Below, piece by piece: positions 1-64,000 of a stretch of 64,000 nt of DNA. The translations under genes were made by a program, and so were the position numbers. The notes beneath the pieces are model-generated. The model saw nothing but the letters and a program-made list of their open reading frames with translations, ran no database searches and had not been told where the DNA came from. Origin of the DNA: an uncultured Trueperaceae bacterium (lineage in GTDB: Bacteria; Deinococcota; Deinococci; Deinococcales; Trueperaceae); assembly GCA_937873495.1 (NCBI GenBank), contig CALMXZ010000011.1, positions 532,808 through 596,807 on the forward strand, read 5' to 3'. The first letter of the stretch is position 1. Each line of letters starts with the position of its first letter.

Positions 1-343
1 AGAGCACGAAGCGGCCGACCCCGTGAGCGGCAGCGGCGTCGAGGAGCGCGAACGTCGCGGCCGTGTTGGCGAGGAAGTACTTCGTCGGCTTGTTCATGCT
101 CTCGCCGACGAGCGACTTGGCCGCGAAGTGGACGACGGCTTCCACAGCGTGCTTGGCGAGCGCGTAACCGACCATGTCGGGGTCTGCGACGCTGCCGTGG
201 ACGAACGGGACGCCCTCCGGCACGGCCCCCCGATGGCCGGTCGAGAGGTCGTCGAGCACGACGACCGAGTGGCCTCTCTCGAGCAGGGTGGCTACCGTGA
301 CCGATCCGATGTAACCGGCGCCGCCCGTGACTAGTACGTTCAT
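1..343 (-). CDS. galE: UDP-glucose 4-epimerase, N-terminal part (runs off window)
   Basis: Short-chain dehydrogenase/reductase that interconverts UDP-glucose and UDP-galactose in the cytoplasm. Reading leftwards from the ATG at 343 gives MNVLVTGGAGYIGSVTVATL, the Rossmann-fold NAD-binding GxxGxxG motif typical of GalE, followed by LDDLSTGHRGAVP and VVHFAAKSLVGESM, both standard GalE N-terminal blocks. About 114 residues are present; the catalytic Tyr-x-x-x-Lys lies outside the window. It is divergent from ilvE. A related NAD-dependent epimerase cannot be fully excluded without the C-terminus, but the motif set is close to classical GalE. Confidence 0.88.
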   Translation of the reverse strand, partial: MNVLVTGGAGYIGSVTVATLLERGHSVVVLDDLSTGHRGAVPEGVPFVHGSVADPDMVGYALAKHAVEAVVHFAAKSLVGESMNKPTKYFLANTAATFALLDAAAAHGVGRFVL

Positions 344-475
344 GCGGCGAGTCTACCCGTTGCCACCCAGCGACCGAGGCCTGCGCCGTTCGGGTACGCC
401 CTTATCTGCCCTGCGCGGACCGCCACCGCCCGGCCCGCGTTGAGCGATACTTGGTGGCCAAGGAGGACAGCGAAC

Positions 476-1441
476 ATGACCACCGACAACGGCTCCCGAG
501 CCGCCTCCACCGGGGCAGCGACGGCCAACGGCGCGGGCCTCATCTGGTTCGACGGCGAACTCGTGCCGGAGGAGCGGGCGCAAGTGAGCGTCCTGACGCA
601 CGCGCTGCATTACGGCACGAGCGTCTTCGAGGGGATAAGGGCGTACGAGACGCGGCGCGGCGCCGCCGTCTTCCGACTCGAGGAGCACGCGCGGCGCCTC
701 CTCGACTCCGCGAAGATCCTCGGCATGCGAACGAACCTGACCGTCGAACAGGTATCGGCCGCCGTGGTCGACACGCTGGTGGCGAACGCCCGCAAGCACG
801 CCTACATCCGGCCGCTCATCTGGTACGGCTCTGACGCTCTAGGCGTGAGCCCCGAGCGCAACCGCCTGCACTTCATGGTCGCCACGTTGCCGTGGGGCAC
901 GTACCTGGGCGACGAGGTGATCAGGAAGGGCGCGCGGCTCATGACGAGCTCGTGGCGGCGCTCGCCTGGCGACGTCCTCCCCACCAAAGCGAAGGCGGGT
1001 GGCAACTACGTCAACTCCGTGCTGGCCAACATCGAGGCGAAGTCGAACGGCTTCGACGAGGCGCTGCTCCTCGACAAGCAGGGCTTCGTGGCCGAAGGCT
1101 CGGGCGAGAACGTCCTGCTCGTCAAGGACGGCGTGCTGCAGGCCATCGCCACGTCCGTGAACCTGCGCGGCATCACCCGCGACAGCGTCATGCGGATCGC
1201 GGAGGCGGGCGGCACGCGTGTCGAGACCGTCATGGCGACGCGCGACGAGCTCTACACGGCGGACGAGGTCTTCCTGGTCGGCACGGCGGCAGAGGTGACG
1301 CCCGTGGCGAGCATCGACAGGCGCCCGATCGGGATCGGGGCCGCCGGCCCCGTCGCGCTCGACCTCCGCGAGCGTTACCTGCGGGTGGCGCGCGGCGAGG
1401 TCCCGGAGTTCGAGCGCTGGCTGACGTACGTCGACGGTTGA
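476..1441 (+). CDS. ilvE: branched-chain amino acid aminotransferase
   Basis: PLP-dependent class IV aminotransferase, 321 aa, that transfers the amino group between Glu and the keto acids of Leu, Ile and Val in the cytosol. The motif TKAKAGGNYVNS carries the PLP lysine at about residue 173. EGSGENVLLVKDG and GITRDSVMRIA follow, as in the IlvE family. The ATG at 476 is chosen because AAGGAGG lies 9 nt upstream; an in-frame upstream extension has no such site. It is followed 76 bp later by a DMT exporter on the same strand. D-amino acid transaminase or ADC lyase are alternative class IV members, but the length and motifs favour IlvE. Confidence 0.92.
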   Translation: MTTDNGSRAASTGAATANGAGLIWFDGELVPEERAQVSVLTHALHYGTSVFEGIRAYETRRGAAVFRLEEHARRLLDSAKILGMRTNLTVEQVSAAVVDTLVANARKHAYIRPLIWYGSDALGVSPERNRLHFMVATLPWGTYLGDEVIRKGARLMTSSWRRSPGDVLPTKAKAGGNYVNSVLANIEAKSNGFDEALLLDKQGFVAEGSGENVLLVKDGVLQAIATSVNLRGITRDSVMRIAEAGGTRVETVMATRDELYTADEVFLVGTAAEVTPVASIDRRPIGIGAAGPVALDLRERYLRVARGEVPEFERWLTYVDG

Positions 1442-1517
1442 GGGCGCCGGCGGCTCGGGCAACGCGGCGGGCCGCTGAGGGCGTGCGGTCCGCCCGGGTG
1501 GGCCGTGGTGGTGCAGC

Positions 1518-2372
1518 GTGACGACCCTGGCGCTCACCCTCGTCTTCGCCTCTGCGTTCCTGCACGCGACCTGGAACCTGCTGTCGAAGCGGGCGCGCGG
1601 CGGGGCGGAGTTCGTCTGGCTGTTCGCGAGCCTGACCGTCGTCGTGTACGCACCGTTCGTGGCGGCGTACGCGATCGTCCTCAAGCCGGCGCTCACCTGG
1701 ACGCATGTGCTCCTGGCCGCCGTCTCCTCCGTCCTACACATCCTCTACTTCGTGTTCCTGCAACGTGGCTACCGGCTGGGCGACCTCTCGCTCGTCTACC
1801 CGACGGCGCGGGGCAGCGGCCCGGCCTTGGCGACCGTCCTGGCGATCCTCGTGCTCGGCGAACGCCCCGGACCCCAGGCGCTGCTCGGCACCCTGCTGGT
1901 CGTGGCGAGCGTCTTCGTGCTGGCCGGCGGCAAGGCAGGCGGCCGCCGGTCGCGCCCCGCCGTCGGCTACGGTCTCCTCACGGGCCTCTTCATCGGCATC
2001 TACACGGTGTTCGACGGCTACGCGGTAGGTCACGCCGGGGTGTCACCCTTCGTCTACACCTACCTCGGCGAGGTGGGACGGGCGCTCCTGCTCCTGCCGT
2101 TCGCCATCAGGCGCCCCGCCGTCGTGAGGGAGCTGTGGCGGGAGCACAAGCGTGAGGCCTTCGGCATCGCGACCTTGAGCCCGCTCGCGTACATCCTCGT
2201 GCTGACGGCCATGCAGTTCACGCCCGTCAGCCTCGTCGCACCGGCGCGCGAGGTGAGCATCCTCATCGCCACGTTCTTCGGGCTGCGGCTGCTCGCGGAA
2301 GGGAACGTGAGGCGGCGGGCGCTCGGCGCCGTCGGCATGGTGATCGGGGTCGTGCTCCTGGCCTTGGCGTGA
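1518..2372 (+). CDS. EamA/DMT superfamily membrane transporter
   Basis: Integral membrane protein of 284 aa with about ten hydrophobic segments in two repeated halves, the usual drug/metabolite transporter (EamA) plan. The N-terminus FASAFLHATWNLLSKRARGG and the half-end VYPTARGSGPALATVLAILVLGERPG (written here only as a family marker, split at G) are typical EamA signatures, as is the end of the second half, TPVSLVAPAREVSILIATFF. The substrate cannot be told from sequence; members export amino acids, nucleosides or drugs. Start is GTG at 1518. It may be co-transcribed with ilvE (76-bp gap), which would fit amino acid export but does not prove it. Confidence 0.85.
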   Translation: MTTLALTLVFASAFLHATWNLLSKRARGGAEFVWLFASLTVVVYAPFVAAYAIVLKPALTWTHVLLAAVSSVLHILYFVFLQRGYRLGDLSLVYPTARGSGPALATVLAILVLGERPGPQALLGTLLVVASVFVLAGGKAGGRRSRPAVGYGLLTGLFIGIYTVFDGYAVGHAGVSPFVYTYLGEVGRALLLLPFAIRRPAVVRELWREHKREAFGIATLSPLAYILVLTAMQFTPVSLVAPAREVSILIATFFGLRLLAEGNVRRRALGAVGMVIGVVLLALA

Positions 2373-2470
2373 GTGGCCTCTAGGGTCACGCGACGACCTT
2401 CGGGAGCGAGCGGCGGCCGATCCGCGCCTCGAAGGTGGCTGGCTCGACACCGGGGTCCCTGAAAGAGTGC

Positions 2471-2498
2471 GGGCGGCACCTCTCTCGAGGTGCCGCCC
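2471..2498. terminator. 12-bp GC-rich hairpin between convergent genes
   Basis: GGGCGGCACCTC (2471-2482) pairs perfectly with GAGGTGCCGCCC (2487-2498) around a TCTC loop. It sits between the DMT gene (plus) and the small minus-strand gene at 2524-2709, so it can terminate both. There is no long T-run. Confidence 0.7.
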
Positions 2499-2523
2499 GT
2501 CCTTGAAGCCGTTGCGCTGCTAC

Positions 2524-2709
2524 TCAGCGGCTGCGACGGCTGCTGCTGCGCCAGGCGCGGGTGACCGCGTTGACCGTCGTGGGCTGGTTGGCCCAGTAGT
2601 GGTCGTTGCGCGGCGCGCGCTCGCCGTCGAAGTAGCCGGCGCGGCGCAGGGCGGAGCCGGTGACGGGGCGGAGGATGGAACGGTGGACTTGCTCGATGCT
2701 GGAGAACAT
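2524..2709 (-). CDS. small protein of unknown function (61 aa)
   Basis: Short ORF beginning MFSSIEQVHRSILRPVTGSA and ending in a Ser/Arg-rich tail. The case for a real gene is the excellent Shine-Dalgarno GAAGGAGGAG placed a few bases before the ATG at 2709 and the strong hairpin directly after the stop. It is basic, with a central segment RRAGYFDGERAPRNDHYW; no signal peptide or membrane segment. No family is recognised. Its upstream region holds the structured element at 2813-2918, but that element reads best on the opposite strand. Confidence 0.5.
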   Translation of the reverse strand: MFSSIEQVHRSILRPVTGSALRRAGYFDGERAPRNDHYWANQPTTVNAVTRAWRSSSRRSR

Positions 2710-2812
2710 GGTCTCCTCCTTCGTAAGAGTTCGGTGCCGCGGCGGTCGCCGGGCAGCGTGCGGCTTCTAGACACCCCAGTTGGGGAGTCGAATCAGGTTC
2801 GCTGATGTCGGT

Positions 2813-2918
2813 GGTAGCGCGGGGGTGCCCCGCGTTCACGTCTCCCCAGGGCCCGTTGACTGAGAGGGCGGGACCCTGGACGCCTCGGAGCCTGACCCGA
2901 AGCGGCAAGCATGCTACC
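2813..2918 (+). promoter_or_regulatory. possible TPP-riboswitch-like or other structured RNA
   Basis: A closing stem GGTAGC (2813-2818)/GCTACC (2913-2918) encloses blocks in the order seen in thi-box (TPP) riboswitches: GGGGTGC (2822-2828), CTGAGA (2860-2865), ACCC (2873-2876) and GAGCCTGACCC (2888-2898). Inside, CCAGGG and CCCTGG form a further stem. The consensus 3' block (GCGnAGGGA) is not present, so the assignment is weak. The next plus-strand gene encodes a lipoprotein rather than a thiamine gene. It may instead be an unrelated RNA or a decayed aptamer. Confidence 0.3.
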
Positions 2919-2992
2919 AGATTCACAAGCTCCTTGGGAAGCCCCCGATTACTTCACACCAGAAGGCACCCCCGACCCCCTAACCTTGGCCG

Positions 2993-5746
2993 ATGACCCA
3001 CCTGTCCCCAGTCAGGTCCGTCACCCTCATCCTCTTCTGCGTGGTCGCGCTCTCCGCCTGCGGCGGCGGTCCACGCGTGCCGTCCGGCTGTACGGGCACG
3101 GCCTGCTGCATGGCGAGCCACCACGCCTCGACCGCCTCCAACAGCATGGGCACCGGCGCTTCGGCGCATACGCTCGCCCACCTGGTCGCCACTGGCGGCT
3201 CACCCGTCGCGTCCGCGGGCGCGCCCCTCCCCAGCCCCGTTCCAACGCGCGCCTGGTCGAACATCGCAGCCTGGCCTGGCGGCATCCTGCCTGCCGAGGG
3301 CGACGACGTAGTCATCCACGAGGGTGAGGTCGTGCTCCTCGACGTCTCCCCGCCGCCCCTCGGCGGCCTGACCATCGAAGGTGCGCTCGTGTTCGCACGC
3401 CAGGACCTCGAACTCGCGGCCGACCACGTGATGGTGCACGGGTCGCTCCACGTCGGCTCCCAGGCGGAGCCGTTCCTGCAGCGCGCCGTCCTGACGCTCA
3501 CGGGCTCGCGTCGCCCCGACGACGGCTGCCTGGGCGGTAACTACCTGGCGGTCATAGGCGGCAGCCTGGAGCTGTACGGCGACCCGACCGGAAGCAGCTG
3601 GACAAGGCTGGCGGCCACGGCGGCGGCGGGTGCGACGAGCATCGTCGTGGACGACGCCAGCGGCTGGCGGGTCGGCGACCGGTTGGCCGTCGCTTCCACG
3701 GACTTCTACGCCGAGCAGAACGAAGGCGGCACGCGCAGGGACGGACAGGTCGAGGAGCGGCGCGTGACCGCCGTCGACGGCGACCGGCTCCAACTCGACT
3801 CCCCACTGACCCACGAGCATTACGGCCAGGCCCAGGAGTTCGCCGCGGGCTCCGGGCTCCCGACCACGGTCCTCGAGTCGCGGGCGGAGGTCGTGCGCCT
3901 CACGCGCAACGTTACGGTGCAGGGCCGGGAGGAGACGGCCGACCCGGGCGACCCCGACTACAAGTACGGCGGGCACATCATGGCGATGGGCGCGAGCAGC
4001 GTGCACCTCGACTCCGTCGAGCTGACGCGCATGGGCCAGGCCGGGGTCCTGCTGCGCTACCCGGTCCACTGGCACCTGATGGGCGACGCCGGCGCCGGCA
4101 GCTTCATCCGCAACTCGAGCCTGCACGACCTGTACAACCGCTGCGTCACCATCCACGGCACCAACGGCGTGCTCCTGGACGGCAACGCCGCCTACGACAC
4201 GTTCGGTCACTGCTACTTCTTCGAGGACGGCGCCGAGACGGGCAACGTGCTGCGCGGCAACCTCGCACTGCAGGTGCGCGAGCCGGTCGGGGGCGACGCC
4301 CTCCTCCCCTCGGACACGGGTTACCTCGGGCCCGCGGCGTTCTGGGTTACGAACCCGGCCAACGACCTGATCGGCAACGTGGCCGCCTCCTCGGACGGCT
4401 CCGGCTTCTGGTACGCGCTGCCGGAGCACCCGACCGGACCGTCGTACCGCGTCTTCGACGGCGCCAACACGTGGCCGCGGCGCACCCCGCTCGGCGCGTT
4501 CCAAGGCAACCTGGCGCACTCGAACATGCAGGACGGCCTGCACGTCGACCGCGGGCCGCGCGCGAGCGACCTGGCGCCGGAGTCGTCCTACTACGACCCG
4601 CGCGTCGACCCGGCCGACCGCAACTCCGCACCCGTCAGGGCCGTGTTCTCCGGGTACGTCGCCTACAAGCACAGGAGCACGGCCGCCTGGTTCCGCGGGG
4701 CCAACGCCGTGCTGACGGGCGCGCTGCTGGCCGACAACGCCATCGGCGTCACGTTCGCCTCGCGCGCGTCAGGGCTCGAGGACAGCGTGATCGTCGGCGA
4801 GACGGCCAACCGCGGCTCACCGCGGGACTGGGAGCCGAAGAGCGCAGACGGCCGCACGCTGCCGCGGCACTGGCAGCCGGACTTCGCCATCCGCGGCTTC
4901 GAGTTCTACGATGGACCCGTGTTCGTGAGGAACACGTACTTCGGAGCCTTCGAGCCGAACGCCGTGCGCGGGGCCGGCGCGATCAGCGTCCTCGACTACA
5001 CCTCGTTCTCCATGAGCCCGTCGTCGTACGCCGAGGGGCTGAGGTTCGACCCGGCCACGAACCGCGTGCGCTTCGAGACGCGCGACATGACCGGGTACGA
5101 CCCCACGAAGACGGACTCCGGCGAGGACGGCTACCGCAGCGCCGTGTTCAGGGACGTCGACGGCAGCGTGACGGGCACGGCCGGCCGTTACGTGACCGTC
5201 GAGAACCCGGTGCTGGCCGCGCCGTCGTGCACCTACCGCGACGACTGGAACGCCAACGTGTGCGACGGCCGCTACGCCGGCCTCACCTTCAGCGACGACG
5301 GCCCGGTGGCCCAAGGGTTCGCCCCGCTCATGCTCACGCGGGCGGGCGAGGCGACAGGGCACGCGATCTACGGCAGCCCGAACGGTGGGCCGTCGGTGCC
5401 GAACGACCATTACCGGAGCGTGGTGCGGCTCGGCTACGAGTACCGTTACGAGCACACCCTCGGGACGCCAAGGAACTTCAGCGTCGACCTCGGCGATGTG
5501 GCGAAGGGCGACCGGCTGGTCGTGAGCGTCCCGTACGCCGGCAAGGACAACCCGTACGTCTACCGCGACTGGTGGATCGACCAGCGCAACCTCATGCCGG
5601 CGTACGGGAGCCTGGTGACGCTACGCGGCGGGACCGACAGCGGCTACTTCCTCGACTCCGGCTCGGGCCGCCTCTACCTGCTCCTCGTCCAGCAGGGCGA
5701 CAGGGACTACGCGCGCCTCACCGTGTGCCAAGCGGCGGGCTGCTAA
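2993..5746 (+). CDS. G8-domain, beta-helix lipoprotein (CEMIP/TMEM2-like)
   Basis: Large exported protein of 917 aa. The N-terminus is a lipoprotein signal (LILFCVVALSAC, lipobox Cys near residue 23). Residues about 85-150 carry a G8 domain (WSNIAAWPGG, LPAEGDDVVIHEGEVVLLD). Then come a segment with ATSIVVDDASGWRVGDRLAV and a long right-handed beta-helix region rich in N/G turns (FIRNSSLHDLYNRCVTIHG, GVLLDGNAAYDTFGHCYFFE) through roughly residue 700. This order matches the extracellular part of eukaryotic CEMIP/TMEM2/PKHDL1 proteins, some of which act on hyaluronan. The bacterial substrate is unknown; a surface polysaccharide or glycan role is inferred. No good ribosome site is seen before the ATG. 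It is convergent with the next gene, 6 bp apart. Confidence 0.75.
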   Translation: MTHLSPVRSVTLILFCVVALSACGGGPRVPSGCTGTACCMASHHASTASNSMGTGASAHTLAHLVATGGSPVASAGAPLPSPVPTRAWSNIAAWPGGILPAEGDDVVIHEGEVVLLDVSPPPLGGLTIEGALVFARQDLELAADHVMVHGSLHVGSQAEPFLQRAVLTLTGSRRPDDGCLGGNYLAVIGGSLELYGDPTGSSWTRLAATAAAGATSIVVDDASGWRVGDRLAVASTDFYAEQNEGGTRRDGQVEERRVTAVDGDRLQLDSPLTHEHYGQAQEFAAGSGLPTTVLESRAEVVRLTRNVTVQGREETADPGDPDYKYGGHIMAMGASSVHLDSVELTRMGQAGVLLRYPVHWHLMGDAGAGSFIRNSSLHDLYNRCVTIHGTNGVLLDGNAAYDTFGHCYFFEDGAETGNVLRGNLALQVREPVGGDALLPSDTGYLGPAAFWVTNPANDLIGNVAASSDGSGFWYALPEHPTGPSYRVFDGANTWPRRTPLGAFQGNLAHSNMQDGLHVDRGPRASDLAPESSYYDPRVDPADRNSAPVRAVFSGYVAYKHRSTAAWFRGANAVLTGALLADNAIGVTFASRASGLEDSVIVGETANRGSPRDWEPKSADGRTLPRHWQPDFAIRGFEFYDGPVFVRNTYFGAFEPNAVRGAGAISVLDYTSFSMSPSSYAEGLRFDPATNRVRFETRDMTGYDPTKTDSGEDGYRSAVFRDVDGSVTGTAGRYVTVENPVLAAPSCTYRDDWNANVCDGRYAGLTFSDDGPVAQGFAPLMLTRAGEATGHAIYGSPNGGPSVPNDHYRSVVRLGYEYRYEHTLGTPRNFSVDLGDVAKGDRLVVSVPYAGKDNPYVYRDWWIDQRNLMPAYGSLVTLRGGTDSGYFLDSGSGRLYLLLVQQGDRDYARLTVCQAAGC

Positions 5747-5752
5747 CCGCTC

Positions 5753-6171
5753 TCACTCCTGGTCTTGCGCCAGGAGCCGCGCCCCTTCCTCGTCCGAGTC
5801 GACCTGCTGGAGGCGGCGCCGCAGGTGTCCGCGGCGCTCGGGGCTGCGCAAGGCCTGATCGTCGATGGGCTCCATGAACACGAGCAGGAGCTCGAAGCTC
5901 TCGCGCGAGAAGGTGCTGCGCAGCACGTGCAGGTCGAACTCCAGCTCGTCCTCGAGCTGGGCGGGCAGCGCCAGGACCGCGTCGCGGTCGCCCTTCAGGA
6001 GGACCATCGCCACGTCGGTAGCGCGCCGGCCCTCGCCGAAGCTCACCTTCACGCCGCTGCGCAGGGCGCGCTGCAGGATGAGGGACTGCGCCTTGATGAT
6101 GCGCTCGTACAGCGCGCCCGCCGCGGCCTGCTGTTGCGCGGCGCGAGAGGCGTCTGGGGCGCCTTCCGGCA

Positions 6172-6172
<1 letters not shown>
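5753..6172 (-). CDS. hypothetical protein co-translated with proS
   Basis: 139 aa, no recognised family. The start (ATG at 6172) overlaps the proS stop as ATGA, so translation is probably coupled to ProRS. The protein is soluble and acidic-to-neutral, with a Gln/Ala-rich N-terminal helix and the central segment VSFGEGRRATDVAMVLLKGD. It ends in a charged helix with many Arg and Gln residues. The alternating hydrophobic pattern suggests a small alpha/beta domain. Function cannot be assigned; its position only says that it is expressed with proS. Confidence 0.65.
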
Positions 6173-7653
<1,481 letters not shown>

Positions 7654-7669
7654 CTAGGGGCGCGGCGGG

Positions 7670-7746
7670 GGCGTACTGCGGCGCGGCGTCCACCGGCCTA
7701 CGGCGACGTGGCGGCCGGACCAGCGGCGGCGTACTGCGGCGCGGCG
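7670..7746. repeat. two copies of a 19-bp direct repeat
   Basis: GGCGTACTGCGGCGCGGCG occurs at 7670-7688 and again at 7728-7746 (58-bp spacing), with GGCGGCCGGACC also repeated in the same spacer. It lies in the short gap between proS and the ParB-like/USP gene. Probably a local duplication; no function is evident. Confidence 0.7.
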
Positions 7747-7788
7747 GCCGGACCGGCGCTGGCGGTGGACACCGCGAGCACAGCCCGC

Positions 7789-9405
7789 TCAGGTCACCAG
7801 CACGCTGAACCCGTCCGCCTGAGCGCGCTCGATGACCTGCTCAAGCACCCCGCCCATCAGTTCCTCGAGCCACCGCGCGTGGGTGTGGCTCCCCATGAGC
7901 ACGATCCTGGACGCGTGCTCCCTTGCGACCCCGAGGATGGTCTCGGCGACCGGCCCCCGGCGACCGAGGCTCGTGGCGGCGACGCCAAGGCGCCCAAGGT
8001 ACTCCGTCGCGCGCGCCAGCACCTCCTCGCTCTGCCTGCCGCCACCGACGTGCAAGACCACGGGCTCGAGGTCGTAACTGAGCGCGAGGTAGGCGAGGGC
8101 GAACAGGGCCTCCTCGGACTTCTCCCCGCCATCGAAGGCGAGGAGCGGTCGGCCGCCGGGCCGCAGCGGCGGCGTGGCGCTGGTGCCAGCGAGCAGGACC
8201 GGCCGCGGCGTGCGCCGCAGCAGCGGCCGCAGGGTGGGTTCGAGGGCGGACGTGGCGGCCAGCACGACGAGGTCGACGTACCTGGCTCGCGCACGGACCT
8301 CGTGCACGAGGTCGCCGCGCGCCACCGCCAGCTGGCCGAACACCCTGGCCGCCGCGCACGCCGCGAGGAACTCGCCCTCGACACCAGCGGCGGCCTCGGC
8401 CGCCAGCCCGTACACCCTGGCGCCCTCGAGGGCGGCGAAGCGCAGGGCGGAGCGCAGCGCGTCGGCGTCGCCTTCGGCGCCCGTCAGGACGAGCAGCAGG
8501 CCCTGCACGAGCCCCCTCTCCCCCGTCAGCTCACCCGTGCGCTCGTCCACCGTGCCGGGCCGCGTGCGCGCCAACCCCTCGGCGAGTTGCGGGCCCTCGA
8601 GGTCCCAGCCGAAGCGCTCCATGAGTTCGCCGCGGTGCTCGGAGAGGTAGAGGTAGAGGTCGGTCTCCGTGCGCCCGGCGAAGTCGTGCAGGAGCCCGTG
8701 CTCCCTGATCTCCTCCACCACTGGCAGGTATACGGTGTCGTAGAAGTGCTCGACCGCCTCCAACCACGGCACCGGCCGGTCCTCGTCGATGCCCATGTAG
8801 TACCGGTGCACCCGGATGTGCTCGAGGAGCTTCGGGTACTGGCCCGGGACCGTGACCGTGAGGTCGGCGTCCGGGCGCAGCTCGTCCAGGTGCGTGGCGT
8901 CAAGGAAGTCGGCGAACTCGCTGGCGCGGATGAGATCGTCCATGTCCATGTCGGGCGTGAACGCCACGCGCGACACGACCGGCGTCACCCAGGCGTTGAT
9001 GTGGCTCGCGCCGAGCTGCCGCGCCACGGAGACACGGTGGTTGCCGTCCTTGACGAAGTACGCCTCGCCGATGCGGTAGACGTCGATCGGCGGCACGCCC
9101 TCCATGCCGAGCATGGCGAGCTTGACGCCCACCCAGCGGGAGCGGTCGGAGTCGGTCAGTGGGAGGAACGAGCGGTTGAAATCATGGTAGCGGCCGACGC
9201 TGCCGACGATGGCGCCGAGCGGGATGTCCTGAAGCGTGCTCGTGCTCGCCTCCACGCCCTTGAGCCGCTTGCGCACCTCGTCGTACCTGAGGAGCCGGTC
9301 GCTCTGGCCGGAGAGGAGCGCCATCACGCCGGCCAGGTCGGCTCGGCGCCTGGCGTTCCTGAAGTCCGCGATGGCTCCGTTGGCCGCAGTGACGCGCTCG
9401 TCCAC
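7789..9405 (-). CDS. ParB-like (DUF4032-like) and universal stress protein fusion
   Basis: 538 aa. Residues about 35-130 form a ParB/Srx-like fold: a vRkRLkgv start, then YFVKDGNHRVSVARQLGAS, where DGNHR is the hallmark nucleotide-binding turn of this fold. A middle part (VRVHRYYMG, YLSEHRGELMERFGW) resembles the region paired with such domains in actinobacterial DUF4032 proteins. The C-terminal about 230 residues contain two UspA-like halves, the last ending in RIVLMGSHTHARWLEELMGG, the GxHG-like ATP-binding stretch. Start GTG at 9405. Role is unknown; the USP part suggests stress or nucleotide sensing, and the ParB-like part a CTPase/ATPase or a DNA-linked role. Both are inference. Confidence 0.7.
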   Translation of the reverse strand: MDERVTAANGAIADFRNARRRADLAGVMALLSGQSDRLLRYDEVRKRLKGVEASTSTLQDIPLGAIVGSVGRYHDFNRSFLPLTDSDRSRWVGVKLAMLGMEGVPPIDVYRIGEAYFVKDGNHRVSVARQLGASHINAWVTPVVSRVAFTPDMDMDDLIRASEFADFLDATHLDELRPDADLTVTVPGQYPKLLEHIRVHRYYMGIDEDRPVPWLEAVEHFYDTVYLPVVEEIREHGLLHDFAGRTETDLYLYLSEHRGELMERFGWDLEGPQLAEGLARTRPGTVDERTGELTGERGLVQGLLLVLTGAEGDADALRSALRFAALEGARVYGLAAEAAAGVEGEFLAACAAARVFGQLAVARGDLVHEVRARARYVDLVVLAATSALEPTLRPLLRRTPRPVLLAGTSATPPLRPGGRPLLAFDGGEKSEEALFALAYLALSYDLEPVVLHVGGGRQSEEVLARATEYLGRLGVAATSLGRRGPVAETILGVAREHASRIVLMGSHTHARWLEELMGGVLEQVIERAQADGFSVLVT

Positions 9406-9477
9406 CCGGGCATTCTGCCACGCTGCCCCGGTAGCCCCGTGAGCAGCGCGCGCCGCCCGCTCCGGTTACTCTCCGGC

Positions 9478-10182
9478 ATGAAGGTAGAGATCTGGTCCGA
9501 CATAGCCTGCCCCTGGTGCTACATCGGTAAGACGCGCTTCGAGAAGGCGCTCGACGCCTACGAGCACGCTGGCGAAGTCGAGGTCGTGTGGCGCTCGTTC
9601 GAGCTGCAGCCCGGCGCGCCGCGCCAGGCGTCCGGCAGCACCGCGGAGCACCTGATGGAGAAGTACGGCCGCTCGCGCGCGCAGGTGCTCGAGATGATGG
9701 AGCGCGTCAGCGAGGTAGCCGCTTCCGAGGGGCTGGAGTTCCACCTCGACAAGGGCGTCGCCGCCAACACGTTCGACGCCCACCGGCTCGTGCACTACGG
9801 CACGAGCGTCGGCCGGGGCGAGGCGGTCATGCGGCGCCTCATGCGCGCCTACCAGAGCGAGGGCGAGGACCTCTCCGACCACGCCGCGCTCGGGCGGTTG
9901 GCCGTCGAGGCCGGCCTGGAGGGGAACGCCGTGCGCGAGGTCCTCGCGAGCGACGCCTTCTCGGACGCCGTGCGCTCGGACGAGCGCCGCGCCCGGACCC
10001 TTGGCGTCGACGGCGTGCCGTTCTTCGTCTTCGACGAGGCGCACGGCGTGTCGGGCGCCCAGCCGACTGAGCTCTTCCTCTCGGCGCTGAGGCAGCTCGG
10101 ACCGCAGGCCAAGCCGCTCACCATGCACGGCGCCGGTGGCCCCGTATGCGACGAGGACGGTTGCGAACTGCCGCAAGCTTGA
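9478..10182 (+). CDS. DsbA family oxidoreductase, FrnE-like
   Basis: 234 aa thioredoxin-fold protein with no signal peptide, so probably cytoplasmic. The active site CPWC is at residues 11-14 (WSDIACPWCYIGK), as in FrnE. Helical insertion and C-terminal GVDGVPFFVFDE, holding the cis-Pro of the thioredoxin fold, are in place. A second cysteine pair, VCDEDGCE, occurs near the C-terminus; Deinococcus FrnE also has an extra C-terminal CX5C-type motif. Family role: disulfide oxidoreductase/isomerase linked to oxidative stress. Start ATG at 9478. Confidence 0.88.
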   Translation: MKVEIWSDIACPWCYIGKTRFEKALDAYEHAGEVEVVWRSFELQPGAPRQASGSTAEHLMEKYGRSRAQVLEMMERVSEVAASEGLEFHLDKGVAANTFDAHRLVHYGTSVGRGEAVMRRLMRAYQSEGEDLSDHAALGRLAVEAGLEGNAVREVLASDAFSDAVRSDERRARTLGVDGVPFFVFDEAHGVSGAQPTELFLSALRQLGPQAKPLTMHGAGGPVCDEDGCELPQA

Positions 10183-10202
10183 CCGTCGCGCGCTCGCGGC
10201 GT

Positions 10203-10290
10203 GCGACCCCGCCTGCTCCAGCGACCCGGCCCACTCGCGCGACCCCGCCTGCTTGAGCGACCCCGCCCGGTTCGAGCGACCCGGCCTGGC
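10203..10290. repeat. tandem repeat, about 4.8 copies of 18-19 bp
   Basis: Successive units begin GCGACCCCGCC or GCGACCCGGCC at 10203, 10221, 10239, 10257 and 10276. They fill the gap after the frnE-like gene and before the metG promoter. Nothing else is evident in this stretch. Confidence 0.75.
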
Positions 10291-10334
10291 GCCCCCGCGC
10301 TCCCGCCGTCTGCCCCAGCCGCCCGAACCGGTGC

Positions 10335-10340
10335 TATACT
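10335..10340 (+). promoter_or_regulatory. -10 box of the metG transcript
   Basis: TATACT lies 10 nt before the ATG of a 13-codon ORF. No convincing -35 hexamer is seen. It is the best promoter element in the 366-bp gap upstream of metG. Confidence 0.5.
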
Positions 10341-10350
10341 CCCCGGCAGC

Positions 10351-10392
10351 ATGGCGTCGCGAATGCGGGACACCCGCCCTGTAAGCGACTGA
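10351..10392 (+). CDS. possible metG leader peptide (13 aa)
   Basis: ATG at 10351 opens MASRMRDTRPVSD and stops at TGA 10390-10392. It begins 10 nt after a TATACT box, as for other apparently leaderless starts in this window, and is followed 22 nt later by a terminator-like hairpin. The peptide holds one internal Met codon besides the start, which is few for a classical attenuator. Real translation is inference. Confidence 0.35.
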   Translation: MASRMRDTRPVSD

Positions 10393-10414
10393 CCCGCGAA
10401 GGTCGGTACGCCCA

Positions 10415-10449
10415 GGGCGCCGTGCACCGCATCCGGCGCCCTTCTTGTT
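10415..10449 (+). terminator. attenuator-like hairpin in the metG leader
   Basis: GGGCGCC (10415-10421) pairs with GGCGCCC (10435-10441) and is followed by TTCTTGTT. It lies between the candidate leader peptide and metG (ATG 10549), so it could end transcription early under some condition. Confidence 0.5.
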
Positions 10450-10548
10450 GCTGCTGCTCGAAGCCTTGCCGGCGTTCTGCCAACGCCCCGGCTCAAGAGC
10501 GACGGCCAAGCCAGCCGCTACACGAGCGCGGCACGGAGGACACGCGAC

Positions 10549-12684
10549 ATGCAGGACACCGTTGTCGACCTAGGCACGCAGAGCGCGGAGAGCCCATCGC
10601 GGACGCCTGCCGAGGCTCCGGAACGACCCGGGCAGCGCGCTCGCGGCACGTACTACGCCACGACGCCCATCTTCTACGTGAACGCTGCGCCGCACATCGG
10701 CCACGCGTACACGACCATCCTCGTCGACGTCGTGACGCGCTACCACCGCCTCAAGGGCGACGACACCTTCTTCCTGACGGGCACTGACGAGCACGGCGAG
10801 AAGATCCAGAAGGCCGCCGAGGCCGCCGGCGAGTCGCCGCAGGCCTACACCGACCAGGTGAGCGGGGAGTTCCGCGCCACGTGGGACCGGCTCGGCATCC
10901 GGTACGACGACTTCATAAGGACCACCGAGCCGCGCCACAAGAAGATCGTGCAGGACGTCCTCCAGCGCGTATACGACAACGGCGACATCGTCTTCGGCGA
11001 GTACGCCGGCCTCTACTGCGTGAAGTGCGAACGGTACTACACGGACAAGGAGCTCGTCGACGGCAAGTGCCCCCAGCACGAGATCGAGCCCGAGTACCGC
11101 ACCGAGGCGAACTACTTCTTCCGCATGGAGAAGTACCGCCTCTGGCTCCGCGACCTGCTGACCGACCAGCCCGACCTGATCCGGCCGGAGCGCTACCGCA
11201 ACGAGGTCCTCGCCATGCTGCGCGAGCCCGTCGGCGACCTCTCGATCAGCCGCCCCCGCAGCCGCGTGCCGTGGGGCATCCCGCTGCCGTGGGACGCCGA
11301 GCACGTCACCTACGTATGGTTCGACGCGCTCATCAACTACTATTCGGCGTTGGAGAGCCGCGGCACGACTGCGCGCTTCTGGCCGCACGTAGAGCACTTC
11401 ATCGCGAAGGACATCGTCAAGCCGCACGGGCTCTTCTGGCCCATCATGCTGAAGGCGGCCGGCATCCCCGTGTTCAAGCACTTGAACGTGCACGGCTACT
11501 GGCTCATCGACGACCGCAAGATCAGCAAGTCGCTCGGCAACGCCGTGAAGCCCCTCGACCTCCTCGAGAAGTACGGCAACGACGCCTTCCGCTACTTCCT
11601 GCTCCGCGACATGGCGTTCGGACTCGACTCGAGCTTCACCGAGCCGGCCATAGCCGAGCGCATCAACGCAGACCTGGCGAACGACCTTGGCAACCTCCTC
11701 AACCGCACTCTAGGCATGCTGGGCCGTTACCGCGATGGGCGGGTGCCCAGGGCGGGCCGGCCGGAGCCCATCGACCAGGAGCTCATCGACGCCTTCCTCG
11801 CGCTGCCCGGCACGTTCTCGCAGCAGTTCGAGGCGCTGCAGTTCGACCGCGCCATCGAGAGCGTGATGGAGGCCGTGCGCAAGGCCAACAAGTACATCGC
11901 CGACACGAAGCCGTGGGAGCTCGCCCGCAGCGAGGCCACGGCCGCCCGGCTCGACACGGTGCTCAACACCCTCGTCGAGGCGCTGCGCTGCGCGAGCATC
12001 CTGCTGGAACCGATCCTCCCCGAGAAGTCGCGCGAGCTGCGCAAGCAGCTCGGCGTCGGCGACGCCCCCTACGACCTCGGCTCGGCCAGCGAATGGGGCC
12101 TCGTCGCCCCCGGCACGACGACCCAGCCCGGTGACCCGCTCTTCCCGCGCATCGACCTCGAGGAGCTGGCGCGCGCGCTCACGGCGCCGGAGGCTACTGC
12201 GACGGTGGCCGCGAGCACTCCGGCCACGGGGGCAACCGCGGCTGCTTCGCCCGCCACCGGCGGCTCGGCGGCGGGAGACGGTACCGGCGGCTCGACCGCC
12301 GGAAACGCAGCCGGTGGCGTCGCCGCCCCGACGCTGGCCACGGAGCTGACCCACAAGGACGAGGTCGAGTACGCCGACTTCTCCAAGCTGGAGCTGCGCG
12401 TCGTCACGGTCGAGAAGGCCGAGCAGCACCCCAACGCCGACAAGCTCCTCGTGCTCACGGTCAGCATGGGCCCGGAGACGCGCACGATCGTCAGCGGCAT
12501 CAAGGCGCATTACGCTCCGGCCGACCTGGTCGGCAAGAAGCTCGTCGCCGTCGCCAACCTCAAGCCGGTGAAGCTCCGCGGCATCCTGAGCCAGGGCATG
12601 ATCCTCTCCGGCGAGGGGCCAGACGGGACGCTCGGGCTCATCACCCTGGAGCGCGACCTGCCCGACGGCAGCGAGGTGCGCTGA
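10549..12684 (+). CDS. metG: methionine--tRNA ligase with C-terminal tRNA-binding domain
   Basis: Class I synthetase, 711 aa, that charges initiator and elongator tRNA-Met. HIGH is at residues 49-52 (NAAPHIGHAY) and KISKS at 324-328. The connective region has one zinc knuckle (YCVKCERYY with a later Cys in GKCPQHE). The anticodon-binding helices follow (NKYIADTKPWEL). A low-complexity Ala/Thr/Gly linker (about residues 545-600) joins an EMAP/Arc1p-type tRNA-binding domain (DFSKLELRVVTVEKAEQHPN) that allows dimer formation in other bacteria. The first about 33 residues are extra and may not all be translated; an internal start is possible. The leader upstream contains an attenuator-like hairpin. 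Confidence 0.95.
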   Translation: MQDTVVDLGTQSAESPSRTPAEAPERPGQRARGTYYATTPIFYVNAAPHIGHAYTTILVDVVTRYHRLKGDDTFFLTGTDEHGEKIQKAAEAAGESPQAYTDQVSGEFRATWDRLGIRYDDFIRTTEPRHKKIVQDVLQRVYDNGDIVFGEYAGLYCVKCERYYTDKELVDGKCPQHEIEPEYRTEANYFFRMEKYRLWLRDLLTDQPDLIRPERYRNEVLAMLREPVGDLSISRPRSRVPWGIPLPWDAEHVTYVWFDALINYYSALESRGTTARFWPHVEHFIAKDIVKPHGLFWPIMLKAAGIPVFKHLNVHGYWLIDDRKISKSLGNAVKPLDLLEKYGNDAFRYFLLRDMAFGLDSSFTEPAIAERINADLANDLGNLLNRTLGMLGRYRDGRVPRAGRPEPIDQELIDAFLALPGTFSQQFEALQFDRAIESVMEAVRKANKYIADTKPWELARSEATAARLDTVLNTLVEALRCASILLEPILPEKSRELRKQLGVGDAPYDLGSASEWGLVAPGTTTQPGDPLFPRIDLEELARALTAPEATATVAASTPATGATAAASPATGGSAAGDGTGGSTAGNAAGGVAAPTLATELTHKDEVEYADFSKLELRVVTVEKAEQHPNADKLLVLTVSMGPETRTIVSGIKAHYAPADLVGKKLVAVANLKPVKLRGILSQGMILSGEGPDGTLGLITLERDLPDGSEVR

Positions 12685-12753
12685 CCCGGCTATATAGCCG
12701 GCGGCCATATGCCGGCGCCAACCCGGGCCTGACCGCCGGGGCGGTCAACTCGT

Positions 12754-13917
12754 TCACCACCGCACCACACCCGTGGCTGGGCCGGCAGGCGTGTTCATCG
12801 CGGCCAACGCCTCCGGGGCGCACCATAGTTTCTGGTACCGCTTACGAGGCCCAAGTGGCTGAATGATCGCCAACCGCTCGAGCTGGGCGCAGGCCTTGTG
12901 GACGACCTCCGGCGAGACCTGTAGAGCGGCGGCGACCTGTAGCGCGTAGAACACCGGCGAGTCGATCAGGTAAGGCAGTATGCGACGCGCGCTGCTGCCG
13001 TTCCTCGTCCGGCCAAGCAGCCGCGACCAACTGGCAACGAGATCCTCCTGTCTCTGCCTTGCATGCCTCGCATGCGCCACGGCTGCCATCGAACCGCGCG
13101 CGTAGAGTTCCAGCAGCGGCATCGGGTCACCGCGGTGAAATGCACGCAGTGCGGCTGCGAGGTCATGCCGCCAGTAGACGAAGACGGCTGAGATCGGTAT
13201 CGCACCGCCGCTCGTCAGGCCTTTCGCCCGCATCAGACATTGGGCGACCGCGCGCGCCGTGCGTCCGTTTGCCTTCGCGAAGGGACGCCTGGTAACCAGC
13301 TGGCCGTAGACCACGGCTGCTTGAGCCAGTACGGGCAAGTCGTCCCTGGCCATGAACGCGGCCAGGTCGGTAACGAGCGCCCTCGTCCGCTCGTCCCACC
13401 CCTCCTCTACGACAGGCCCGGCCTTGCCCAGCACCGCGCTGTTCAGACGGCGCAGGGAAAGCTCGCCGAGGTCCCTGGCGGCTCCGATCTCCAGCGCAAG
13501 CCTCGTGGCACGCACCGTCGCGACCACCCACGCCGCCATCCTCCAGCGGCCTCTACCCAACTCCGCCAGCCACACCCTCTGAGGCGTGTCATAGATCCGA
13601 GCAAGCCGCGCGCTTGCCATCCCCTCGACCCACGGCGACGTCGTTGCGAACGGCGCTTGCGTCAGAGACATCTCACCGTCGAAGCGCGCGACCTGGATCG
13701 CCGCCCGCTCCAGCCTCGTCGCGGTGGCGCCCAGACCGGCGAATGCCATGTCGGTGACGGGCCGCGGGTAGCGCGTACCTGGGTTCTGGGTGGTCGGGTT
13801 CCGCGTGCTCTGGTTCCGCGAGGTCTGGCCATGCGTGCACAGTTCCTGCGTTCCTCGCGACCCGGGGAGGGTGAGTTCATCTCCAGGACCCTCTGTCTTG
13901 AGCTGAGGTTGTCTCAT
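12754..13917 (-). CDS. Fic-domain-like protein with altered catalytic motif
   Basis: Up to 387 aa. The centre carries RRPFAKANGRTARAVAQCLM, clearly the Fic motif HPFxxGNGRxxR, but the catalytic His is Arg and the Gly before NGR is Ala. An N-terminal helical region (LERAAIQVARFDGEM) and a C-terminal winged-helix-like part (VFYALQVAAALQVSPEVVHKA) are as in Fic proteins fused to a DNA-binding domain. AMPylation activity is therefore doubtful. The N-terminal about 55 residues (many NQSTRNPTTQNPG-like) look low-complexity; the ATG at 13749 (MAFAGLGATATRL) is a likely true start. No clear ribosome site is seen at either. Confidence 0.65.
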   Translation of the reverse strand: MRQPQLKTEGPGDELTLPGSRGTQELCTHGQTSRNQSTRNPTTQNPGTRYPRPVTDMAFAGLGATATRLERAAIQVARFDGEMSLTQAPFATTSPWVEGMASARLARIYDTPQRVWLAELGRGRWRMAAWVVATVRATRLALEIGAARDLGELSLRRLNSAVLGKAGPVVEEGWDERTRALVTDLAAFMARDDLPVLAQAAVVYGQLVTRRPFAKANGRTARAVAQCLMRAKGLTSGGAIPISAVFVYWRHDLAAALRAFHRGDPMPLLELYARGSMAAVAHARHARQRQEDLVASWSRLLGRTRNGSSARRILPYLIDSPVFYALQVAAALQVSPEVVHKACAQLERLAIIQPLGPRKRYQKLWCAPEALAAMNTPAGPATGVVRW

Positions 13918-14129
13918 AAAGTTGGTTGGCGACCCGGCCAGCCAAGGTTAGCCGCCAAACTAAGCTCACCTCCGAGGCTTCTCGCAAGGTACTCGAGGTC
14001 CAGGCGACCGGCAGCCGGCGGCAGGGCAAACGCCCGCGCACCCTCGGCCGATGCCACGGCCAGGCACGGCTGCCGCACACGGACCAGGCGCGACCCCGGC
14101 GTGAGCAACCCGGTATGAGCCAGCGTCAG

Positions 14130-16016
14130 CTACCGCGAGGCTAACAGCACCGCGAGGAACCGCTCGCCGTAACGCTCGAGCTTGGCGGCCCCGATGCCAG
14201 GCACCAGCGCCAGCTCGGCGAGCGAGCGCGGCTCGGTAGCGACCATCTCGCGCAGGGTCTTGTCGTGGAAGACCACGTAAGGCGGCACCCCCTGTTCCCT
14301 GGCGATCTCGAGGCGGAGCGCCCTCAAGGCCTGGAACAGCGCCTCATCGGCGGGGTCGGCGGGATCGGCGGGGTCGAAGGGACCAGCGGAACCGCCACCG
14401 GCCGCGCCGAGTGCCCCACCCGCGAGCCCCCGCGCGCGAGGGCGTCGCGCCGAAGGCTTCTCGCGCGCGCGGTCGCGCCTCAGCTCGACGGCCACGTCGC
14501 CGCGCAGCACCGCTGCCGCGCCGGGGCCGAGTACGAGGCCGCCGAACCCATCGGGATCGGGTAGCAGCTGGCCGTTGGCCAGGAGTTGGCGCACCACCGA
14601 GCGCCAACCGCGGTCGTCGAACTCGGTACCGATGCCGAACGTGCTCAGGCGGTCGTGCCCGAGGCTAAGCACGCGCTCGGTGGCGTGCCCGAGCAGCACG
14701 TCGATGAGCTGCCCCGCGCCGAAGCGCTGCCCCGTGCGCACGACGGTGGAGAGGAGCTTCTGGGCGGCGACGGTGCCGTCGAACGTGTCCACCGGCTCGC
14801 GGCACGTGTCGCAGTGGCCGCAGCGCTCCTCCAAGCGCTCGCCGAAGTAGCCGAGCAGGGCCTGCCGCCGGCACCTGGGCGTCTCGCAGTAGGCGAGGAG
14901 CGCCTCGAGGCGCTGCCGCTCGACGCGCTTGAACGCCTCGCTACCGCCGCCCTCGGCCAACATCCGGCTGACCTGCACCACGTCCTGCAGGCCGTAGGTC
15001 ATGAACGCGTCCGCGCTCTCGCCGTCACGGCCCGCGCGGCCCGTCTCCTGGTAGTAGCCCTCCAGGCTCTTCGGCAGGTCGAGGTGCGCCACAAAGCGCA
15101 CGTCCGGCTTGTCGATCCCCATGCCGAAGGCGATGGTGGCCACCACCACGAGGCCGTCCTCGCGCAGGAAGCGCTCCTGGTGCTCGCGGCGCACCTCGGC
15201 GCTCAGGCCCGCGTGGTACGGCACGGCTCTCACGCCCTGGGCGACGAGCCAGGCGGCCGTGGCGTCGACGCTCCTACGCGAAAGGCAGTACACGATGCCG
15301 GCGTGCCCGACGTGCTTCTCGCGGTAGAAGGCGAGGAGCTGACGCCTGGCGTCGACCTTCTCGACGACCTGGTAGTCGATGTTCGGCCGGTCGAAGCTGG
15401 AGACGAAGCGCCGCGCCTCCTCGAGGTGGAGCTTCTCGACGATCTCGCGGCGGGTGGCGGCGTCGGCCGTGGCGGTGAGGGCCACGCGCGGCACGTCCGG
15501 GTACCGCTCCGCTAGCAGGCCGAGGCCGATGTACTCCGGCCGGAAGTCGTGACCCCACGCCGAGACGCAGTGGGCCTCGTCGATGGCGAAGAGCGAGAGC
15601 GGCAGCCGGTCGAGGAGCGAGAGGAAGCCGGGCGTGAGCAGACGCTCGGGGGCGACGTACACGAGGTCGACGCGACCGTCCGCGATGTCGCGCTCCACGG
15701 CACGCGCCTCCGCCGGCTCCAGGCTCGAGTTCAGGTAGGCGGCGCTCACGCCCACCTGGCGCAGCGCGCTGACCTGATCGTGCATGAGCGCGATCAACGG
15801 GGAGACGACCACGCCGACGCCGGGGCGCAGGAGCGCCGGCAGTTGGTAGCAGAGCGACTTGCCGCCGCCCGTCGGCATCAGGACAAGGGCGTCGCCGCCG
15901 CCCAACAGATGCTCGATGACCTGCCCTTGGGCGCCGCGGAAGTCCGGGTAGCCGAAGACCTCGGCCAGGAGGCGGCGTGCGTCGGCCAGGGTGGGCGGCT
16001 CGCTCAGCCCACCCAC
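14130..16016 (-). CDS. recQ: ATP-dependent DNA helicase RecQ
   Basis: 628 aa superfamily 2 3'-5' helicase acting in recombination and fork repair. The order is: motif 0/I ([29 protein letters not shown]), motif [23 protein letters not shown], motif [15 protein letters not shown] zinc-binding cysteines ([16 protein letters not shown]), winged helix, and a C-terminal HRDC domain ([20 protein letters not shown]). Between RQC and HRDC is a Gly/Ala/Asp/Pro-rich linker with repeated DPADPAD. GTG at 16016 is the start; its ribosome site GGGGGAG lies within the overlapping end of the aminopeptidase gene, so the two are probably translated as one unit. Confidence 0.95.
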
Positions 16017-17242
16017 TCCCCCTTGCGCATGACCGGTTCGGTCGAGCCGTCAGGCAGCTCGCCGTCGATGTCCATCTCGCTCGAACCGATCATGAAGTCG
16101 ACGTGCGCGAGCGAATCGTTCAGGCCATGAGCCAAGCGCTCCTCCTCGCTCATCGTCTGAGCGCCCTGGAGGCAGTTCACGTAGCCGCGGCCCAGAGCAA
16201 TGTGACAGGCAGCGTTCTCGTCGAAGAGCGTCTCCAGGAACAGCAGGTCCGCCTTGGCGATGGGGCTGGAGGCAGGCACGAGGGCGACCTCGCCGAGGCG
16301 GCGCGCGCCGGCATCGGTGTCAAGGATGTCATCGAGCGCCGCCTGACCCTTGCCTGCCGTGGCCTTGACGACGACGCCGTCCTTGAACTCGAGCGAGAAG
16401 TCGTCGATGAGGATGCCGTTGTAGGCGAGCGGCATGCTGGCGCGCACGACGCCGTCCACCCGCTCGCGGTGCGGCGCCGTGAAGACCTCCTCCGTCGGCA
16501 TGTTCGCCACGAAGCCGACGCCGTTGGGGAGGGTCGAGCCGCCGCCGTCCCACAGGTGACCCTCGGCCAGCCCGACGCGCAGGTCCGTGCCAGGCGCGCG
16601 GAAGCGCAGCGCCGCGTATCGGCGCTCGTTGAGGGCCTGCTTGCGGCGGATGAGGTCCTTGTCGTGCTCGCGCCAGGCGGCGACCGGATCCGGCTCCAGT
16701 ACGCGGGTGGCCGTGAAGATGGCGTCCCACAGGGCACTGACGGCCTCGTCCTCCGACACGTCCGGGAACACCTTGCGGGCCCACTCCGGTGCGGCGGCGG
16801 CGGCCACGCACCACGGGATGCGGTCGCTCATGGCCAGGTCGGTGTACGGGCGGATGACCGGCCGCCAGGCCTTCTGGTAGGCGGCGAAGCGCTGCGGTTC
16901 GGTACCTGCGAGCGCATCGGGGTCGTCGGCCAGGATCGAGAGCGAGGCCGTGCCCTCCGCCGCCAGGCTGTTCATGGCGTCGGCGCGGTACCGCGGGATG
17001 ATCCCGAAGCTGCCATCAGGGGCGTGGAGGAAACGCGAACGCTCGACCGCGTCGTCGCCCCACAGCACCTCGACGTACGGGCTGCCGATCCGGTAGGCGA
17101 TGTCTACGACGCGCCGCACCAGGGGCGCCGCCACGACGCTGGCGCGCACCAGCAGCTTCTGGCCCGGCTGAACGTTCACCCCGACCTTGACGAGAAGCTC
17201 TGCGTACGCCTCCAGGCGCTCCGCGAAAGATGGTGTAGTCAT
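16004..17242 (-). CDS. M29 family metallo-aminopeptidase (AmpT/AmpS type)
   Basis: 412 aa, the standard length of the thermophilic aminopeptidase family (Thermus aminopeptidase T, Bacillus AmpS). It removes N-terminal residues using two metal ions in the cytoplasm. Family marks: N-terminal [54 protein letters not shown] (here split: the metal ligand Glu is in NMPTEEVFT), and C-terminal CHIALGRGY and [15 protein letters not shown], which contain further ligands. It overlaps the recQ start by 13 bp. An ATG three codons upstream (17251) is an alternative start. Confidence 0.92.
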
Positions 17243-17297
17243 GAGCAGCATCGTAGCAGCGGGCCGCGCCCTGCGGTCTTGGCCTACCCCGCGGCTC

Positions 17298-17954
17298 TCA
17301 CCCGCCCGCAGCGGCTTCCAGCTCGGCCACGCGCCGCTCGAGGTCCTCGACGCGCCGCAGCAGTACCGCCAGTGCGGAGCCGTTCGAGTGGTGCCCGTCT
17401 TGCGCATGCCCGTCGTGCCCCTCGTCCGGCTGGCGCGAGCGCACGCGCGGCTGCATGCGCTCCTCGTCGAGGCCGAGCTTGTGGTCCCAGCGGTCCTGGC
17501 TCTGGCCCGGGCCGCGGCCGAGGTTCTCCACGAGCGGCACGCGCCGTTCGGCCAGGCCGATCAGGACCCGCTCCAGGCTCGCGATGTCCGGGAACGTCGT
17601 GTAGCGCTCCGTGCGCGTGCGCAGCTCGCCGGGCGTCTGAGGACCGCGGAGCATGAGGACGCTCAGGACGGCCAGCTCCCTGGCGTCGACCGACCACGCC
17701 TGCGCGAGCTTGTGGCGGTGCTTGGGCACGCGGTCGCTGACCTCCTGCACGGTGGCGACGAGGCCCTTGTCGTGCAGACGCTGCACGGCGGCGAGCACGT
17801 CCTGGAGGTGATAGTCGGTGACGGGCTCCCGGCTCGTCTTCTGGTTGCAGGCGGTGTGGAGGGCTTGGCTGCTAAGCGGGTACGCTTCCGGCGTGGTGCG
17901 CTCCTTCTCGACCAGGGCGCCGAGCACGCGCAGCTCGATGTCTGTCAGAGCCAT
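17298..17954 (-). CDS. YceH family (DUF480) protein
   Basis: 218 aa protein of the YceH/DUF480 family: two winged-helix domains, starting with LTDIELRVLGALVEKERTTPEAYPL and CNQKTSREPVTDYH, then ELAVLSVLMLRGPQTPGELRTRTERY. The C-terminal ALAVLLRRVEDLERRVAELE is a predicted coiled coil that probably dimerises. The His/Gly-rich linker (GHDGHAQDGHHSNG) before it is unusual and could bind metal. The function of the family is poorly known; DNA binding is inferred from the fold. TATCCT lies 6 nt upstream of the ATG. Confidence 0.88.
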   Translation of the reverse strand: MALTDIELRVLGALVEKERTTPEAYPLSSQALHTACNQKTSREPVTDYHLQDVLAAVQRLHDKGLVATVQEVSDRVPKHRHKLAQAWSVDARELAVLSVLMLRGPQTPGELRTRTERYTTFPDIASLERVLIGLAERRVPLVENLGRGPGQSQDRWDHKLGLDEERMQPRVRSRQPDEGHDGHAQDGHHSNGSALAVLLRRVEDLERRVAELEAAAGG

Positions 17955-18079
17955 GCGCGCAGGATAGCGCGGCGCGGCCACCATGGCGGGGCGGTGAGCC
18001 AAGGCGCGCGCGGGCCCCGTGCGGCTCCTGCGCCGCACCGACACGGGACGGGCGTCCACCGGTGTAATACCGTAGGCGC

Positions 18080-18775
18080 GTGCCCATCCGAGACGAACTC
18101 ATCGAGCGCACCATGCAGCAGCTCGCCGCCCTCATGGCCAAGATCCTCCACGCGCGCGTCGACGTTGTCGAGGCCGCCCGGTTCGACGTCGGCGCGGCGG
18201 AGCGCCAACTCGACGACCTGTACCTCGCGAACCTGGGGACGAGCCGAGGCCTCGTCAGGCGCTTGGGGCTCGAGGACCTCCTCGGGGTCATCGGTACGGC
18301 CGGCCATGTCGACGGCGAACGCGCCTACGTGTTCGGCGCGCTGCTCAGCACGGAAGCCGAGGTCGCCATCCAGGCCGGCGCCGAGGCCGAGGGTGACGAG
18401 GTCCTCGGCCTGCGCAACTCCGCGCTGGCGATGTTCCTGGAGGCCGGGGCGGAGCGCCTGGGCGAGCCGGACCTCGACGAGCGCGTGCGTGGGCTCCTCG
18501 CCACGGTGCCGGAGGAGACCTGGCCGGCAAGCACCTACGAGCGCCGCTTCCGCTACGAGTTCGCCGGCCGCCGCTACGCCCGCGCGGAGGACGCGCTCTT
18601 CGACTGGCTCGACCACAGCGCCGGGTTCGAGCAACGCCTGGAAGTGGCCGCCACGGCCGATGCCTTCTACACCGCGCTCGCGGAGCTGCAGGACAAGGAG
18701 CTGACCGAAGGCGGCTTCGAGAGGGACGAGATCGCGGAGGGCCGCGCGGACTTCGCGGAGCGCGTCGGGGGCTGA
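18080..18775 (+). CDS. DUF6483-like hypothetical protein
   Basis: 231 aa, soluble, mostly helical. The N-terminus MPIRDELIERTMQQLAALMAKIL resembles DUF6483 proteins, which have no known function; the rest (LGLRNSALAMFLEAGAERLG, YARAEDALFDWLDHSAG) looks like TPR-type helical hairpins. Start is GTG at 18080, 9 nt after TAATAC (18065-18070), consistent with a leaderless message. It is divergent from yceH. Confidence 0.65.
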   Translation: MPIRDELIERTMQQLAALMAKILHARVDVVEAARFDVGAAERQLDDLYLANLGTSRGLVRRLGLEDLLGVIGTAGHVDGERAYVFGALLSTEAEVAIQAGAEAEGDEVLGLRNSALAMFLEAGAERLGEPDLDERVRGLLATVPEETWPASTYERRFRYEFAGRRYARAEDALFDWLDHSAGFEQRLEVAATADAFYTALAELQDKELTEGGFERDEIAEGRADFAERVGG

Positions 18776-18796
18776 CTCCCCCTCATCAAGGCCTAC

Positions 18797-18829
18797 GCGC
18801 GCGTGCGGGCCCGCACGGGGCACGCGCGC
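18797..18829. terminator. bidirectional hairpin between convergent genes
   Basis: GCGCGCGTGC (18797-18806) pairs with GCACGCGCGC (18820-18829). The hairpin fills the gap between the stops of the DUF6483-like gene and the CNNM gene, the second stop beginning at 18830. Confidence 0.6.
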
Positions 18830-20137
18830 TCACTCCCCGCTGCTCTCCTCCTCGACGACGCGCGTGACGACCACCCAGTCGACCCGCAGGCCGTCCATCT
18901 CCTCCACCACGAAGCGGAAGCCGTTCCAGACGGTCTCGTCGCCGACCTGCGGCACGCGGCCGAGGCGCTCGGCGAGCAGTCCGCCGAGCGTCTGATACCC
19001 GGCGCCCTCGGGCACGACCTCGTCCTGCAGGCCGAGCTCGTCGACCAGGTCGTCGACGTGGATCGAGCCTTGGATGCGCCACTCGCCCTCGCCAAGCTCC
19101 ACCACCTCGGGCGCGTCCTCGCTGCCGGGCGGGAGGATGTCGCCGACGAGCTCCTCGAGGATGTCGGAGAGGGTGACGATGCCCTCGACCCCGCCGTACT
19201 CGTCCAGCACGACGGCGAAGTGGGTCCGCGACTCCCTGAAGTTGTTGAGCAGGGCGAGGATCGGGAGCGTCTCTGGGATCATGAGGGGCTTGCGCATGGC
19301 GCTCCTCAGGTCCAGGCCGGCGCCGCTCAGTTCACCGGCGAAGAGGTCGCGGACCGCCACGAAGCCCACCACCTGGTCCAGATCGCCCTCGCACACCAGG
19401 TAGCGGCCATGCGGCTCCTCGCGCACCTGGTCGAGGATGTCGCTCGCGCTCGCCTCGACGTCCAGCCAGGCGACCTCCGGGCGCGGCGTCATGATGGCGT
19501 TGACCTTGCGCTCGCCCAACCAGAAGGCGTTCTCGATGATCTCCTGCTCGGCCGGCTCTATGACGCCGGCGCGCAGCCCCTGCGCGATCATCATGTCGAT
19601 GTCCTCTTCGCTGATCTCCTCGCCCTCGTTCTGCTTGACGCGCAGGAGCCGGAGGAGTAGGTCGGTCGAAGCGCCGAGGAAGAAGACGAGCGGGCGCGTC
19701 AGCGCGGCGAGGAAGCCCATCACGCCAGCAAGGTTCATGGCCATGCGCTCGGGGTCGTTCAGGCCGATGCGCTTGGGGACGAGCTCCCCTACCACGATCG
19801 AGAAGTAGGAGATCAGCACGACGACGACGCCGAACGCGACCGGCTGCGCGACGTCCCGCAACCAGGGAACGCGCGCGAGCACCTCGGCGAGGGGCCCGGA
19901 CAACGCGGCGCCACCGAAGGCGCCGGAGAAGACGGTCACGAGGGTCACGCCGACCTGCACCGTGGAGAGGAAGTTGTTGGGGTTCTCGGCCAGGGCGAGG
20001 GCGCGCTTGGCGTTCGCATCGCCCCCCTCCGCCTTCTGTTGGAGGCGGAGCTTGTTGGCCGAGACCACGGCGATCTCGGCCATGGCGAGCACCCCGTTAG
20101 CCAGGGTGAGTAACAAGAGGATGATTACGCTCAACAC
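18830..20137 (-). CDS. CNNM/CBS-domain membrane protein (hemolysin C/CorC family)
   Basis: 435 aa. The N-terminal DUF21/CNNM domain has four membrane helices (VIILLLLTLANGVLAMAEIA; ISYFSIVVGELVPKRIG). It is followed by two CBS domains (MTPRPEVAWLDVEASASDIL; VVLDEYGGVEGIVTLSDILEELVGDI) and a C-terminal CorC_HlyC domain (GSIHVDDLVDELGLQ). CNNM proteins are Mg2+ exporters or regulators. Start chosen at GTG 20137: TATAGT (20152-20147 on minus) ends 9 nt before it, so the longer frame from TTG 20164 would begin upstream of the likely transcription start. No Shine-Dalgarno, so leaderless translation is likely. Confidence 0.9.
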   Translation of the reverse strand: MLSVIILLLLTLANGVLAMAEIAVVSANKLRLQQKAEGGDANAKRALALAENPNNFLSTVQVGVTLVTVFSGAFGGAALSGPLAEVLARVPWLRDVAQPVAFGVVVVLISYFSIVVGELVPKRIGLNDPERMAMNLAGVMGFLAALTRPLVFFLGASTDLLLRLLRVKQNEGEEISEEDIDMMIAQGLRAGVIEPAEQEIIENAFWLGERKVNAIMTPRPEVAWLDVEASASDILDQVREEPHGRYLVCEGDLDQVVGFVAVRDLFAGELSGAGLDLRSAMRKPLMIPETLPILALLNNFRESRTHFAVVLDEYGGVEGIVTLSDILEELVGDILPPGSEDAPEVVELGEGEWRIQGSIHVDDLVDELGLQDEVVPEGAGYQTLGGLLAERLGRVPQVGDETVWNGFRFVVEEMDGLRVDWVVVTRVVEEESSGE

Positions 20138-20254
20138 GCTTGGGCAACTATACGCAGTCGCCAAGGTGGCAATCGACCCCTACTCGCCGCGCCTATCCTG
20201 CGCCCGGCGGCAGCCCGCGACGTGCCTTCACGCCCAGGGGACAGTTGTCCTTTT

Positions 20255-20271
20255 ATCGGAACGATTCCGAT
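20255..20271. promoter_or_regulatory. palindromic operator upstream of the MauG-type peroxidase
   Basis: ATCGGAA-CGA-TTCCGAT is a perfect 7-3-7 inverted repeat 50 bp before the ATG at 20322, adjacent to TTGTCC (20245-20250), which may be a -35 element. A metal- or redox-responsive regulator would fit the gene, but the regulator is unknown. Confidence 0.5.
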
Positions 20272-20321
20272 TGTTACGCTCGAGGGGTAGCGGCCAACGG
20301 GCCGCCCGAAAGGACCGTGCC

Positions 20322-21425
20322 ATGCCGGCGAGGAGAAGTCCAACCCTAATCGTCACGCTGCTGACCATCGTCACCCTCACCGTGGCCGCCAACGCCGCCG
20401 CGCAAGGGGGCGACTCGCAAGGCGACCAGCTCATGCGGACGGCGCAGGCGCTCTTCGCCCCGCTGCCCGACCTAGCCGAGAACGCCGCGAACCCTGTCAC
20501 GGACGCCAAGGTCGAGCTCGGCAAGATGCTCTACTACGAGCCCCGCCTCTCGCTCTCCGGCGTGTTCTCCTGTAACAGCTGCCATAACATCGCCACGTAC
20601 GGCGTCGACAACCTCGAGACGGCCACCGGCCATGGCTGGGCCCAAGGCCCGCGCAACTCGCCGACCGTCATGAACGCCGCCCTCCAGGCGTCGCAGTTCT
20701 GGGACGGCCGCGCCAAGGACGTCGAGGAGCAGGCAGGGGGCCCCATCCTGAACCCGATCGAGATGGGCATCCCGTCGCAGGAGTTCGCCATAGAGCGCCT
20801 CTCCTCCATCCCGCAGTACGCCGAGCTCTTCGCCATGGCGTTCCCGGACGAGGCCGAGCCTCTCGTGTATGCGAACGTCGCCAACGCCATCGGCGCCTTC
20901 GAGCGCACGCTCGTGACCCCGGCGCGCTTCGACACCTACCTCGGTGGCGACCAGAGCGCGCTCTCCGACCTCGAGAAGACCGGCCTGCAGACCTTCATCA
21001 GCTACGGCTGCGCCGGTTGCCATAGCGGCGCAACGGTCGGCGGCAACTCGCTGCAGCGCTTCGGCGTCGTCGAGTCGTACTGGGAGGCCACCCGCGAGTT
21101 CGTCACCATCGACACCCCGACCATGGGCATGGACGTAGGGCGCTTCGCCGTCACCCACGAGACCCAGGACCTCTACATCTTCAAGGTCCCGACCCTGCGC
21201 AACATCACGCGCACCTACCCGTACTTCCACGACGGCTCGGTGTGGGACCTGCGCGACGCCACGCAGATCATGGCCCGCGTCCAGCTCGGCCGCGAGCTGA
21301 CCGAGGAAGACCTCGACGCGCTGATGGCCTTCTACGACACGCTCGAGGGCGAGATCCCCGCGTACGCCCTGCAACTGCCCGTGCTGCCCGCCAGCACGAC
21401 GGGGACGCCCAAGCCGCAGCACTGA
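20322..21425 (+). CDS. di-heme cytochrome c peroxidase (CcpA/MauG family)
   Basis: 367 aa with an N-terminal signal peptide (TLIVTLLTIVTLTVAANAAAQ), so periplasmic. Two heme-binding motifs are present: CNSCH in FSCNSCHNIATYGVDN and CAGCH in YGCAGCHSGATVGGN, the mark of bacterial di-heme peroxidases. RNSPTVMNAALQ, WDGRAKDVEEQA and VPTLRNITRTYPYFHDGS are further family blocks. It reduces H2O2 using electrons from small cytochromes or copper proteins. A good ribosome site (GAAAGGACC) precedes the ATG. Confidence 0.93.
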   Translation: MPARRSPTLIVTLLTIVTLTVAANAAAQGGDSQGDQLMRTAQALFAPLPDLAENAANPVTDAKVELGKMLYYEPRLSLSGVFSCNSCHNIATYGVDNLETATGHGWAQGPRNSPTVMNAALQASQFWDGRAKDVEEQAGGPILNPIEMGIPSQEFAIERLSSIPQYAELFAMAFPDEAEPLVYANVANAIGAFERTLVTPARFDTYLGGDQSALSDLEKTGLQTFISYGCAGCHSGATVGGNSLQRFGVVESYWEATREFVTIDTPTMGMDVGRFAVTHETQDLYIFKVPTLRNITRTYPYFHDGSVWDLRDATQIMARVQLGRELTEEDLDALMAFYDTLEGEIPAYALQLPVLPASTTGTPKPQH

Positions 21426-21452
21426 ACCTCGTAGCACTGGGCTAGCGCCAGT

Positions 21453-21480
21453 GGGGCGCGCCGATCATCCGGCGCGCCCC
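21453..21480. terminator. 10-bp hairpin between convergent genes
   Basis: GGGGCGCGCC (21453-21462) pairs with GGCGCGCCCC (21471-21480) around an 8-nt loop. It follows the peroxidase stop and faces the end of the leftward sugar cluster. Confidence 0.7.
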
Positions 21481-21550
21481 GGATCTTCAGCGGGAACCGC
21501 AAGCCGCCTCGTAGGATGTTGCGCCTTGCGTTCCTTGGTCACGTCTGTCC

Positions 21551-22714
21551 TCAGTCGTAGTCGACGGTCACGCGCTTGCCGCTCGCTGCCGACGCCAGGG
21601 CGGCGTCGATGACCTGGGCCTCGCGCAGGCCGTCCTGGAAGTCGGGCCGGACCCGCTCGTGGCGCGCCACGGCCGTCACGAAGTCTGCCACGGCGTGGTG
21701 GAAGGAGTGCTCGTAGCCGATGAGGTGGCCGGGTGGCCACCAGGCGTTCACGTACGGGTGCTCCGCCTCCGTGGCGATGATCGTCCTGAACCCCTGAGCG
21801 TGGCTTGGGTCGCGCCTCGAGAAGACCTGCAACTCGTTCATGCGTTCGAGGTCGAACACGATGCTGCCGTTAGCGCCGTAGATCTCGAAGGTGTTGTGGT
21901 TCTTGCGGCCCGGGGCGAAGCGCGAGGCGTCGAACGATCCGAGGGCCCCGTTCTCGAACTCGGCGACAAGGAACGTGGCGTCGTCAACGTCCACCTGACC
22001 GAGCTGACCGGCACCGCCGCTGCCGGCCGAGAAGGTGGCGGCGCCGGCGCCCGGCAGCGGCCGCTCGGTAACGAAGGTGGCGCTGGTGGCGCTCACCGTC
22101 TTCACCTCGCCGACCAGGTAGCGCGCGAGGTCGATGAGGTGGCTGTTGAGGTCGTGGTGCGGGCCGGAGCCCGCGTTCTTCTTGCGAAGGTGCCACGTGA
22201 GAGGGAACGCCGGATCGACGATCCAGTCCTGCAGATACGCGCTGCGCCAGTGATAGACCTGCCCGACGAAGCCTTCGTCGATGAGGCGCCTGGCCAGCGC
22301 CACGGCCGGTACGCGCCTGTAGTTGTGGTTCAGATAGTGGGTGACGCCGGCCGCCTGCGCGGCCGAGAGCATGGCTCGCGCCTCGGCGCTGTCGATGGCG
22401 ATGGGCTTCTCGCAGAAGATGTGCTTGCCGTTGGCGGCGGCGGCCACGGCGATCTCAGCGTGGAGGTCGGTCGGGGTGCAGATGTCGACGACGTCGATGT
22501 CGTCGCGCGCCACCACCTCACGCCAGTCGGAGGCCGTCTCCTGCCAACCCCAGTTGCTCGCGAAGCGCTGCAAGGACTCCTGGTTGGTGGCGCACGCCAC
22601 CTTCATCACGGGGGTGGCGGGCAGGTCGAAGAACCTTGGCGCGTTGCGCCAGGCGTTCGAATGGGCCTTCCCCATGAAGTTCTGCCCGATGATGGCGACG
22701 TTCAGCTTGGTCAC
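21551..22714 (-). CDS. Gfo/Idh/MocA family NAD(P)-dependent oxidoreductase
   Basis: 387 aa. N-terminal Rossmann domain LNVAIIGQNFMGKAHSNAW, the EKP motif in HIFCEKPIAIDSAEARAML (Lys-Pro active-site loop), then a C-terminal alpha/beta domain with GPHHDLNSHLIDLARYLVGE. Family members oxidise or epimerise sugars and inositols. GTG at 22714 is used because AGGAGC lies just before it. It is the last intact gene of the sugar cluster but separated from GH130 by 364 bp that holds a gene remnant. Sugar substrate unknown. Confidence 0.9.
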   Translation of the reverse strand: MTKLNVAIIGQNFMGKAHSNAWRNAPRFFDLPATPVMKVACATNQESLQRFASNWGWQETASDWREVVARDDIDVVDICTPTDLHAEIAVAAAANGKHIFCEKPIAIDSAEARAMLSAAQAAGVTHYLNHNYRRVPAVALARRLIDEGFVGQVYHWRSAYLQDWIVDPAFPLTWHLRKKNAGSGPHHDLNSHLIDLARYLVGEVKTVSATSATFVTERPLPGAGAATFSAGSGGAGQLGQVDVDDATFLVAEFENGALGSFDASRFAPGRKNHNTFEIYGANGSIVFDLERMNELQVFSRRDPSHAQGFRTIIATEAEHPYVNAWWPPGHLIGYEHSFHHAVADFVTAVARHERVRPDFQDGLREAQVIDAALASAASGKRVTVDYD

Positions 22715-22737
22715 GCGCGCTGCTCCTTTAAGCCTCA

Positions 22738-22870
22738 CCGCAGGTCTCTGGCTATGCGCTTGAGGTTCGCGACGCTCTTGCGGATGGCCGCGTGCTCGTC
22801 GCCGCCGTAGCCGGATGTCCGTCTCCACCACCAGAAAGCGTGTGTAGCCGCTTCCTTCCTGGGCCGGGGT
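22738..22870 (-). pseudogene. remnant of a sugar phosphate isomerase/epimerase C-terminus
   Basis: On the minus strand one frame gives TRFLVVETDI and the next frame continues with SGYGGDEHAAIRKSVANLKR up to a stop. Joined, this reads like the end of a TIM-barrel sugar phosphate isomerase (strand VVETD, then a final helix). A frameshift divides the two parts and no upstream barrel is present. The rest of the 22715-23078 gap shows nothing recognisable. Confidence 0.4.
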
Positions 22871-23078
22871 CGCCGTTCTGGCTGCGTTCCAACCCGTCCG
22901 GATAGCCACAAGGCGTACACGCGGTCGCGGGGAGAGATGCGAAGCGCACGGGCACTGATCGAGGCGACATCGTGCGATCATGGTAGTGCGCTTGGATCGC
23001 CATCAACAACTGAAGATGCACGCCGGGCTCCGCTCGGGGTGGTCGGCGGCCCCTCATGGCACCATTACTACGCGCGAG

Positions 23079-23990
23079 TCACCCCTCCGCCATCACCCAC
23101 TCCACCAACTCGCTGAGCGGCGCGGTCGCGAGCCCGATGACCCGGTCCGCCCCGCCGTAGTAGAGGTGCACGACCCCGTCCACCACCGGGTTAGCGCAGC
23201 CGAACACGACGTTGGGCACGTCGCCCTTGATCTCCCACGTCTCCTGCGGCTCTAGGATCGTGCCCTCGGGGCGCTTCAGTACCTTGGTCGGGTCCTCCAG
23301 GTCGAGCATGGCGGCGCCCATGCAGTACACGTGAGCCTCGTCGTAGCCGTGATACAGGATGAGCCAGCCGTGCTCGGTGCGGATGGGTGGGCCGCCGGCC
23401 CCAACTCGCTTGCCGTCCCACAGGCCCGGCCTCGGGCCGAGGATCTCGCGATGAGCGCCCCACGTGCGCATGTCGTCGCTGGCCGCGAGCCAGATGGACG
23501 GCGGGCGGCGATGGAACGTCACGTACTTGCCGCCGATGCGCTCCGGGAAGAGCGCGTGGTCCTTGTTGTCCTCGTGTAGCACTACGGGGCCGAGGCGCTC
23601 CCACCTGATGAGGTCGTCGGAGACGGCGTACATGGGGGTGATGCCCGTGGGCGTCACCCCCGTCCCGGCGTGCTTGCCGACCCGTCCGTAGGCCGTGTAG
23701 GCCATGTAGAACCTACCGTCCAGCTCCGTCACCCGCGGGTCCTCGACGCCCCTAGCCTCGCTCTCGCCCCGAGGTACCAGCACCGGCTCGCGTAGGCGGT
23801 TCCAGTGGACGCCGTCGGTGGAGACGGCGTAGCCGATGCGTGACACGTAGTCGACACCCTGCGCGCGGTAGTGCATGTGCCACAGCCCGCCGTGAACGAT
23901 CACGGACGGGTTGAACACGTTGAGCGCTTCCCATGGGCTGGACGGCTCGGGTTTGAGGACGGGGTTGGCGGGGTGGCGAACGAGCTTCAA
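23079..23990 (-). CDS. GH130 family glycoside phosphorylase/hydrolase
   Basis: 303 aa five-bladed beta-propeller enzyme of family GH130, which phosphorolyses or hydrolyses beta-mannosides. Family marks: [71 protein letters not shown], and [20 protein letters not shown]. The start TTG at 23990 overlaps the stop of the upstream gene (TTGA) and has GGAGGAG in front, so translation is coupled. It acts with the ABC importer of this cluster, probably on short manno-oligosaccharides; the exact linkage is not determined. Confidence 0.88.
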
Positions 23991-26755
23991 GGCTCCTCCA
24001 GCGTGACGGCGAACATGTGCATGGTCTCCCGGTCCGGTAGGAGGAGGGCGGTGAGCTCCTTGCCGGGCTCGAGGTCGATGGTCTGCATGAAGATGCGGCA
24101 CGTGATGCGTTCGACCGCCCCGCCCGCGCCGCGCCGCTGGTTGAACTCTAGCGCCACCTGCTCGCCGTAGCGCGGAAGTTGGCACCAGTCTGACAGGCCG
24201 AGCGTGACGGCCACCGCGCTGCCGTCCGCGTACTCGAGGGTCAAGTCGCTCGCGTAGTTGCCCTGCTCGGAGGCGCCCAGCAGCCACAGGGTCGTGTACC
24301 GCCCTGTCGGGACGACCACGCGCTGGCCCTTGAGGGCGACGTTGTTCGCCGCCTCGTCCGTGGGCGGGAAGTAGAAGGGCACGCCTAGGATCTCCGCGAC
24401 GGCGCGGGCCGGAGGCGCGTGCTCGGCGGGATAGGTGGCGCCGAGGGCGCTGGAGCGCGCGTCGAAGTTGCCCTTGGAAGGGTTGCGCGGCGTCGAGAAG
24501 GCGTCGTTGTTGTACAGCTCGCCAAGGTCGAGGCCTTGGTACCCGCCCTCCTCGAACGCGAAGGCGCTCTCGATCGTGAGCGACGGGCCGCCGGAGCGCG
24601 CGCCGAGCGCGGGCAGCGGGTCGTCGCTCACGAAGCTCACGAGGGCGAAGCCGTAGGGCGGCAGGGCATCCGTTGCGTCCTGGAGGTTCGCGGTGGCGTC
24701 GTAGGCACGGACCGCCAGGTCGCGGACGTCGTGGGTGCCTGCGGTAGAAGCCCCGCCGTCGCCTTCACCCGCAGCCCGATCGTCGCCGGCGTCGCTCGCC
24801 AGCGTCAGGGCACGCGCCACCAGGCCCTCCACAGCCAGTGCCTGCGCCGCGTCCGACCAGCTCTTCACGAGGAGTAGGCGCTCGCCCTCGCGCCCGTAGA
24901 GCTTCTGGGTGAGCACGGGGCGCAGGATCAGGGCGTCGAAGCGCATCTCCCTGCCGGTCTCGTGGCTGACGATGAACCTGGCTGCCCCGGCCTGCAGCTC
25001 CACCACGCCGAGGTCCTGCACGCGGTAGGGGGCTGCCGTGGTGGCGTCCTTGCCGCCTAGGCTCACGGTGGCGACGGTGCCGACCGCCTGCCGGCCGTAC
25101 GCCACCCTGGCGGAGGCCTCCCACGGGTCGTTCCGATAGAGCGCCAGCACCCGGTACTCGGCGCTCGCCGGCACCTCGGCGGTGACCGTGATCGCGGCGC
25201 CCGGCCGGAGGACGGCGGTCATCTGGCCGCTGGCCGCGGCGTCGATCTCGGACTTGGGCGGCTCACCGAAGTCCGTGCCCGTCTCGAGCTCGAGGGTGAT
25301 GTCGGCCTGCTTCCAGAGCCACTGCCACGTGAGCTCGTCCAGCGCGCCGGCCTCGCGGGCGCCAAGGAGGGCGAGCAGCGCCGTGATGGTCGACTCGGCG
25401 CCGGCGTTGCGGTTGATCACCCCGCGCTCGAGGCCGTCGTAGGTGCGGCCGGTGACGGGGTCGTACATGGGCTCGCGCAGCTCGTTGTCGCCCGTGAGCC
25501 AGCCCGTCATCAGCCCGCCGAGCTCCGCGTAGACGCTCTTGCCGGTGGCGGCGTACAGCTCGAAGAAGCCGCTCGCGAGCGACTCCATGCCGAAAGCGAT
25601 CTGCGGCGCAACCTTGACGGCCGGCGACATCCTCTCGATGGGGCCTTCCGTCGCGAGGAGGTGCACGAAGAAGTGCCCGGCCTCGGCCTCGGCGCTCGCC
25701 AGCAGGTCGTGCCCGTCCGCGACCCCGGCCTCGCCGAGCACCGTGGCCGCGCGCGCCAGGGCCTGCGTCTGGCGGCTGCCCCAGGCGTGCCACTGGAACG
25801 GGTCGAGGGCGAACGACGGGTGGGCCAGGTAAGGGTAGGTGCCCGCCGGGCCGTACTGGAACTCGGCGAGGCCGACGGCGATGCGCGAGGCGAGTTGGAG
25901 GACGACCGGGTCCTGGTCGACCTCGAGGAAGCTCGAAAGCCCTAGGAGGAGGATGGACGCGACGTCGGCGCCGTCGCCTGGGAGCCAGGCGGGCGCCTGG
26001 AGCCCGTGCACCTCGTAGTACTGGCCCCAACGCGCGTCGACGTTCCTGGCGAAGGCGGCGGCGCCGGCCAGGAAGGCGCCACGCAGCGTCTCGTAGTAGT
26101 CGGCGTCGCCCTGGAAGGCGATCATGCCGTCGCCGATGGCCCATAGGGCGCGTGCCGCCCAGAAGCCGGCGCCCTTGCGGCTCGTGATGCCCAGGCGGTT
26201 GATCTTGCCGCCCTCGTCGGCGAAGTTGTAGAACTCGCCGTCCTCGGCCTGGAACGCGAGCACGAAGTCGAGCTGGTCGCGGGCGTAGGCGCGGGCGTGC
26301 GGGCTAAGGCCCTGCCGCGCGGCCGCCAGGTAGACGAGAGCGGCGCGCGCCACGTCGTCGACGCACGTCAGCCCCTCGCCGGGCGCCCCGCGGTAGACGT
26401 ACGGGTCTGCCTGGGTGGGGCCGGGCTCCGCGTAGATCCAGACCCCGCGGAGCCTCTCCCCTTCCACGTCGAACAGCTGGCTGAGGTGGTCGAGGTGAGC
26501 GAGCTCGATGAGGGAGTCGGAGGCGACGAGGTCGGCGAGGTCGGGCTGCGAGCTGGACCGCGAGGCGTCCTGTGCAGGCACATCATGCGTGGCCGTGGGC
26601 ACGCCCTGCGCCGACGCGCCCCCGCCGGTCGGCGGCGCGTCTTGCGCCACCGCCGGCCCCGCCAGCCATAGAAGGGCTACGAGCGCGCCCGCCCCCGCCC
26701 GAAGGCGGACGCGGGCGCGCTCCCGAGTGGCTTCCGGTCGCTTCCGGCTCGTCAC
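23987..26755 (-). CDS. secreted protein with six-hairpin-like domain, unknown activity
   Basis: 922 aa with signal peptide ([20 protein letters not shown]). Residues about 100-500 form a helical repeat rich in Trp/Tyr and Ala ([55 protein letters not shown]), like an (alpha/alpha)6 barrel of glycan-active enzymes; the DDVARA motif is typical of proteins next to GH130. A carbohydrate-binding-like beta part follows ([20 protein letters not shown]). The C-terminal region ([20 protein letters not shown]) looks like a second beta-sandwich. Start GTG 26755 overlaps the previous stop (GTGA). Proposed role: extracellular glycan processing before uptake; not demonstrated. Confidence 0.7.
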
Positions 26756-28083
26756 TCGATCTCTACACCGGCCAATCCATGCTGGATCGAACGGGCCTGG
26801 CGGACGGCGTCCGCGAGGTCGGAGGCGTTGCGGACGCTGTAGGTGTAATGGAACTGCACCGCGTCGCCGGGCAGGTAGTGGTTGGCGGCGTTGAGGGTGA
26901 TGTCCTTGGTCGCGTCGTACGTGGCGAACTCGTCGGCCGTCCACTTGAAGACACCCGTGCGGAACTCCTGCGACTCGAAGACCCACGTGTTGCCGGAGAG
27001 CCACTCGTCGTAGTCGGCGGCGATGGCGGGCGTCGCGTGGGCGCTCTCGATCACGACGATGTCGAGCGCGTCCGAGTAGTTGGCGCGCCACGGTTCGGCC
27101 GAGGCGAAGATGTAAGCGGCGCCCCAGTAGAGCGGGCTGGCGTTGCTGCTGGCGGGGAAGGCGATGACGGGGGTGCCGTCGACGTCCTGGATGGCGTCGC
27201 GCTCCGCGAAGTAGTCCTGCGCCGAGACGCCGAGCTGGTCGGCCCAGAGGAGGCGCCTGAAGACGGGCAGGACGTGCGTGGCGTCCTGGTCGGCCTGGCT
27301 CATGACGGTGGTGACCATGTGCTGCAGCTTCATCATGTCGCTGTAGCCGCGGAACGTGACGTCGTTGCTGACGTCGACGTCGCCCGTCGCGAAGACGCGC
27401 GTCACGACGCGCTGGTTGAGGCCAACGAAGCGGTCGGAGGCGTACTCACTGACGACGGTGACGCGCACGGGCCCGGCGGGCAGGACCTCGGTGCGCACGT
27501 GGCGCATGCCACCCGCTTCGAGCGTCGTGTACTCCTCGTGCGGGCCGAGTTGGCCGTTCGCCCAGTAGGTGCTCTCGGGGAAGCCGCTGAAGCGCAGGAT
27601 GCCGAGTTCGGCCGCCAGCGTGTCTGCCACCGCGCCGAAGCCCGTGATGCTCGCGAGCCCGTCGGCGGCGACCGTGACCTGGAAGCCCTCGGTGGTGAGG
27701 CTCTTGATGACCGTGGCGTCGCCGTCCTGGCCGACCTCGAACGCGGGGGCCGCCGCCGCGGACTCGCCGGCCTCGTCGCTGACCTGGACGGTGGCGTCGC
27801 CCGCGGCGACGAAGCTGAGCTCGTCGCCGGCCGAGACGCGGCCGTTGAGGTCGGTGTCGTCGATCTGGTGGGGCACGGCGGCACCACCCACCAGGACCTG
27901 GAGGCTGCTCCAGTCGAAGGCGAAGTCTGCACCGATGGTGTTGCGGACGGTGAGGAGGTCGAGCGACACGGGCACCGGCGCCGCCTCGCTGCCGCCTTTC
28001 ACGGTGAAGCTCCGCGTCTCGGCGGCCGCGGTGGCGGCGAGCAGCAGTGCCAGTAGCGTTGCGAACAGTCTGGTGGGTCTCAT
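26752..28083 (-). CDS. secreted protein of unknown function in the sugar cluster
   Basis: 443 aa with a clear signal peptide (RLFATLLALLLAATAAAETR). The mature protein is beta-rich (VPVSLDLLTVRN, VPHQIDDTDLNGRVSAGDEL, HVRTEVLPAGPVRVTVVSEY) and resembles the accessory beta-sandwich of polysaccharide lyase-type proteins, but no catalytic motif is recognised. A good ribosome site GAAGGGAAG precedes the ATG. The stop overlaps the start of the next gene by 4 bp. Partner of the 922-aa protein in glycan binding or breakdown is inferred from this coupling only. Confidence 0.6.
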   Translation of the reverse strand: MRPTRLFATLLALLLAATAAAETRSFTVKGGSEAAPVPVSLDLLTVRNTIGADFAFDWSSLQVLVGGAAVPHQIDDTDLNGRVSAGDELSFVAAGDATVQVSDEAGESAAAAPAFEVGQDGDATVIKSLTTEGFQVTVAADGLASITGFGAVADTLAAELGILRFSGFPESTYWANGQLGPHEEYTTLEAGGMRHVRTEVLPAGPVRVTVVSEYASDRFVGLNQRVVTRVFATGDVDVSNDVTFRGYSDMMKLQHMVTTVMSQADQDATHVLPVFRRLLWADQLGVSAQDYFAERDAIQDVDGTPVIAFPASSNASPLYWGAAYIFASAEPWRANYSDALDIVVIESAHATPAIAADYDEWLSGNTWVFESQEFRTGVFKWTADEFATYDATKDITLNAANHYLPGDAVQFHYTYSVRNASDLADAVRQARSIQHGLAGVEIE

Positions 28084-28187
28084 TCGTACTTCCCTTCTTC
28101 GCGCCCTTGCGCGTCTTGCTTGCCTAAGAACCTTCGCGGCTCGCGCGCGACCGACCGTGGTGCGGGCCGGCAACGCGAGCGCCGGCG

Positions 28188-29570
28188 TCAGAAGAACCCG
28201 CTGATGATGTCCTTCGCCTGCTGGGCGGCGCGGCGCAGGGCGACGGCCGGCTCGCGGACGCCCTGGATGACGCCCGCCTCGTACTCGCGGCTGATGGCCG
28301 TGAAGATCTCGATCAGGTAGGGGGTGTCGTCTACGCCGCGCGTCCGCGCCGTCTGGTCGAGGAACGCGGTGAGGTTAGGTTTCTCGGCCAGGATCGGTGT
28401 GAAGAGCGGGTCCGTCGTCATGCCGAGGCGATACGGCACCTGGCCCGTGATGCTCATGAAGAGCGCGTCGTTCTCGGGCGAGAGGATGAACTCGATGAAC
28501 TCCCACGCCTCCTCGGGGTGCTTCGAGGTCGTGAAGATGGCGATGTTCTTGGGGTCGCCGTACGTGTACACGGGCTGACCGGCGAGGCGGTCGGGCACCG
28601 GGACGGGGATGAGGCCGAACTCGAAGCCCTCGGGCGCGTTGTTCTCGTAGAACGGCATGGTGAACGGGCCGGCCTGCTCGACGAGCGTCGTGCCCTGGAA
28701 GAAGCGGTTCTGCGCCGTCTGCCCCTTGGGCGCATAGCCCTCGCGGAAGAAGGTGGCGAGGAACTCGAACACTTCGCGCCCGGCGTCGTTGTCGAAGACG
28801 ACGGCGCCGTCCTCGTCCAGTAGCGTCTGGCCCTGACTCGCCGCGATGTACAGCCCGTAGAAGTCGAAGAAGCGCTGCCACCACGTGACGTCGACGGTGG
28901 GAGTGTAGAGGTGCTTCTCGCCGCCCCAGTGGTCCTCGACCTTCTTGGCCGCCTCCAGGAAGCCGGTGTAGGTAGCGAGGTCGCCCGGCTCTATGCCCGC
29001 CTCCGCGAGGAGCTTCACGTTGTAGGCGAACATGACGGGGTTGGCCTTCCAGGGTATCTGGTAGACGTGCCCTGACGGATGCGTGTAGAGCGCCACGACA
29101 TCCTCACCGCTGCGCTCCGTCATGAACTCCATGAAGCCCGGTAGGGACTCGTGTTGGTAGAGCCCACCGGCTTCGACGAACTGGCTGATGGCACCGGGGT
29201 AGATGTTGGCGGCCACGTCCGGCGTGGTGCGGGCGGCGATGGCGGCCAGGAGCACCTCCTCCGTCGAGCGGCTGGCCGGTAGCGGCTGCATCTTGATCTG
29301 CAGCTCCGGGTGTGCGCCGTTCCACTGGGAGACGATCTGTGTGGCGAACTGGATCTCCTCCGGGTTGGATGACGGCCAGAACGTGATGGTCGTCTGGGCC
29401 ATGGCCCCGCCTAGGAACGCGGCGAGGACCGGGCCGACCAAGGCTCCCAGGAGCGCGGCTCCGAGGCTGCGCGTCCTGGCGGTCATCCGGCGTGGCAGTT
29501 CAGGGACGGCCGCCGGGAGCGCCGAGCCGGTCGCCCGGAACTTGCGCGGGTGCGTCACGGTTGCTTTCAC
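28188..29570 (-). CDS. ABC sugar-binding lipoprotein/periplasmic protein
   Basis: About 460 aa, extracellular solute-binding protein family 1 (MalE-like). After a secretion signal (SLGAALLGALVGPVLAAFLG), it has TTITFWPSSNPEEIQFATQI, NPVMFAYNVKLLAEAGIEPG, GEKHLYTPTVDVTWWQRFFD (binding cleft Trp residues) and SKHPEEAWEFIEFILSPEND. Start choice: GTG at 29570 has AGGAGG 6 nt upstream inside the end of the permease gene; ATG 29585 (ATGA overlap with the permease stop) and ATG 29486 directly before the signal peptide are alternatives. It delivers sugar to the two permeases; no ATPase gene is present in the cluster. Confidence 0.9.
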   Translation of the reverse strand: MKATVTHPRKFRATGSALPAAVPELPRRMTARTRSLGAALLGALVGPVLAAFLGGAMAQTTITFWPSSNPEEIQFATQIVSQWNGAHPELQIKMQPLPASRSTEEVLLAAIAARTTPDVAANIYPGAISQFVEAGGLYQHESLPGFMEFMTERSGEDVVALYTHPSGHVYQIPWKANPVMFAYNVKLLAEAGIEPGDLATYTGFLEAAKKVEDHWGGEKHLYTPTVDVTWWQRFFDFYGLYIAASQGQTLLDEDGAVVFDNDAGREVFEFLATFFREGYAPKGQTAQNRFFQGTTLVEQAGPFTMPFYENNAPEGFEFGLIPVPVPDRLAGQPVYTYGDPKNIAIFTTSKHPEEAWEFIEFILSPENDALFMSITGQVPYRLGMTTDPLFTPILAEKPNLTAFLDQTARTRGVDDTPYLIEIFTAISREYEAGVIQGVREPAVALRRAAQQAKDIISGFF

Positions 29571-29581
29571 TTCGTGCCTCC

Positions 29582-30451
29582 TCATCCTTTCACCCCCGTG
29601 GAAGCGATGCCCTCGAGGTAGTAGCGCTGGAAGACCAGGTAGACGATGACCATCGGCACCACGGCGAGCAGGCTGCTCGCCATGACGGCGCCCGTCTGGC
29701 CGCCGGCCTGACCGCCGATGCCGTAGAGGGTGACCATCTGGGTGAGCGTCTGGACCCCGAGCTCGCGGTTGACGATGGACGGCCAAAGGAAGTCGTTCCA
29801 TCCACCCATGAACGTGAAGATGCCCACCGTTATCAGGGACGGCAGGGAGAGCGGCCACACGATGCGGAAAAGGATCTGCAGTTCCGTGGCGCCGTCGACG
29901 TGCGCGGCGTCGATCAGCTCCTGCGGGATCGTCTTGAAGTTCTGCCGGAAGAGGAAGATGCCGAACGCGCTGACCATGCCTGGCACGATGAGCGCCTGGT
30001 ACGAGTCGGCCCAGCCGAACTGGACGATCAGGATGTACAGCGGGATGAGGAGGAGCTGGCCGGGGATCATCATCGTCAGGAGGATGATGTTGAAGATGAA
30101 CTCGCGCCCGAAGAACTTCAGGCGGGCCAGCGCGTAGCCGACGATGGACGAGAAGACGAGCACGCTGGCCGTCTGCAGCCCGTAGACGAAGAAGCTGTTG
30201 AGCATGGCCCGCCCGATGGGGATCTGCGTGAACACGGCCTTGAAGTGGTCCAAGGTCGGCTCGCGCGGGATCAGGTTCATCGTGTGCATCTCCCGCACGC
30301 CCTTGAGCGACGTCGAGACCATGTACAGGAACGGCATCAGGAAGGTGAGCGCCCCGAGCAGCAGCAGGGCGTAGAAGAGGAGCCGGCGGAAGGCCAGCGG
30401 CCAGCTCTTGAGGCGGCGCTGCAAGGCGTAGCTGCTGGTGGGCAGGCTCAT
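29582..30451 (-). CDS. ABC sugar permease (MalG type)
   Basis: 289 aa, six membrane helices. The EAA loop reads ELIDAAHVDGATELQILFRI, which docks on the ATPase subunit. The N-terminal helix LLFYALLLLGALTFLMPFLY is followed by MVSTSLKG, as in MalG. It is translationally linked to the first permease (stop and start touch at 30451). A shared MsmK-type ATPase from elsewhere in the genome is expected. Confidence 0.93.
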   Translation of the reverse strand: MSLPTSSYALQRRLKSWPLAFRRLLFYALLLLGALTFLMPFLYMVSTSLKGVREMHTMNLIPREPTLDHFKAVFTQIPIGRAMLNSFFVYGLQTASVLVFSSIVGYALARLKFFGREFIFNIILLTMMIPGQLLLIPLYILIVQFGWADSYQALIVPGMVSAFGIFLFRQNFKTIPQELIDAAHVDGATELQILFRIVWPLSLPSLITVGIFTFMGGWNDFLWPSIVNRELGVQTLTQMVTLYGIGGQAGGQTGAVMASSLLAVVPMVIVYLVFQRYYLEGIASTGVKG

Positions 30452-31401
30452 CAGTACCCGACCTCCTTCTCCAGGTAGCGGCGCTGCACGAACGTGACGA
30501 GGAAGATGAGCACCGCCAGCACGAGGCCGATGGCCGCGGCGTACCCCATGCGCAGGAACTGGAAGGCCTGCTGGTAGAGGTAGAGCACGAGGCTAAGGGT
30601 CGAGTCGAGCGGCCCGCCCGCCGTCATGACGAACGGCTCGACGAACAGCGAGAAGCCGCCGATGGTCGAGAGCACGACCACGAGGATGAACGCGGGGTTC
30701 AGGAGCGGGAACGTGATGTACCTGAAGCGCTGCCACTGCGTGGCCCCGTTCAGGTGCGCCTCCTCGTAGAGCTGCGCGGGGATGGCCTGCAGCGAGGCGA
30801 GGAAGATCATCAGGTAGTAACCGACGTTCTTCCAGGTGGCCATGATGGCGATGCTCGGCATGGCCACCCGCGGGTCGGACAGCCACCCGACCTTACCGAG
30901 CCCGAGTTGGACGAGGACCTGGTTGAGGAGCCCGTCGTCGGCGTACAGGCGCAGCCAGATGAGGCTGATGATGGCGCCGGACGTCACGTACGGGAGGAAG
31001 AACGACACCCTGAAGAAGCCGCGGGCGACGATCCGCTGGTTGAGGACGACGGCGAGGAGCAGCGCCACCGCGATCTGCAGCGGGATGTGCACCGCGAGGA
31101 AGATAACCGTGTTGTAGAGCGCGCGCCAGAAGAGCTCGTCGGAGAAGAGGCGCTCGAAGTTCCGCAGGCCGACGAACGGGCGATCCGGGCGCACGATGTT
31201 CCAGTTGTGGAACGTCAGGTAGATGGCGAACCCGAGTGGGTAGGCCGTGAAGACGGCGAAGAAGACGAGGTACGGCAGCGTGAACAGGTAGCCGACGGGG
31301 TTGCTCCTGCCCGTGTCGCGCTGCGCTGCCGCGAGCTGGCGTTGGTCCGGGCCTCCGCCGGCGGCGCCGCGTGCGCCCCTGCCGCGTCCGATGCCCGTCA
31401 T
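30451..31401 (-). CDS. ABC sugar permease (MalF/UgpA type)
   Basis: 316 aa, six membrane helices (YLFTLPYLVFFAVFTAYPLG at the start). EAA loop QLYEEAHLNGATQWQRFRYI. Charged, Gly/Arg-rich N-terminus of about 45 residues before the first helix. The start ATG 31401 overlaps the lacI stop (ATGA), so regulator and permease are on one message. A longer upstream frame is open but lies within lacI and is not coding. Confidence 0.93.
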   Translation of the reverse strand: MTGIGRGRGARGAAGGGPDQRQLAAAQRDTGRSNPVGYLFTLPYLVFFAVFTAYPLGFAIYLTFHNWNIVRPDRPFVGLRNFERLFSDELFWRALYNTVIFLAVHIPLQIAVALLLAVVLNQRIVARGFFRVSFFLPYVTSGAIISLIWLRLYADDGLLNQVLVQLGLGKVGWLSDPRVAMPSIAIMATWKNVGYYLMIFLASLQAIPAQLYEEAHLNGATQWQRFRYITFPLLNPAFILVVVLSTIGGFSLFVEPFVMTAGGPLDSTLSLVLYLYQQAFQFLRMGYAAAIGLVLAVLIFLVTFVQRRYLEKEVGY

Positions 31402-32483
31402 GTCGAGGCCCTCACGGTCAGGGTCGGTGTGAGGACGATGGTCGCGGTGCGGGGTTCTGCGTGCCCACCGTCGATGGCGCCCACCGCTCGCTTCCCTCCT
31501 GCGGCGCCCGCGCCCGCCGCCTCCCCTGCCAGAAGCTCGATGGCGAGCTCGGCGCCGAGCTGCCCGAGCCGGCGCTTCTCGATGGCGAGCGTCGTCAGCG
31601 GGGGTTGGGACTGGCTGGCCAGGTGGATGTCGTCGCAGCCCACGATCTTCACGTCTCGCGGCACCTTCAGCCCCGCCTCGGTGAGGGCGCGCATGGCGGA
31701 GAGGGCGGCCGGGTCGTTGGCGGCGAACACGCCGTCGGGCGTAACGCCGCTCGCCAGGACCCGGTTCATGGCGTGGTAGCCGCCTTCCCAGCTGTCGCCG
31801 CCCGCGGCGATGCCCGTTGCGCTCAGCTTCACGCCGTGCTCGTCCAGCACCGCCTTGAAGCCTTCGAGGCGCATGCGGAAGTTCGGGTTCTCGAGGTTCT
31901 CGGAGACGAAGGCAGGCCGTCGGCAACCGCGCTGCAGGAGGTGCTCGGCCGCGAGCCTGCCCGCCGCCACGTGATCGACGGTCACGGACGGCAACCCTGG
32001 GTGCGAGTGGTCGACGAGGACGACGGGGCGCCCCGTGCCCTTGAGCAGCTCGAGGTCGGTCGAGTCGATGTCGCAGCCCACCACGAGCAGAGCGTCTACC
32101 CTCCCCTCCTTGGCGAGGTCGACGAGGTGACCTTTGCGCCGCAGGCTGCTGAGGAGGAGGTGACGGTCGTGCTCCTCGAGGACCTCCTCGATGCCGCCGA
32201 TGACGACCGCGTAGAACGGGTTGAGGATTACGGGGGCGTGGCGCGACATGATGGCGACACCCACGTTGCCCGTCATCCCGGTCTTGAGGCTGCGCCCCAC
32301 GCTGCTCCGCGCGTAGCCGAGGTCCTTGGCGACCCGCAGGACGCGCTCGCGCATGGCGGAAGACACGCCCTGCTCCTCGTTGAGGACGCGCGACACGGTA
32401 CCGACACCCACGCCGGCTTCCGCCGCTACGTGCTTGATGGTCGGCTTGCCACCCGACCTGGTGCTCGGCTTCGTGTTGTTCAT
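31398..32483 (-). CDS. LacI family transcriptional regulator
   Basis: 361 aa. N-terminal HTH with hinge (PTIKHVAAEAGVGVGTVSRV, LNEEQGVSSAMRERVLRVAK) and a periplasmic-binding-protein-like effector domain (GNVGVAIMSRHAPVILNPFY, DGVFAANDPAALSAMRALTE). First gene of the leftward sugar operon. Its own promoter carries a perfect LacI-type palindrome at 32570-32583, so autoregulation with derepression by a sugar is expected. Confidence 0.93.
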   Translation of the reverse strand: MNNTKPSTRSGGKPTIKHVAAEAGVGVGTVSRVLNEEQGVSSAMRERVLRVAKDLGYARSSVGRSLKTGMTGNVGVAIMSRHAPVILNPFYAVVIGGIEEVLEEHDRHLLLSSLRRKGHLVDLAKEGRVDALLVVGCDIDSTDLELLKGTGRPVVLVDHSHPGLPSVTVDHVAAGRLAAEHLLQRGCRRPAFVSENLENPNFRMRLEGFKAVLDEHGVKLSATGIAAGGDSWEGGYHAMNRVLASGVTPDGVFAANDPAALSAMRALTEAGLKVPRDVKIVGCDDIHLASQSQPPLTTLAIEKRRLGQLGAELAIELLAGEAAGAGAAGGKRAVGAIDGGHAEPRTATIVLTPTLTVRAST

Positions 32484-32569
32484 CCTGCTCGCGCCTTTCA
32501 GCTTGGTGACCCCGGTGGCTGTGAGCGAAGCGGTCGGACGTAGGCGCGCGTTGGTGCGCTCGCGTCGGC

Positions 32570-32614
32570 TGGAAACGTTTCCAACAGATTAGGGCAACGG
32601 GTGGCTCGTGTCAA
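32570..32614 (-). promoter_or_regulatory. promoter and LacI operator of the sugar operon
   Basis: On the minus strand TTGACA (32614-32609), a 17-bp spacer and TAATCT (32591-32586) are followed at once by the perfect palindrome TGGAAACGTTTCCA (32583-32570), which would cover the transcription start. This is a textbook layout for repression by the LacI protein encoded next. Confidence 0.85.
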
Positions 32615-32706
32615 ACCGTGTCCGGCTTTTTTGGCTGTGCGTCGGCCTCTGCGGTGGCGCGCGAGTTCCTTGGGGCGACGGAGAACGACGCCGAGTGCCG
32701 GAACCG

Positions 32707-33102
32707 CTAGAAGTCGACCTTCTTCACAGTCCTGACCTGGCCGAGGTCGTCTCTCACGCTCAAGCTGCCGTCCGGGTTGAGGGCGAACACCGCGGGGCTC
32801 GGCTCGACGTTCGCACCGAAGAAGTCGACGTCCACTACGTCAACCTCCTTCGGCGTGCGGTCTAGAACGCGAAGCATGTGCTGGACCCGACCCTCGTTGC
32901 ACAGCACGAACGTCTCTCCATCACCCTTCTCGCCACCGCCAGAGCCGGCATCGCGCCACGCGCCGACCGCCGTGCAACCCTCCGGCACGTGCCGCAACGC
33001 GATCGAGACGTGGTTCGGCTCCACACGCCTGCCCGCGTACAGCCACACGGCGAGTACGATCAGGATCAGCCATGTGCCCATGCGGATTAGACGTAGGTTC
33101 AT
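32707..33102 (-). CDS. small membrane-anchored hypothetical protein
   Basis: 131 aa. One N-terminal membrane helix (MGTWLILIVLAVWLYAG) and an outside domain with a short Gly-rich loop (GSGGGEKGDGE) and many Val/Asp strands ending VRTVKKVDF. Two Cys (EGCTAVG, FVLCNEG) may pair. No family recognised. TATCAT ends 8 nt before the ATG and there is no Shine-Dalgarno, fitting a leaderless mRNA. It lies at the left edge of the accessory stretch with HicAB and NADAR. Confidence 0.6.
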   Translation of the reverse strand: MNLRLIRMGTWLILIVLAVWLYAGRRVEPNHVSIALRHVPEGCTAVGAWRDAGSGGGEKGDGETFVLCNEGRVQHMLRVLDRTPKEVDVVDVDFFGANVEPSPAVFALNPDGSLSVRDDLGQVRTVKKVDF

Positions 33103-33198
33103 CGCTGCGGATGATATCCGTCGGGTCCTTCCGCTATGGGCAGGTGGAGCGACCCGTCACCGAGGCTCGTCGGCATGCGCACGAACGTGCCGCCATCT

Positions 33199-33240
33199 GC
33201 GTAGTAACCATGGGTTCGAGACCCTATCATCCCGCAGATT
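33199..33240. other. tRNA 3'-end-like fragment, possible attachment site remnant
   Basis: GGGTTCGAGACCC (33212-33224) resembles a T-arm with loop TTCGAGA, preceded by CTGCGTAGTAACC and followed by CATCCCGCAG. No full cloverleaf can be drawn. It sits at the left edge of the HicAB/NADAR stretch, where a tRNA-derived att site would be expected; this is weak. Confidence 0.2.
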
Positions 33241-33260
33241 GCTAGCATAGCGTGTTAGCA
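33240..33260. promoter_or_regulatory. possible HicB operator
   Basis: TGCTA (33240-33244) and TAGCA (33256-33260) form an inverted repeat 23 bp before the hicA start; TGCTAGCA and TGTTAGCA also read as a direct repeat. Antitoxins of the HicB family often bind such sites to repress their own operon. Confidence 0.4.
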
Positions 33261-33282
33261 TGATGCATCTAGGAAGAGCCTG

Positions 33283-33549
33283 ATGCCGGCGGGTCATCTC
33301 AGTAGCCGTCACCAGAAGACCCTGGACCGGATATATGAGACTCCTACGCTCGCCAACGTCAGATGGTCCGAAGTGGTGAGCCTCCTGGTAGCGCTCGGGT
33401 GCGAGGTCGTCCCGACTCGCGGATCCATGTACCTCGTGAGCCACCGGGGCGGAAGCAGGTTGGTACTGCATAGACCCCACCCCGGAAGCGAGTGCCGCCG
33501 AAACCTCGTCGAGCGGATAAGGGAGTACCTGGAGATGCTGGATGGCTAA
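33283..33549 (+). CDS. hicA: HicA-type mRNA interferase toxin
   Basis: 88 aa. N-terminal SSRHQKTLDRIYETPTLANV and RWSEVVSLLVALGCEVV, then GSRLVLHRPHPGSECRR with the His of the dsRBD-like fold used for RNA cleavage, and a final helix VERIREYLEMLDG. This matches the larger HicA subfamily. Ribosome site AGGAAGAG precedes the ATG. It overlaps hicB by 8 bp, the usual toxin-first order of hicAB. Confidence 0.88.
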   Translation: MPAGHLSSRHQKTLDRIYETPTLANVRWSEVVSLLVALGCEVVPTRGSMYLVSHRGGSRLVLHRPHPGSECRRNLVERIREYLEMLDG

Positions 33550-33934
33550 GCTGGAACCTTACAAGGGCTACACGGCCGAGGCTGAGATCGACATAAGAGA
33601 CGGAATACTCGCCGGGCGCGTGATCGGCCTGAGAGACATCATCCACTTCGAAGGCGACACGGTGACCGAACTGACAACCGCCTTCCACGCCGCTGTCGAC
33701 GCGTATTTGGCCTGGTGCACCGAATCCGGCAACCCGCCCGAGAAGCCCTTCTCCGGCAAGGTGTTGGTCCGAATGGACCCCAACCTTCATCGTCAGTTGG
33801 CGCTGCGCGCCGATCAGGACGACACGAGCATCAACGCGATAGTGGTCAAAGCGGTGGAGGAGTTACTGGGAAGTAGCGGCTCGAACCGCTCTAGGCGGTC
33901 GAGCAAAGATTCGACCCCAACCTTGGCTCGGTGA
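33542..33934 (+). CDS. hicB: HicB-type antitoxin
   Basis: 130 aa. N-terminal partial RNase H-like domain (YKGYTAEAEIDIRDGILAGR, IHFEGDTVTELTTAFHAAVD) and a C-terminal ribbon-helix-helix (SGKVLVRMDPNLHRQLALRA, SINAIVVKAVEELL) for DNA binding. A basic Ser/Arg tail follows. It neutralises HicA and probably represses the operon through the inverted repeat at 33240-33260. Confidence 0.88.
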   Translation: MAKLEPYKGYTAEAEIDIRDGILAGRVIGLRDIIHFEGDTVTELTTAFHAAVDAYLAWCTESGNPPEKPFSGKVLVRMDPNLHRQLALRADQDDTSINAIVVKAVEELLGSSGSNRSRRSSKDSTPTLAR

Positions 33935-33983
33935 TCAGGCTCCAGAGAACCTAGTCACCTGGACACCAATAGGTTGTCGACCC

Positions 33984-34003
33984 GGCCGATATCGATCTCG
34001 GCC
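33984..34003. terminator. weak hairpin between hicB and the next leftward gene
   Basis: GGCCGA (33984-33989) and TCGGCC (33998-34003) pair around 8 nt, followed by TCTT. It lies between convergent genes. Confidence 0.4.
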
Positions 34004-34033
34004 TCTTAAAGATTCTACGTACCGGTCTCAGCC

Positions 34034-34378
34034 TCACGGCGGAGGGAACTTGCCGGTCCGCCTACAGTGCCTCAATGCCTTATAAGCCTTGGGCCGACTG
34101 TTAGTGAGGAGCCAAGGCACCAGTTCGGGCCAACGCTCGCTTGGGAGGTTCACCATGAGGCTCATCAGAATCTGCTCGAACCGTTGGTAAGTCTGATGGT
34201 CTGGCGACGGCATGAGCGCGCGGGCCGCGTCCTTGACGCACTGGTCCGGCACGATGATGATGTCGGGTTCGAACTCGCTGCGCATCTCGTGAAGGATGTA
34301 CTCGGCCTCGTCGCGAGGAACGTCCAGTACCTGCATGACTTCCTCAACGGTTGCCGTTCTCGCGTCTATTTCCTTCAT
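34034..34378 (-). CDS. hypothetical protein (114 aa)
   Basis: ATG at 34378 chosen over a longer frame because GAGGG lies upstream and the extra residues (MRPRHRPCWGQ) look untranslated. The N-terminus MKEIDARTATVEEVMQVLDV continues with PRDEAEYILHEM, a short helix-turn-helix-like pair also suggested in the small proteins at 42792-42956 and 43303-43485. A second half, LMVNLPSERWPELVPWLLTN, is helical with a basic C-terminus (KALRHCRRTGKFPPP). No family recognised. Confidence 0.55.
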   Translation of the reverse strand: MKEIDARTATVEEVMQVLDVPRDEAEYILHEMRSEFEPDIIIVPDQCVKDAARALMPSPDHQTYQRFEQILMSLMVNLPSERWPELVPWLLTNSRPKAYKALRHCRRTGKFPPP

Positions 34379-34439
34379 GGCCCTCACTTGACCCCAGCAA
34401 GGACGATGCCTAGGCCGCAACCAAACCGCTCCTGGTCAC

Positions 34440-34985
34440 TCAGCCACCAGCAGTTTGACCGATCTCGCTTCTAACGAGCATGAGCAACTCTCCAAGCCGA
34501 TTGCGACCGGTCCCGTCGCCTCCATCTCCCCAGTAGCTATCGTTTGATGTGCGCTCTACGAGTTTTGCGTTGCCAGTCGAGATCAGCGCCTCACCCAGGT
34601 CCGGGTGTTGGGAGAACTTGGCACGCAGCGCCTCGAGCATCACCGAGTCACGCACCTCCTCCCAGTCGGATCGTAGAGGGGTGGCCCAGGCAAGGCGCTT
34701 CGCATTGCCCGGGCTCTTCGCGAGCCTGACTGCCTCTTGATCAGCGCCCGTGACCTTCATCGCTTGGTAGTAATGCTCGACGGTGGGCCATTCCCGCTCG
34801 TCAAGTAAGACCGGGTGCTTGCTGAAGTTCGACATCCAACCGTACGGGTCTCCGAGTCGGTAGAAGTGGATCACTACCTCTTGCTGCTCATCGTCCAACG
34901 AGCGCGATCCACCGCCGGACCCGCCGGCATCCGGTAACTCAGCTTTGCGAAAGTCCGACACGTCCTCAAATGCGCGGGGCACCAT
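34440..34985 (-). CDS. NADAR family protein (YbiA/DUF1768-like)
   Basis: 181 aa. Residues about 38-175 carry the NADAR fold: IHFYRLGDPYGWMSNFSKHP, WPTVEHYYQAMKV, AKSPGNAKRLAWATPLRSDW, MLEALRAKFSQHPDLGEALI, and NDSYWGDGGDGTGRNRLGEL. Family members act as N-glycosidases on riboflavin intermediates or on ADP-ribose adducts, and are often found in phage-defence or toxin systems. The N-terminal about 35 residues are Gly/Ser-rich and extra. Its neighbours (HicAB, unknowns) fit an accessory island, so an ADP-ribose-related conflict role is possible but not shown. Confidence 0.85.
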   Translation of the reverse strand: MVPRAFEDVSDFRKAELPDAGGSGGGSRSLDDEQQEVVIHFYRLGDPYGWMSNFSKHPVLLDEREWPTVEHYYQAMKVTGADQEAVRLAKSPGNAKRLAWATPLRSDWEEVRDSVMLEALRAKFSQHPDLGEALISTGNAKLVERTSNDSYWGDGGDGTGRNRLGELLMLVRSEIGQTAGG

Positions 34986-35005
34986 CTCTACCTCTCAGCC
35001 TGGAC

Positions 35006-35125
35006 TCAAAACCGATCGCCGTGGCGGCCGACAATGTGTCTTGATCCTCCGATGCGATGTAGGCACTCCTTACCTCCGTCCAAGGTAGACCAGACGATAG
35101 GGGCCTCCTCGCTCCTGATCGACAT
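35006..35125 (-). CDS. possible 39-aa ORF upstream of the NADAR gene
   Basis: ATG at 35125 with GTGGAG just upstream opens MSIRSEEAPIVWSTLDGGKE and ends RHGDRF. It is 20 bp before the NADAR gene on the same strand. Coding status is uncertain; no family recognised. Confidence 0.25.
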   Translation of the reverse strand: MSIRSEEAPIVWSTLDGGKECLHRIGGSRHIVGRHGDRF

Positions 35126-35223
35126 CTCCACGAGTCACTCCCTCCAAAGGCGCTAACGCCCGATTGCCGACACCATTGGAAGCACGCCGTAGCGACAGGT
35201 AACGCCGCGAGCCACCAAACGAA

Positions 35224-35253
35224 CGGGCCCGGAGCACTCACACTCCGGGCCCG
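35224..35253 (-). terminator. terminator of the IclR-linked operon
   Basis: CTCCGGGCCCG (35243-35253) pairs perfectly with CGGGCCCGGAG (35224-35234) around 8 nt. On the minus strand it is followed by TTCGTTT. It lies 29 bp after the amidohydrolase stop. Confidence 0.8.
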
Positions 35254-35282
35254 CGAACCTTCGCAGACTCTCCCGAGCCGCT

Positions 35283-36494
35283 CTACCCCTTCAACGCCGC
35301 ATGCTCCGCCTTGATGGCGCTCACCCGCTCGGGGTCGAGGATCAGGTCGATGGCGCTTGCCGCCATGATCTTGGCGGCCGTCACGAGGGCGTCCCACGCC
35401 ATGTCCGTGTTGCAGGCCTCCGCGAACGCGACCGTGTGGGGCACCGAGCCCTTCGTGTCGAGCGGGAGATTGAAGGTGACGTGCGGGATGTACTGGCTGA
35501 CGTTGCCGCTGTCGGCGGAGGCGAACGTCTGCGGGTCGCCGTCCGGCCGCTCGAGGCCGACGAGGCCGAGGTTGTCGAGCACGACCTCGCGTAGGCCCGG
35601 GATGACGAGGCGCTCGGCGTAGACCGGATCTTCCTCGATCTCGAGCGTGGCGCCCGTCATGAGAGCGGCGCCGCGCGCGCAGTCGTGCACGCGGTCGCGC
35701 AGGCGTTCGATGTTCTTGTACGACGAGGCGCGCGTCATCATGCGGACGACCGCCTTGTCCGGCACGCTGTTCGCCGCGGCGCCGCCGTCCTGGATGATGC
35801 CGTGGATGCGAACGTCGGACGTGACGTGCTGCCGCAGGGCGTTGACGCCGGCGAACGTCAGCATGGCGGCGTCGGCCGCGTTGATGCCGTGGTGCGGGTT
35901 GGCGCCGGAGTGGGCCGACTTGCCCCTGAACGTGTAGGTCATGCCGCTAGCGGCGATGTTCGGGCTCCCGACCCTCACCTCGCTGCTGCCGTGCCACATG
36001 ATCGAGACGTCCGCCACGTCGAACACGCCGGCCTCGATCATGTAGATCTTGCCGCCGCCGCCCTCCTCGAACGGGCAGCCCATCACGTAGACGTTGCCGC
36101 TCACGCCGCTGCCTTCCAAGGCGCGCCGCACGGCGATGCCGGCGGTAGCCGCGATGGTGCCGATGAGGTTGTGGCTACACCCGTGGCCAAGCCCTGGGAG
36201 GGCGTCGTACTCGGCGAGGAGCGCGACCCCGACGTGCTCATCCATGTGGCCGGGGATGCTGGCGCGGAAGGAACAGTCGACGTCGGAGACGTCGCCTAGC
36301 TCTGCGACGGCCTTCTCGACGAACATGCCGTGTTTCTCCAGGTAGTCCGTGAGCAGGTCGGCGGAGCGCTGCGTGCGCCAACCCACCTCGGGGTGCGCGT
36401 GCAGGTCCTTCGCGATCGCGACGGCCTCTGCGCTCAAGGAGTCAACGGCTTCGAACGCTCGCGCTTTCAAGTCGCTGGCGGTTGGTCGGGTCAT
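35283..36494 (-). CDS. M20 family amidohydrolase (AbgB/ACY1L2-like)
   Basis: 403 aa zinc peptidase-type amidohydrolase. N-terminal LHAHPEVGWRTQRSADLLTD; metal-binding blocks LLAEYDALPGLGHGCSHNLI, GCPFEEGGGGKIYMIEAG, and IMWHGSSEVRVG; dimerisation domain AHSGANPHHGINAADAAMLT. Members cleave N-acyl amino acids, aminobenzoyl-glutamate or dipeptides in the cytoplasm. ATG 36494 directly abuts the MFS stop. As the last gene of an uptake operon it probably hydrolyses the imported compound; the substrate is unknown. Confidence 0.9.
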   Translation of the reverse strand: MTRPTASDLKARAFEAVDSLSAEAVAIAKDLHAHPEVGWRTQRSADLLTDYLEKHGMFVEKAVAELGDVSDVDCSFRASIPGHMDEHVGVALLAEYDALPGLGHGCSHNLIGTIAATAGIAVRRALEGSGVSGNVYVMGCPFEEGGGGKIYMIEAGVFDVADVSIMWHGSSEVRVGSPNIAASGMTYTFRGKSAHSGANPHHGINAADAAMLTFAGVNALRQHVTSDVRIHGIIQDGGAAANSVPDKAVVRMMTRASSYKNIERLRDRVHDCARGAALMTGATLEIEEDPVYAERLVIPGLREVVLDNLGLVGLERPDGDPQTFASADSGNVSQYIPHVTFNLPLDTKGSVPHTVAFAEACNTDMAWDALVTAAKIMAASAIDLILDPERVSAIKAEHAALKG

Positions 36495-37712
36495 CTAGGT
36501 CGCCTCCTTCGGTGCGATTGTGACTGGCGAGGTGGAGAGGTCGGCGGAGCGCTGGCGTTCGGCGCGCTGCAGCACGCCCCGCAGGCCGACGGTGCTGAGG
36601 AGCAGCAGGCCGCCGATGATGTAGAAGGCGCTCTTGGTGCCCGACACGTCGGCCAGGCCACCCGCCAGCAGGGGCGCGCCCGCGCTTGATACCTGGTTGA
36701 CCGTGGCCCTGAGGCCGACGGCGTAGCCGCGCTCCTGGTCGGACGTCGCCTCGGCGAGCAGCACGAGGCCGAGCGACTGGTGGAGGCCGGCCCCGACGCC
36801 GTGGGCGAACGCGAGCGCCATGAGGAGCCAGACGAGCGAGGTGAGGGGCATGGCGGTGAGGCCGACGACGGCGATGAGCGCCGCCACGACCATCGTGACG
36901 ACGAGCCCCGTGCGCCTGAGGAGGATGTTCGTGAACGGCCGGATGGCCGCCTGGCCGAGCGAGCCGGCCGCGAGGATCATGCCGATGGCGCTGGCGCTCA
37001 TCGCCCCTTCCTCGAGGAAGATCGGCAGGAAGTTCCCGCGCATGCTGATGGTGAACAGGCAGATGAACGAGAAGAGGAACGCGGCCTGGATGGCGGGCCG
37101 GCGGAGCAGCACCAGCGCCTGGCCGCGCGCGCGCGGGCGGGGTTGGGTGGGCGCCCCGGCTGGGTGGTCGCCGAGCCGCCACGCCACGACGAGCATGAGC
37201 AGTGCGCCGGCCGCGTAGGCGGCGAACGCGGCGGGGTAGCCGCTCGCGTCGAGCAGGTAGCCGCCCACGAGTGGGCCCACCGTCATGCCGACGGCCGTGA
37301 TGGTCGCGAACACCCCCACGACCCAGTCGCGGTCCGGCACGCGCGTGGCGTACGTCTGGGCGCAGATCCACGTGGCCATGTACAGGCTCCCGCTCACGAC
37401 CTGAGCGAGCAGGAGGAGCGGGACGTTGGTGGCGATCAGGTAGAGCGGCGTCGTGAGGATGGTGCCGACGCTCACCCAGATGAGGCTGCGCCGCAGGCCG
37501 AAGCGCGCCGTCCACTCGCCGAGCTGGGCGGCGAAGAGGGCAGGCACGATGAAGCGCGCGGCGAGCAGCGCGCCGATGAGCGAGACGGAGATGCCGAGGT
37601 CGCCCGCGAAGCGCGGCAGCACCGGAAGCAGCACGCTCTGCTGGTAGAAGCTGCCGAAGGCTAGGAGGTAGATGAGGATCTGGATGCGCCAGGGCGTGCG
37701 CAGGGTGGTCAT
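36495..37712 (-). CDS. MFS transporter
   Basis: 405 aa, twelve predicted membrane helices. Motif A between helices 2 and 3 is LGEWTARFGLRRSLIWVSVG; the centre loop is Pro/Arg-rich (APTQPRPRARGQ). It lies between the peptide permeases and the amidohydrolase, with no gap to the latter. Likely exports a product or imports a related compound; substrate unknown. Confidence 0.9.
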   Translation of the reverse strand: MTTLRTPWRIQILIYLLAFGSFYQQSVLLPVLPRFAGDLGISVSLIGALLAARFIVPALFAAQLGEWTARFGLRRSLIWVSVGTILTTPLYLIATNVPLLLLAQVVSGSLYMATWICAQTYATRVPDRDWVVGVFATITAVGMTVGPLVGGYLLDASGYPAAFAAYAAGALLMLVVAWRLGDHPAGAPTQPRPRARGQALVLLRRPAIQAAFLFSFICLFTISMRGNFLPIFLEEGAMSASAIGMILAAGSLGQAAIRPFTNILLRRTGLVVTMVVAALIAVVGLTAMPLTSLVWLLMALAFAHGVGAGLHQSLGLVLLAEATSDQERGYAVGLRATVNQVSSAGAPLLAGGLADVSGTKSAFYIIGGLLLLSTVGLRGVLQRAERQRSADLSTSPVTIAPKEAT

Positions 37713-37785
37713 GTGAGCTGGGTTCCTTGTGATGGGCTGGCTTCGAGCCGAAGTCGGAGGGTGCGGGAAAGTGGGAGCGCCGGGC

Positions 37786-38637
37786 TCATCCGGGCGTCGC
37801 CGCCCCTTTGAGGCGCGGGTCCATGGCGTCGCGCAGACCGTCGCCGAGGAGGTTGAGGCCAAGCACGGTGACGCTGATGGCCAGACCGCCGAGCGTGGCG
37901 ATCCACGGGGCGTTGGTCAAGTACGGCCTGCCCGTCGCGACGATGTTCCCCCACGTCGCGGCGCTCGGGTCGCCGAAGCCGAGGAAGCTCAGCGCCGCCT
38001 CGATCGTGATGGCCGCGGCCACCCTGACGGTGGCGAGGACTATCAGGGGCGCGAGGACGTTGGTGAGTATGTGCCTGAAGAGGATGCGGGCGTGCCCGGC
38101 GCCGAGGCTGCTCACGGCCTCGACGTACTCGAGCCGCTTCACGGAGAGCACCGAGGCCCGAACGACGCGCGCGTACTGCGGCACCGAGGCGATGGCCACG
38201 GCGAGCATGATGTTCCAAAGACTCTGCCCGAAGAGGCTGAGCACCACCAGCGCCAGCAGGAGGAGCGGGAACGAGAGGACGATGTCCATGACCCGCATGA
38301 TCAGGGCGTCGACGGACTCGCCCAGGTACCCTGCCAGGAGCCCGAAGAGCGTGCCGACTACGGTAGCGATGGCGACGGAGACGAAACCGACCATGAGCGA
38401 GGGCCGGGCGCCCCACACGACGCGGCTGACGATGTCGCGGCCGAGCTCGTCCGTGCCGAACCAGTGCTCGGCGCTCGGTGGCTTCATGCGCGCCCGCAGG
38501 TTGATGGCCTCCGGGTCGAACGGCGCGATCAGCGGCGCGAAGACGGCGACCAGGATGACGAGCGCGACGACCCCCGCCCCGATCACGGCGGCGCGGTTGC
38601 CCTTGAACGCCTTGAGGAGGCTGAGCTTGCGCGCCAT
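37786..38637 (-). CDS. ABC peptide/oligopeptide permease (DppC type)
   Basis: 283 aa. N-terminal DppC signature (KAFKGNRAAVIGAGVVALVI), then HWFGTDELGRDIVSRVVWGA and the EAA-like VEAVSSLGAGHARILFRHIL. Five to six membrane helices. Start overlaps the DppB stop by one base (TGATG). Works with the binding protein at 39593-41122 to import peptides or peptide-like compounds. Confidence 0.93.
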   Translation of the reverse strand: MARKLSLLKAFKGNRAAVIGAGVVALVILVAVFAPLIAPFDPEAINLRARMKPPSAEHWFGTDELGRDIVSRVVWGARPSLMVGFVSVAIATVVGTLFGLLAGYLGESVDALIMRVMDIVLSFPLLLLALVVLSLFGQSLWNIMLAVAIASVPQYARVVRASVLSVKRLEYVEAVSSLGAGHARILFRHILTNVLAPLIVLATVRVAAAITIEAALSFLGFGDPSAATWGNIVATGRPYLTNAPWIATLGGLAISVTVLGLNLLGDGLRDAMDPRLKGAATPG

Positions 38638-39581
38638 CAGGCGTACCTGATCCGGGGGTCGAGCAGGCCGTAGCTGACGTCTACCAGCAGGTTGATCATG
38701 ACCACCAGCAGCGCGAAGAAGGCGACCGTGCCCTGGATCTGGGGGTAGTCGCGCGCCACCATGGCGTCGACCATCACCCGCCCTATCCCCGGGCGCACGA
38801 AGAGCGATTCGATGATGACCGTCCCGCCTATCAGGCGACCCAGGTTGAGGCCGACGATGGTAACCACGGGGATGAGCGAGTTACGCAGCGCATGGCGCAG
38901 CACGACGACGATCGGCTTGAGCCCCTTGGCGCGGGCCGTGCGCACGAAGTCCTGGCCGAGCGTTTCAAGCATGGCCGAGCGCGTCATGCGCATGATCACC
39001 CCGCCCTCGGCCGCGCCGAGCGCGATGGCAGGGAGCGTCAGGTAGTAGGCGGCGCCCCAGACGCTGCCCGCCACGCCGGCCCCCGTGATCGGGAACCAGC
39101 CGAGCTGCACGGAGAAGACGATGATGAGCAGCATGCCGAACCAGAAGTTCGGCATGCTGATCCCAAGGAGCGCGGCGGTGGTGACACCGTAGTCGAGCGC
39201 GCTATTGCGGCGCGCCGACGCTATCACCCCGGCCGGCACCCCGACGATGAGCGCCACGAAGAGCGCGGCGAGGCCGAGCGTGACCGTGTACGGGAGCGCG
39301 TCGGAGATGCGCTGCGCCACGGACTGACGCGTCTGGAAGGACCGCCCGAAGTCCAGGCGCACGGCCTTGCCCATGAACGTCAGGTACTGCTCGCCCAAGG
39401 GCTTGTCCAGCCCCAGCGACTGGCGCATGGCGGTGAGGTTCGCCGGCGTGGCGTACTCGCCGAGGATGGCCTGGGCGGGATCGCCCGGGACCAGCCTGAC
39501 GAACAGGAACACGACGGTCAACACGCCGAGCAGCGTGGGCACCGCGGAGACCAGACGCCTGGCGACGAAACTCCACCACAC
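38637..39581 (-). CDS. ABC peptide/oligopeptide permease (DppB type)
   Basis: 314 aa, six helices. Family blocks: WSFVARRLVSAVPTLLGVLT, FVRLVPGDPAQAILGEYATP, RTARAKGLKPIVVVLRHALR, and IESLFVRPGIGRVMVDAMVA. The matching DppD/DppF ATPases are not in this operon and must be shared or encoded elsewhere. Confidence 0.94.
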   Translation of the reverse strand: MWWSFVARRLVSAVPTLLGVLTVVFLFVRLVPGDPAQAILGEYATPANLTAMRQSLGLDKPLGEQYLTFMGKAVRLDFGRSFQTRQSVAQRISDALPYTVTLGLAALFVALIVGVPAGVIASARRNSALDYGVTTAALLGISMPNFWFGMLLIIVFSVQLGWFPITGAGVAGSVWGAAYYLTLPAIALGAAEGGVIMRMTRSAMLETLGQDFVRTARAKGLKPIVVVLRHALRNSLIPVVTIVGLNLGRLIGGTVIIESLFVRPGIGRVMVDAMVARDYPQIQGTVAFFALLVVMINLLVDVSYGLLDPRIRYA

Positions 39582-39592
39582 CTCCGGCTACC

Positions 39593-41122
39593 TCAGTGCT
39601 GCTCGACGGACACTGGGAAGAGCCACGCGTCGTACTGCTGCCGACCGTCCCAGCCCTTCACGTAGTTCCAGTACGGGTGGGCGTGCTTCGGCCAGTACAG
39701 CGGGAGGTACGGCAGGTCGGCCATCACGTGGCGCTGGATCTCGGCGTAGATCTCGGCGCGCTTGGCCGGATCGCTCTCCAGACGACCGGCGTCGATGAGC
39801 TCGTCGACCTTGTCGTAGTACGTGCCGTTGAGGCCCGGCGGGAAGGCGCGGCTGTGGAAGAAGCTGCTGTACCAGACGTCGGGGTCGGCGCGGGGGGCCA
39901 ACGAGACGATGAGGGGCGCCTCGCCGGAGCCGATCGTCGCGACCCACGTGCCGGCGTCCACCACGCGCGCTTCGGCGTCGACGCCGATGTCCTTCCACAT
40001 GGCGCGGACGGCGCCGAGGAGTTCGTTGGAGAGGGTGTTCAACCAGTAGATGGTCGTCTTGAAGCCGTTGGGGTAGCCGGCCTCGGCGAGGAGCGCCTTG
40101 GCCTTCTCGGGATCGTAGGTGTACCGCGGCACGTCCGTCGTGTGGCCGAGGTAGGCGGGCGCCAGGTCGGAGTAGGCCGGCGTGGCCAGGCCGCCCCAGA
40201 TCACTTCCGCGATGAGGTCGCGGTCGAGGGCGTAGTACAGGGCCTGCCGCACGCGCACGTCATCGAACGGCGCCATGCGGGTGTTGATGTTGATGCCGTG
40301 GGCAGAGGAGGTCGTGACCTCGCCGGTGGAGATGTTCGGGTTCGTGGCCAGGGTCTTGTAGATCTCGGGGTTCGTCAGGTTCATGGCGATGTCGACCTCG
40401 CCGCGCTGGAGGGCCAGCATGCGGACGCTCTCGTCGGCGATGACCACGAAGGTGGCGGTGTCGATCGGGGGCTTGCCGAGGTAGAAGTCCGGGTTCGCCT
40501 TCAGCACGATCTGCACGCCTGGCACCCATTCGGCGAGCTCGTATGCCCCGGTGCCGACCGGTTCGCGCCCGTAGTCGTCACCCGCGTCGGCCACGGCCTT
40601 GGCGTTCGTGATCAGGCCCTGGCGGAAGGCGGAGACGGAGTGGAGGAACGCGGCGTTGGGCGACTTGAGGGAGAACACGACGGTCACGTCGTCCGGCGCC
40701 GTGATGCTCGCGATGTTCGAGAGCTCGCCCTGCCACCTGGAGCCCGTCGCCGGGTCCAAGACCCGCTCGAACGAGGTGACCACGTCCTGCGCCACGAACT
40801 TGCCGTAGCCCTTCTGCCACACGACGTCGTCGCGAAGGTGGAACGTGTAGGTCAGGCCGTCGGCCGAGATGTCCCAGCTCGTGGCGAGGTCCGGCACGAG
40901 CTCGATGGTGCCGGGGCGGTAGCGCACGAGGCCGCTGTAGATGTTGCTCGCCACCGAGAAGCTGTTCACGTACGACATGTACGCCGGGTCGAGCGTGTCG
41001 CCTTCGCCCGGGAGGGCGATGCGGATGGAGTCCTGCGCCTGCGCCAGGCTCGCTGCCGCGAGCAGCGAAACGAGGACGGCGAGGGCGAAGCGGCGAAGTA
41101 CGCCGATCGAGCGGTTGTTCAC
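39593..41122 (-). CDS. ABC peptide-binding protein (family 5, DppA/OppA type)
   Basis: 509 aa with a signal peptide (RRFALAVLVSLLAAASLAQA). Family 5 marks: IRIALPGEGDTLDPAYMSYV, LVPDLATSWDISADGLTYTF, LRDDVVWQKGYGKFVAQDVV, and DDVRVRQALYYALDRDLIAE. First gene of the leftward operon, transcribed from the TTGACA promoter at 41263-41292. It delivers peptides or similar compounds to DppB/DppC; a glutathione- or acyl-amino-acid-like ligand would fit the M20 enzyme at the end. Confidence 0.93.
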   Translation of the reverse strand: MNNRSIGVLRRFALAVLVSLLAAASLAQAQDSIRIALPGEGDTLDPAYMSYVNSFSVASNIYSGLVRYRPGTIELVPDLATSWDISADGLTYTFHLRDDVVWQKGYGKFVAQDVVTSFERVLDPATGSRWQGELSNIASITAPDDVTVVFSLKSPNAAFLHSVSAFRQGLITNAKAVADAGDDYGREPVGTGAYELAEWVPGVQIVLKANPDFYLGKPPIDTATFVVIADESVRMLALQRGEVDIAMNLTNPEIYKTLATNPNISTGEVTTSSAHGININTRMAPFDDVRVRQALYYALDRDLIAEVIWGGLATPAYSDLAPAYLGHTTDVPRYTYDPEKAKALLAEAGYPNGFKTTIYWLNTLSNELLGAVRAMWKDIGVDAEARVVDAGTWVATIGSGEAPLIVSLAPRADPDVWYSSFFHSRAFPPGLNGTYYDKVDELIDAGRLESDPAKRAEIYAEIQRHVMADLPYLPLYWPKHAHPYWNYVKGWDGRQQYDAWLFPVSVEQH

Positions 41123-41262
41123 GACCCACCTCCATGGGTTACAGCAACTAGAGCGACGAGGGGTTACGGCTGAAGCGTTCCGCGCTGGTGATCGACGCGG
41201 CTCCTACGGACTCCCTCCATCCACGACCCACTTGCATCTGCCGGTCAGCGTGAATGGTGGAG

Positions 41263-41313
41263 ATGCTAGCAGCGCTAAAGCACCATTGTCAATTAGTGAA
41301 GTGAGAGTTTCAC
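41263..41313 (-). promoter_or_regulatory. promoter and likely IclR operator of the peptide uptake operon
   Basis: On the minus strand TTGACA (41292-41287) and TAGCAT (41268-41263) are 18 bp apart. Just upstream lies the inverted repeat GTGAA (41296-41300)/TTCAC (41309-41313), a candidate site for the IclR protein encoded divergently. Confidence 0.75.
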
Positions 41314-41420
41314 ATTCCGCAATCATTCCGGTTCCGCCGGACGCCTTGGCGTCGAGACGCCACCCTCGCGGGGCTCGCCTAGTAGGCTGCGACGCGGGCG
41401 TCGTGCACGTACGGTTGACC

Positions 41421-41450
41421 TTGCGGCGCGCCTGCAGGAGCACCTATATT
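41421..41450 (+). promoter_or_regulatory. promoter of the iclR-type gene
   Basis: TTGCGG (41421-41426), an 18-bp spacer and TATATT (41445-41450) precede the ATG at 41470. Confidence 0.55.
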
Positions 41451-41469
41451 GGCAGGACTTACGGACCCG

Positions 41470-42303
41470 ATGCCTCCGGGCGCGCCAGCCGCGCGCCTGG
41501 GGCGGCGAGAGGGTGGCTTTGCCTTGATCGAAACTACACAGAGCGAAACCGGCAGCCAGTACCAGCTGCAGACGCTGATGCGCGGCGCCGCGGTCCTCGA
41601 CCTGCTGGCAGACAACGACTACCTGACCCTCAAGCAGGTGGCGACGAGCCTGGAGCTCGACACGACGACCGCCTACCGCCTCCTGAAGACGTGGGCGAGC
41701 GCGGGCTACCTGGACTACGACTCGACCACGAAGCGCTACCACGCCGGCGTCGGCCTCCTACGTCTCGCGAGCAAATCCCACACCAGCTCCGGCCTGCCGG
41801 ACGTCGAGGCGCGGCTCAGGACCATCAACCGCAAGGTCGAGCAGACGACCAGCTTCAGCGTGCTGGCCGGGCGCTTCGTCCTCTACGTTGCCAGGGTCGT
41901 CGCCAACCGCGCGCTCATGTACCAGGTCGAGATCGGCAAGACGCTGCCGGCATACGCCACGTCCTCCGGCCACGTCCTCCTGGCGTACGTGCCCCACGAC
42001 AAGCTGCTCGAGCTCTTCCCCGACGAGGAGCTCATGGGCTTCACCGAGCACACCGTGCGCAACCGCACGGAGCTGCTCGCCTCGCTGGCCACCGTCCGCG
42101 AGCAGGGCTACGCGATCAACCGGGGCCAACTCGGCTCGAGCGTGGCCGCGGTCGCGGTGCCCGCCAGGGACGCCGATGGCGAGGTCGTCGGGGCGTTCTC
42201 CATCGCGGGGCCGGGGCAGCACTTCACCAGCGACGACATATATCGGCGGTACCTGCCGGCTCTGTTGGAGGCGGCGCGGGAGGCTGTGAAGGTGGTGAGG
42301 TAG
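41470..42303 (+). CDS. IclR family transcriptional regulator
   Basis: 277 aa. N-terminal winged helix (LMRGAAVLDLLADNDYLTLK, QVATSLELDTTTAYRLLKTW), a linker, and the IclR effector domain (ARVVANRALMYQVEIGKTLP, YATSSGHVLLAYVPHDKLLE, AAVAVPARDADGEVVGAFSI). ATG 41470 is the first start downstream of the -10 box TATATT; a TTG at 41524 is another option. It is divergent from the peptide uptake operon and is its likely regulator. Confidence 0.9.
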   Translation: MPPGAPAARLGRREGGFALIETTQSETGSQYQLQTLMRGAAVLDLLADNDYLTLKQVATSLELDTTTAYRLLKTWASAGYLDYDSTTKRYHAGVGLLRLASKSHTSSGLPDVEARLRTINRKVEQTTSFSVLAGRFVLYVARVVANRALMYQVEIGKTLPAYATSSGHVLLAYVPHDKLLELFPDEELMGFTEHTVRNRTELLASLATVREQGYAINRGQLGSSVAAVAVPARDADGEVVGAFSIAGPGQHFTSDDIYRRYLPALLEAAREAVKVVR

Positions 42304-42393
42304 CGGTAGCCGGCGTGTATTTCGCTTACCATGCCGGGCCACGTCGTCCACTCCTGCATTCATTATCCGGCGCGATCTTGCCCCAGTCTGCGA

Positions 42394-42410
42394 GCTGCGG
42401 TCTCCGCAGC
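42394..42410 (+). terminator. hairpin after the iclR-type gene
   Basis: GCTGCGG (42394-42400) and CCGCAGC (42404-42410) pair perfectly around TCT, 90 bp after the stop. The tail CATGTGTGTTAG is T-rich but not a run. Confidence 0.5.
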
Positions 42411-42791
42411 CATGTGTGTTAGCTCTAGGTTCGGCGGGTGGCGTTTCCGGGCCTGACCGCATGTACCGCGCCGGAGGCCCCTTTGCAGACTTCTAGTGAG
42501 AGCTTACTCACGCGTATGTGGGGATCACCCCGAATGGCGCCAACGAAAACCCCGCAGAGTAGTGGAGCCACGCTGCCTATGGGCTGCGACTAGCGGTTAC
42601 TCGTCCTTAGTGTGCCGCGGCACCTAGTGCAGGCTGTCACGGGTGATGTCGAGCGATCGCCCTTCAAGGTAGTTCACGGCCACGATCGTGCGCATAAGGC
42701 CGCTCGTCTTCACGGCACGGCATTAACGTTCCGAGCCGTACTCGTCGATGTATCACGCTGCCGTTTCTAGGCTCAGTTGCCTGCGCTGCTT
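42411..42791. other. gene-poor stretch with a possible small ORF fragment
   Basis: No convincing gene. The minus strand 42713-42624 reads 29 codons ending LMRTIVAVNYLEGRSLDITR before a stop, which looks like part of a real protein but has no ribosome site. Otherwise nothing recognised. Confidence 0.3.
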
Positions 42792-42956
42792 CTATGGGAT
42801 GTCGTCATGCACTTCGTTACCATCGTCGTCTAACGCAAAGGCATCGCTGAGACCGCTCGTGCGCTCCTTCAAGAGGAGCGCTTCCTCACGAGTGAACCCA
42901 AACTGCTCGACAAGCTCAACAACGGTGTACTTTCTAGGGTCGATAACTTCAGCCAT
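42792..42956 (-). CDS. small acidic protein (54 aa)
   Basis: ATG at 42956 follows GAGGAGCAAGCG, a good ribosome site. The product starts MAEVIDPRKYTVVELVEQFG and continues FTREEALLLKERTSGLSDAF, with an acidic tail ending HDDIP. The middle looks like a short helix-turn-helix or helical hairpin. It resembles in layout the 60-aa protein at 43303-43485. Function unknown; antitoxin-like or regulatory roles are only a guess. Confidence 0.5.
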   Translation of the reverse strand: MAEVIDPRKYTVVELVEQFGFTREEALLLKERTSGLSDAFALDDDGNEVHDDIP

Positions 42957-43302
42957 CGCTTGCTCCTCAGCAAGATGCGAATCGCGTTGCTGACCGGCTC
43001 GAAGTCGCTAACCTCCCACAGGGCACCAGATGTCACTCACGGCACTCGCAACCAGCTCACTGAGCATAGTAGCGGTTCACCCCACCTGCACTGAGACGGC
43101 GCTGCGACCGCTCGCTACTCGCGCGACGCTGCTTCACACGCAAAGGAGCACGTTCACAGCCAGCAGCGATCCCCTTGAGTCCGTACTGGTCGCGTTGAAA
43201 GCCTCCCGAAACCGTGAGGAGCTAGTGATCGTTTAGGTCCGGTATACGCACGGGCGGACTCCGCACAGAGATCGACGCGCTGCTCCGTACAATGGGGTGG
43301 AG
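42957..43302. other. 346-bp gap, nothing recognised
   Basis: An open frame at 43030-43236 has no ribosome site and biased composition and is not called. At the right end TACAAT (43288-43293) serves as a -10 box for the next ORF. Confidence 0.4.
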
Positions 43303-43485
43303 ATGATCGTCACGCGGCCAGAAGACGACTCGGTAGAGGCGCTCATGCAGAACTACGGCATGAGCGAGGCCTCAGCGGAGCGCTGGCTCGCCATCCTGCG
43401 AGGAGAACCGTTCGACGATGTGTTCGTCGAAGGCCCGGATGCCAGTGTCGATGTAGGTTCAGGGGCAACTACGCAGGCCAAGTAG
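43303..43485 (+). CDS. small acidic protein (60 aa)
   Basis: ATG at 43303 lies 9 nt after a perfect -10-like TACAAT and directly after GGGGTGGAG. The product is MIVTRPEDDSVEALMQNYGM followed by SEASAERWLAILRGEPFDDV and an acidic tail. One helix-turn-helix-like hairpin is suggested by ALMQNYGMSEASAERWLAIL. Its pattern (hydrophobic helix, Gly turn, S/T-x-E-x-A, second helix, acidic end) is shared with the proteins at 42792-42956 and 34034-34378. No family known. Confidence 0.5.
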   Translation: MIVTRPEDDSVEALMQNYGMSEASAERWLAILRGEPFDDVFVEGPDASVDVGSGATTQAK

Positions 43486-43608
43486 GTCGTCCTTGGCGTC
43501 AAAACGTGCTGGGGATTCGATACTCCGTTAGCGACGGAACCGCTGCTAGACCCGAGTTCCCGGCTCTGGCGCGCCAATCTCTACGTACCGTCAGCAACAG
43601 GGGACGCT

Positions 43609-43954
43609 TGCAAGGAACTGTACGAGGCCGGTGGCGAGGCGGCTTTGCAGGAGATCAGTCGCCGTAAGCCGGTGGTGAGGAACCGTGCGGCGTGCAAGAT
43701 CGAGGTGGCCGCGCTCGAACTGGCCACAGCGTACCCGGCGTTGGGACCCGCACGGGCTGCCAATAAGCTCGCCAAGCTGGGCCTGCACGTGTTGCCATCA
43801 AGCGTGCGCTCGGTGTTGGCTTGGCACCATACGGCTCCGGCCGCAGGCCTTGACAGCCAAGGCGCAGGGGGCGGGGCTGGAGAAGGAACTGGACTCGCAG
43901 CACCCGACACCTGAGGTGTCGGACAGCAGCCAACGACCGTCAGATCAAATCTGA
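43609..43954 (+). pseudogene. IS481-like transposase N-terminal remnant
   Basis: One frame reads LYEAGGEAALQEISRRKPVV, RNRAACKIEVAALELATAYP and ALGPARAANKLAKLGLHVLP, then VRSVLAWHH, which is the helix-turn-helix N-terminus of IS481-type transposases. The frame then shifts; LRPQALTAKAQGAGLEKELD in the next frame continues the family pattern. The DDE catalytic core is absent and no terminal inverted repeats are seen. It is a dead insertion next to the cas locus. Confidence 0.65.
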
Positions 43955-44007
43955 AGCATGATCATGCAGACTTCAAGCTAGTAACCCGACCGGCCCTAGC
44001 CGATTCA

Positions 44008-44105
44008 GCCAGAAGAGCCTTCTGGCAAACCCGATGGGCATCGGGGCAAACGGAGCGACGCTTTCTGTCGCGGCGATACGTTAAGGTCTTGATTAGCGAT
44101 ATCGC
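44008..44105. other. cluster of four hairpins
   Basis: Perfect stems follow each other: GCCAGAAG/CTTCTGGC (44008-44026, loop AGC), CCCGAT/ATCGGG (44030-44045, loop GGGC), GCGAC/GTCGC (44055-44071), and the palindrome GCGATATCGC (44096-44105). No ORF covers them. They may belong to the 3' part of the crRNA-like transcript, to an unrelated RNA, or to the end of the mobile element remnant. Confidence 0.45.
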
Positions 44106-44129
44106 AGGCTTGATTAACGGTTAAGTCGA

Positions 44130-44167
44130 TCGGCCATCCCGAAGCGTTCATTGCCAGGGATGGCCGA
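44130..44167 (-). terminator. 11-bp hairpin downstream of the crRNA-like element
   Basis: TCGGCCATCCC and GGGATGGCCGA (44130-44140/44157-44167) form an 11-bp stem with a 16-nt loop. On the minus strand it directly follows the repeat-like hairpin at 44195-44177, so it may end that transcript; the tail TCGACTTAACC is only partly T-rich. Confidence 0.5.
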
Positions 44168-44247
44168 GGACGAAGGGCCGCTGACGGACAGCGGCATCAC
44201 CGCGATGGGTTTGCTTGACCCATGACCATAGGGGATCCTCAATGAAG
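44164..44247 (-). ncRNA. crRNA-like regulatory RNA (degenerate repeat-guide-repeat unit)
   Basis: Reading leftwards: CTTCATTGAGGA (44247-44236) is identical to the last 12 nt of the array repeat and includes the 8-nt tag ATTGAGGA. A 37-nt segment (44235-44199) then takes the place of a spacer. GAT and the hairpin GCCGCTG/CAGCGGC (44195-44177, 5-nt loop) followed by CCTTC then correspond to the repeat start GTT, stem GCTACCG/CGGTAGC and CCTTC of the array. Thus only the parts needed for one mature crRNA (5' tag and 3' stem) are kept. The guide starts TCCCCTATGGTCATG, which matches the cas promoter region at 44380-44366 except at positions 6 and 12. Such RNAs (CreA/CreR type) are known to guide Cascade to cas or toxin promoters in other type I systems. 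Expression and function here are inferred; its own promoter is not clear (TACCAT at 44279-44274 is the best -10). Confidence 0.8.
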
Positions 44248-44329
44248 TCCCCACCTAGTCGCGGCACACACCGATGGTACCGCCGAAAGGAGTGAGAAAG
44301 CCTGTGGTAGCCGGCGATCAAAGGGCCCG

Positions 44330-44358
44330 TTGTGGCGAGCGGCCAAATGAGCTATGAT
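44330..44358 (+). promoter_or_regulatory. promoter of the cas operon
   Basis: TTGTGG (44330-44335), a 17-bp spacer and TATGAT (44353-44358) give a good sigma-70-like promoter with transcription starting near 44365, leaving a 5' leader of about 190 nt before csb1. Confidence 0.7.
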
Positions 44359-44365
44359 CTGGCGT

Positions 44366-44380
44366 CATAACCATTGGGGA
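44366..44380 (-). promoter_or_regulatory. target site of the crRNA-like RNA in the cas promoter region
   Basis: On the minus strand the site reads TCCCCAATGGTTATG, against the guide TCCCCTATGGTCATG; the flank at the PAM side is TAC. The R-loop would run from 44380 towards 44344 and cover the -10 box. Beyond position 15 pairing fails, which should allow binding but not Cas3 degradation. Confidence 0.7.
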
Positions 44381-44384
44381 GTAC

Positions 44385-44416
44385 GTGGCAACCGATGGAT
44401 GTGGCAACCGATGGGT
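44385..44416 (+). repeat. tandem 16-bp repeat in the cas leader
   Basis: GTGGCAACCGATGGAT (44385-44400) is followed by GTGGCAACCGATGGGT (44401-44416). It lies in the untranslated leader of the cas transcript, just after the crRNA-like target. Confidence 0.8.
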
Positions 44417-44486
44417 CAGGAGAGGAGGGGGCGAGCTAGCGGCTCGCAAAATGTGTATCGGAGTGCGATTTGCGCTCCTCTCGGGG

Positions 44487-44512
44487 GCGGCGCGGCTGAA
44501 AGGCCGCGCCGC
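44487..44512 (+). promoter_or_regulatory. strong hairpin in the cas 5' leader
   Basis: GCGGCGCGGC (44487-44496) and GCCGCGCCGC (44503-44512) form a perfect 10-bp stem with loop TGAAAG. It is 29 bp before the csb1 ribosome site AAGGAG and is not followed by a T-run, so it is more likely an RNA-stability or translation element than a terminator. Confidence 0.6.
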
Positions 44513-44557
44513 ATATCAAAGACACGATCACGACTATCGATAAGGAGAACCTAGCTT

Positions 44558-45736
44558 ATGCCTCAACAGCTTTCCCTCGATCACCTACAAGAAGCAGCGC
44601 ATCCTGGTGGCCCAAGCGTGCTCTCTTCTGTAACGCGCCTAGAGCCGGCTGCAGGGCCTCACGCAAGCGTAGCGCCGGCGAAGTACGTGAAGGGTAGTAC
44701 TCCTACCTATATCTACGAAGACAGGTTCATCGACGGTGATAGCGCTCAGACGGTGCTCATAGACAGCAAGTCTTCCATGGCCAACCGCATGGAAGCTGCC
44801 ATCATCGACGCCGTAGACACCGGCCACCCCCTCTTGGCAAAGCTGCCTCGGATCGAAGTTCACTACGACCTGGGTGACTGGAAACGGGACTTCAGCTGCC
44901 TGAGCCTGCCGCACCGCGCTTACGACGCACATATCCGCTCGGGCACGATAGATGGAACACCAACCACTCAATATGGACGGTACATAGCGGCACGCAATTC
45001 TGATCCATCCAACGCACTCGCTATGTTGGACACGAGCTTTGCAACCGTAGCGCTAGGCGGATGGGACTCTAGCCGCCGAGCTCGCCAAGGCCGCTTCCCA
45101 AGCTTGATAGTGGGCGAGATCGTTGGCGTTCTGGCTAACCAAGACTCAACCGAGCCTAGACCTGCAAACCACTCGGGGGCTCGTGTCGACCCAGTGTCCA
45201 TGGGATTCGACCTGACTTCGGCTCAGCTCCTGAAGATCCTGGAGCCGCAGAAGGGCGAATATAGCGACTCGTTCCTCAAGACGAAACAGCTAAAACCATC
45301 ACACCTTGGCCTCGGCGGGATCCCACCCCAAGCGGACGGGCTGGCAGGGATAGCCACCAGGGAGATAATCCGGAGCCACGTCATAAGCTTCGCCCTGATT
45401 CGCAGGTTGCGATTCGGCAAGGGCGCGGAAGGCGATGCCGCGATCAGAGTTCTCGTAATGGCAACCCTCCTGAACGCCATGGCCCGTAGCGACAGCGAAC
45501 TGTACTTGCGTGCCAACTGCCATCTTGCCGAAGCGTCGGCGCCGGTGGTTCGGCTCGACAGGCGGCAAGGAGACACCCTAGAGCTTGCCGCCATCACGAT
45601 CCAACAAGCGGACCTCCTGCTGGAACAGGCATACGGTATCGCTTCCGGATACGGAGTCGAATGGCAGGGCACAACGCTGCATGTCACCGGGAACCCGACC
45701 GTCTTCGGCGCGGCCGCCGACGGCGACGGCAACTGA
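44558..45736 (+). CDS. csb1: type I-G CRISPR backbone protein Csb1 (Cas7-like)
   Basis: 392 aa of the GSU0053/Csb1 family, the Cas7-type backbone that coats the guide in the I-G (I-U) Cascade. Family blocks: YIYEDRFIDGDSAQTVLIDS, SKSSMANRMEAAIIDAVDTG, and PSLIVGEIVGVLANQDSTEP, with an SRRARQGR loop likely to touch RNA. It is the first gene of the operon, with AAGGAG before the ATG, and has a long structured leader. The next gene starts 11 bp after its stop. Confidence 0.9.
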   Translation: MPQQLSLDHLQEAAHPGGPSVLSSVTRLEPAAGPHASVAPAKYVKGSTPTYIYEDRFIDGDSAQTVLIDSKSSMANRMEAAIIDAVDTGHPLLAKLPRIEVHYDLGDWKRDFSCLSLPHRAYDAHIRSGTIDGTPTTQYGRYIAARNSDPSNALAMLDTSFATVALGGWDSSRRARQGRFPSLIVGEIVGVLANQDSTEPRPANHSGARVDPVSMGFDLTSAQLLKILEPQKGEYSDSFLKTKQLKPSHLGLGGIPPQADGLAGIATREIIRSHVISFALIRRLRFGKGAEGDAAIRVLVMATLLNAMARSDSELYLRANCHLAEASAPVVRLDRRQGDTLELAAITIQQADLLLEQAYGIASGYGVEWQGTTLHVTGNPTVFGAAADGDGN

Positions 45737-45746
45737 GAGGTGAAGC

Positions 45747-47339
45747 GTGGGCCTAATCATAACAGCCGAGTTCGCGCTGGGCACCTACCAAGGTAGGAGT
45801 CCAACCGGTGCGCCGGAACCCTTCCCCGAAGTAGACAGGCTGTTCGCGGCATTCACGGCCGCAGCCGGAGCTAGTCCGTACGCCGACATGCACGGATCTG
45901 CACTACGCATTACCGATAGGCATCGGGCTGCACTCGAGTGGATGGAGTCGAACGCTCCGGACAAGATCTCGATGCCGGACTACCGGTTCAATGTGCCTAA
46001 CGTCACCGCGTACAGGGTGACGGGTCTACGGTCGAAAACCACATACGCGTCCCCAGCCTCACGCGATGCGTTAGCAAGAGCAAGCTTGGCTGGTCCGTTG
46101 TACTGGTGCTGGCTGGTGGCTCCCGACCGAGAGATCGTAGGCGCGCTCGAGGAGTTGGCAAGCGAGGTGGCCTACCTGGGCGAGGCGAACTCACCCGTCG
46201 TGGTTCGGGTCAGTGGGGAAGAGATTCCGGCAGGAAACGCTCTCTCCAAAGTGCTCGAAACGGAGCTGTTTCCTATCGGCGCCGTTCCCATCTCTACACC
46301 CGCTCCTGGACGGCTTCGAAAGCTCGAAGCTTCGCATGAATCGCATCTGGCCAAAGGTCGGGGAGAAGACGGACCGCCACCCGCGAGCGAACAGGAGCTT
46401 CAAGCTCCATGGTCGAGCGAAGGCGTCAGGCTTCTCTGGTATAGGCAAGAAGAGCAGCAGGACGCCACCGATGGAGTTCCTTGGATAGGTGCGATAGTCG
46501 TGGAAGCGCAGGCTGCCGAGGAAGGCACGCAGTGGCCACCTCGACCGGAGAACCGGGTGGCCTGGGCCGTGGCCCTGCATAGGGCGCTCGCGAGAGCGTT
46601 GGACCCCGACGCACCCCCGCTGGTGACGGGTCACGGCCCGCCTGACCAGCGACTGCCCGCGAACCGCCTCGCCATCCAGACCATCAGCCGGGAAGATCCA
46701 GTGAGCTGGGATCACAGCGTCGGGGTCGACGGCTCTTTCGTTCTGCTAATACCCCGGGATGCTTCCGCGGAAGACCAAGCGACCGTCATGCGCGGACTCC
46801 AGGCAGTGGCTGGACGCAGCGTCTACATGGGACGGCTAGGCTCTCTTATGTTAGGGAGGGTCCGGTTCATAGAGGCCATCGAGTTCTGGAGATCGCCGGT
46901 GCCAGGTTACAAGCGCTTGTACGTGCCTCGACCCCTGGTAATAGCCGAGACCCGCGCTCAGAACAAGGTGAACGACCGCGCGTGGGGCCTAGAGGACGCC
47001 GCGCTTCTCTCGATAGGCATGGTCTGGCGCGACTTGCTGGAAATCGAGGGTAAGGGCGAGCGGTTCTACCGTGACTTGGTCGAGGCAGCGAGGTCCATGG
47101 CAAGGATTCATAAACCACGACAAGTGGTCGGGCAGGACCTCGTCAAGTTCGTGCATCGCGTGAACCCGTCCAATGTTCTAACTGCCTTCACGGCCTTCTT
47201 CGAGTTCAAGAAGGAAGTCGTGGAGTCACGGGCGCCTGTCGCAATTGGGCAAGCAAGGCACCTTGGCAACGGCCTACTAGTACCCGTAGACCTCCCAGCG
47301 TCTCTCTTCTCCGAGGACGGCGAGTTGTCATGGGTTTAG
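45747..47339 (+). CDS. csb2: type I-G protein Csb2 (Cas5-Cas6 fusion)
   Basis: 530 aa of the GSU0054/Csb2 family. The N-terminal part (LIITAEFALGTYQGRSPTGA, EPFPEVDRLFAAFTAAAG) is Cas5-like; the C-terminal part, with LGRVRFIEAIEFWRSPVPGY and VGQDLVKFVHRVNPSN, corresponds to the Cas6-like domain that processes pre-crRNA. Starts at GTG 45747 with GAGAGGTGAAGC upstream and overlaps cas3 by 10 bp. It should recognise the repeat stem GCTACCG/CGGTAGC, and may also process the crRNA-like RNA upstream. Confidence 0.88.
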   Translation: MGLIITAEFALGTYQGRSPTGAPEPFPEVDRLFAAFTAAAGASPYADMHGSALRITDRHRAALEWMESNAPDKISMPDYRFNVPNVTAYRVTGLRSKTTYASPASRDALARASLAGPLYWCWLVAPDREIVGALEELASEVAYLGEANSPVVVRVSGEEIPAGNALSKVLETELFPIGAVPISTPAPGRLRKLEASHESHLAKGRGEDGPPPASEQELQAPWSSEGVRLLWYRQEEQQDATDGVPWIGAIVVEAQAAEEGTQWPPRPENRVAWAVALHRALARALDPDAPPLVTGHGPPDQRLPANRLAIQTISREDPVSWDHSVGVDGSFVLLIPRDASAEDQATVMRGLQAVAGRSVYMGRLGSLMLGRVRFIEAIEFWRSPVPGYKRLYVPRPLVIAETRAQNKVNDRAWGLEDAALLSIGMVWRDLLEIEGKGERFYRDLVEAARSMARIHKPRQVVGQDLVKFVHRVNPSNVLTAFTAFFEFKKEVVESRAPVAIGQARHLGNGLLVPVDLPASLFSEDGELSWV

Positions 47340-50230
47340 ATGCGTCCGACTTCTCCGAGTTCTTCCACGAGCTGCACGGCCATGAACCGTTCGAATGGCA
47401 GTCGCGCCTTCTGCGCTTACTCGTCGATGAAGGCAAGTGGCCCGTCCGGATAGCGGCACCTACTGGCTCAGGGAAGACAAGCGTCATCGACGTACACCTT
47501 TTCGCCAACGCCCTCGCGCACGAGAGCGGCGCACAGTTGCCGCGCCGGCTTGTCATGACCGTCAATCGACGCAGCCTCATCGACGACCACGCTCAGCACG
47601 CGGCATACGTAGCCAAAGCGCTATCCGGTGCCCTGACCGCGCCGGATTCTCGCCTCCAGACGCTCCACGAAGTCGCGAGACGGTTGAGAGAGCGCTCTGG
47701 GGCATCGGTTGGACTAACCGACGTTGCGCCTGCCATCGTGCAGACGATCCGGGGTGGTATCGCGCTTGACCGGTCCTGGAGCAGTATGCCGGCGGCCGTC
47801 GCCGTACTTTGCATCACTCCCGACATGTGGGGCAGCAGAGTCATGTTCCGGGGCTACGGCACGTCGGTACAGGCTAGACCCATCGAAGCGGCTCTGTTGG
47901 CTGTCGACTCGGTCCTCGTGGTAGACGAAGCGCACCTGAATCAGCAACTCCTACTTACAGCACGTAGAGTCGCTACTCTTCAAGGAGCCGCCCGGGAGGC
48001 GGTTGGACCCCCGGTGCTCCAAGTCGTGGAGACCACCGCTACCCCTGCCGGAGTTCAAGATGAGCGAGCGCAGGAGATCGTCGTTGACGAGAACAGTCTA
48101 GGGGAAGGCGAGCCCGGCCAGCTTCTTCGGCGCAGGCTGGCGTCGCCCAAGCCCATCGAGCTGATCGAGATCATGTCGCCGAGATCGGATCGGAACGAGC
48201 TGACAGCAGTGCTTGCAGCACAGTGCGATAGGCTCGCTCAAATCGAGTCGTTGGCGGCCGTACCGATCGGTTGCGTCGTCAATACAGTGCCGATGGCAAG
48301 AGCGGTAGCAGACGCTTTGCGCACCCAATACGGAGCGGACGCAGTTATAGAGGTGATAGGCGGCCTCAGGCAGTATGACCGCATAGGCCTCAGTAAGTTG
48401 TACCCAAGGACTTTGGGTGACTACGACCAACCAGACGCGGAGCCGACACCGCGTTTCGTGGTCGGGACTCAGGCGCTTGAGGTCGGAATCAACATCGACC
48501 TTGGCGCCCTCGTCACGGAACTTGCCCCCGCAAGCGCATTGGTCCAACGGGCCGGCCGCGTGAACCGGTTCGGTTCCCGCGAGTACGGTCCGGCAGTCGT
48601 CGTAGTGCCTGATCAGACCAATGCTACCGATACTGGACCCTACAAGGCAGACGATTTGGCCAAGGCGCTCTCGTGGTTGCGTACGAGGTCCTCGGATGCT
48701 AATGGACTAGCGCCGCTAGCGCTACGGAAGGACCCTCCCCCTCCCATGGCCGCTAGTAGAACCTTGCTCCAGCGCCTGGAGTGGCACGACGCGGCCCGGC
48801 TTTCCCGAACGTCGGAAGATGTGGCGGCTGCTGACAGGAGGCTGCCCGGCGCCGGAGAGGACCTCACACTTTGGTTGCGGGACGACCTTACAGATCGCGC
48901 GGAGGCATTCGTAGTGGTCCGCGACTACCTGCCCGATAACGTGTCCCACGCAGCGAAGATAGCGGCAGCCATAGCACCCCGCGGCGCCGAACTCTTCTCC
49001 GTTTCGCTCAATAGAGCACGGTCTATCGCAGAGACCCGGCATAAGAACGCGCCCAAGAGTGGCCCGGATTCCGGGCTTCTTGTCTACAGACGCAACCGCC
49101 CCGAGGTCCTCGCTGAGGTGGGTGAGCTGCTCCCAGGCGATTGCTTAGTCGTTCCTCCAGGAACTCAGGTATTAGGCACGGCGAGAGAACAACTTAGGGT
49201 CGGCACCGAAGGGTCGGCACCTAACGATGTCTACGACGAAGTGACGATCCAGGAAGTCAATGCCTCGACCGGCAGCAGCGACTTCTGGCAGTTCCGTGTC
49301 CTACTTCCAGGATTGTCGCCAGAGGAAGCGCTGGAAGATGAGAACTCCAGCTCTCCCCTGCTGAGCGCGCGCGAAGCGATCCTCGCTCTTGTAGACGAGC
49401 AGGGAACGGATGACAGCGAGGGGGTTGGCCCTGGCGACCGAGCGTGGGAAGCCATCAGCGCGTTAGCTGGTTATCTGCGGGGGTCATCAGAGCACATGAA
49501 CGCCTCCGAGCGCCGCGTCGAACTACTAACCGAACTTGCCGCAAGCGTTGAACTCGGCGAACCACCGGAGATCGTGGTCGTGCCGGGGCTTGGCCCCGAC
49601 GAGCCGATATTTGTTCTCGTTCGCCAGCGTGAACTGCCCGAGGACGATAGGCGTAGCGAGCGATCCATGCAGAGGGTGTTCCTCGACGACCACTCGCACG
49701 CTGTTGCCGAGAGGGCACAGCAACTAGGAGTCACCGTAGGGCTGTCCGATGACAGCCTTGCTGCCGTGACCGAGGCCGCGCTAGAACACGATTCCGGCAA
49801 GGAGGCTCCGCGATTCCAGACCTACCTGGCAGCAGGGCGTAGCCGAGACAGGGCCCTGGCGAAGAGCTCGTATCGGATCTCTCGGAAACTGCGTGCGCGA
49901 CTCGGGTTGGTCGGCTGGCGCCATGAGCAGCTCTCGGCCGCTAGGTACTTCGGCAAGGGTCCGGAAGCAAGCGAACTGGTCACCTGGCTCATCGGCACGA
50001 GCCACGGGTATGGGCGTGGCACTTTCGACGCAGACGCAACGCTGCTGCTTCCAGATGGCCAGCGCGAGGTTGGCATGGGAGCTATGGACGCCGCGCTGGA
50101 TCTCTATGACGATGGCGCTTGGGACGAGCTCCTCGAGCGGTTGGTCAGAGAGTACGGACCCTGGGGGATCGCTTACCTGGAGACGATCGTACGAGCAGCG
50201 GACCAGACGGTTTCGGCGGAGGGGCGATGA
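47330..50230 (+). CDS. cas3: Cas3 helicase-nuclease with C-terminal HD domain
   Basis: 966 aa. SF2 helicase: Walker A APTGSGKT at residues 43-50, DEAH at about 199-202 (VVDEAHLNQQ), motif VI in LVQRAGRVNRFG. The HD nuclease is at the C-terminus, LEHDSGKEAPRFQTYL with His820 and Asp821, then WRHEQLSAARYF and GTSHGYGRG. This reversed order (helicase first, HD last) is the hallmark of type I-G/I-U. All key residues are present, so DNA degradation is expected. Start overlaps csb2 and stop overlaps the next start (ATGA). Confidence 0.95.
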   Translation: MGLDASDFSEFFHELHGHEPFEWQSRLLRLLVDEGKWPVRIAAPTGSGKTSVIDVHLFANALAHESGAQLPRRLVMTVNRRSLIDDHAQHAAYVAKALSGALTAPDSRLQTLHEVARRLRERSGASVGLTDVAPAIVQTIRGGIALDRSWSSMPAAVAVLCITPDMWGSRVMFRGYGTSVQARPIEAALLAVDSVLVVDEAHLNQQLLLTARRVATLQGAAREAVGPPVLQVVETTATPAGVQDERAQEIVVDENSLGEGEPGQLLRRRLASPKPIELIEIMSPRSDRNELTAVLAAQCDRLAQIESLAAVPIGCVVNTVPMARAVADALRTQYGADAVIEVIGGLRQYDRIGLSKLYPRTLGDYDQPDAEPTPRFVVGTQALEVGINIDLGALVTELAPASALVQRAGRVNRFGSREYGPAVVVVPDQTNATDTGPYKADDLAKALSWLRTRSSDANGLAPLALRKDPPPPMAASRTLLQRLEWHDAARLSRTSEDVAAADRRLPGAGEDLTLWLRDDLTDRAEAFVVVRDYLPDNVSHAAKIAAAIAPRGAELFSVSLNRARSIAETRHKNAPKSGPDSGLLVYRRNRPEVLAEVGELLPGDCLVVPPGTQVLGTAREQLRVGTEGSAPNDVYDEVTIQEVNASTGSSDFWQFRVLLPGLSPEEALEDENSSSPLLSAREAILALVDEQGTDDSEGVGPGDRAWEAISALAGYLRGSSEHMNASERRVELLTELAASVELGEPPEIVVVPGLGPDEPIFVLVRQRELPEDDRRSERSMQRVFLDDHSHAVAERAQQLGVTVGLSDDSLAAVTEAALEHDSGKEAPRFQTYLAAGRSRDRALAKSSYRISRKLRARLGLVGWRHEQLSAARYFGKGPEASELVTWLIGTSHGYGRGTFDADATLLLPDGQREVGMGAMDAALDLYDDGAWDELLERLVREYGPWGIAYLETIVRAADQTVSAEGR

Positions 50231-51351
50231 GTGAGATTGTTTTGTCTGGAGACCCGAGAAGCTTCCTCAATCACTTCGCGGCCTTCGGGCTCGCCGCAAT
50301 CTTGGAAGAAGGGTTGAGGAGAACGTGCAGGGTGTCGCAACGCTCCGCCAACTCGCTCGTCGTATCTGTAGACAGCGAGACCGAGACGCCCGAGTCGATG
50401 GCGTCAGTTGTCAAGTTGCATGCGGAGCGGCATCTGGATTCGTGGATAATGCGCACTCACAAGCATGGGGACAAGACGTCAGGAACGATGAGCCCTCGCC
50501 TTGCCCAGCTGAAGGAGGTGTCTGAGTGGCGAACGCTGCAAGCCGCTCGATGGGCAGCTTTCGACTCAGCTTTCGAGGCCAAACTCAGTTGTCTTGACCT
50601 CATGTACATGGGCTCTCTTGGCGAGCCGGCGTATTGGTACATCGACAACAACGGCGGTAATCAACCGGACCGCGGTGCGAGCGGTTGGGAGATGAAGACT
50701 CGGAATCGGGGCGAAGAGTTCGTTCAGCATCGACTAGCGGATCTATGCCGTCGCGTGGCCGCCAGAACACCGAAAGGCGTGCTAGACGGCCTTACCTCCA
50801 TCGATCCACAGGATGAAGCCGGCAATAACTCACCAAGTAGTAGGACACCGACGGGGCTATCCGCGCCGGCAGCTACTGACAATGCCCTGGCATGGTGCGC
50901 CCTCTGGGGAATATCGCTGTTCCAGGTGACGCATAGCGCCGCAATCGCTGTCGGAACAGGCAAGGGCAGCGGGCGGCAGTCGGTCACAGCAGGGTTAGTA
51001 CGCGGCCTTCCCCTGCCGGAGTCACTGGCTAGGGCATACGCATTTCTCCCTATCTTTCCGCGTCCTACCCGGCTGGCGCGAATCAAGACGATAGTGGGGA
51101 GTGGCCAATTGGCCCGGGTCGTCATACGGCATGTTCTGAACGCTACAGAACCGCAATGGAGACCTCAAGATCACCAAAAATGGAGCCGACTGTCACAGAG
51201 CTTGAGCGCGCTCCCAGACGAGGCGTGGCTCAAGAGGAAAGGCTGCCCGGCAGCACTTATCGGTTACATAAAGGTGAGCGATAACGTGAACGCCCCAGAG
51301 CCACACGTGACGCGAGGGACGTATCTCATGTTCGGTTCCGACGGACCATGA
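50227..51351 (+). CDS. csb3: type I-G large-subunit-like protein, Csb3 family
   Basis: 374 aa. The N-terminus SGDPRSFLNHFAAFGLAAIL and the blocks PRLAQLKEVSEWRTLQAARW, SLGEPAYWYIDNNGGNQPDR and GLVRGLPLPESLARAYAFLP resemble the Csb3/Cas8-type subunits found in part of the I-G loci in place of the larger Csx17. Size is about half of Csx17, so it is a compact large subunit that would recognise the PAM. The ATG at 50227 is used because it overlaps the cas3 stop; the longer frame upstream lies inside cas3. Csx17 is the alternative name if the profile fits better. Confidence 0.75.
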   Translation: MSEIVLSGDPRSFLNHFAAFGLAAILEEGLRRTCRVSQRSANSLVVSVDSETETPESMASVVKLHAERHLDSWIMRTHKHGDKTSGTMSPRLAQLKEVSEWRTLQAARWAAFDSAFEAKLSCLDLMYMGSLGEPAYWYIDNNGGNQPDRGASGWEMKTRNRGEEFVQHRLADLCRRVAARTPKGVLDGLTSIDPQDEAGNNSPSSRTPTGLSAPAATDNALAWCALWGISLFQVTHSAAIAVGTGKGSGRQSVTAGLVRGLPLPESLARAYAFLPIFPRPTRLARIKTIVGSGQLARVVIRHVLNATEPQWRPQDHQKWSRLSQSLSALPDEAWLKRKGCPAALIGYIKVSDNVNAPEPHVTRGTYLMFGSDGP

Positions 51352-52943
51352 GCGACCGAGCGGAAGATCCCATTCCGATCAGTCTTGTCTCACATTGGAT
51401 GTTCTGCCCCCGCCGAGCATGGCTGGAAGCCGTGGGAGAGAAGACCGACACCGGACAGATGGCCACGGGGGTATCCGCCCATGAGAGAACGCACGATCCC
51501 AGCACCGCTAGGGGCGCCGAGCTACGCGGGGTTGACGTAGGCCACGCCGGATGGGGTGTGACCGGACGTGTCGACACCATCGAGCAAACGGACGCCGGTT
51601 GGATAGTAAGAGAGTACAAGGCGACCCCAGTGAAGCTCACTCCAGAAGTAACTCCGCCCATGCGAACGCAGCTCGCACTGCAAGTCGCGTGCTTGGAGAG
51701 TTCCGGCGCGATCGTCGCAGGGACCGAGGTCTACTTCACGACTCATAACCGGCGTGTCCGGGTTGAGCTCGACCAGACCGACTTTGCAGACGCAGAAGAG
51801 GCTGTCAACGCGACTAGACAGGTGGTCAGTTCACCCACGGCGCCTCCCCCACTCGAGGACAGCCCGAAATGTGCCCACTGCTCTCACGCAGGAGTGTGTT
51901 TGCCGGATGAACGTAAGCTCGCCCCCGTAACTCGCCGCGTACACGCGTCTTCACCCGAGACGCAGATCGTCCACCTAGCCACGCCCGGTTCGCGTGCCAG
52001 CATCAGCCAGGGAAGGTTGGTGGTGAAGAAGGGTGATGAGGCGCTTGGTGAGGTTCCGATCGAACGTGTTCTGGGTATCCAAGTTCACGGCAACGTAGAT
52101 GTGTCTGGTGCCCTCATCCGCGAAGTCCTATGGCGCGGAGGTTCGATCGTCTGGTGCACAGGGGTCGGACGCGTCGTAGGGTGGGCGCGCTCGGGATCAT
52201 CACCCAACGGACTGACACGGGTCCAACAGCATGTAGCATCCGCCGAAGGGCGGCTCGGTCTTGCCAGAGAGTTCATCTCCGCCAAGGTCGCTAATCAGGC
52301 CACCCTTCTCCGACGCTCAGCGGGAAAAACAGAAGTGGTACAGAGGCTGCGAGAGCTTCAAGGCGACATTGCTAACACCGAAACCTGGCAGGAGGTCCTC
52401 GGCGCAGAGGGAGAAGCAGCGTCACGATACTTCGACGCTTTCTCCAGCTTCTTCGGGCCAGACTTCAGCCGCAGCTGGAGCTGGTGTGGACGAGGCTCGC
52501 GTCCAGCGCGCGATCCTGTGAACGCGATGCTCAACTACGCATACGGCATGCTTGCCTCGGACTGCATTCGGGCCGTGATGTCGTGCGGCCTGGACCCTCA
52601 TGCGGGGTTCCTCCACTCCAGCAACAGAAACAAGCCTGCGCTCGCACTCGACCTCATGGAAGAGTTCCGAGCACCAATAGCAGACTCTGTGGTGATCAAC
52701 GCCATAAACAACAAGGAGGTGAAGCCCGATGACTTCGACTCCAGCCTAGGCACGACGCGCCTAAAGGAGAAAGCGAGGCGCGCCGTGATCGCCGGGTATG
52801 AGCGAAGGATTCAGACCGAGTTCAGGCATCCTCTGTTCGAATACTCGGTGACCTGGAGGCGGGCCATCGAGGTGCAGGCACGCCAAGTTCTCGGCGTCCT
52901 CGACGGCACGCAAACCCGATACGCGGGTATCAGAGTCCGATGA
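51348..52943 (+). CDS. cas4-cas1: Cas4-Cas1 fusion (spacer acquisition)
   Basis: 531 aa. Residues 1-190 are Cas4: iron-sulfur cysteines C20 (MFCPRRAW) and C175, C178, C184 (CAHCSHAGVC), with the nuclease block ...VTGRVDTI...WIVREYKAT. Residues about 200-531 are Cas1, with Glu in GAEGEAASRYF, His423 in PHAGFLHSSN and the acidic LDLMEEFR. The fusion is typical of type I-G and selects PAM-containing prespacers. Overlaps the previous and next genes by 4 bp (ATGA). Active-site residues are intact, so adaptation is probably functional, in agreement with the very long array. Confidence 0.95.
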   Translation: MSDRAEDPIPISLVSHWMFCPRRAWLEAVGEKTDTGQMATGVSAHERTHDPSTARGAELRGVDVGHAGWGVTGRVDTIEQTDAGWIVREYKATPVKLTPEVTPPMRTQLALQVACLESSGAIVAGTEVYFTTHNRRVRVELDQTDFADAEEAVNATRQVVSSPTAPPPLEDSPKCAHCSHAGVCLPDERKLAPVTRRVHASSPETQIVHLATPGSRASISQGRLVVKKGDEALGEVPIERVLGIQVHGNVDVSGALIREVLWRGGSIVWCTGVGRVVGWARSGSSPNGLTRVQQHVASAEGRLGLAREFISAKVANQATLLRRSAGKTEVVQRLRELQGDIANTETWQEVLGAEGEAASRYFDAFSSFFGPDFSRSWSWCGRGSRPARDPVNAMLNYAYGMLASDCIRAVMSCGLDPHAGFLHSSNRNKPALALDLMEEFRAPIADSVVINAINNKEVKPDDFDSSLGTTRLKEKARRAVIAGYERRIQTEFRHPLFEYSVTWRRAIEVQARQVLGVLDGTQTRYAGIRVR

Positions 52944-53245
52944 GCGCTGAGGACAGGCGTATGTTCGTCATTGCCTACGACATACCTGATGACGGTCGCC
53001 GGGCACGGGTAGCTAAGACTCTTGAAGGCTACGGTGATCGCCTCCAATACAGCGTCTTCGTAGTGATAGCTGGGCCGGCGAAGCTCGTTAGGCTTCAAGA
53101 TCGCTTAGAGAATCAGATCTTGTCGAAGGAAGACTCCATCGCCGTGTTCGACCTTGGCATACATGAGAAGCAGCGGATGAGCAAACTCGTTACCTTCATC
53201 GGGGTCAAGCGTGAAGTCACACCAGCCGACGTAATCGTGCTCTAA
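52940..53245 (+). CDS. cas2: Cas2
   Basis: 101 aa ferredoxin-fold protein: RMFVIAYDIPDDGRRARVAK, LEGYGDRLQYSVFVVIAGPA. Forms the adaptation complex with Cas1. Ends the cas operon 12 bp before a strong terminator. Confidence 0.95.
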   Translation: MSAEDRRMFVIAYDIPDDGRRARVAKTLEGYGDRLQYSVFVVIAGPAKLVRLQDRLENQILSKEDSIAVFDLGIHEKQRMSKLVTFIGVKREVTPADVIVL

Positions 53246-53256
53246 GCAAACGCTCC

Positions 53257-53305
53257 GCGAGGGCTCCGACGTTACCGAAAACGCAGAGAGCCCTCGCATC
53301 TTTAT
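53257..53305 (+). terminator. terminator of the cas operon
   Basis: GCGAGGGCTC (53257-53266) pairs with GAGCCCTCGC (53288-53297) around a 21-nt loop and is followed by ATCTTTAT. It separates cas genes from the array, so the array must have its own promoter. Confidence 0.75.
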
Positions 53306-53432
53306 CGACTCGTTCCAGACGGGATAACACGATCGGGCAATGTTGGCGAGCGTCACTCGACGCCGCGCCATCGGAATAGGCCTCGCATACCTGCTCTTCT
53401 ATGTCGGCTCAGCTAGAGATAGACTTCAGGCG
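53306..53432 (+). promoter_or_regulatory. CRISPR leader
   Basis: About 127 bp between the cas terminator and the first repeat, with moderate AT content. The array decays only at the far end, so new spacers are added here. TAGAGAT near 53415 may be a -10 box, but no clear -35 is seen. Confidence 0.6.
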
Positions 53433-56400
53433 GTTGCTACCGTTCGTTCGGTAGCCCTTCATTGAGGACCGGGGGTTCCGGCGGCGGCGGCGAGGATGCG
53501 GGCGGCGTGTTGCTACCGTTCGTTCGGTAGCCCTTCATTGAGGAGTTGGGCATTTTGGCCTCTTTCGCGTCGGGGCGGCGGTTGCTACCGTTCGTTCGGT
53601 AGCCCTTCATTGAGGATCGAGGACCGCCAGCGCCTCGACCTGCCGGCGGTCGAGTTGCTACCGTTCGTTCGGTAGCCCTTCATTGAGGACTGTGGGGGCC
53701 GCCCGGGAACGGCAAGACCCACTTGGCCGTTGCTACCGTTCGTTCGGTAGCCCTTCATTGAGGAGACGGCACCAACTGGGTACCCCGCTGGACCGGCCTG
53801 GTTGCTACCGTTCGTTCGGTAGCCCTTCATTGAGGATTGGCCGGCGCGTTCGCCTCGAGGATCGTAGATAAGGTTGCTACCGTTCGTTCGGTAGCCCTTC
53901 ATTGAGGACCGCACCTGCGCAATCACCGAGCAGCGACCGCGAAGGTTGCTACCGTTCGTTCGGTAGCCCTTCATTGAGGACGGCGCATCCCCGTCTACGG
54001 CATCGCGCAGCTGCCGTTGCTACCGTTCGTTCGGTAGCCCTTCATTGAGGAGTCACCGACGGAGCGCCGCTCACGGCCGCCTTCGCGTTGCTACCGTTCG
54101 TTCGGTAGCCCTTCATTGAGGACGCCCCACGGATCGGCTACTGGTTGGCGCCTCGATCGAGTTGCTACCGTTCGTTCGGTAGCCCTTCATTGAGGACTGA
54201 CCGTGAGCGCGGCGACACTCGCGGCATGATCACGTTGCTACCGTTCGTTCGGTAGCCCTTCATTGAGGAATGTGCGACGCCACAGCCGCCGACGCCAAGG
54301 CCGTGTTGCTACCGTTCGTTCGGTAGCCCTTCATTGAGGACGCAGTCGGAGAGCGCCTCGCTGAGCGCCTGGTCGAGTTGCTACCGTTCGTTCGGTAGCC
54401 CTTCATTGAGGAGCCCGGCCGCCGTCCAACACCACCGCAGCCGACCGACGTTGCTACCGTTCGTTCGGTAGCCCTTCATTGAGGACCCCCGACCCCCCAA
54501 GGAGCCCACCATGAGCACGGTTGCTACCGTTCGTTCGGTAGCCCTTCATTGAGGAGACCGATGCGACGCAGGGCGCGACCCGGAAGGTCCACGTTGCTAC
54601 CGTTCGTTCGGTAGCCCTTCATTGAGGACCTTAGGTCATCAGGAGGCAGGCGATGACCCTCTGTTGCTACCGTTCGTTCGGTAGCCCTTCATTGAGGATT
54701 GCGCAGGGCATTGTTGCTCGACTCGTCGAGGGTGCGGGTTGCTACCGTTCGTTCGGTAGCCCTTCATTGAGGAAAGGGCAACACCTGGGGCGCCTGGGCC
54801 GAGGCCACGTTGCTACCGTTCGTTCGGTAGCCCTTCATTGAGGACCGCGGCGGTTGCGAGCGAACCCGCCACCGCCAGGCGTTGCTACCGTTCGTTCGGT
54901 AGCCCTTCATTGAGGAACGGAAGGGACCGGTGATGACGCCGGTCTGTGGAAGTTGCTACCGTTCGTTCGGTAACCCTTCATTGAGGAGCTGGGAATGGGC
55001 CTACACCCCCCTCGACAACCCCGTTGCTACCGTTCGTTCGGTAGCCCTTCATTGAGGAGGGACGGTGGGATCGGGCAAGACGTACCGCATGGTGTCGTTG
55101 CTACCGTTCGTTCGGTAGCCCTTCATTGAGGATTGTCGAGGGCCTTCTCGGTGTCGCCGGACTTGACCGTGTTGCTACCGTTCGTTCGGTAGCCCTTCAT
55201 TGAGGATGAGGTCCTGGCAGGGGCTGCCGAAGGTGATGATGTCCAGTTGCTACCGTTCGTTCGGTAGCCCTTCATTGAGGATCGGGCTCACGCTCGACAC
55301 CCAACTCGGCCAGGAAGTTGCTACCGTTCGTTCGGTAGCCCTTCATTGAGGAGCTGGACTCTGCGCGGGTCCCCCTGGCGTGGGGGTGTTGCTACCGTTC
55401 GTTCGGTAGCCCTTCATTGAGGACGCTCGGCGAGCGCGGAGTAGCACCGCTCCTCCAAGTTGCTACCGTTCGTTCGGTAGCCCTTCATTGAGGAGCCACC
55501 GACCGCGACCACCCCACGCCGGAGGCCCGGGTTGCTACCGTTCGTTCGGTAGCCCTTCATTGAGGATCTTCCTGCGCCGCGGTTAGTTGCTCGTGGGCGT
55601 GGTTGCTACCGTTCGTTCGGTAGCCCTTCATTGAGGAACACCAAGGTACCCGTTATGCAATCGCGTTATGCAGTTGCTACCGTTCGTTCGGTAGCCCTTC
55701 ATTGAGGACTAAAGGAAGGGTCAGCACGGCCCCGGTCTAAGAGGTTGCTACCGTTCGTTCGGTAGCCCTTCATTGAGGAAGTGAGACGAAGCACCAAGGA
55801 GCGAAACGATGCCGTTGCTACCGTTCGTTCGGTAGCCCTTCATTGAGGAGGCACTGGCAGCAGTGCCCCGGCCGCCGGGGATACGGTTGCTACCGTTCGT
55901 TCGGTAGCCCTTCATTGAGGAGCGAGCACGGCTACTCATGGCGTGACGCGACCGACAGGTTGCTACCGTTCGTTCGGTAGCCCTTCATTGAGGACCTGAC
56001 CGGGCCGCGTGCGTGCCAGACGCGCACGTTGCTACCGTTCGTTCGGTAGCCCTTCATTGAGGAACCAACTCATGAGGCGGCTCGTCCTCATCCTCGCCGG
56101 TTGCTACCGTTCGTTCGGTAGCCCTTCATTGAGGAGATGACACCCTCACCGTCAGGTGCGCCGTCCAGGGGTTGCTACCGTTCGTTCGGTAGCCCTTCAT
56201 TGAGGATACTAGTATGGCGCCAAAATGCCACCCCTGCAAGTTGCTACCGTTCGTTCGGTAGCCCTTCATTGAGGACACCGCCGGACTGGTCTACAAATGA
56301 TCCCAACTAGTTGCTACCGTTCGTTCGGTAGCCCTTCATTGAGGAGGGGGTGACTTGCGGCGCTTTGGTACGGCCCGGCAGTTGTTGCTACCGTTCGTTC

Positions 56401-59400
56401 GGTAGCCCTTCATTGAGGACGTTGCGCGAGTGTCGGGCGGCTTATCGCGACATTGTTGCTACCGTTCGTTCGGTAGCCCTTCATTGAGGAATGGCGGCCT
56501 GGGCAGCGCGCTGGACGCCGACCGTGGTTGCTACCGTTCGTTCGGTAGCCCTTCATTGAGGATCGTTCGGATCCAGCGGATCCGTACCGCCCAAGGTTGC
56601 TACCGTTCGTTCGGTAGCCCTTCATTGAGGAGCCACGATGTAGCCGGCCATCGGTTCGGTCATGACGTTGCTACCGTTCGTTCGGTAGCCCTTCATTGAG
56701 GATTCAAGAAGGCTTGAACTCGGCGGTGATGCACTGCCTGGTTGCTACCGTTCGTTCGGTAGCCCTTCATTGAGGATCCGCCCCACAGTCACCGCCGCGG
56801 CGCAGTTGCGCGGTTGCTACCGTTCGTTCGGTAGCCCTTCATTGAGGAGCTCCCTTCGGCGAGGCTCCCGCCAGGCCAGCTTCGGGTTGCTACCGTTCGT
56901 TCGGTAGCCCTTCATTGAGGAGTGGTGTTGGGCGCGGAGCGATCCCGTCTCCCCCGTCGTTGCTACCGTTCGTTCGGTAGCCCTTCATTGAGGATCCGCC
57001 TTGGCAAGGCATATCGTGTTGACGCAAAGTTGCTACCGTTCGTTCGGTAGCCCTTCATTGAGGATTCGGTGGCGATGACCAAGATGCGACGGTCATCCTG
57101 GTTGCTACCGTTCGTTCGGTAGCCCTTCATTGAGGAACTTGACACTAGGATGATCCTGTTTCTAGCGGCGGTTGCTACCGTTCGTTCGGTAGCCCTTCAT
57201 TGAGGAACTGATAATCAAGGGGGAGGGATAGACCCTCCCCCTAGTTGCTACCGTTCGTTCGGTAGCCCTTCATTGAGGAAGCGATTCGTTGGAGCGGAAC
57301 CATTCCATCCGCCATTCAAGTTGCTACCGTTCGTTCGGTAGCCCTTCATTGAGGATGGGATGGATGAGTGGCTGAGGGACGATCTGGAACGTTGCTACCG
57401 TTCGTTCGGTAGCCCTTCATTGAGGAGCGCGTACACACCGCCACAGGCCACCAGACCCACGTTGCTACCGTTCGTTCGGTAGCCCTTCATTGAGGAAGCA
57501 TCACTGCGCCAGCGGTGGCGCCGACAATGCGTGTTGCTACCGTTCGTTCGGTAGCCCTTCATTGAGGAAACCTGGCCGTGAAACGCCGCGCCAACGACTT
57601 CAAGTTGCTACCGTTCGTTCGGTAGCCCTTCATTGAGGATTGGCCGGTGTGAGGCGTTGCGGCAGCGTCTGGATGGTTGCTACCGTTCGTTCGGTAGCCC
57701 TTCATTGAGGAAGGTAGTATAGCATCGACTCGGTTTGCAGTCAATAGTTGCTACCGTTCGTTCGGTAGCCCTTCATTGAGGACCTACGCGGTGTGCGATG
57801 ACGACGGCATAATCCGGTTGCTACCGTTCGTTCGGTAGCCCTTCATTGAGGACGATCCCTTAGCGCACCAACACCGCCAAACCAACAAGGTTGCTACCGT
57901 TCGTTCGGTAGCCCTTCATTGAGGAGTCTTGCCAGATCCCACCATTCCGTATGTGAACGTGACCGCGTTGCTACCGTTCGTTCGGTAGCCCTTCATTGAG
58001 GAGCTACTATGGCGACGGTGACGCCGGGCGATTCCTAGTTGCTACCGTTCGTTCGGTAGCCCTTCATTGAGGAGCTTACCGCCCGCCGGGAGACCGTTCG
58101 CGCGCTTCGGTTGCTACCGTTCGTTCGGTAGCCCTTCATTGAGGAGCAGCACGGTCAGTGAGGACCTTGGGAGTCTCCTGGAGTTGCTACCGTTCGTTCG
58201 GTAGCCCTTCATTGAGGACTCCGCGACGGCACGGCCATGAGGTACGTCGGCGAGTTGCTACCGTTCGTTCGGTAGCCCTTCATTGAGGAGCCGACTTCAA
58301 GGCGAACACGACGCGACCGTGGGAGGTTGCTACCGTTCGTTCGGTAGCCCTTCATTGAGGAACCTCGCGCAGGACGCCTTCCGGTGCCACTCCGTTGTTG
58401 CTACCGTTCGTTCGGTAGCCCTTCATTGAGGATTCGCGTCGATCACACGATGACGGTCGAACTGCCAGGTTGCTACCGTTCGTTCGGTAGCCCTTCATTG
58501 AGGACGCGACCGCATAAAAGCCTGGGAGCTGGTCGGCAAGCGTTGCTACCGTTCGTTCGGTAGCCCTTCATTGAGGACGGCCAGCGCGGCGCGGGCGGAC
58601 GATGCCGAGCGGGCGTTGCTACCGTTCGTTCGGTAGCCCTTCATTGAGGACAGGGTGTGGGGGCCGCCGCCGTCGCTGCATTGGGCAGTTGCTACCGTTC
58701 GTTCGGTAGCCCTTCATTGAGGACAGCGGGAACCGTTCCTCGGGATCCTCGTAGTCGAAGTTGCTACCGTTCGTTCGGTAGCCCTTCATTGAGGATAACG
58801 GGGTTCCCACACCATGCCGCAGCGCCCCGCGTTGCTACCGTTCGTTCGGTAGCCCTTCATTGAGGAGTGCCGTCGCTGGCGACCTTGTAGACGGCGTCGC
58901 CGACGTTGCTACCGTTCGTTCGGTAGCCCTTCATTGAGGAGGGCTGCGGGGGGACTCCGGCTCGACCGGGGCGAGGGTTGCTACCGTTCGTTCGGTAGCC
59001 CTTCATTGAGGATCGGCGTACGTCTGCCCGGCCTCCTGGGCGGCGCGGGTTGCTACCGTTCGTTCGGTAGCCCTTCATTGAGGACTTCTACGCCTATCGG
59101 AAGCAGTACCCGGGCTTCCGAGTTGCTACCGTTCGTTCGGTAGCCCTTCATTGAGGAACGGAGCTGCCGACCGGCTACCGCAAGGTGATCGGCCTCGAGT
59201 TGCTACCGTTCGTTCGGTAGCCCTTCATTGAGGATTGCGTAGTCGCGCCGGTGAGACCGTCACTCGCCGTTGCTACCGTTCGTTCGGTAGCCCTTCATTG
59301 AGGAGCCGAGACTACGACGCCAGGACCAGAGAACGTGATGGTTGCTACCGTTCGTTCGGTAGCCCTTCATTGAGGATTCGCGAACTCGGCGAGTAGCGCG

Positions 59401-61900
59401 GCCTTGACGGCGTCGCGTTGCTACCGTTCGTTCGGTAGCCCTTCATTGAGGACCCCAACAACCTTCTTGGGGTCGAGGGCGGCGGACTGTTGCTACCGTT
59501 CGTTCGGTAGCCCTTCATTGAGGAACGTGGTCGCGTGAGGTTCGGATGGGCCACGTGCCGGTTGCTACCGTTCGTTCGGTAGCCCTTCATTGAGGAACGC
59601 CACGGCGTGGCGTGTCAACACCTAGTGCGGGGGTTGCTACCGTTCGTTCGGTAGCCCTTCATTGAGGATTGATCGTCGTCGTGGCGAGCGTGTTGGCGTC
59701 GAATGTTGCTACCGTTCGTTCGGTAGCCCTTCATTGAGGACCTCCAGCCCTCCCCGGCCGCGATCGGCAGGGGACGAATGTTGCTACCGTTCGTTCGGTA
59801 GCCCTTCATTGAGGAGCCCACGACGAGCGCCGCGCCCTCTGGCGCCGCGACGGGTTGCTACCGTTCGTTCGGTAGCCCTTCATTGAGGAGAGGCGGCTTA
59901 GGGTGCCGAGGCCGATCATTAGCGGCGTTGCTACCGTTCGTTCGGTAGCCCTTCATTGAGGAGCTCAGCCGACGAGATCGAGATCACCAGCACCGCGGTT
60001 GCTACCGTTCGTTCGGTAGCCCTTCATTGAGGAGTGTGCGCGCTCGTCGGCAACGGTGAGGTGAAGATCAGGTTGCTACCGTTCGTTCGGTAGCCCTTCA
60101 TTGAGGAGACCCGACGACCCTTGACGCGCTCTGGGACTCCAAGGTTGCTACCGTTCGTTCGGTAGCCCTTCATTGAGGAACCTCTGCTGTCTGTTTCATG
60201 GCGGCGGAAAGCTCGTTGCTACCGTTCGTTCGGTAGCCCTTCATTGAGGAACCGTCGCTGCTATCCGGCGAGGGCCGCACGGCGCGGGTTGCTACCGTTC
60301 GTTCGGTAGCCCTTCATTGAGGACTCGCCTGGGCGTTCTTCAGCGTGGCCTGCATCCCGTTGCTACCGTTCGTTCGGTAGCCCTTCATTGAGGAATCAAC
60401 TACGGAGGTCCAGGGGATGGATAAGCACAGTTGCTACCGTTCGTTCGGTAGCCCTTCATTGAGGACGAGCGCTCACGCGTGCCCGACGCGAGTCAGCGCG
60501 GGCGTTGCTACCGTTCGTTCGGTAGCCCTTCATTGAGGAGTCGACCCCGTCAACGGCAGCGACAGTGCGGCCGGTACGGTTGCTACCGTTCGTTCGGTAG
60601 CCCTTCATTGAGGACCCTCCGCCCGGGCATGGGCGGCGGCGACAAGCTCGTTGCTACCGTTCGTTCGGTAGCCCTTCATTGAGGAATCAGGCTGTCGAGC
60701 AGGTTGGCGGCCGGCGCGACCAAGTTGCTACCGTTCGTTCGGTAGCCATTCATTGAGGAAGAAGAACGTGCCCCCACACACACGTGCGGGGGGTTGCTAC
60801 CGTTCGTTCGGTAGCCCTTCATTGAGGACAGCCGCCGCCGTCGTCACGCGCGGGCGTGACCTGGTTGCTACCGTTCGTTCGGTAGCCCTTCATTGAGGAA
60901 GTTCGACCGCCACCTGATCGACGCCTGCGGGCTGGACGTTGCTACCGTTCGTTCGGTAGCCCTTCATTGAGGAGACGACCTCACGGCCTCCTGGAGGGAC
61001 TTGCAGGCCGAGTTGCTACCGTTCGGTAGCCCTTCATTGAGGACGGACGCGCCGCCTCGCCCGCCACCGCCACCGTCTCGTTGCGACCGTTCGTTCGGTA
61101 GCCCTTCATTGAGGAGCCAAGTACGTCGGTGGGCGTTGCGGTGCGATCTCCAGGTTGCTACCGTTCGTTCGGTAGCCCTTCATTGAGGAGTGAGCGGCCT
61201 GGAGCCTCTTGGGCAGTTCCGGGTTGCTACCGTTCGTTCGGTAGCCCTTCATTAAGGACAGGGTGCCGTAGTCGTCGGTGTCACGGCCCGCGGCGTTGCT
61301 ACCGTTCGTTCGGTAGCCCTTCATTGAGGACTGACCGACCAGGAGCTCGTCGACAACCACCTGCCCGGCGAGTTGCTGCCGTTCGTTCGGTAGCCCTTCA
61401 TTGAGGACCGTCATGGCTGAGGGGCCGGGGTTGCGCCGCGATCGTTGCTACCGTTCATTCGGTAGCCATTCATTGAGGAGGCTGTGATGCTTGTCCACCA
61501 CACGAGAAAGATGGATGCTACTTCGGTAGTCCTTCATTGAGGACCGGCCTCGACGAGCTCGCCGATGGCGATTGAGACGTTGCCACCGCTGATTCGGTAG
61601 CCCTTCATTGAGGACTCGTCTATGGGGACCTTATCCTCATGCGGATTCCTCGGGTTGCTACCGTTGATTCGGTAGTCTTTTATTGAGGACGCCAGCGGAC
61701 TGTCGCGACGATGCCGACAATCAGGAGTTGCTACCGTCGGTTCGGTAGCCCTTCATTGAGGAGCCGAAGCCCGGAACGCCGGCAGATTCTTCACCCGTTG
61801 TCATCGTCTTTTCGGTAACGCTTAATCGAGAAGAGCCCGACATCCAAACCACCTTCGCCTAACCCTCTGTACTACAGCTGTTCCGGTAGTCCTGTTGAGG
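53433..61900 (+). CRISPR. type I-G CRISPR array, about 118 repeats
   Basis: 36-nt repeat starting GTTGCTACCG and ending CCCTTCATTGAGGA; the 7-bp stem GCTACCG/CGGTAGC closes the loop TTCGTT, and the 3' end ATTGAGGA resembles the usual 8-nt type I tag ATTGAAAC, which sets transcription to the plus strand. Counting by eye gives 112 near-exact repeats from 53433 to 61479 and about six decayed ones to 61900. Spacers are mostly 34-38 nt (range about 33-41). Variants: A for G at 54952, gccatt at 60724 and 61444, a 4-nt TTCG deletion in the loop at 61012, gttgcgacc at 61080, attaagga at 61223, gttgctgcc at 61372. The last repeats (61513, 61579, 61654, 61727, 61797, 61869) are progressively degenerate, as expected for the oldest end. 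Confidence 0.97.
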
Positions 61901-62143
61901 ATTCATTGCTGCAACAGGAGGCTACCCGTACATTGTCACAGCCATACTGCTCTTAGATAACTGCTCCATATCACAGCCATCAACCTCTAAGGCCTATCTC
62001 AAACTTGCTATACAATTGCTGCTATTAGGCTGACGCAATGTTTGTGATCAATCGTCTCAACGAGACGGCACGACGATTGAACCTCCTGTCCACTCCCAAC
62101 TTAGCGACAGGTCGGCCTAACCGACCCACCAGATAGTCCACCC
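61901..62143. other. trailer region, AT-rich
   Basis: No gene. CGTCTC/GAGACG (62053-62067) is a small hairpin that may stop array transcription. TATACA near 62010 is a possible promoter element of unknown use. Confidence 0.4.
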
Positions 62144-63643
62144 CTAGCCCGCCACAAACCCCTCGATCGCCCCCCGCAACGCCACCAAAGACTCCCTATG
62201 CACATACATCATGTGCCCGGCCTCATAGAACGACATGGAGACGTTCGCCCGCTGCTCCGCCGTGAGCCCCATGTGCGCGAACGTGTGCAACGTGGCGAAG
62301 TAGGGCGTGGCCAAGTCGTAGTACCCGTTGGCGACGTGAACCCTCAGGAACGGGTTGATGCTCATCGCCTGCCTGAGCGTCTCCGCCACGTTCAGGTAGC
62401 GGTTCTCGACGTCCTTGTACGACCAGCTCTTGTACAGGTCCGCGAGGATCTCGTACGGCAGGTCGGTCTGGAAGCCCAGCTCGTCGCGCACGTACTCGTT
62501 GAGGGTCGCGGTGTACGGGCCTTGGGTGGCCGACATGCTGGGGTCGAACTCGAAGCGCTCGCCCGCCGAGTCGCGGTCGACGCCCGTGTAACGGCTGTCG
62601 ATGCGGCCCACCGTGCGGCCGTCTGCGCGCAGGAGCTCCTTGGTGAAGCGGAAGATGTCGATGCGCAGGCCGGTCGACTCGACGTACGCCTGGCTCAGGC
62701 CCGTGTAACGCGCGAGTAAGGCCGCTACGGCAGACCGCTCCTCCGCCGGCAGCCGGTCGCCGAGGAACAGCGCCGGCGCGTAGCGCTCGTGGACGAACGC
62801 CTCCACGCGCTCGAGCAGCACTGACACCGGGAGCGCCTGCAACTCGGCGTCGAGCCGGCCGTGGTAGTGCGCGGTCGCGGCGTACGTCGGGAGGAACAGG
62901 AGCGGCGGCAGGTCGTTGCCGGGGCCGAAGCGCGCGGTCGAGAAGTCGAGGATGGCCGACACGAGGATGAGCCCGTTCAAGTACAGGCCGTGCCGCTCCT
63001 GCAGGTGCCCGGCCAGGCCGGCGGCGCGCGTCGTGCCGTAGCTCTCGCCCGCGAGGAACTTGGGGCTGCCCCAGCGACCGTAGCGGCCCGTGTACAGGCG
63101 GATGAAAGCGCCCACGCTCTGCACGTCGGCGTCCACGTTGTGGAAGTCCTTCGCCTTCACGCCCTCGACGGGCCGGCTGTAACCCGTGCTCACGGGGTCG
63201 ATGAACACCAGGTCCGTGACGTCGAGGAGCGAGACGTCGTTCGGCACCAGCCGGTAGGGCGGTGCGGACGGGTAGCCGTCGTCGTCCAGTTCGACACGCT
63301 TGGGGCCGAAGAGGCCGAGGTGCATCCATACGGAGGACGAACCGGGGCCGCCGTTGAAGCTGAACGTGACCGGGCGCTTGGTCTTGTCCGTCACGCCATC
63401 GAGCTCGTACGCCACGAAGAAGACCTCGGCGCGCGGCTTCACACCCTCGAACTTGCCCGCCTTCTCGCCCTCCCCCACCGCCTCCTCGCTCAGCACGATG
63501 GTGCCGGCGGTCGCGGTGTACGAGACCTTCTTGCCGAGGATCGTCGTCTCGTGGTGCGTGACGACGAGGTTGTCCTTGGGCGTGCCCTGGGCGCCGGCAT
63601 CCGCGGGCGCGGCGGCGGGAGCTGTCTCTGACCCGTTGGCCAC
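62144..63643 (-). CDS. S10 serine carboxypeptidase-like protein
   Basis: 499 aa alpha/beta-hydrolase. Catalytic Ser201 in LAGESYGTTRAAG; FNGGPGSSSVWMHLGLFGPK is the oxyanion-hole block; the Asp is in ANGYYDLATP and the His in YEAGHMMYVH. The start is GTG 63643, preceded by AAGGAGAG; a longer frame to 63781 has no ribosome site. The N-terminus has no clear signal peptide (Ala/Pro-rich), so it may be cytoplasmic, unlike eukaryotic members. Removes C-terminal residues from peptides. Confidence 0.93.
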   Translation of the reverse strand: MANGSETAPAAAPADAGAQGTPKDNLVVTHHETTILGKKVSYTATAGTIVLSEEAVGEGEKAGKFEGVKPRAEVFFVAYELDGVTDKTKRPVTFSFNGGPGSSSVWMHLGLFGPKRVELDDDGYPSAPPYRLVPNDVSLLDVTDLVFIDPVSTGYSRPVEGVKAKDFHNVDADVQSVGAFIRLYTGRYGRWGSPKFLAGESYGTTRAAGLAGHLQERHGLYLNGLILVSAILDFSTARFGPGNDLPPLLFLPTYAATAHYHGRLDAELQALPVSVLLERVEAFVHERYAPALFLGDRLPAEERSAVAALLARYTGLSQAYVESTGLRIDIFRFTKELLRADGRTVGRIDSRYTGVDRDSAGERFEFDPSMSATQGPYTATLNEYVRDELGFQTDLPYEILADLYKSWSYKDVENRYLNVAETLRQAMSINPFLRVHVANGYYDLATPYFATLHTFAHMGLTAEQRANVSMSFYEAGHMMYVHRESLVALRGAIEGFVAG

Positions 63644-63804
63644 GGTCTCTCCTTGCGCGCGCCTCGTGAACGAGGACCCCCTGAACGTGAACGCCTTATG
63701 GGCGGGCTCGCCGGCGGCGCGCTGTTGGACTCTGGCGGAACGATACCGCGGCGGCCTGGCAGGCACCGTGCGAGTGCCCACACTATCGGTTCACATGACT
63801 CAGC

Positions 63805-63810
63805 TATATT
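63805..63810 (+). promoter_or_regulatory. possible -10 box for the last gene
   Basis: TATATT lies 55 bp before the ATG at 63865; no matching -35 is clear. Confidence 0.35.
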
Positions 63811-63864
63811 ACGGCCTGCCGTCCGAGCAGAACTCGCGCAACTGCGAGTAGGAAGGTGGATCGC

Positions 63865-64000
63865 ATGCCTCGCATGACTCGTATAGCGGCTGCGCTAGCG
63901 CTGGCCGTAGCACTATCGGCGGTAGCGCTGGCCCAAGAGCTCCCTCAGGAAGACCCCGCGGCCGAGGAGGCCCTCGCGCAAGCGCTGAGCGCCGTCAACG
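63865..64000 (+). CDS. secreted protein, N-terminal part (runs off window)
   Basis: ATG at 63865 with AGGAAGGTGG upstream. The product starts MPRMTRIAAALALAVALSAV, then ALAQELPQEDPAAEEALAQA: a typical signal peptide with cleavage after ALA, then an acidic mature start. Only about 45 residues lie in the window, so no family can be assigned. Confidence 0.75.
   Translation, partial: MPRMTRIAAALALAVALSAVALAQELPQEDPAAEEALAQALSAVN

Follow-up and report, generated by a model that had tools for sequence, protein, structure and literature searches.

Introduction

Among described CRISPR-Cas systems, that of Thioalkalivibrio sulfidiphilus is a type I-G system which, like the locus reported here, has Cas3g, Csb2 and Cas7g, together with the large subunit Cas8g1, or Csx17 (PDB 8ane and 8b2x; PMC9638904). 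In the accessible part of that structural study, Cas8g runs on from its front half into a bridge (residues 382-479) and a helical part (480-720), and the large subunit is flexible and poorly resolved in the solved complex. The same part of the study reports that co-purification of Cas3 depends on Cas8g, and that Cas3 makes target binding stronger (PMC9638904). A second kind of type I-G system, represented here by a Cereibacter locus, has a large subunit of the Csb3 family (Cas8g2, TIGR04106) and shares Csb2, Cas7g, Cas3g and a Cas4-Cas1 fusion with our locus. NCBI's present name for Csb3 (TIGR04106) is Cas8g2. Two further families carry names in profile libraries: PADLOC PDLC01374, entered as Cas8g ('CAS-I-U; effector_UNK') with its role given as UNK beyond that name, and NCBIfam NF049934, the 'Cas3-extension family' (PADLOC PDLC01514). 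No paper tying the latter family to type I-G was found in a literature search, and the literature that was found on Cas3-Cas8/Cse1 fusions deals, in its accessible parts, with type I-E.

Here we describe a locus in a 64,000-nucleotide stretch (the window) of DNA from an uncultured Trueperaceae bacterium, which very likely encodes a complete system of type I-G, a rare CRISPR type, with a Cas8g limited to the N-terminal domain. The kind of system is already known, and the useful part is the domain assignment of the PDLC01374 family, which the library leaves as UNK and which the predicted fold places as a Cas8g N-terminal domain.

Gene content of the locus

The preliminary description placed six overlapping or nearly overlapping genes here as a compact type I-G locus, and the open reading frames, all on the plus strand at the coordinates it gave, and their family matches agree with this. 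The first is cas7g (csb1; 44558-45736), encoding a 392-residue backbone subunit that matches PF09617 (2.2e-32, 112.8 bits, cut-off 25) and TIGR02570 (44.5 bits, cut-off 38). It is followed by csb2 (45747-47339; 530 residues), a predicted Cas5-Cas6 fusion for crRNA processing (TIGR02165, 1.7e-61, 209 bits, cut-off 45) in which His470 and His505 are kept in all 25 aligned rows, and by cas3g (47330-50230; 966 residues), a helicase-nuclease matching TIGR02621 (3.5e-194, 648.1 bits against a cut-off of 400). Next come a gene for a 374-residue protein (50227-51351), a cas4-cas1 fusion (51348-52943; 531 residues) and cas2 (52940-53245; 101 residues; TIGR01573, 1.2e-12; PDLC01756 Cas2g, 7.9e-31). The junctions comprise one gap of 10 bases and four overlaps, three of them of 4 bases. 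The order, cas7-csb2-cas3-cas8g, differs from the cas3-csx17-cas7-csb2 of the Csx17 loci examined.

No match of the Cas7 protein to solved chains was found by sequence. Its AF2 model (pLDDT 83) matches the solved type I-G Cas7 chain 8ane_A with Z 20.5 over 301 residues; this chain was absent among the best 50 rows of a Foldseek search and came first in a second comparison. In Cas3 the HD domain is C-terminal, as had been described, with cas3_HD at residues 785-893, and K49, D199, E200, H788, H820, D821, H865 and H892, which we take to be the catalytic residues, are each identical in 49 of 49 aligned rows. The Cas4-Cas1 protein and 7mi4, a solved Cas4/Cas1 fusion, align over their full lengths (2.4e-75), and both domain models score above their cut-offs (TIGR00287 cas1, 1.5e-77; TIGR00372 cas4, 1.3e-24); the fused family NF049935 (Cas4g-Cas1g) is matched at E 4.2e-137 with 457.9 bits, below its cut-off of 560. 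The fusion described beforehand is supported, and the residues named are intact. Judged by sequence, the matches of the six genes are far beyond chance and, with the Csb2, Cas7g, Cas3g, Cas4-Cas1 and Cas2 families all matched, they assign the locus to type I-G with a complete gene set.

The CRISPR array

The extent first given for the locus covered the six genes and omitted an array of 114 repeats of 36 nt and 113 intervals (53433-61762, plus strand; repeat search allowing up to 6 substitutions). The stretch from cas2 to the first repeat (53246-53432, plus strand) is, by its position and the polarity of the array, the probable leader. The repeat folds with a 7 bp stem (z -4.1), 105 of the 114 repeats are identical, and all 113 intervals are different; repeat variants cluster at the end far from cas2, which gives the array its polarity. 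The expectation that interference and adaptation both work agrees with the preserved residues and with the length and polarity of the array, and the system, complete in its genes, is probably a working one.

Searching 7,961 bases, the greater part of the array, against phages gave 2 gut-phage records of 50,697, with 94% identity over 34-35 bases and 4 mismatches across the whole spacer. The matched site presumably encodes a methyltransferase PCQ motif, and with 4 mismatches at such an apparent motif we regard the match as conserved coding sequence and not as the source of the spacer. Among 111 genomes of the phylum, with at most two candidates scored per genome, matches were present in 8, including the bacterium's own. 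Spacer 4 matches one gene in the phylum genomes with 4-7 mismatches, by its appearance a helicase loader. Spacer 69 agrees in 34 of 35 bases (one mismatch) with a site on the bacterium's own chromosome next to an AGG flank, a self-match that would be risky in an active system unless AGG is no PAM. Viral contigs gave no match to patterns built from spacers 2, 5 and 7 of the 113. No perfectly matching protospacer was found in phages, the 111 phylum genomes or, for these three spacers' patterns, viral contigs; the flanks of the imperfect matches share no motif, so no PAM was found, and there was no reliable protospacer from which to read a flank for the TTN PAM of type I-G.

The 374-residue protein

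The preliminary description called the fourth protein Csb3-like and proposed profile searches with Csb3, Csx17 and Cas8 models, together with structure prediction, as checks. At E ≤1 the protein matches neither TIGR04106 (Csb3) nor TIGR04113 (Csx17, Cas8g1). It directly matches the PADLOC Cas8g family PDLC01374 (4.5e-74, 247.9 bits), with residues 6-365 aligned to positions 2-325 of the 327 in the model. The AF2 model is confident (pLDDT 90, pTM 0.92), and its best match is the T. sulfidiphilus Cas8g/Csx17 structure 8b2x (Z 16.0, 268 aligned, rmsd 3.9); residues 2-373 of the model lie on residues 9-384 of the chain, which is the N-terminal half only. The next match is 7tr6_C, from a I-A complex (Z 9.1), and all remaining are at or below 6.0. 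In a profile comparison the short family aligns to Csx17 over columns 4-372 of 731, with an hhalign probability of only 66.7%. A PDB sequence search with the profile of the short family gave nothing better than E 0.18, and homology therefore rests on fold and profile comparison. Modelled in this way, the protein is a Cas8g that ends before the bridge and the Cas11-like tail. It had been right to separate it from a full Csx17, which is 694-810 residues long in 8 proteins.

Could the protein be a diverged Csb3, with all short type I-G large subunits forming one family? Csb3 is of comparable size (288 residues in Cereibacter) and has the same position behind cas3, and it may itself share the fold. 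Nevertheless, besides the protein itself, its own genome has no match to TIGR04106 (cut-off 125 bits), nor do 25 genomes with relatives, the control being equally silent in both searches. Comparison with a true Csb3 protein, the Cereibacter large subunit (217 bits to TIGR04106), gave an hhalign probability of 0.7%, a weak negative as the Csb3 side is a single sequence. In the Cas3 tree the locus with Csb3 falls outside the group with short Cas8g; its branch is long and its placement unsure. We consider this reading very improbable. By profile and fold the protein is closer to the front half of Csx17, an outcome that the preliminary description had itself named as refuting, and we do not retain the Csb3 name.

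The short form is itself conserved. All 28 aligned family proteins are 330-374 residues long and match PDLC01374, 24 columns are invariant among them, and in all 30 loci of its family examined the short cas8g follows cas3. Two loci with broken large-subunit frames, L023 and L031, were left out of one row set (A2). These observations bear on whether a Csx17 gene has been broken and truncated here in a decaying locus, as the half-length might suggest. The start of the gene overlaps cas3 and its stop overlaps cas4-cas1, the remaining genes are intact, and the array keeps its nearly uniform repeats and its different intervals; we find truncation scarcely credible, and contradicted by the conservation of the short form.

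The family has a sister in NF049934, which occupies the same place in the operon. At E ≤0.1 NF049934 is matched by 21 of the 28 aligned proteins (best 1.6e-9); the window's protein has no match at E ≤1 (cut-off 65 bits), and by these comparisons the relationship is one of kinship, not membership. The sister profile aligns to the short Cas8g family with 95.5% and to the Csx17 front half with 95.1% hhalign probability, and in genomes G145 and G296 the model also matches the extreme N-terminal end of Csx17. In one genome only, and in this sister family rather than PDLC01374, the domain is fused to Cas3: a single 1405-residue frame (locus L068) contains Cas3g at 35-999 and an NF049934 domain whose best stretch is 1175-1383. 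No relatives of the 374-residue protein were found in plasmids or viral contigs.

Lengthened segments in Cas7 and Cas3

In short-Cas8g loci both Cas7 and Cas3 are longer than in Csx17 loci, each mainly at one site and without overlap between the two kinds of loci. Alignment-based length comparison places the Cas7 site at residues 212-250 (45191-45307, plus strand), where the D211-G251 interval has medians of 50 (40-53, n=24) and 39.5 (31-52, n=14) in short-Cas8g loci and 15 (8-19, n=9) in Csx17 loci. The Cas7 set (A5) is without L003 and five loci lacking a full cas7 (L005, L012, L021, L023 and L029). In Cas3 the lengthened interval, at residues 604-787 (49139-49690, plus strand), lies between helicase and HD domain; G603-H788 has medians of 131 (112-239, n=27) and 159 (143-179, n=13) in short-Cas8g loci and 60 (56-69, n=9) in Csx17 loci, and spans 185 residues in the window. 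Partial Cas3 frames (<740 residues) were left out of the Cas3 tree and of these counts, and the fused L068 protein out of the counts.

The Cas7 segment is predicted to contain helices at 221-234, 237-240 and 247-250 (AF2 model). A charged DNA-binding hairpin was considered: net charge is low, from -1 to +3 in the 31 segments measured among 47 Cas7 rows (the window's Cas7 is among the 16 left out, the anchor pattern being unmatched in these), and the simple charged-hairpin version is therefore unsupported.

One interpretation is that the extra segments reflect ancestry rather than compensation, with the short Cas8g and the lengthened Cas7 and Cas3 proteins occurring together in one old type I-G branch. 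The unrooted Cas3 tree separates the Csx17 loci cleanly from all others, and the correlation may for this reason amount to one event only. Three loci in which the large subunit is a different one, or was not seen, likewise have a longer Cas3 segment (133, 107 and 148 residues), yet in the tree they share a side with the short-Cas8g loci. We give this interpretation about an even chance.

A different account would be that the tail is not lost, with translation of a Cas11-like small subunit beginning inside cas8g or cas3, or with a gene elsewhere encoding it. Internal small subunits occur in types I-B, I-C and I-D, according to the accessible part of the structural study (PMC9638904), and the segment before the HD domain of Cas3 is longer in short-Cas8g loci. 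However, the fold match takes up residues 2-373 of Cas8g, with no C-terminal bundle to spare, the operon cannot accommodate a further gene, and in the part of the study available a separate small subunit was not seen even with the full Csx17 system (PMC9638904). A hidden Cas11 seems to us unlikely.

Discussion

If the short Cas8g is an N-terminal domain alone, the complex might work as follows. Csb2 would cut the pre-crRNA 5 nt past the repeat stem, giving an 8-nt handle, and stay on the 3' hairpin, while a row of Cas7 subunits would hold the guide. The short Cas8g would sit on the first Cas7 subunits, sense the PAM and dock Cas3, which would be part of the complex from the start and help to open the DNA; Cas3 would then unwind and cut it with its helicase and C-terminal HD domains. 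As neither a PAM nor a perfect protospacer was found, we can only infer the PAM sensing, and with it a role of the short Cas8g as a docking and PAM-sensing module acting with Cas3. Since this Cas8g would supply no Cas11-like belly domain, the belly would be left empty, or the additional segments of Cas7 and Cas3 would serve it. Cas11 is dispensable in the type I-E system of E. coli, as far as the available text of that study goes (PMC12235044). Cas4-Cas1 and Cas2 would insert new spacers into the array at its end next to cas2.

A more specific proposal, which we offer tentatively and think rather unlikely, is that the belly work of Cas11 has moved to the helical insert of each Cas7 backbone subunit and to the Cas3 segment before the HD domain. 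Cas8g would then be a PAM-sensing dock for Cas3, covalently joined to it in one lineage, and Cas3 would be built into the target-searching complex and not recruited late.

The accessible part of the structural study poses as an open question how a type I-G complex recognises its PAM and opens the DNA when no Cas5 sits at the guide's 5' end (PMC9638904). A Cas8g consisting of the N-terminal domain, together with the Cas3 fusion of the sister family, allows this question to be addressed in a smaller complex: should a half-size Cas8g suffice, the Cas11-like tail would not be needed for recognition.

A complete type I-G locus and its array

The six adjoining plus-strand genes are located at 44558-53245, precisely where the preliminary description had placed them, and profile searches named five of the six products (Cas7g, Csb2, Cas3g, a Cas4-Cas1 fusion and Cas2), upholding both the C-terminal HD domain of Cas3g and the Cas4-Cas1 fusion. 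A single Cas1 match is present in the whole genome. The locus is a real and complete type I-G system, of a kind already present in defence-gene libraries, and is probably active. That description had left uncounted a CRISPR array directly behind the genes (53433 to 61762), with 114 repeats of 36 nt each. Of the 114 repeats 105 are identical, and the nine variants lie at 54952 (one) and beyond 60700 (eight), so that the young end of the array faces cas2. All 113 intervals differ from one another and 111 measure 33-41 nt; the remaining two reach 99 nt, with a decayed repeat piece inside, and 106 nt.

Folding of the repeat yields a stem of 7 bp (-14.3 kcal/mol, z -4.1). The type I-G enzyme described in the literature makes its cut 4 nt past such a stem, which gives an 8-nt handle (PMC9638904); as 13 nt lie beyond the stem here, an 8-nt handle would require a cut 5 nt past it. 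Spacer 25 (55207-55245) resembles the region of the catalytic PCQ motif in a phage cytosine methyltransferase, with 4 mismatches in 39. Spacer 69 (58362-58396) matches the organism's own chromosome (G000:C12:264111-264150, stretch L108) at 34 of 35 bases, in a frame which we take to resemble a DhaK/FakA-type kinase gene and with AGG as the preceding triplet; the match may reflect self-targeting, or the spacer may have come from a mobile relative.

A large subunit matching the N-terminal part of Cas8g

The 374-aa large subunit had been called Csb3-like, a label that is wrong: the Csb3 profile (TIGR04106) gives no match at E up to 1 and we reject this identity, the PADLOC model PDLC01374 ('Cas8g, CAS-I-U, effector_UNK') matching at 4.5e-74. 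The Csx17 profile (TIGR04113) also gives no match at E up to 1, and a Pfam search returned no fitting family. Confidence in the AlphaFold2 model is high (pLDDT 90.0, pTM 0.92), and the model has a single Foldseek match under 0.001 in the PDB, the type I-G effector 8b2x. VIA-align superimposes model residues 2-373 on chain residues 9-384 (Z 16.0, 268 residues, rmsd 3.9); the runner-up is a type I-A complex chain (7tr6_C, Z 9.1), and all remaining matches score 6.0 or less. In the published division of the 8b2x model, residues 1-381 form the N-terminal part, 382-479 a bridge and 480-720 a C-terminal part that the authors term Cas11-like (PMC9638904). Because the match spans 9-384 and the published division falls at 381, the protein is, judged by its modelled fold, the N-terminal part of Cas8g and nothing beyond, lacking the bridge and the Cas11-like part that 8b2x Cas8g contains. 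Profile comparison with a 7-protein Csx17 alignment agrees with the fold (columns 4-372 of 731, 66.7%), and the sister family NF049934 bridges the window's family and Csx17 (95.5% and 95.1%).

Relatives and distribution

Within its phylum, relatives of the protein were found in two of the 111 genomes, one of which is its own; named genomes yielded 28 loci, of which 26 are Actinomycetota judging by genome title and the other two lie in MAGs designated Chloroflexi. We aligned 28 proteins, namely those of 26 of the 28 loci, one from another genome and the window protein, and 24 columns are invariant, including WEMKTRN and a G two residues beyond. The NCBI model NF049934 ('type I-G CRISPR-associated protein, Cas3-extension family') is matched by 21 of the aligned proteins and PDLC01514 by seven. 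Cas3g exceeds the cut-off in only four of the 111 genomes. In the Cas3 tree the window groups with G082, of the same taxonomic family (support 99), within the PDLC01374 clade; a second genome of that family, G100, has a locus of the NF049934 type (L097). In G050, of the same order, the complete cas3 known from a Thermus thermophilus plasmid is present at 96%, which makes Deinococcota the probable phylum and the window's family a less studied one.

The type I-G operon of an Actinomyces oris plasmid (L050) includes a gene with a type I-E Cas6/CasE annotation (12707-13282). Its large subunit, PDLC01103 ('Cas8u2, new large subunit family'), is the third short one, and no cas1 or cas2 is annotated nearby. 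In a Csb3-type locus on a Cereibacter plasmid (L053, 7541-9739) Csb2 is 732 aa, at least about 160 aa above all others measured, and in Nocardia macrotermitis (L019, 1231-3236 and 4489-10908) cas4-cas1 and cas2 are on the opposite strand, separate from the interference genes.

Cas7 and Cas3 are longer where Cas8g is short

Gene content was read in 57 stretches. The median length of complete Cas7 is 402 aa in one short-Cas8g family (387-414, n=24) and 403 aa in the other (357-441, n=14), as against 328 aa in loci with Csx17 (306-343, n=9), the difference lying mainly at residues 211-251 (50 [40-53] and 39.5 [31-52] versus 15 [8-19]). The Cas7 model (pLDDT 83.1) aligns with the solved Cas7 of type I-G at Z 20.5, with 301 of 316 residues matched, and has short helices of middling confidence in the extra segment. 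The Cas3 segment at residues 603-788 measures 131 (112-239, n=27) and 159 (143-179, n=13) in the short-Cas8g families and 60 (56-69, n=9) in Csx17 loci. In three other loci with no Csx17 in view it measures 133, 107 and 148, and the Cas7 segment, at 22-56 on an unsure alignment, is not clearly longer in all of them. The longer segments may compensate for the missing Cas8g tail, or they may reflect common descent only, as a fully supported split in the Cas3 tree sets the Csx17 side apart from all others; given this split the length change may be one event, in either direction.

A link between Cas8g and Cas3

The cas8g gene follows cas3 in 30 of 30 PDLC01374 loci. NF049934 matches occur in 16 of 396 Actinomycetota genomes, two of them within Csx17. 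G202 (L068, 5095-9312) encodes Cas3g and an NF049934-type short Cas8g in one 1405-aa frame, with Cas3g at 35-999, a charged linker and then the Cas8g domain; the adjoining csb2 is split into two frames. None of six further NF049934-matching genomes (among 400 of another phylum) has a frame long enough for such a fusion. In the studied type I-G system Cas3 needs Cas8g in order to join the complex and aids target binding by the complex (PMC9638904), and in type I-E a Cas3-Cse1 fusion is functional (PMC3890593, PMC9241507), being engineered in the former study and called naturally occurring in the latter.

The text of the structural study mentions three Cas8 variants of differing size (PMC9638904), and in the literature searched we found no paper stating that a large subunit corresponds to the front half of Cas8g, with Cas7 and Cas3 changed alongside. 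What this locus adds is a reading at the level of domains, of a predicted large subunit that is the front half of Cas8g only, with Cas7 and Cas3 altered to match.
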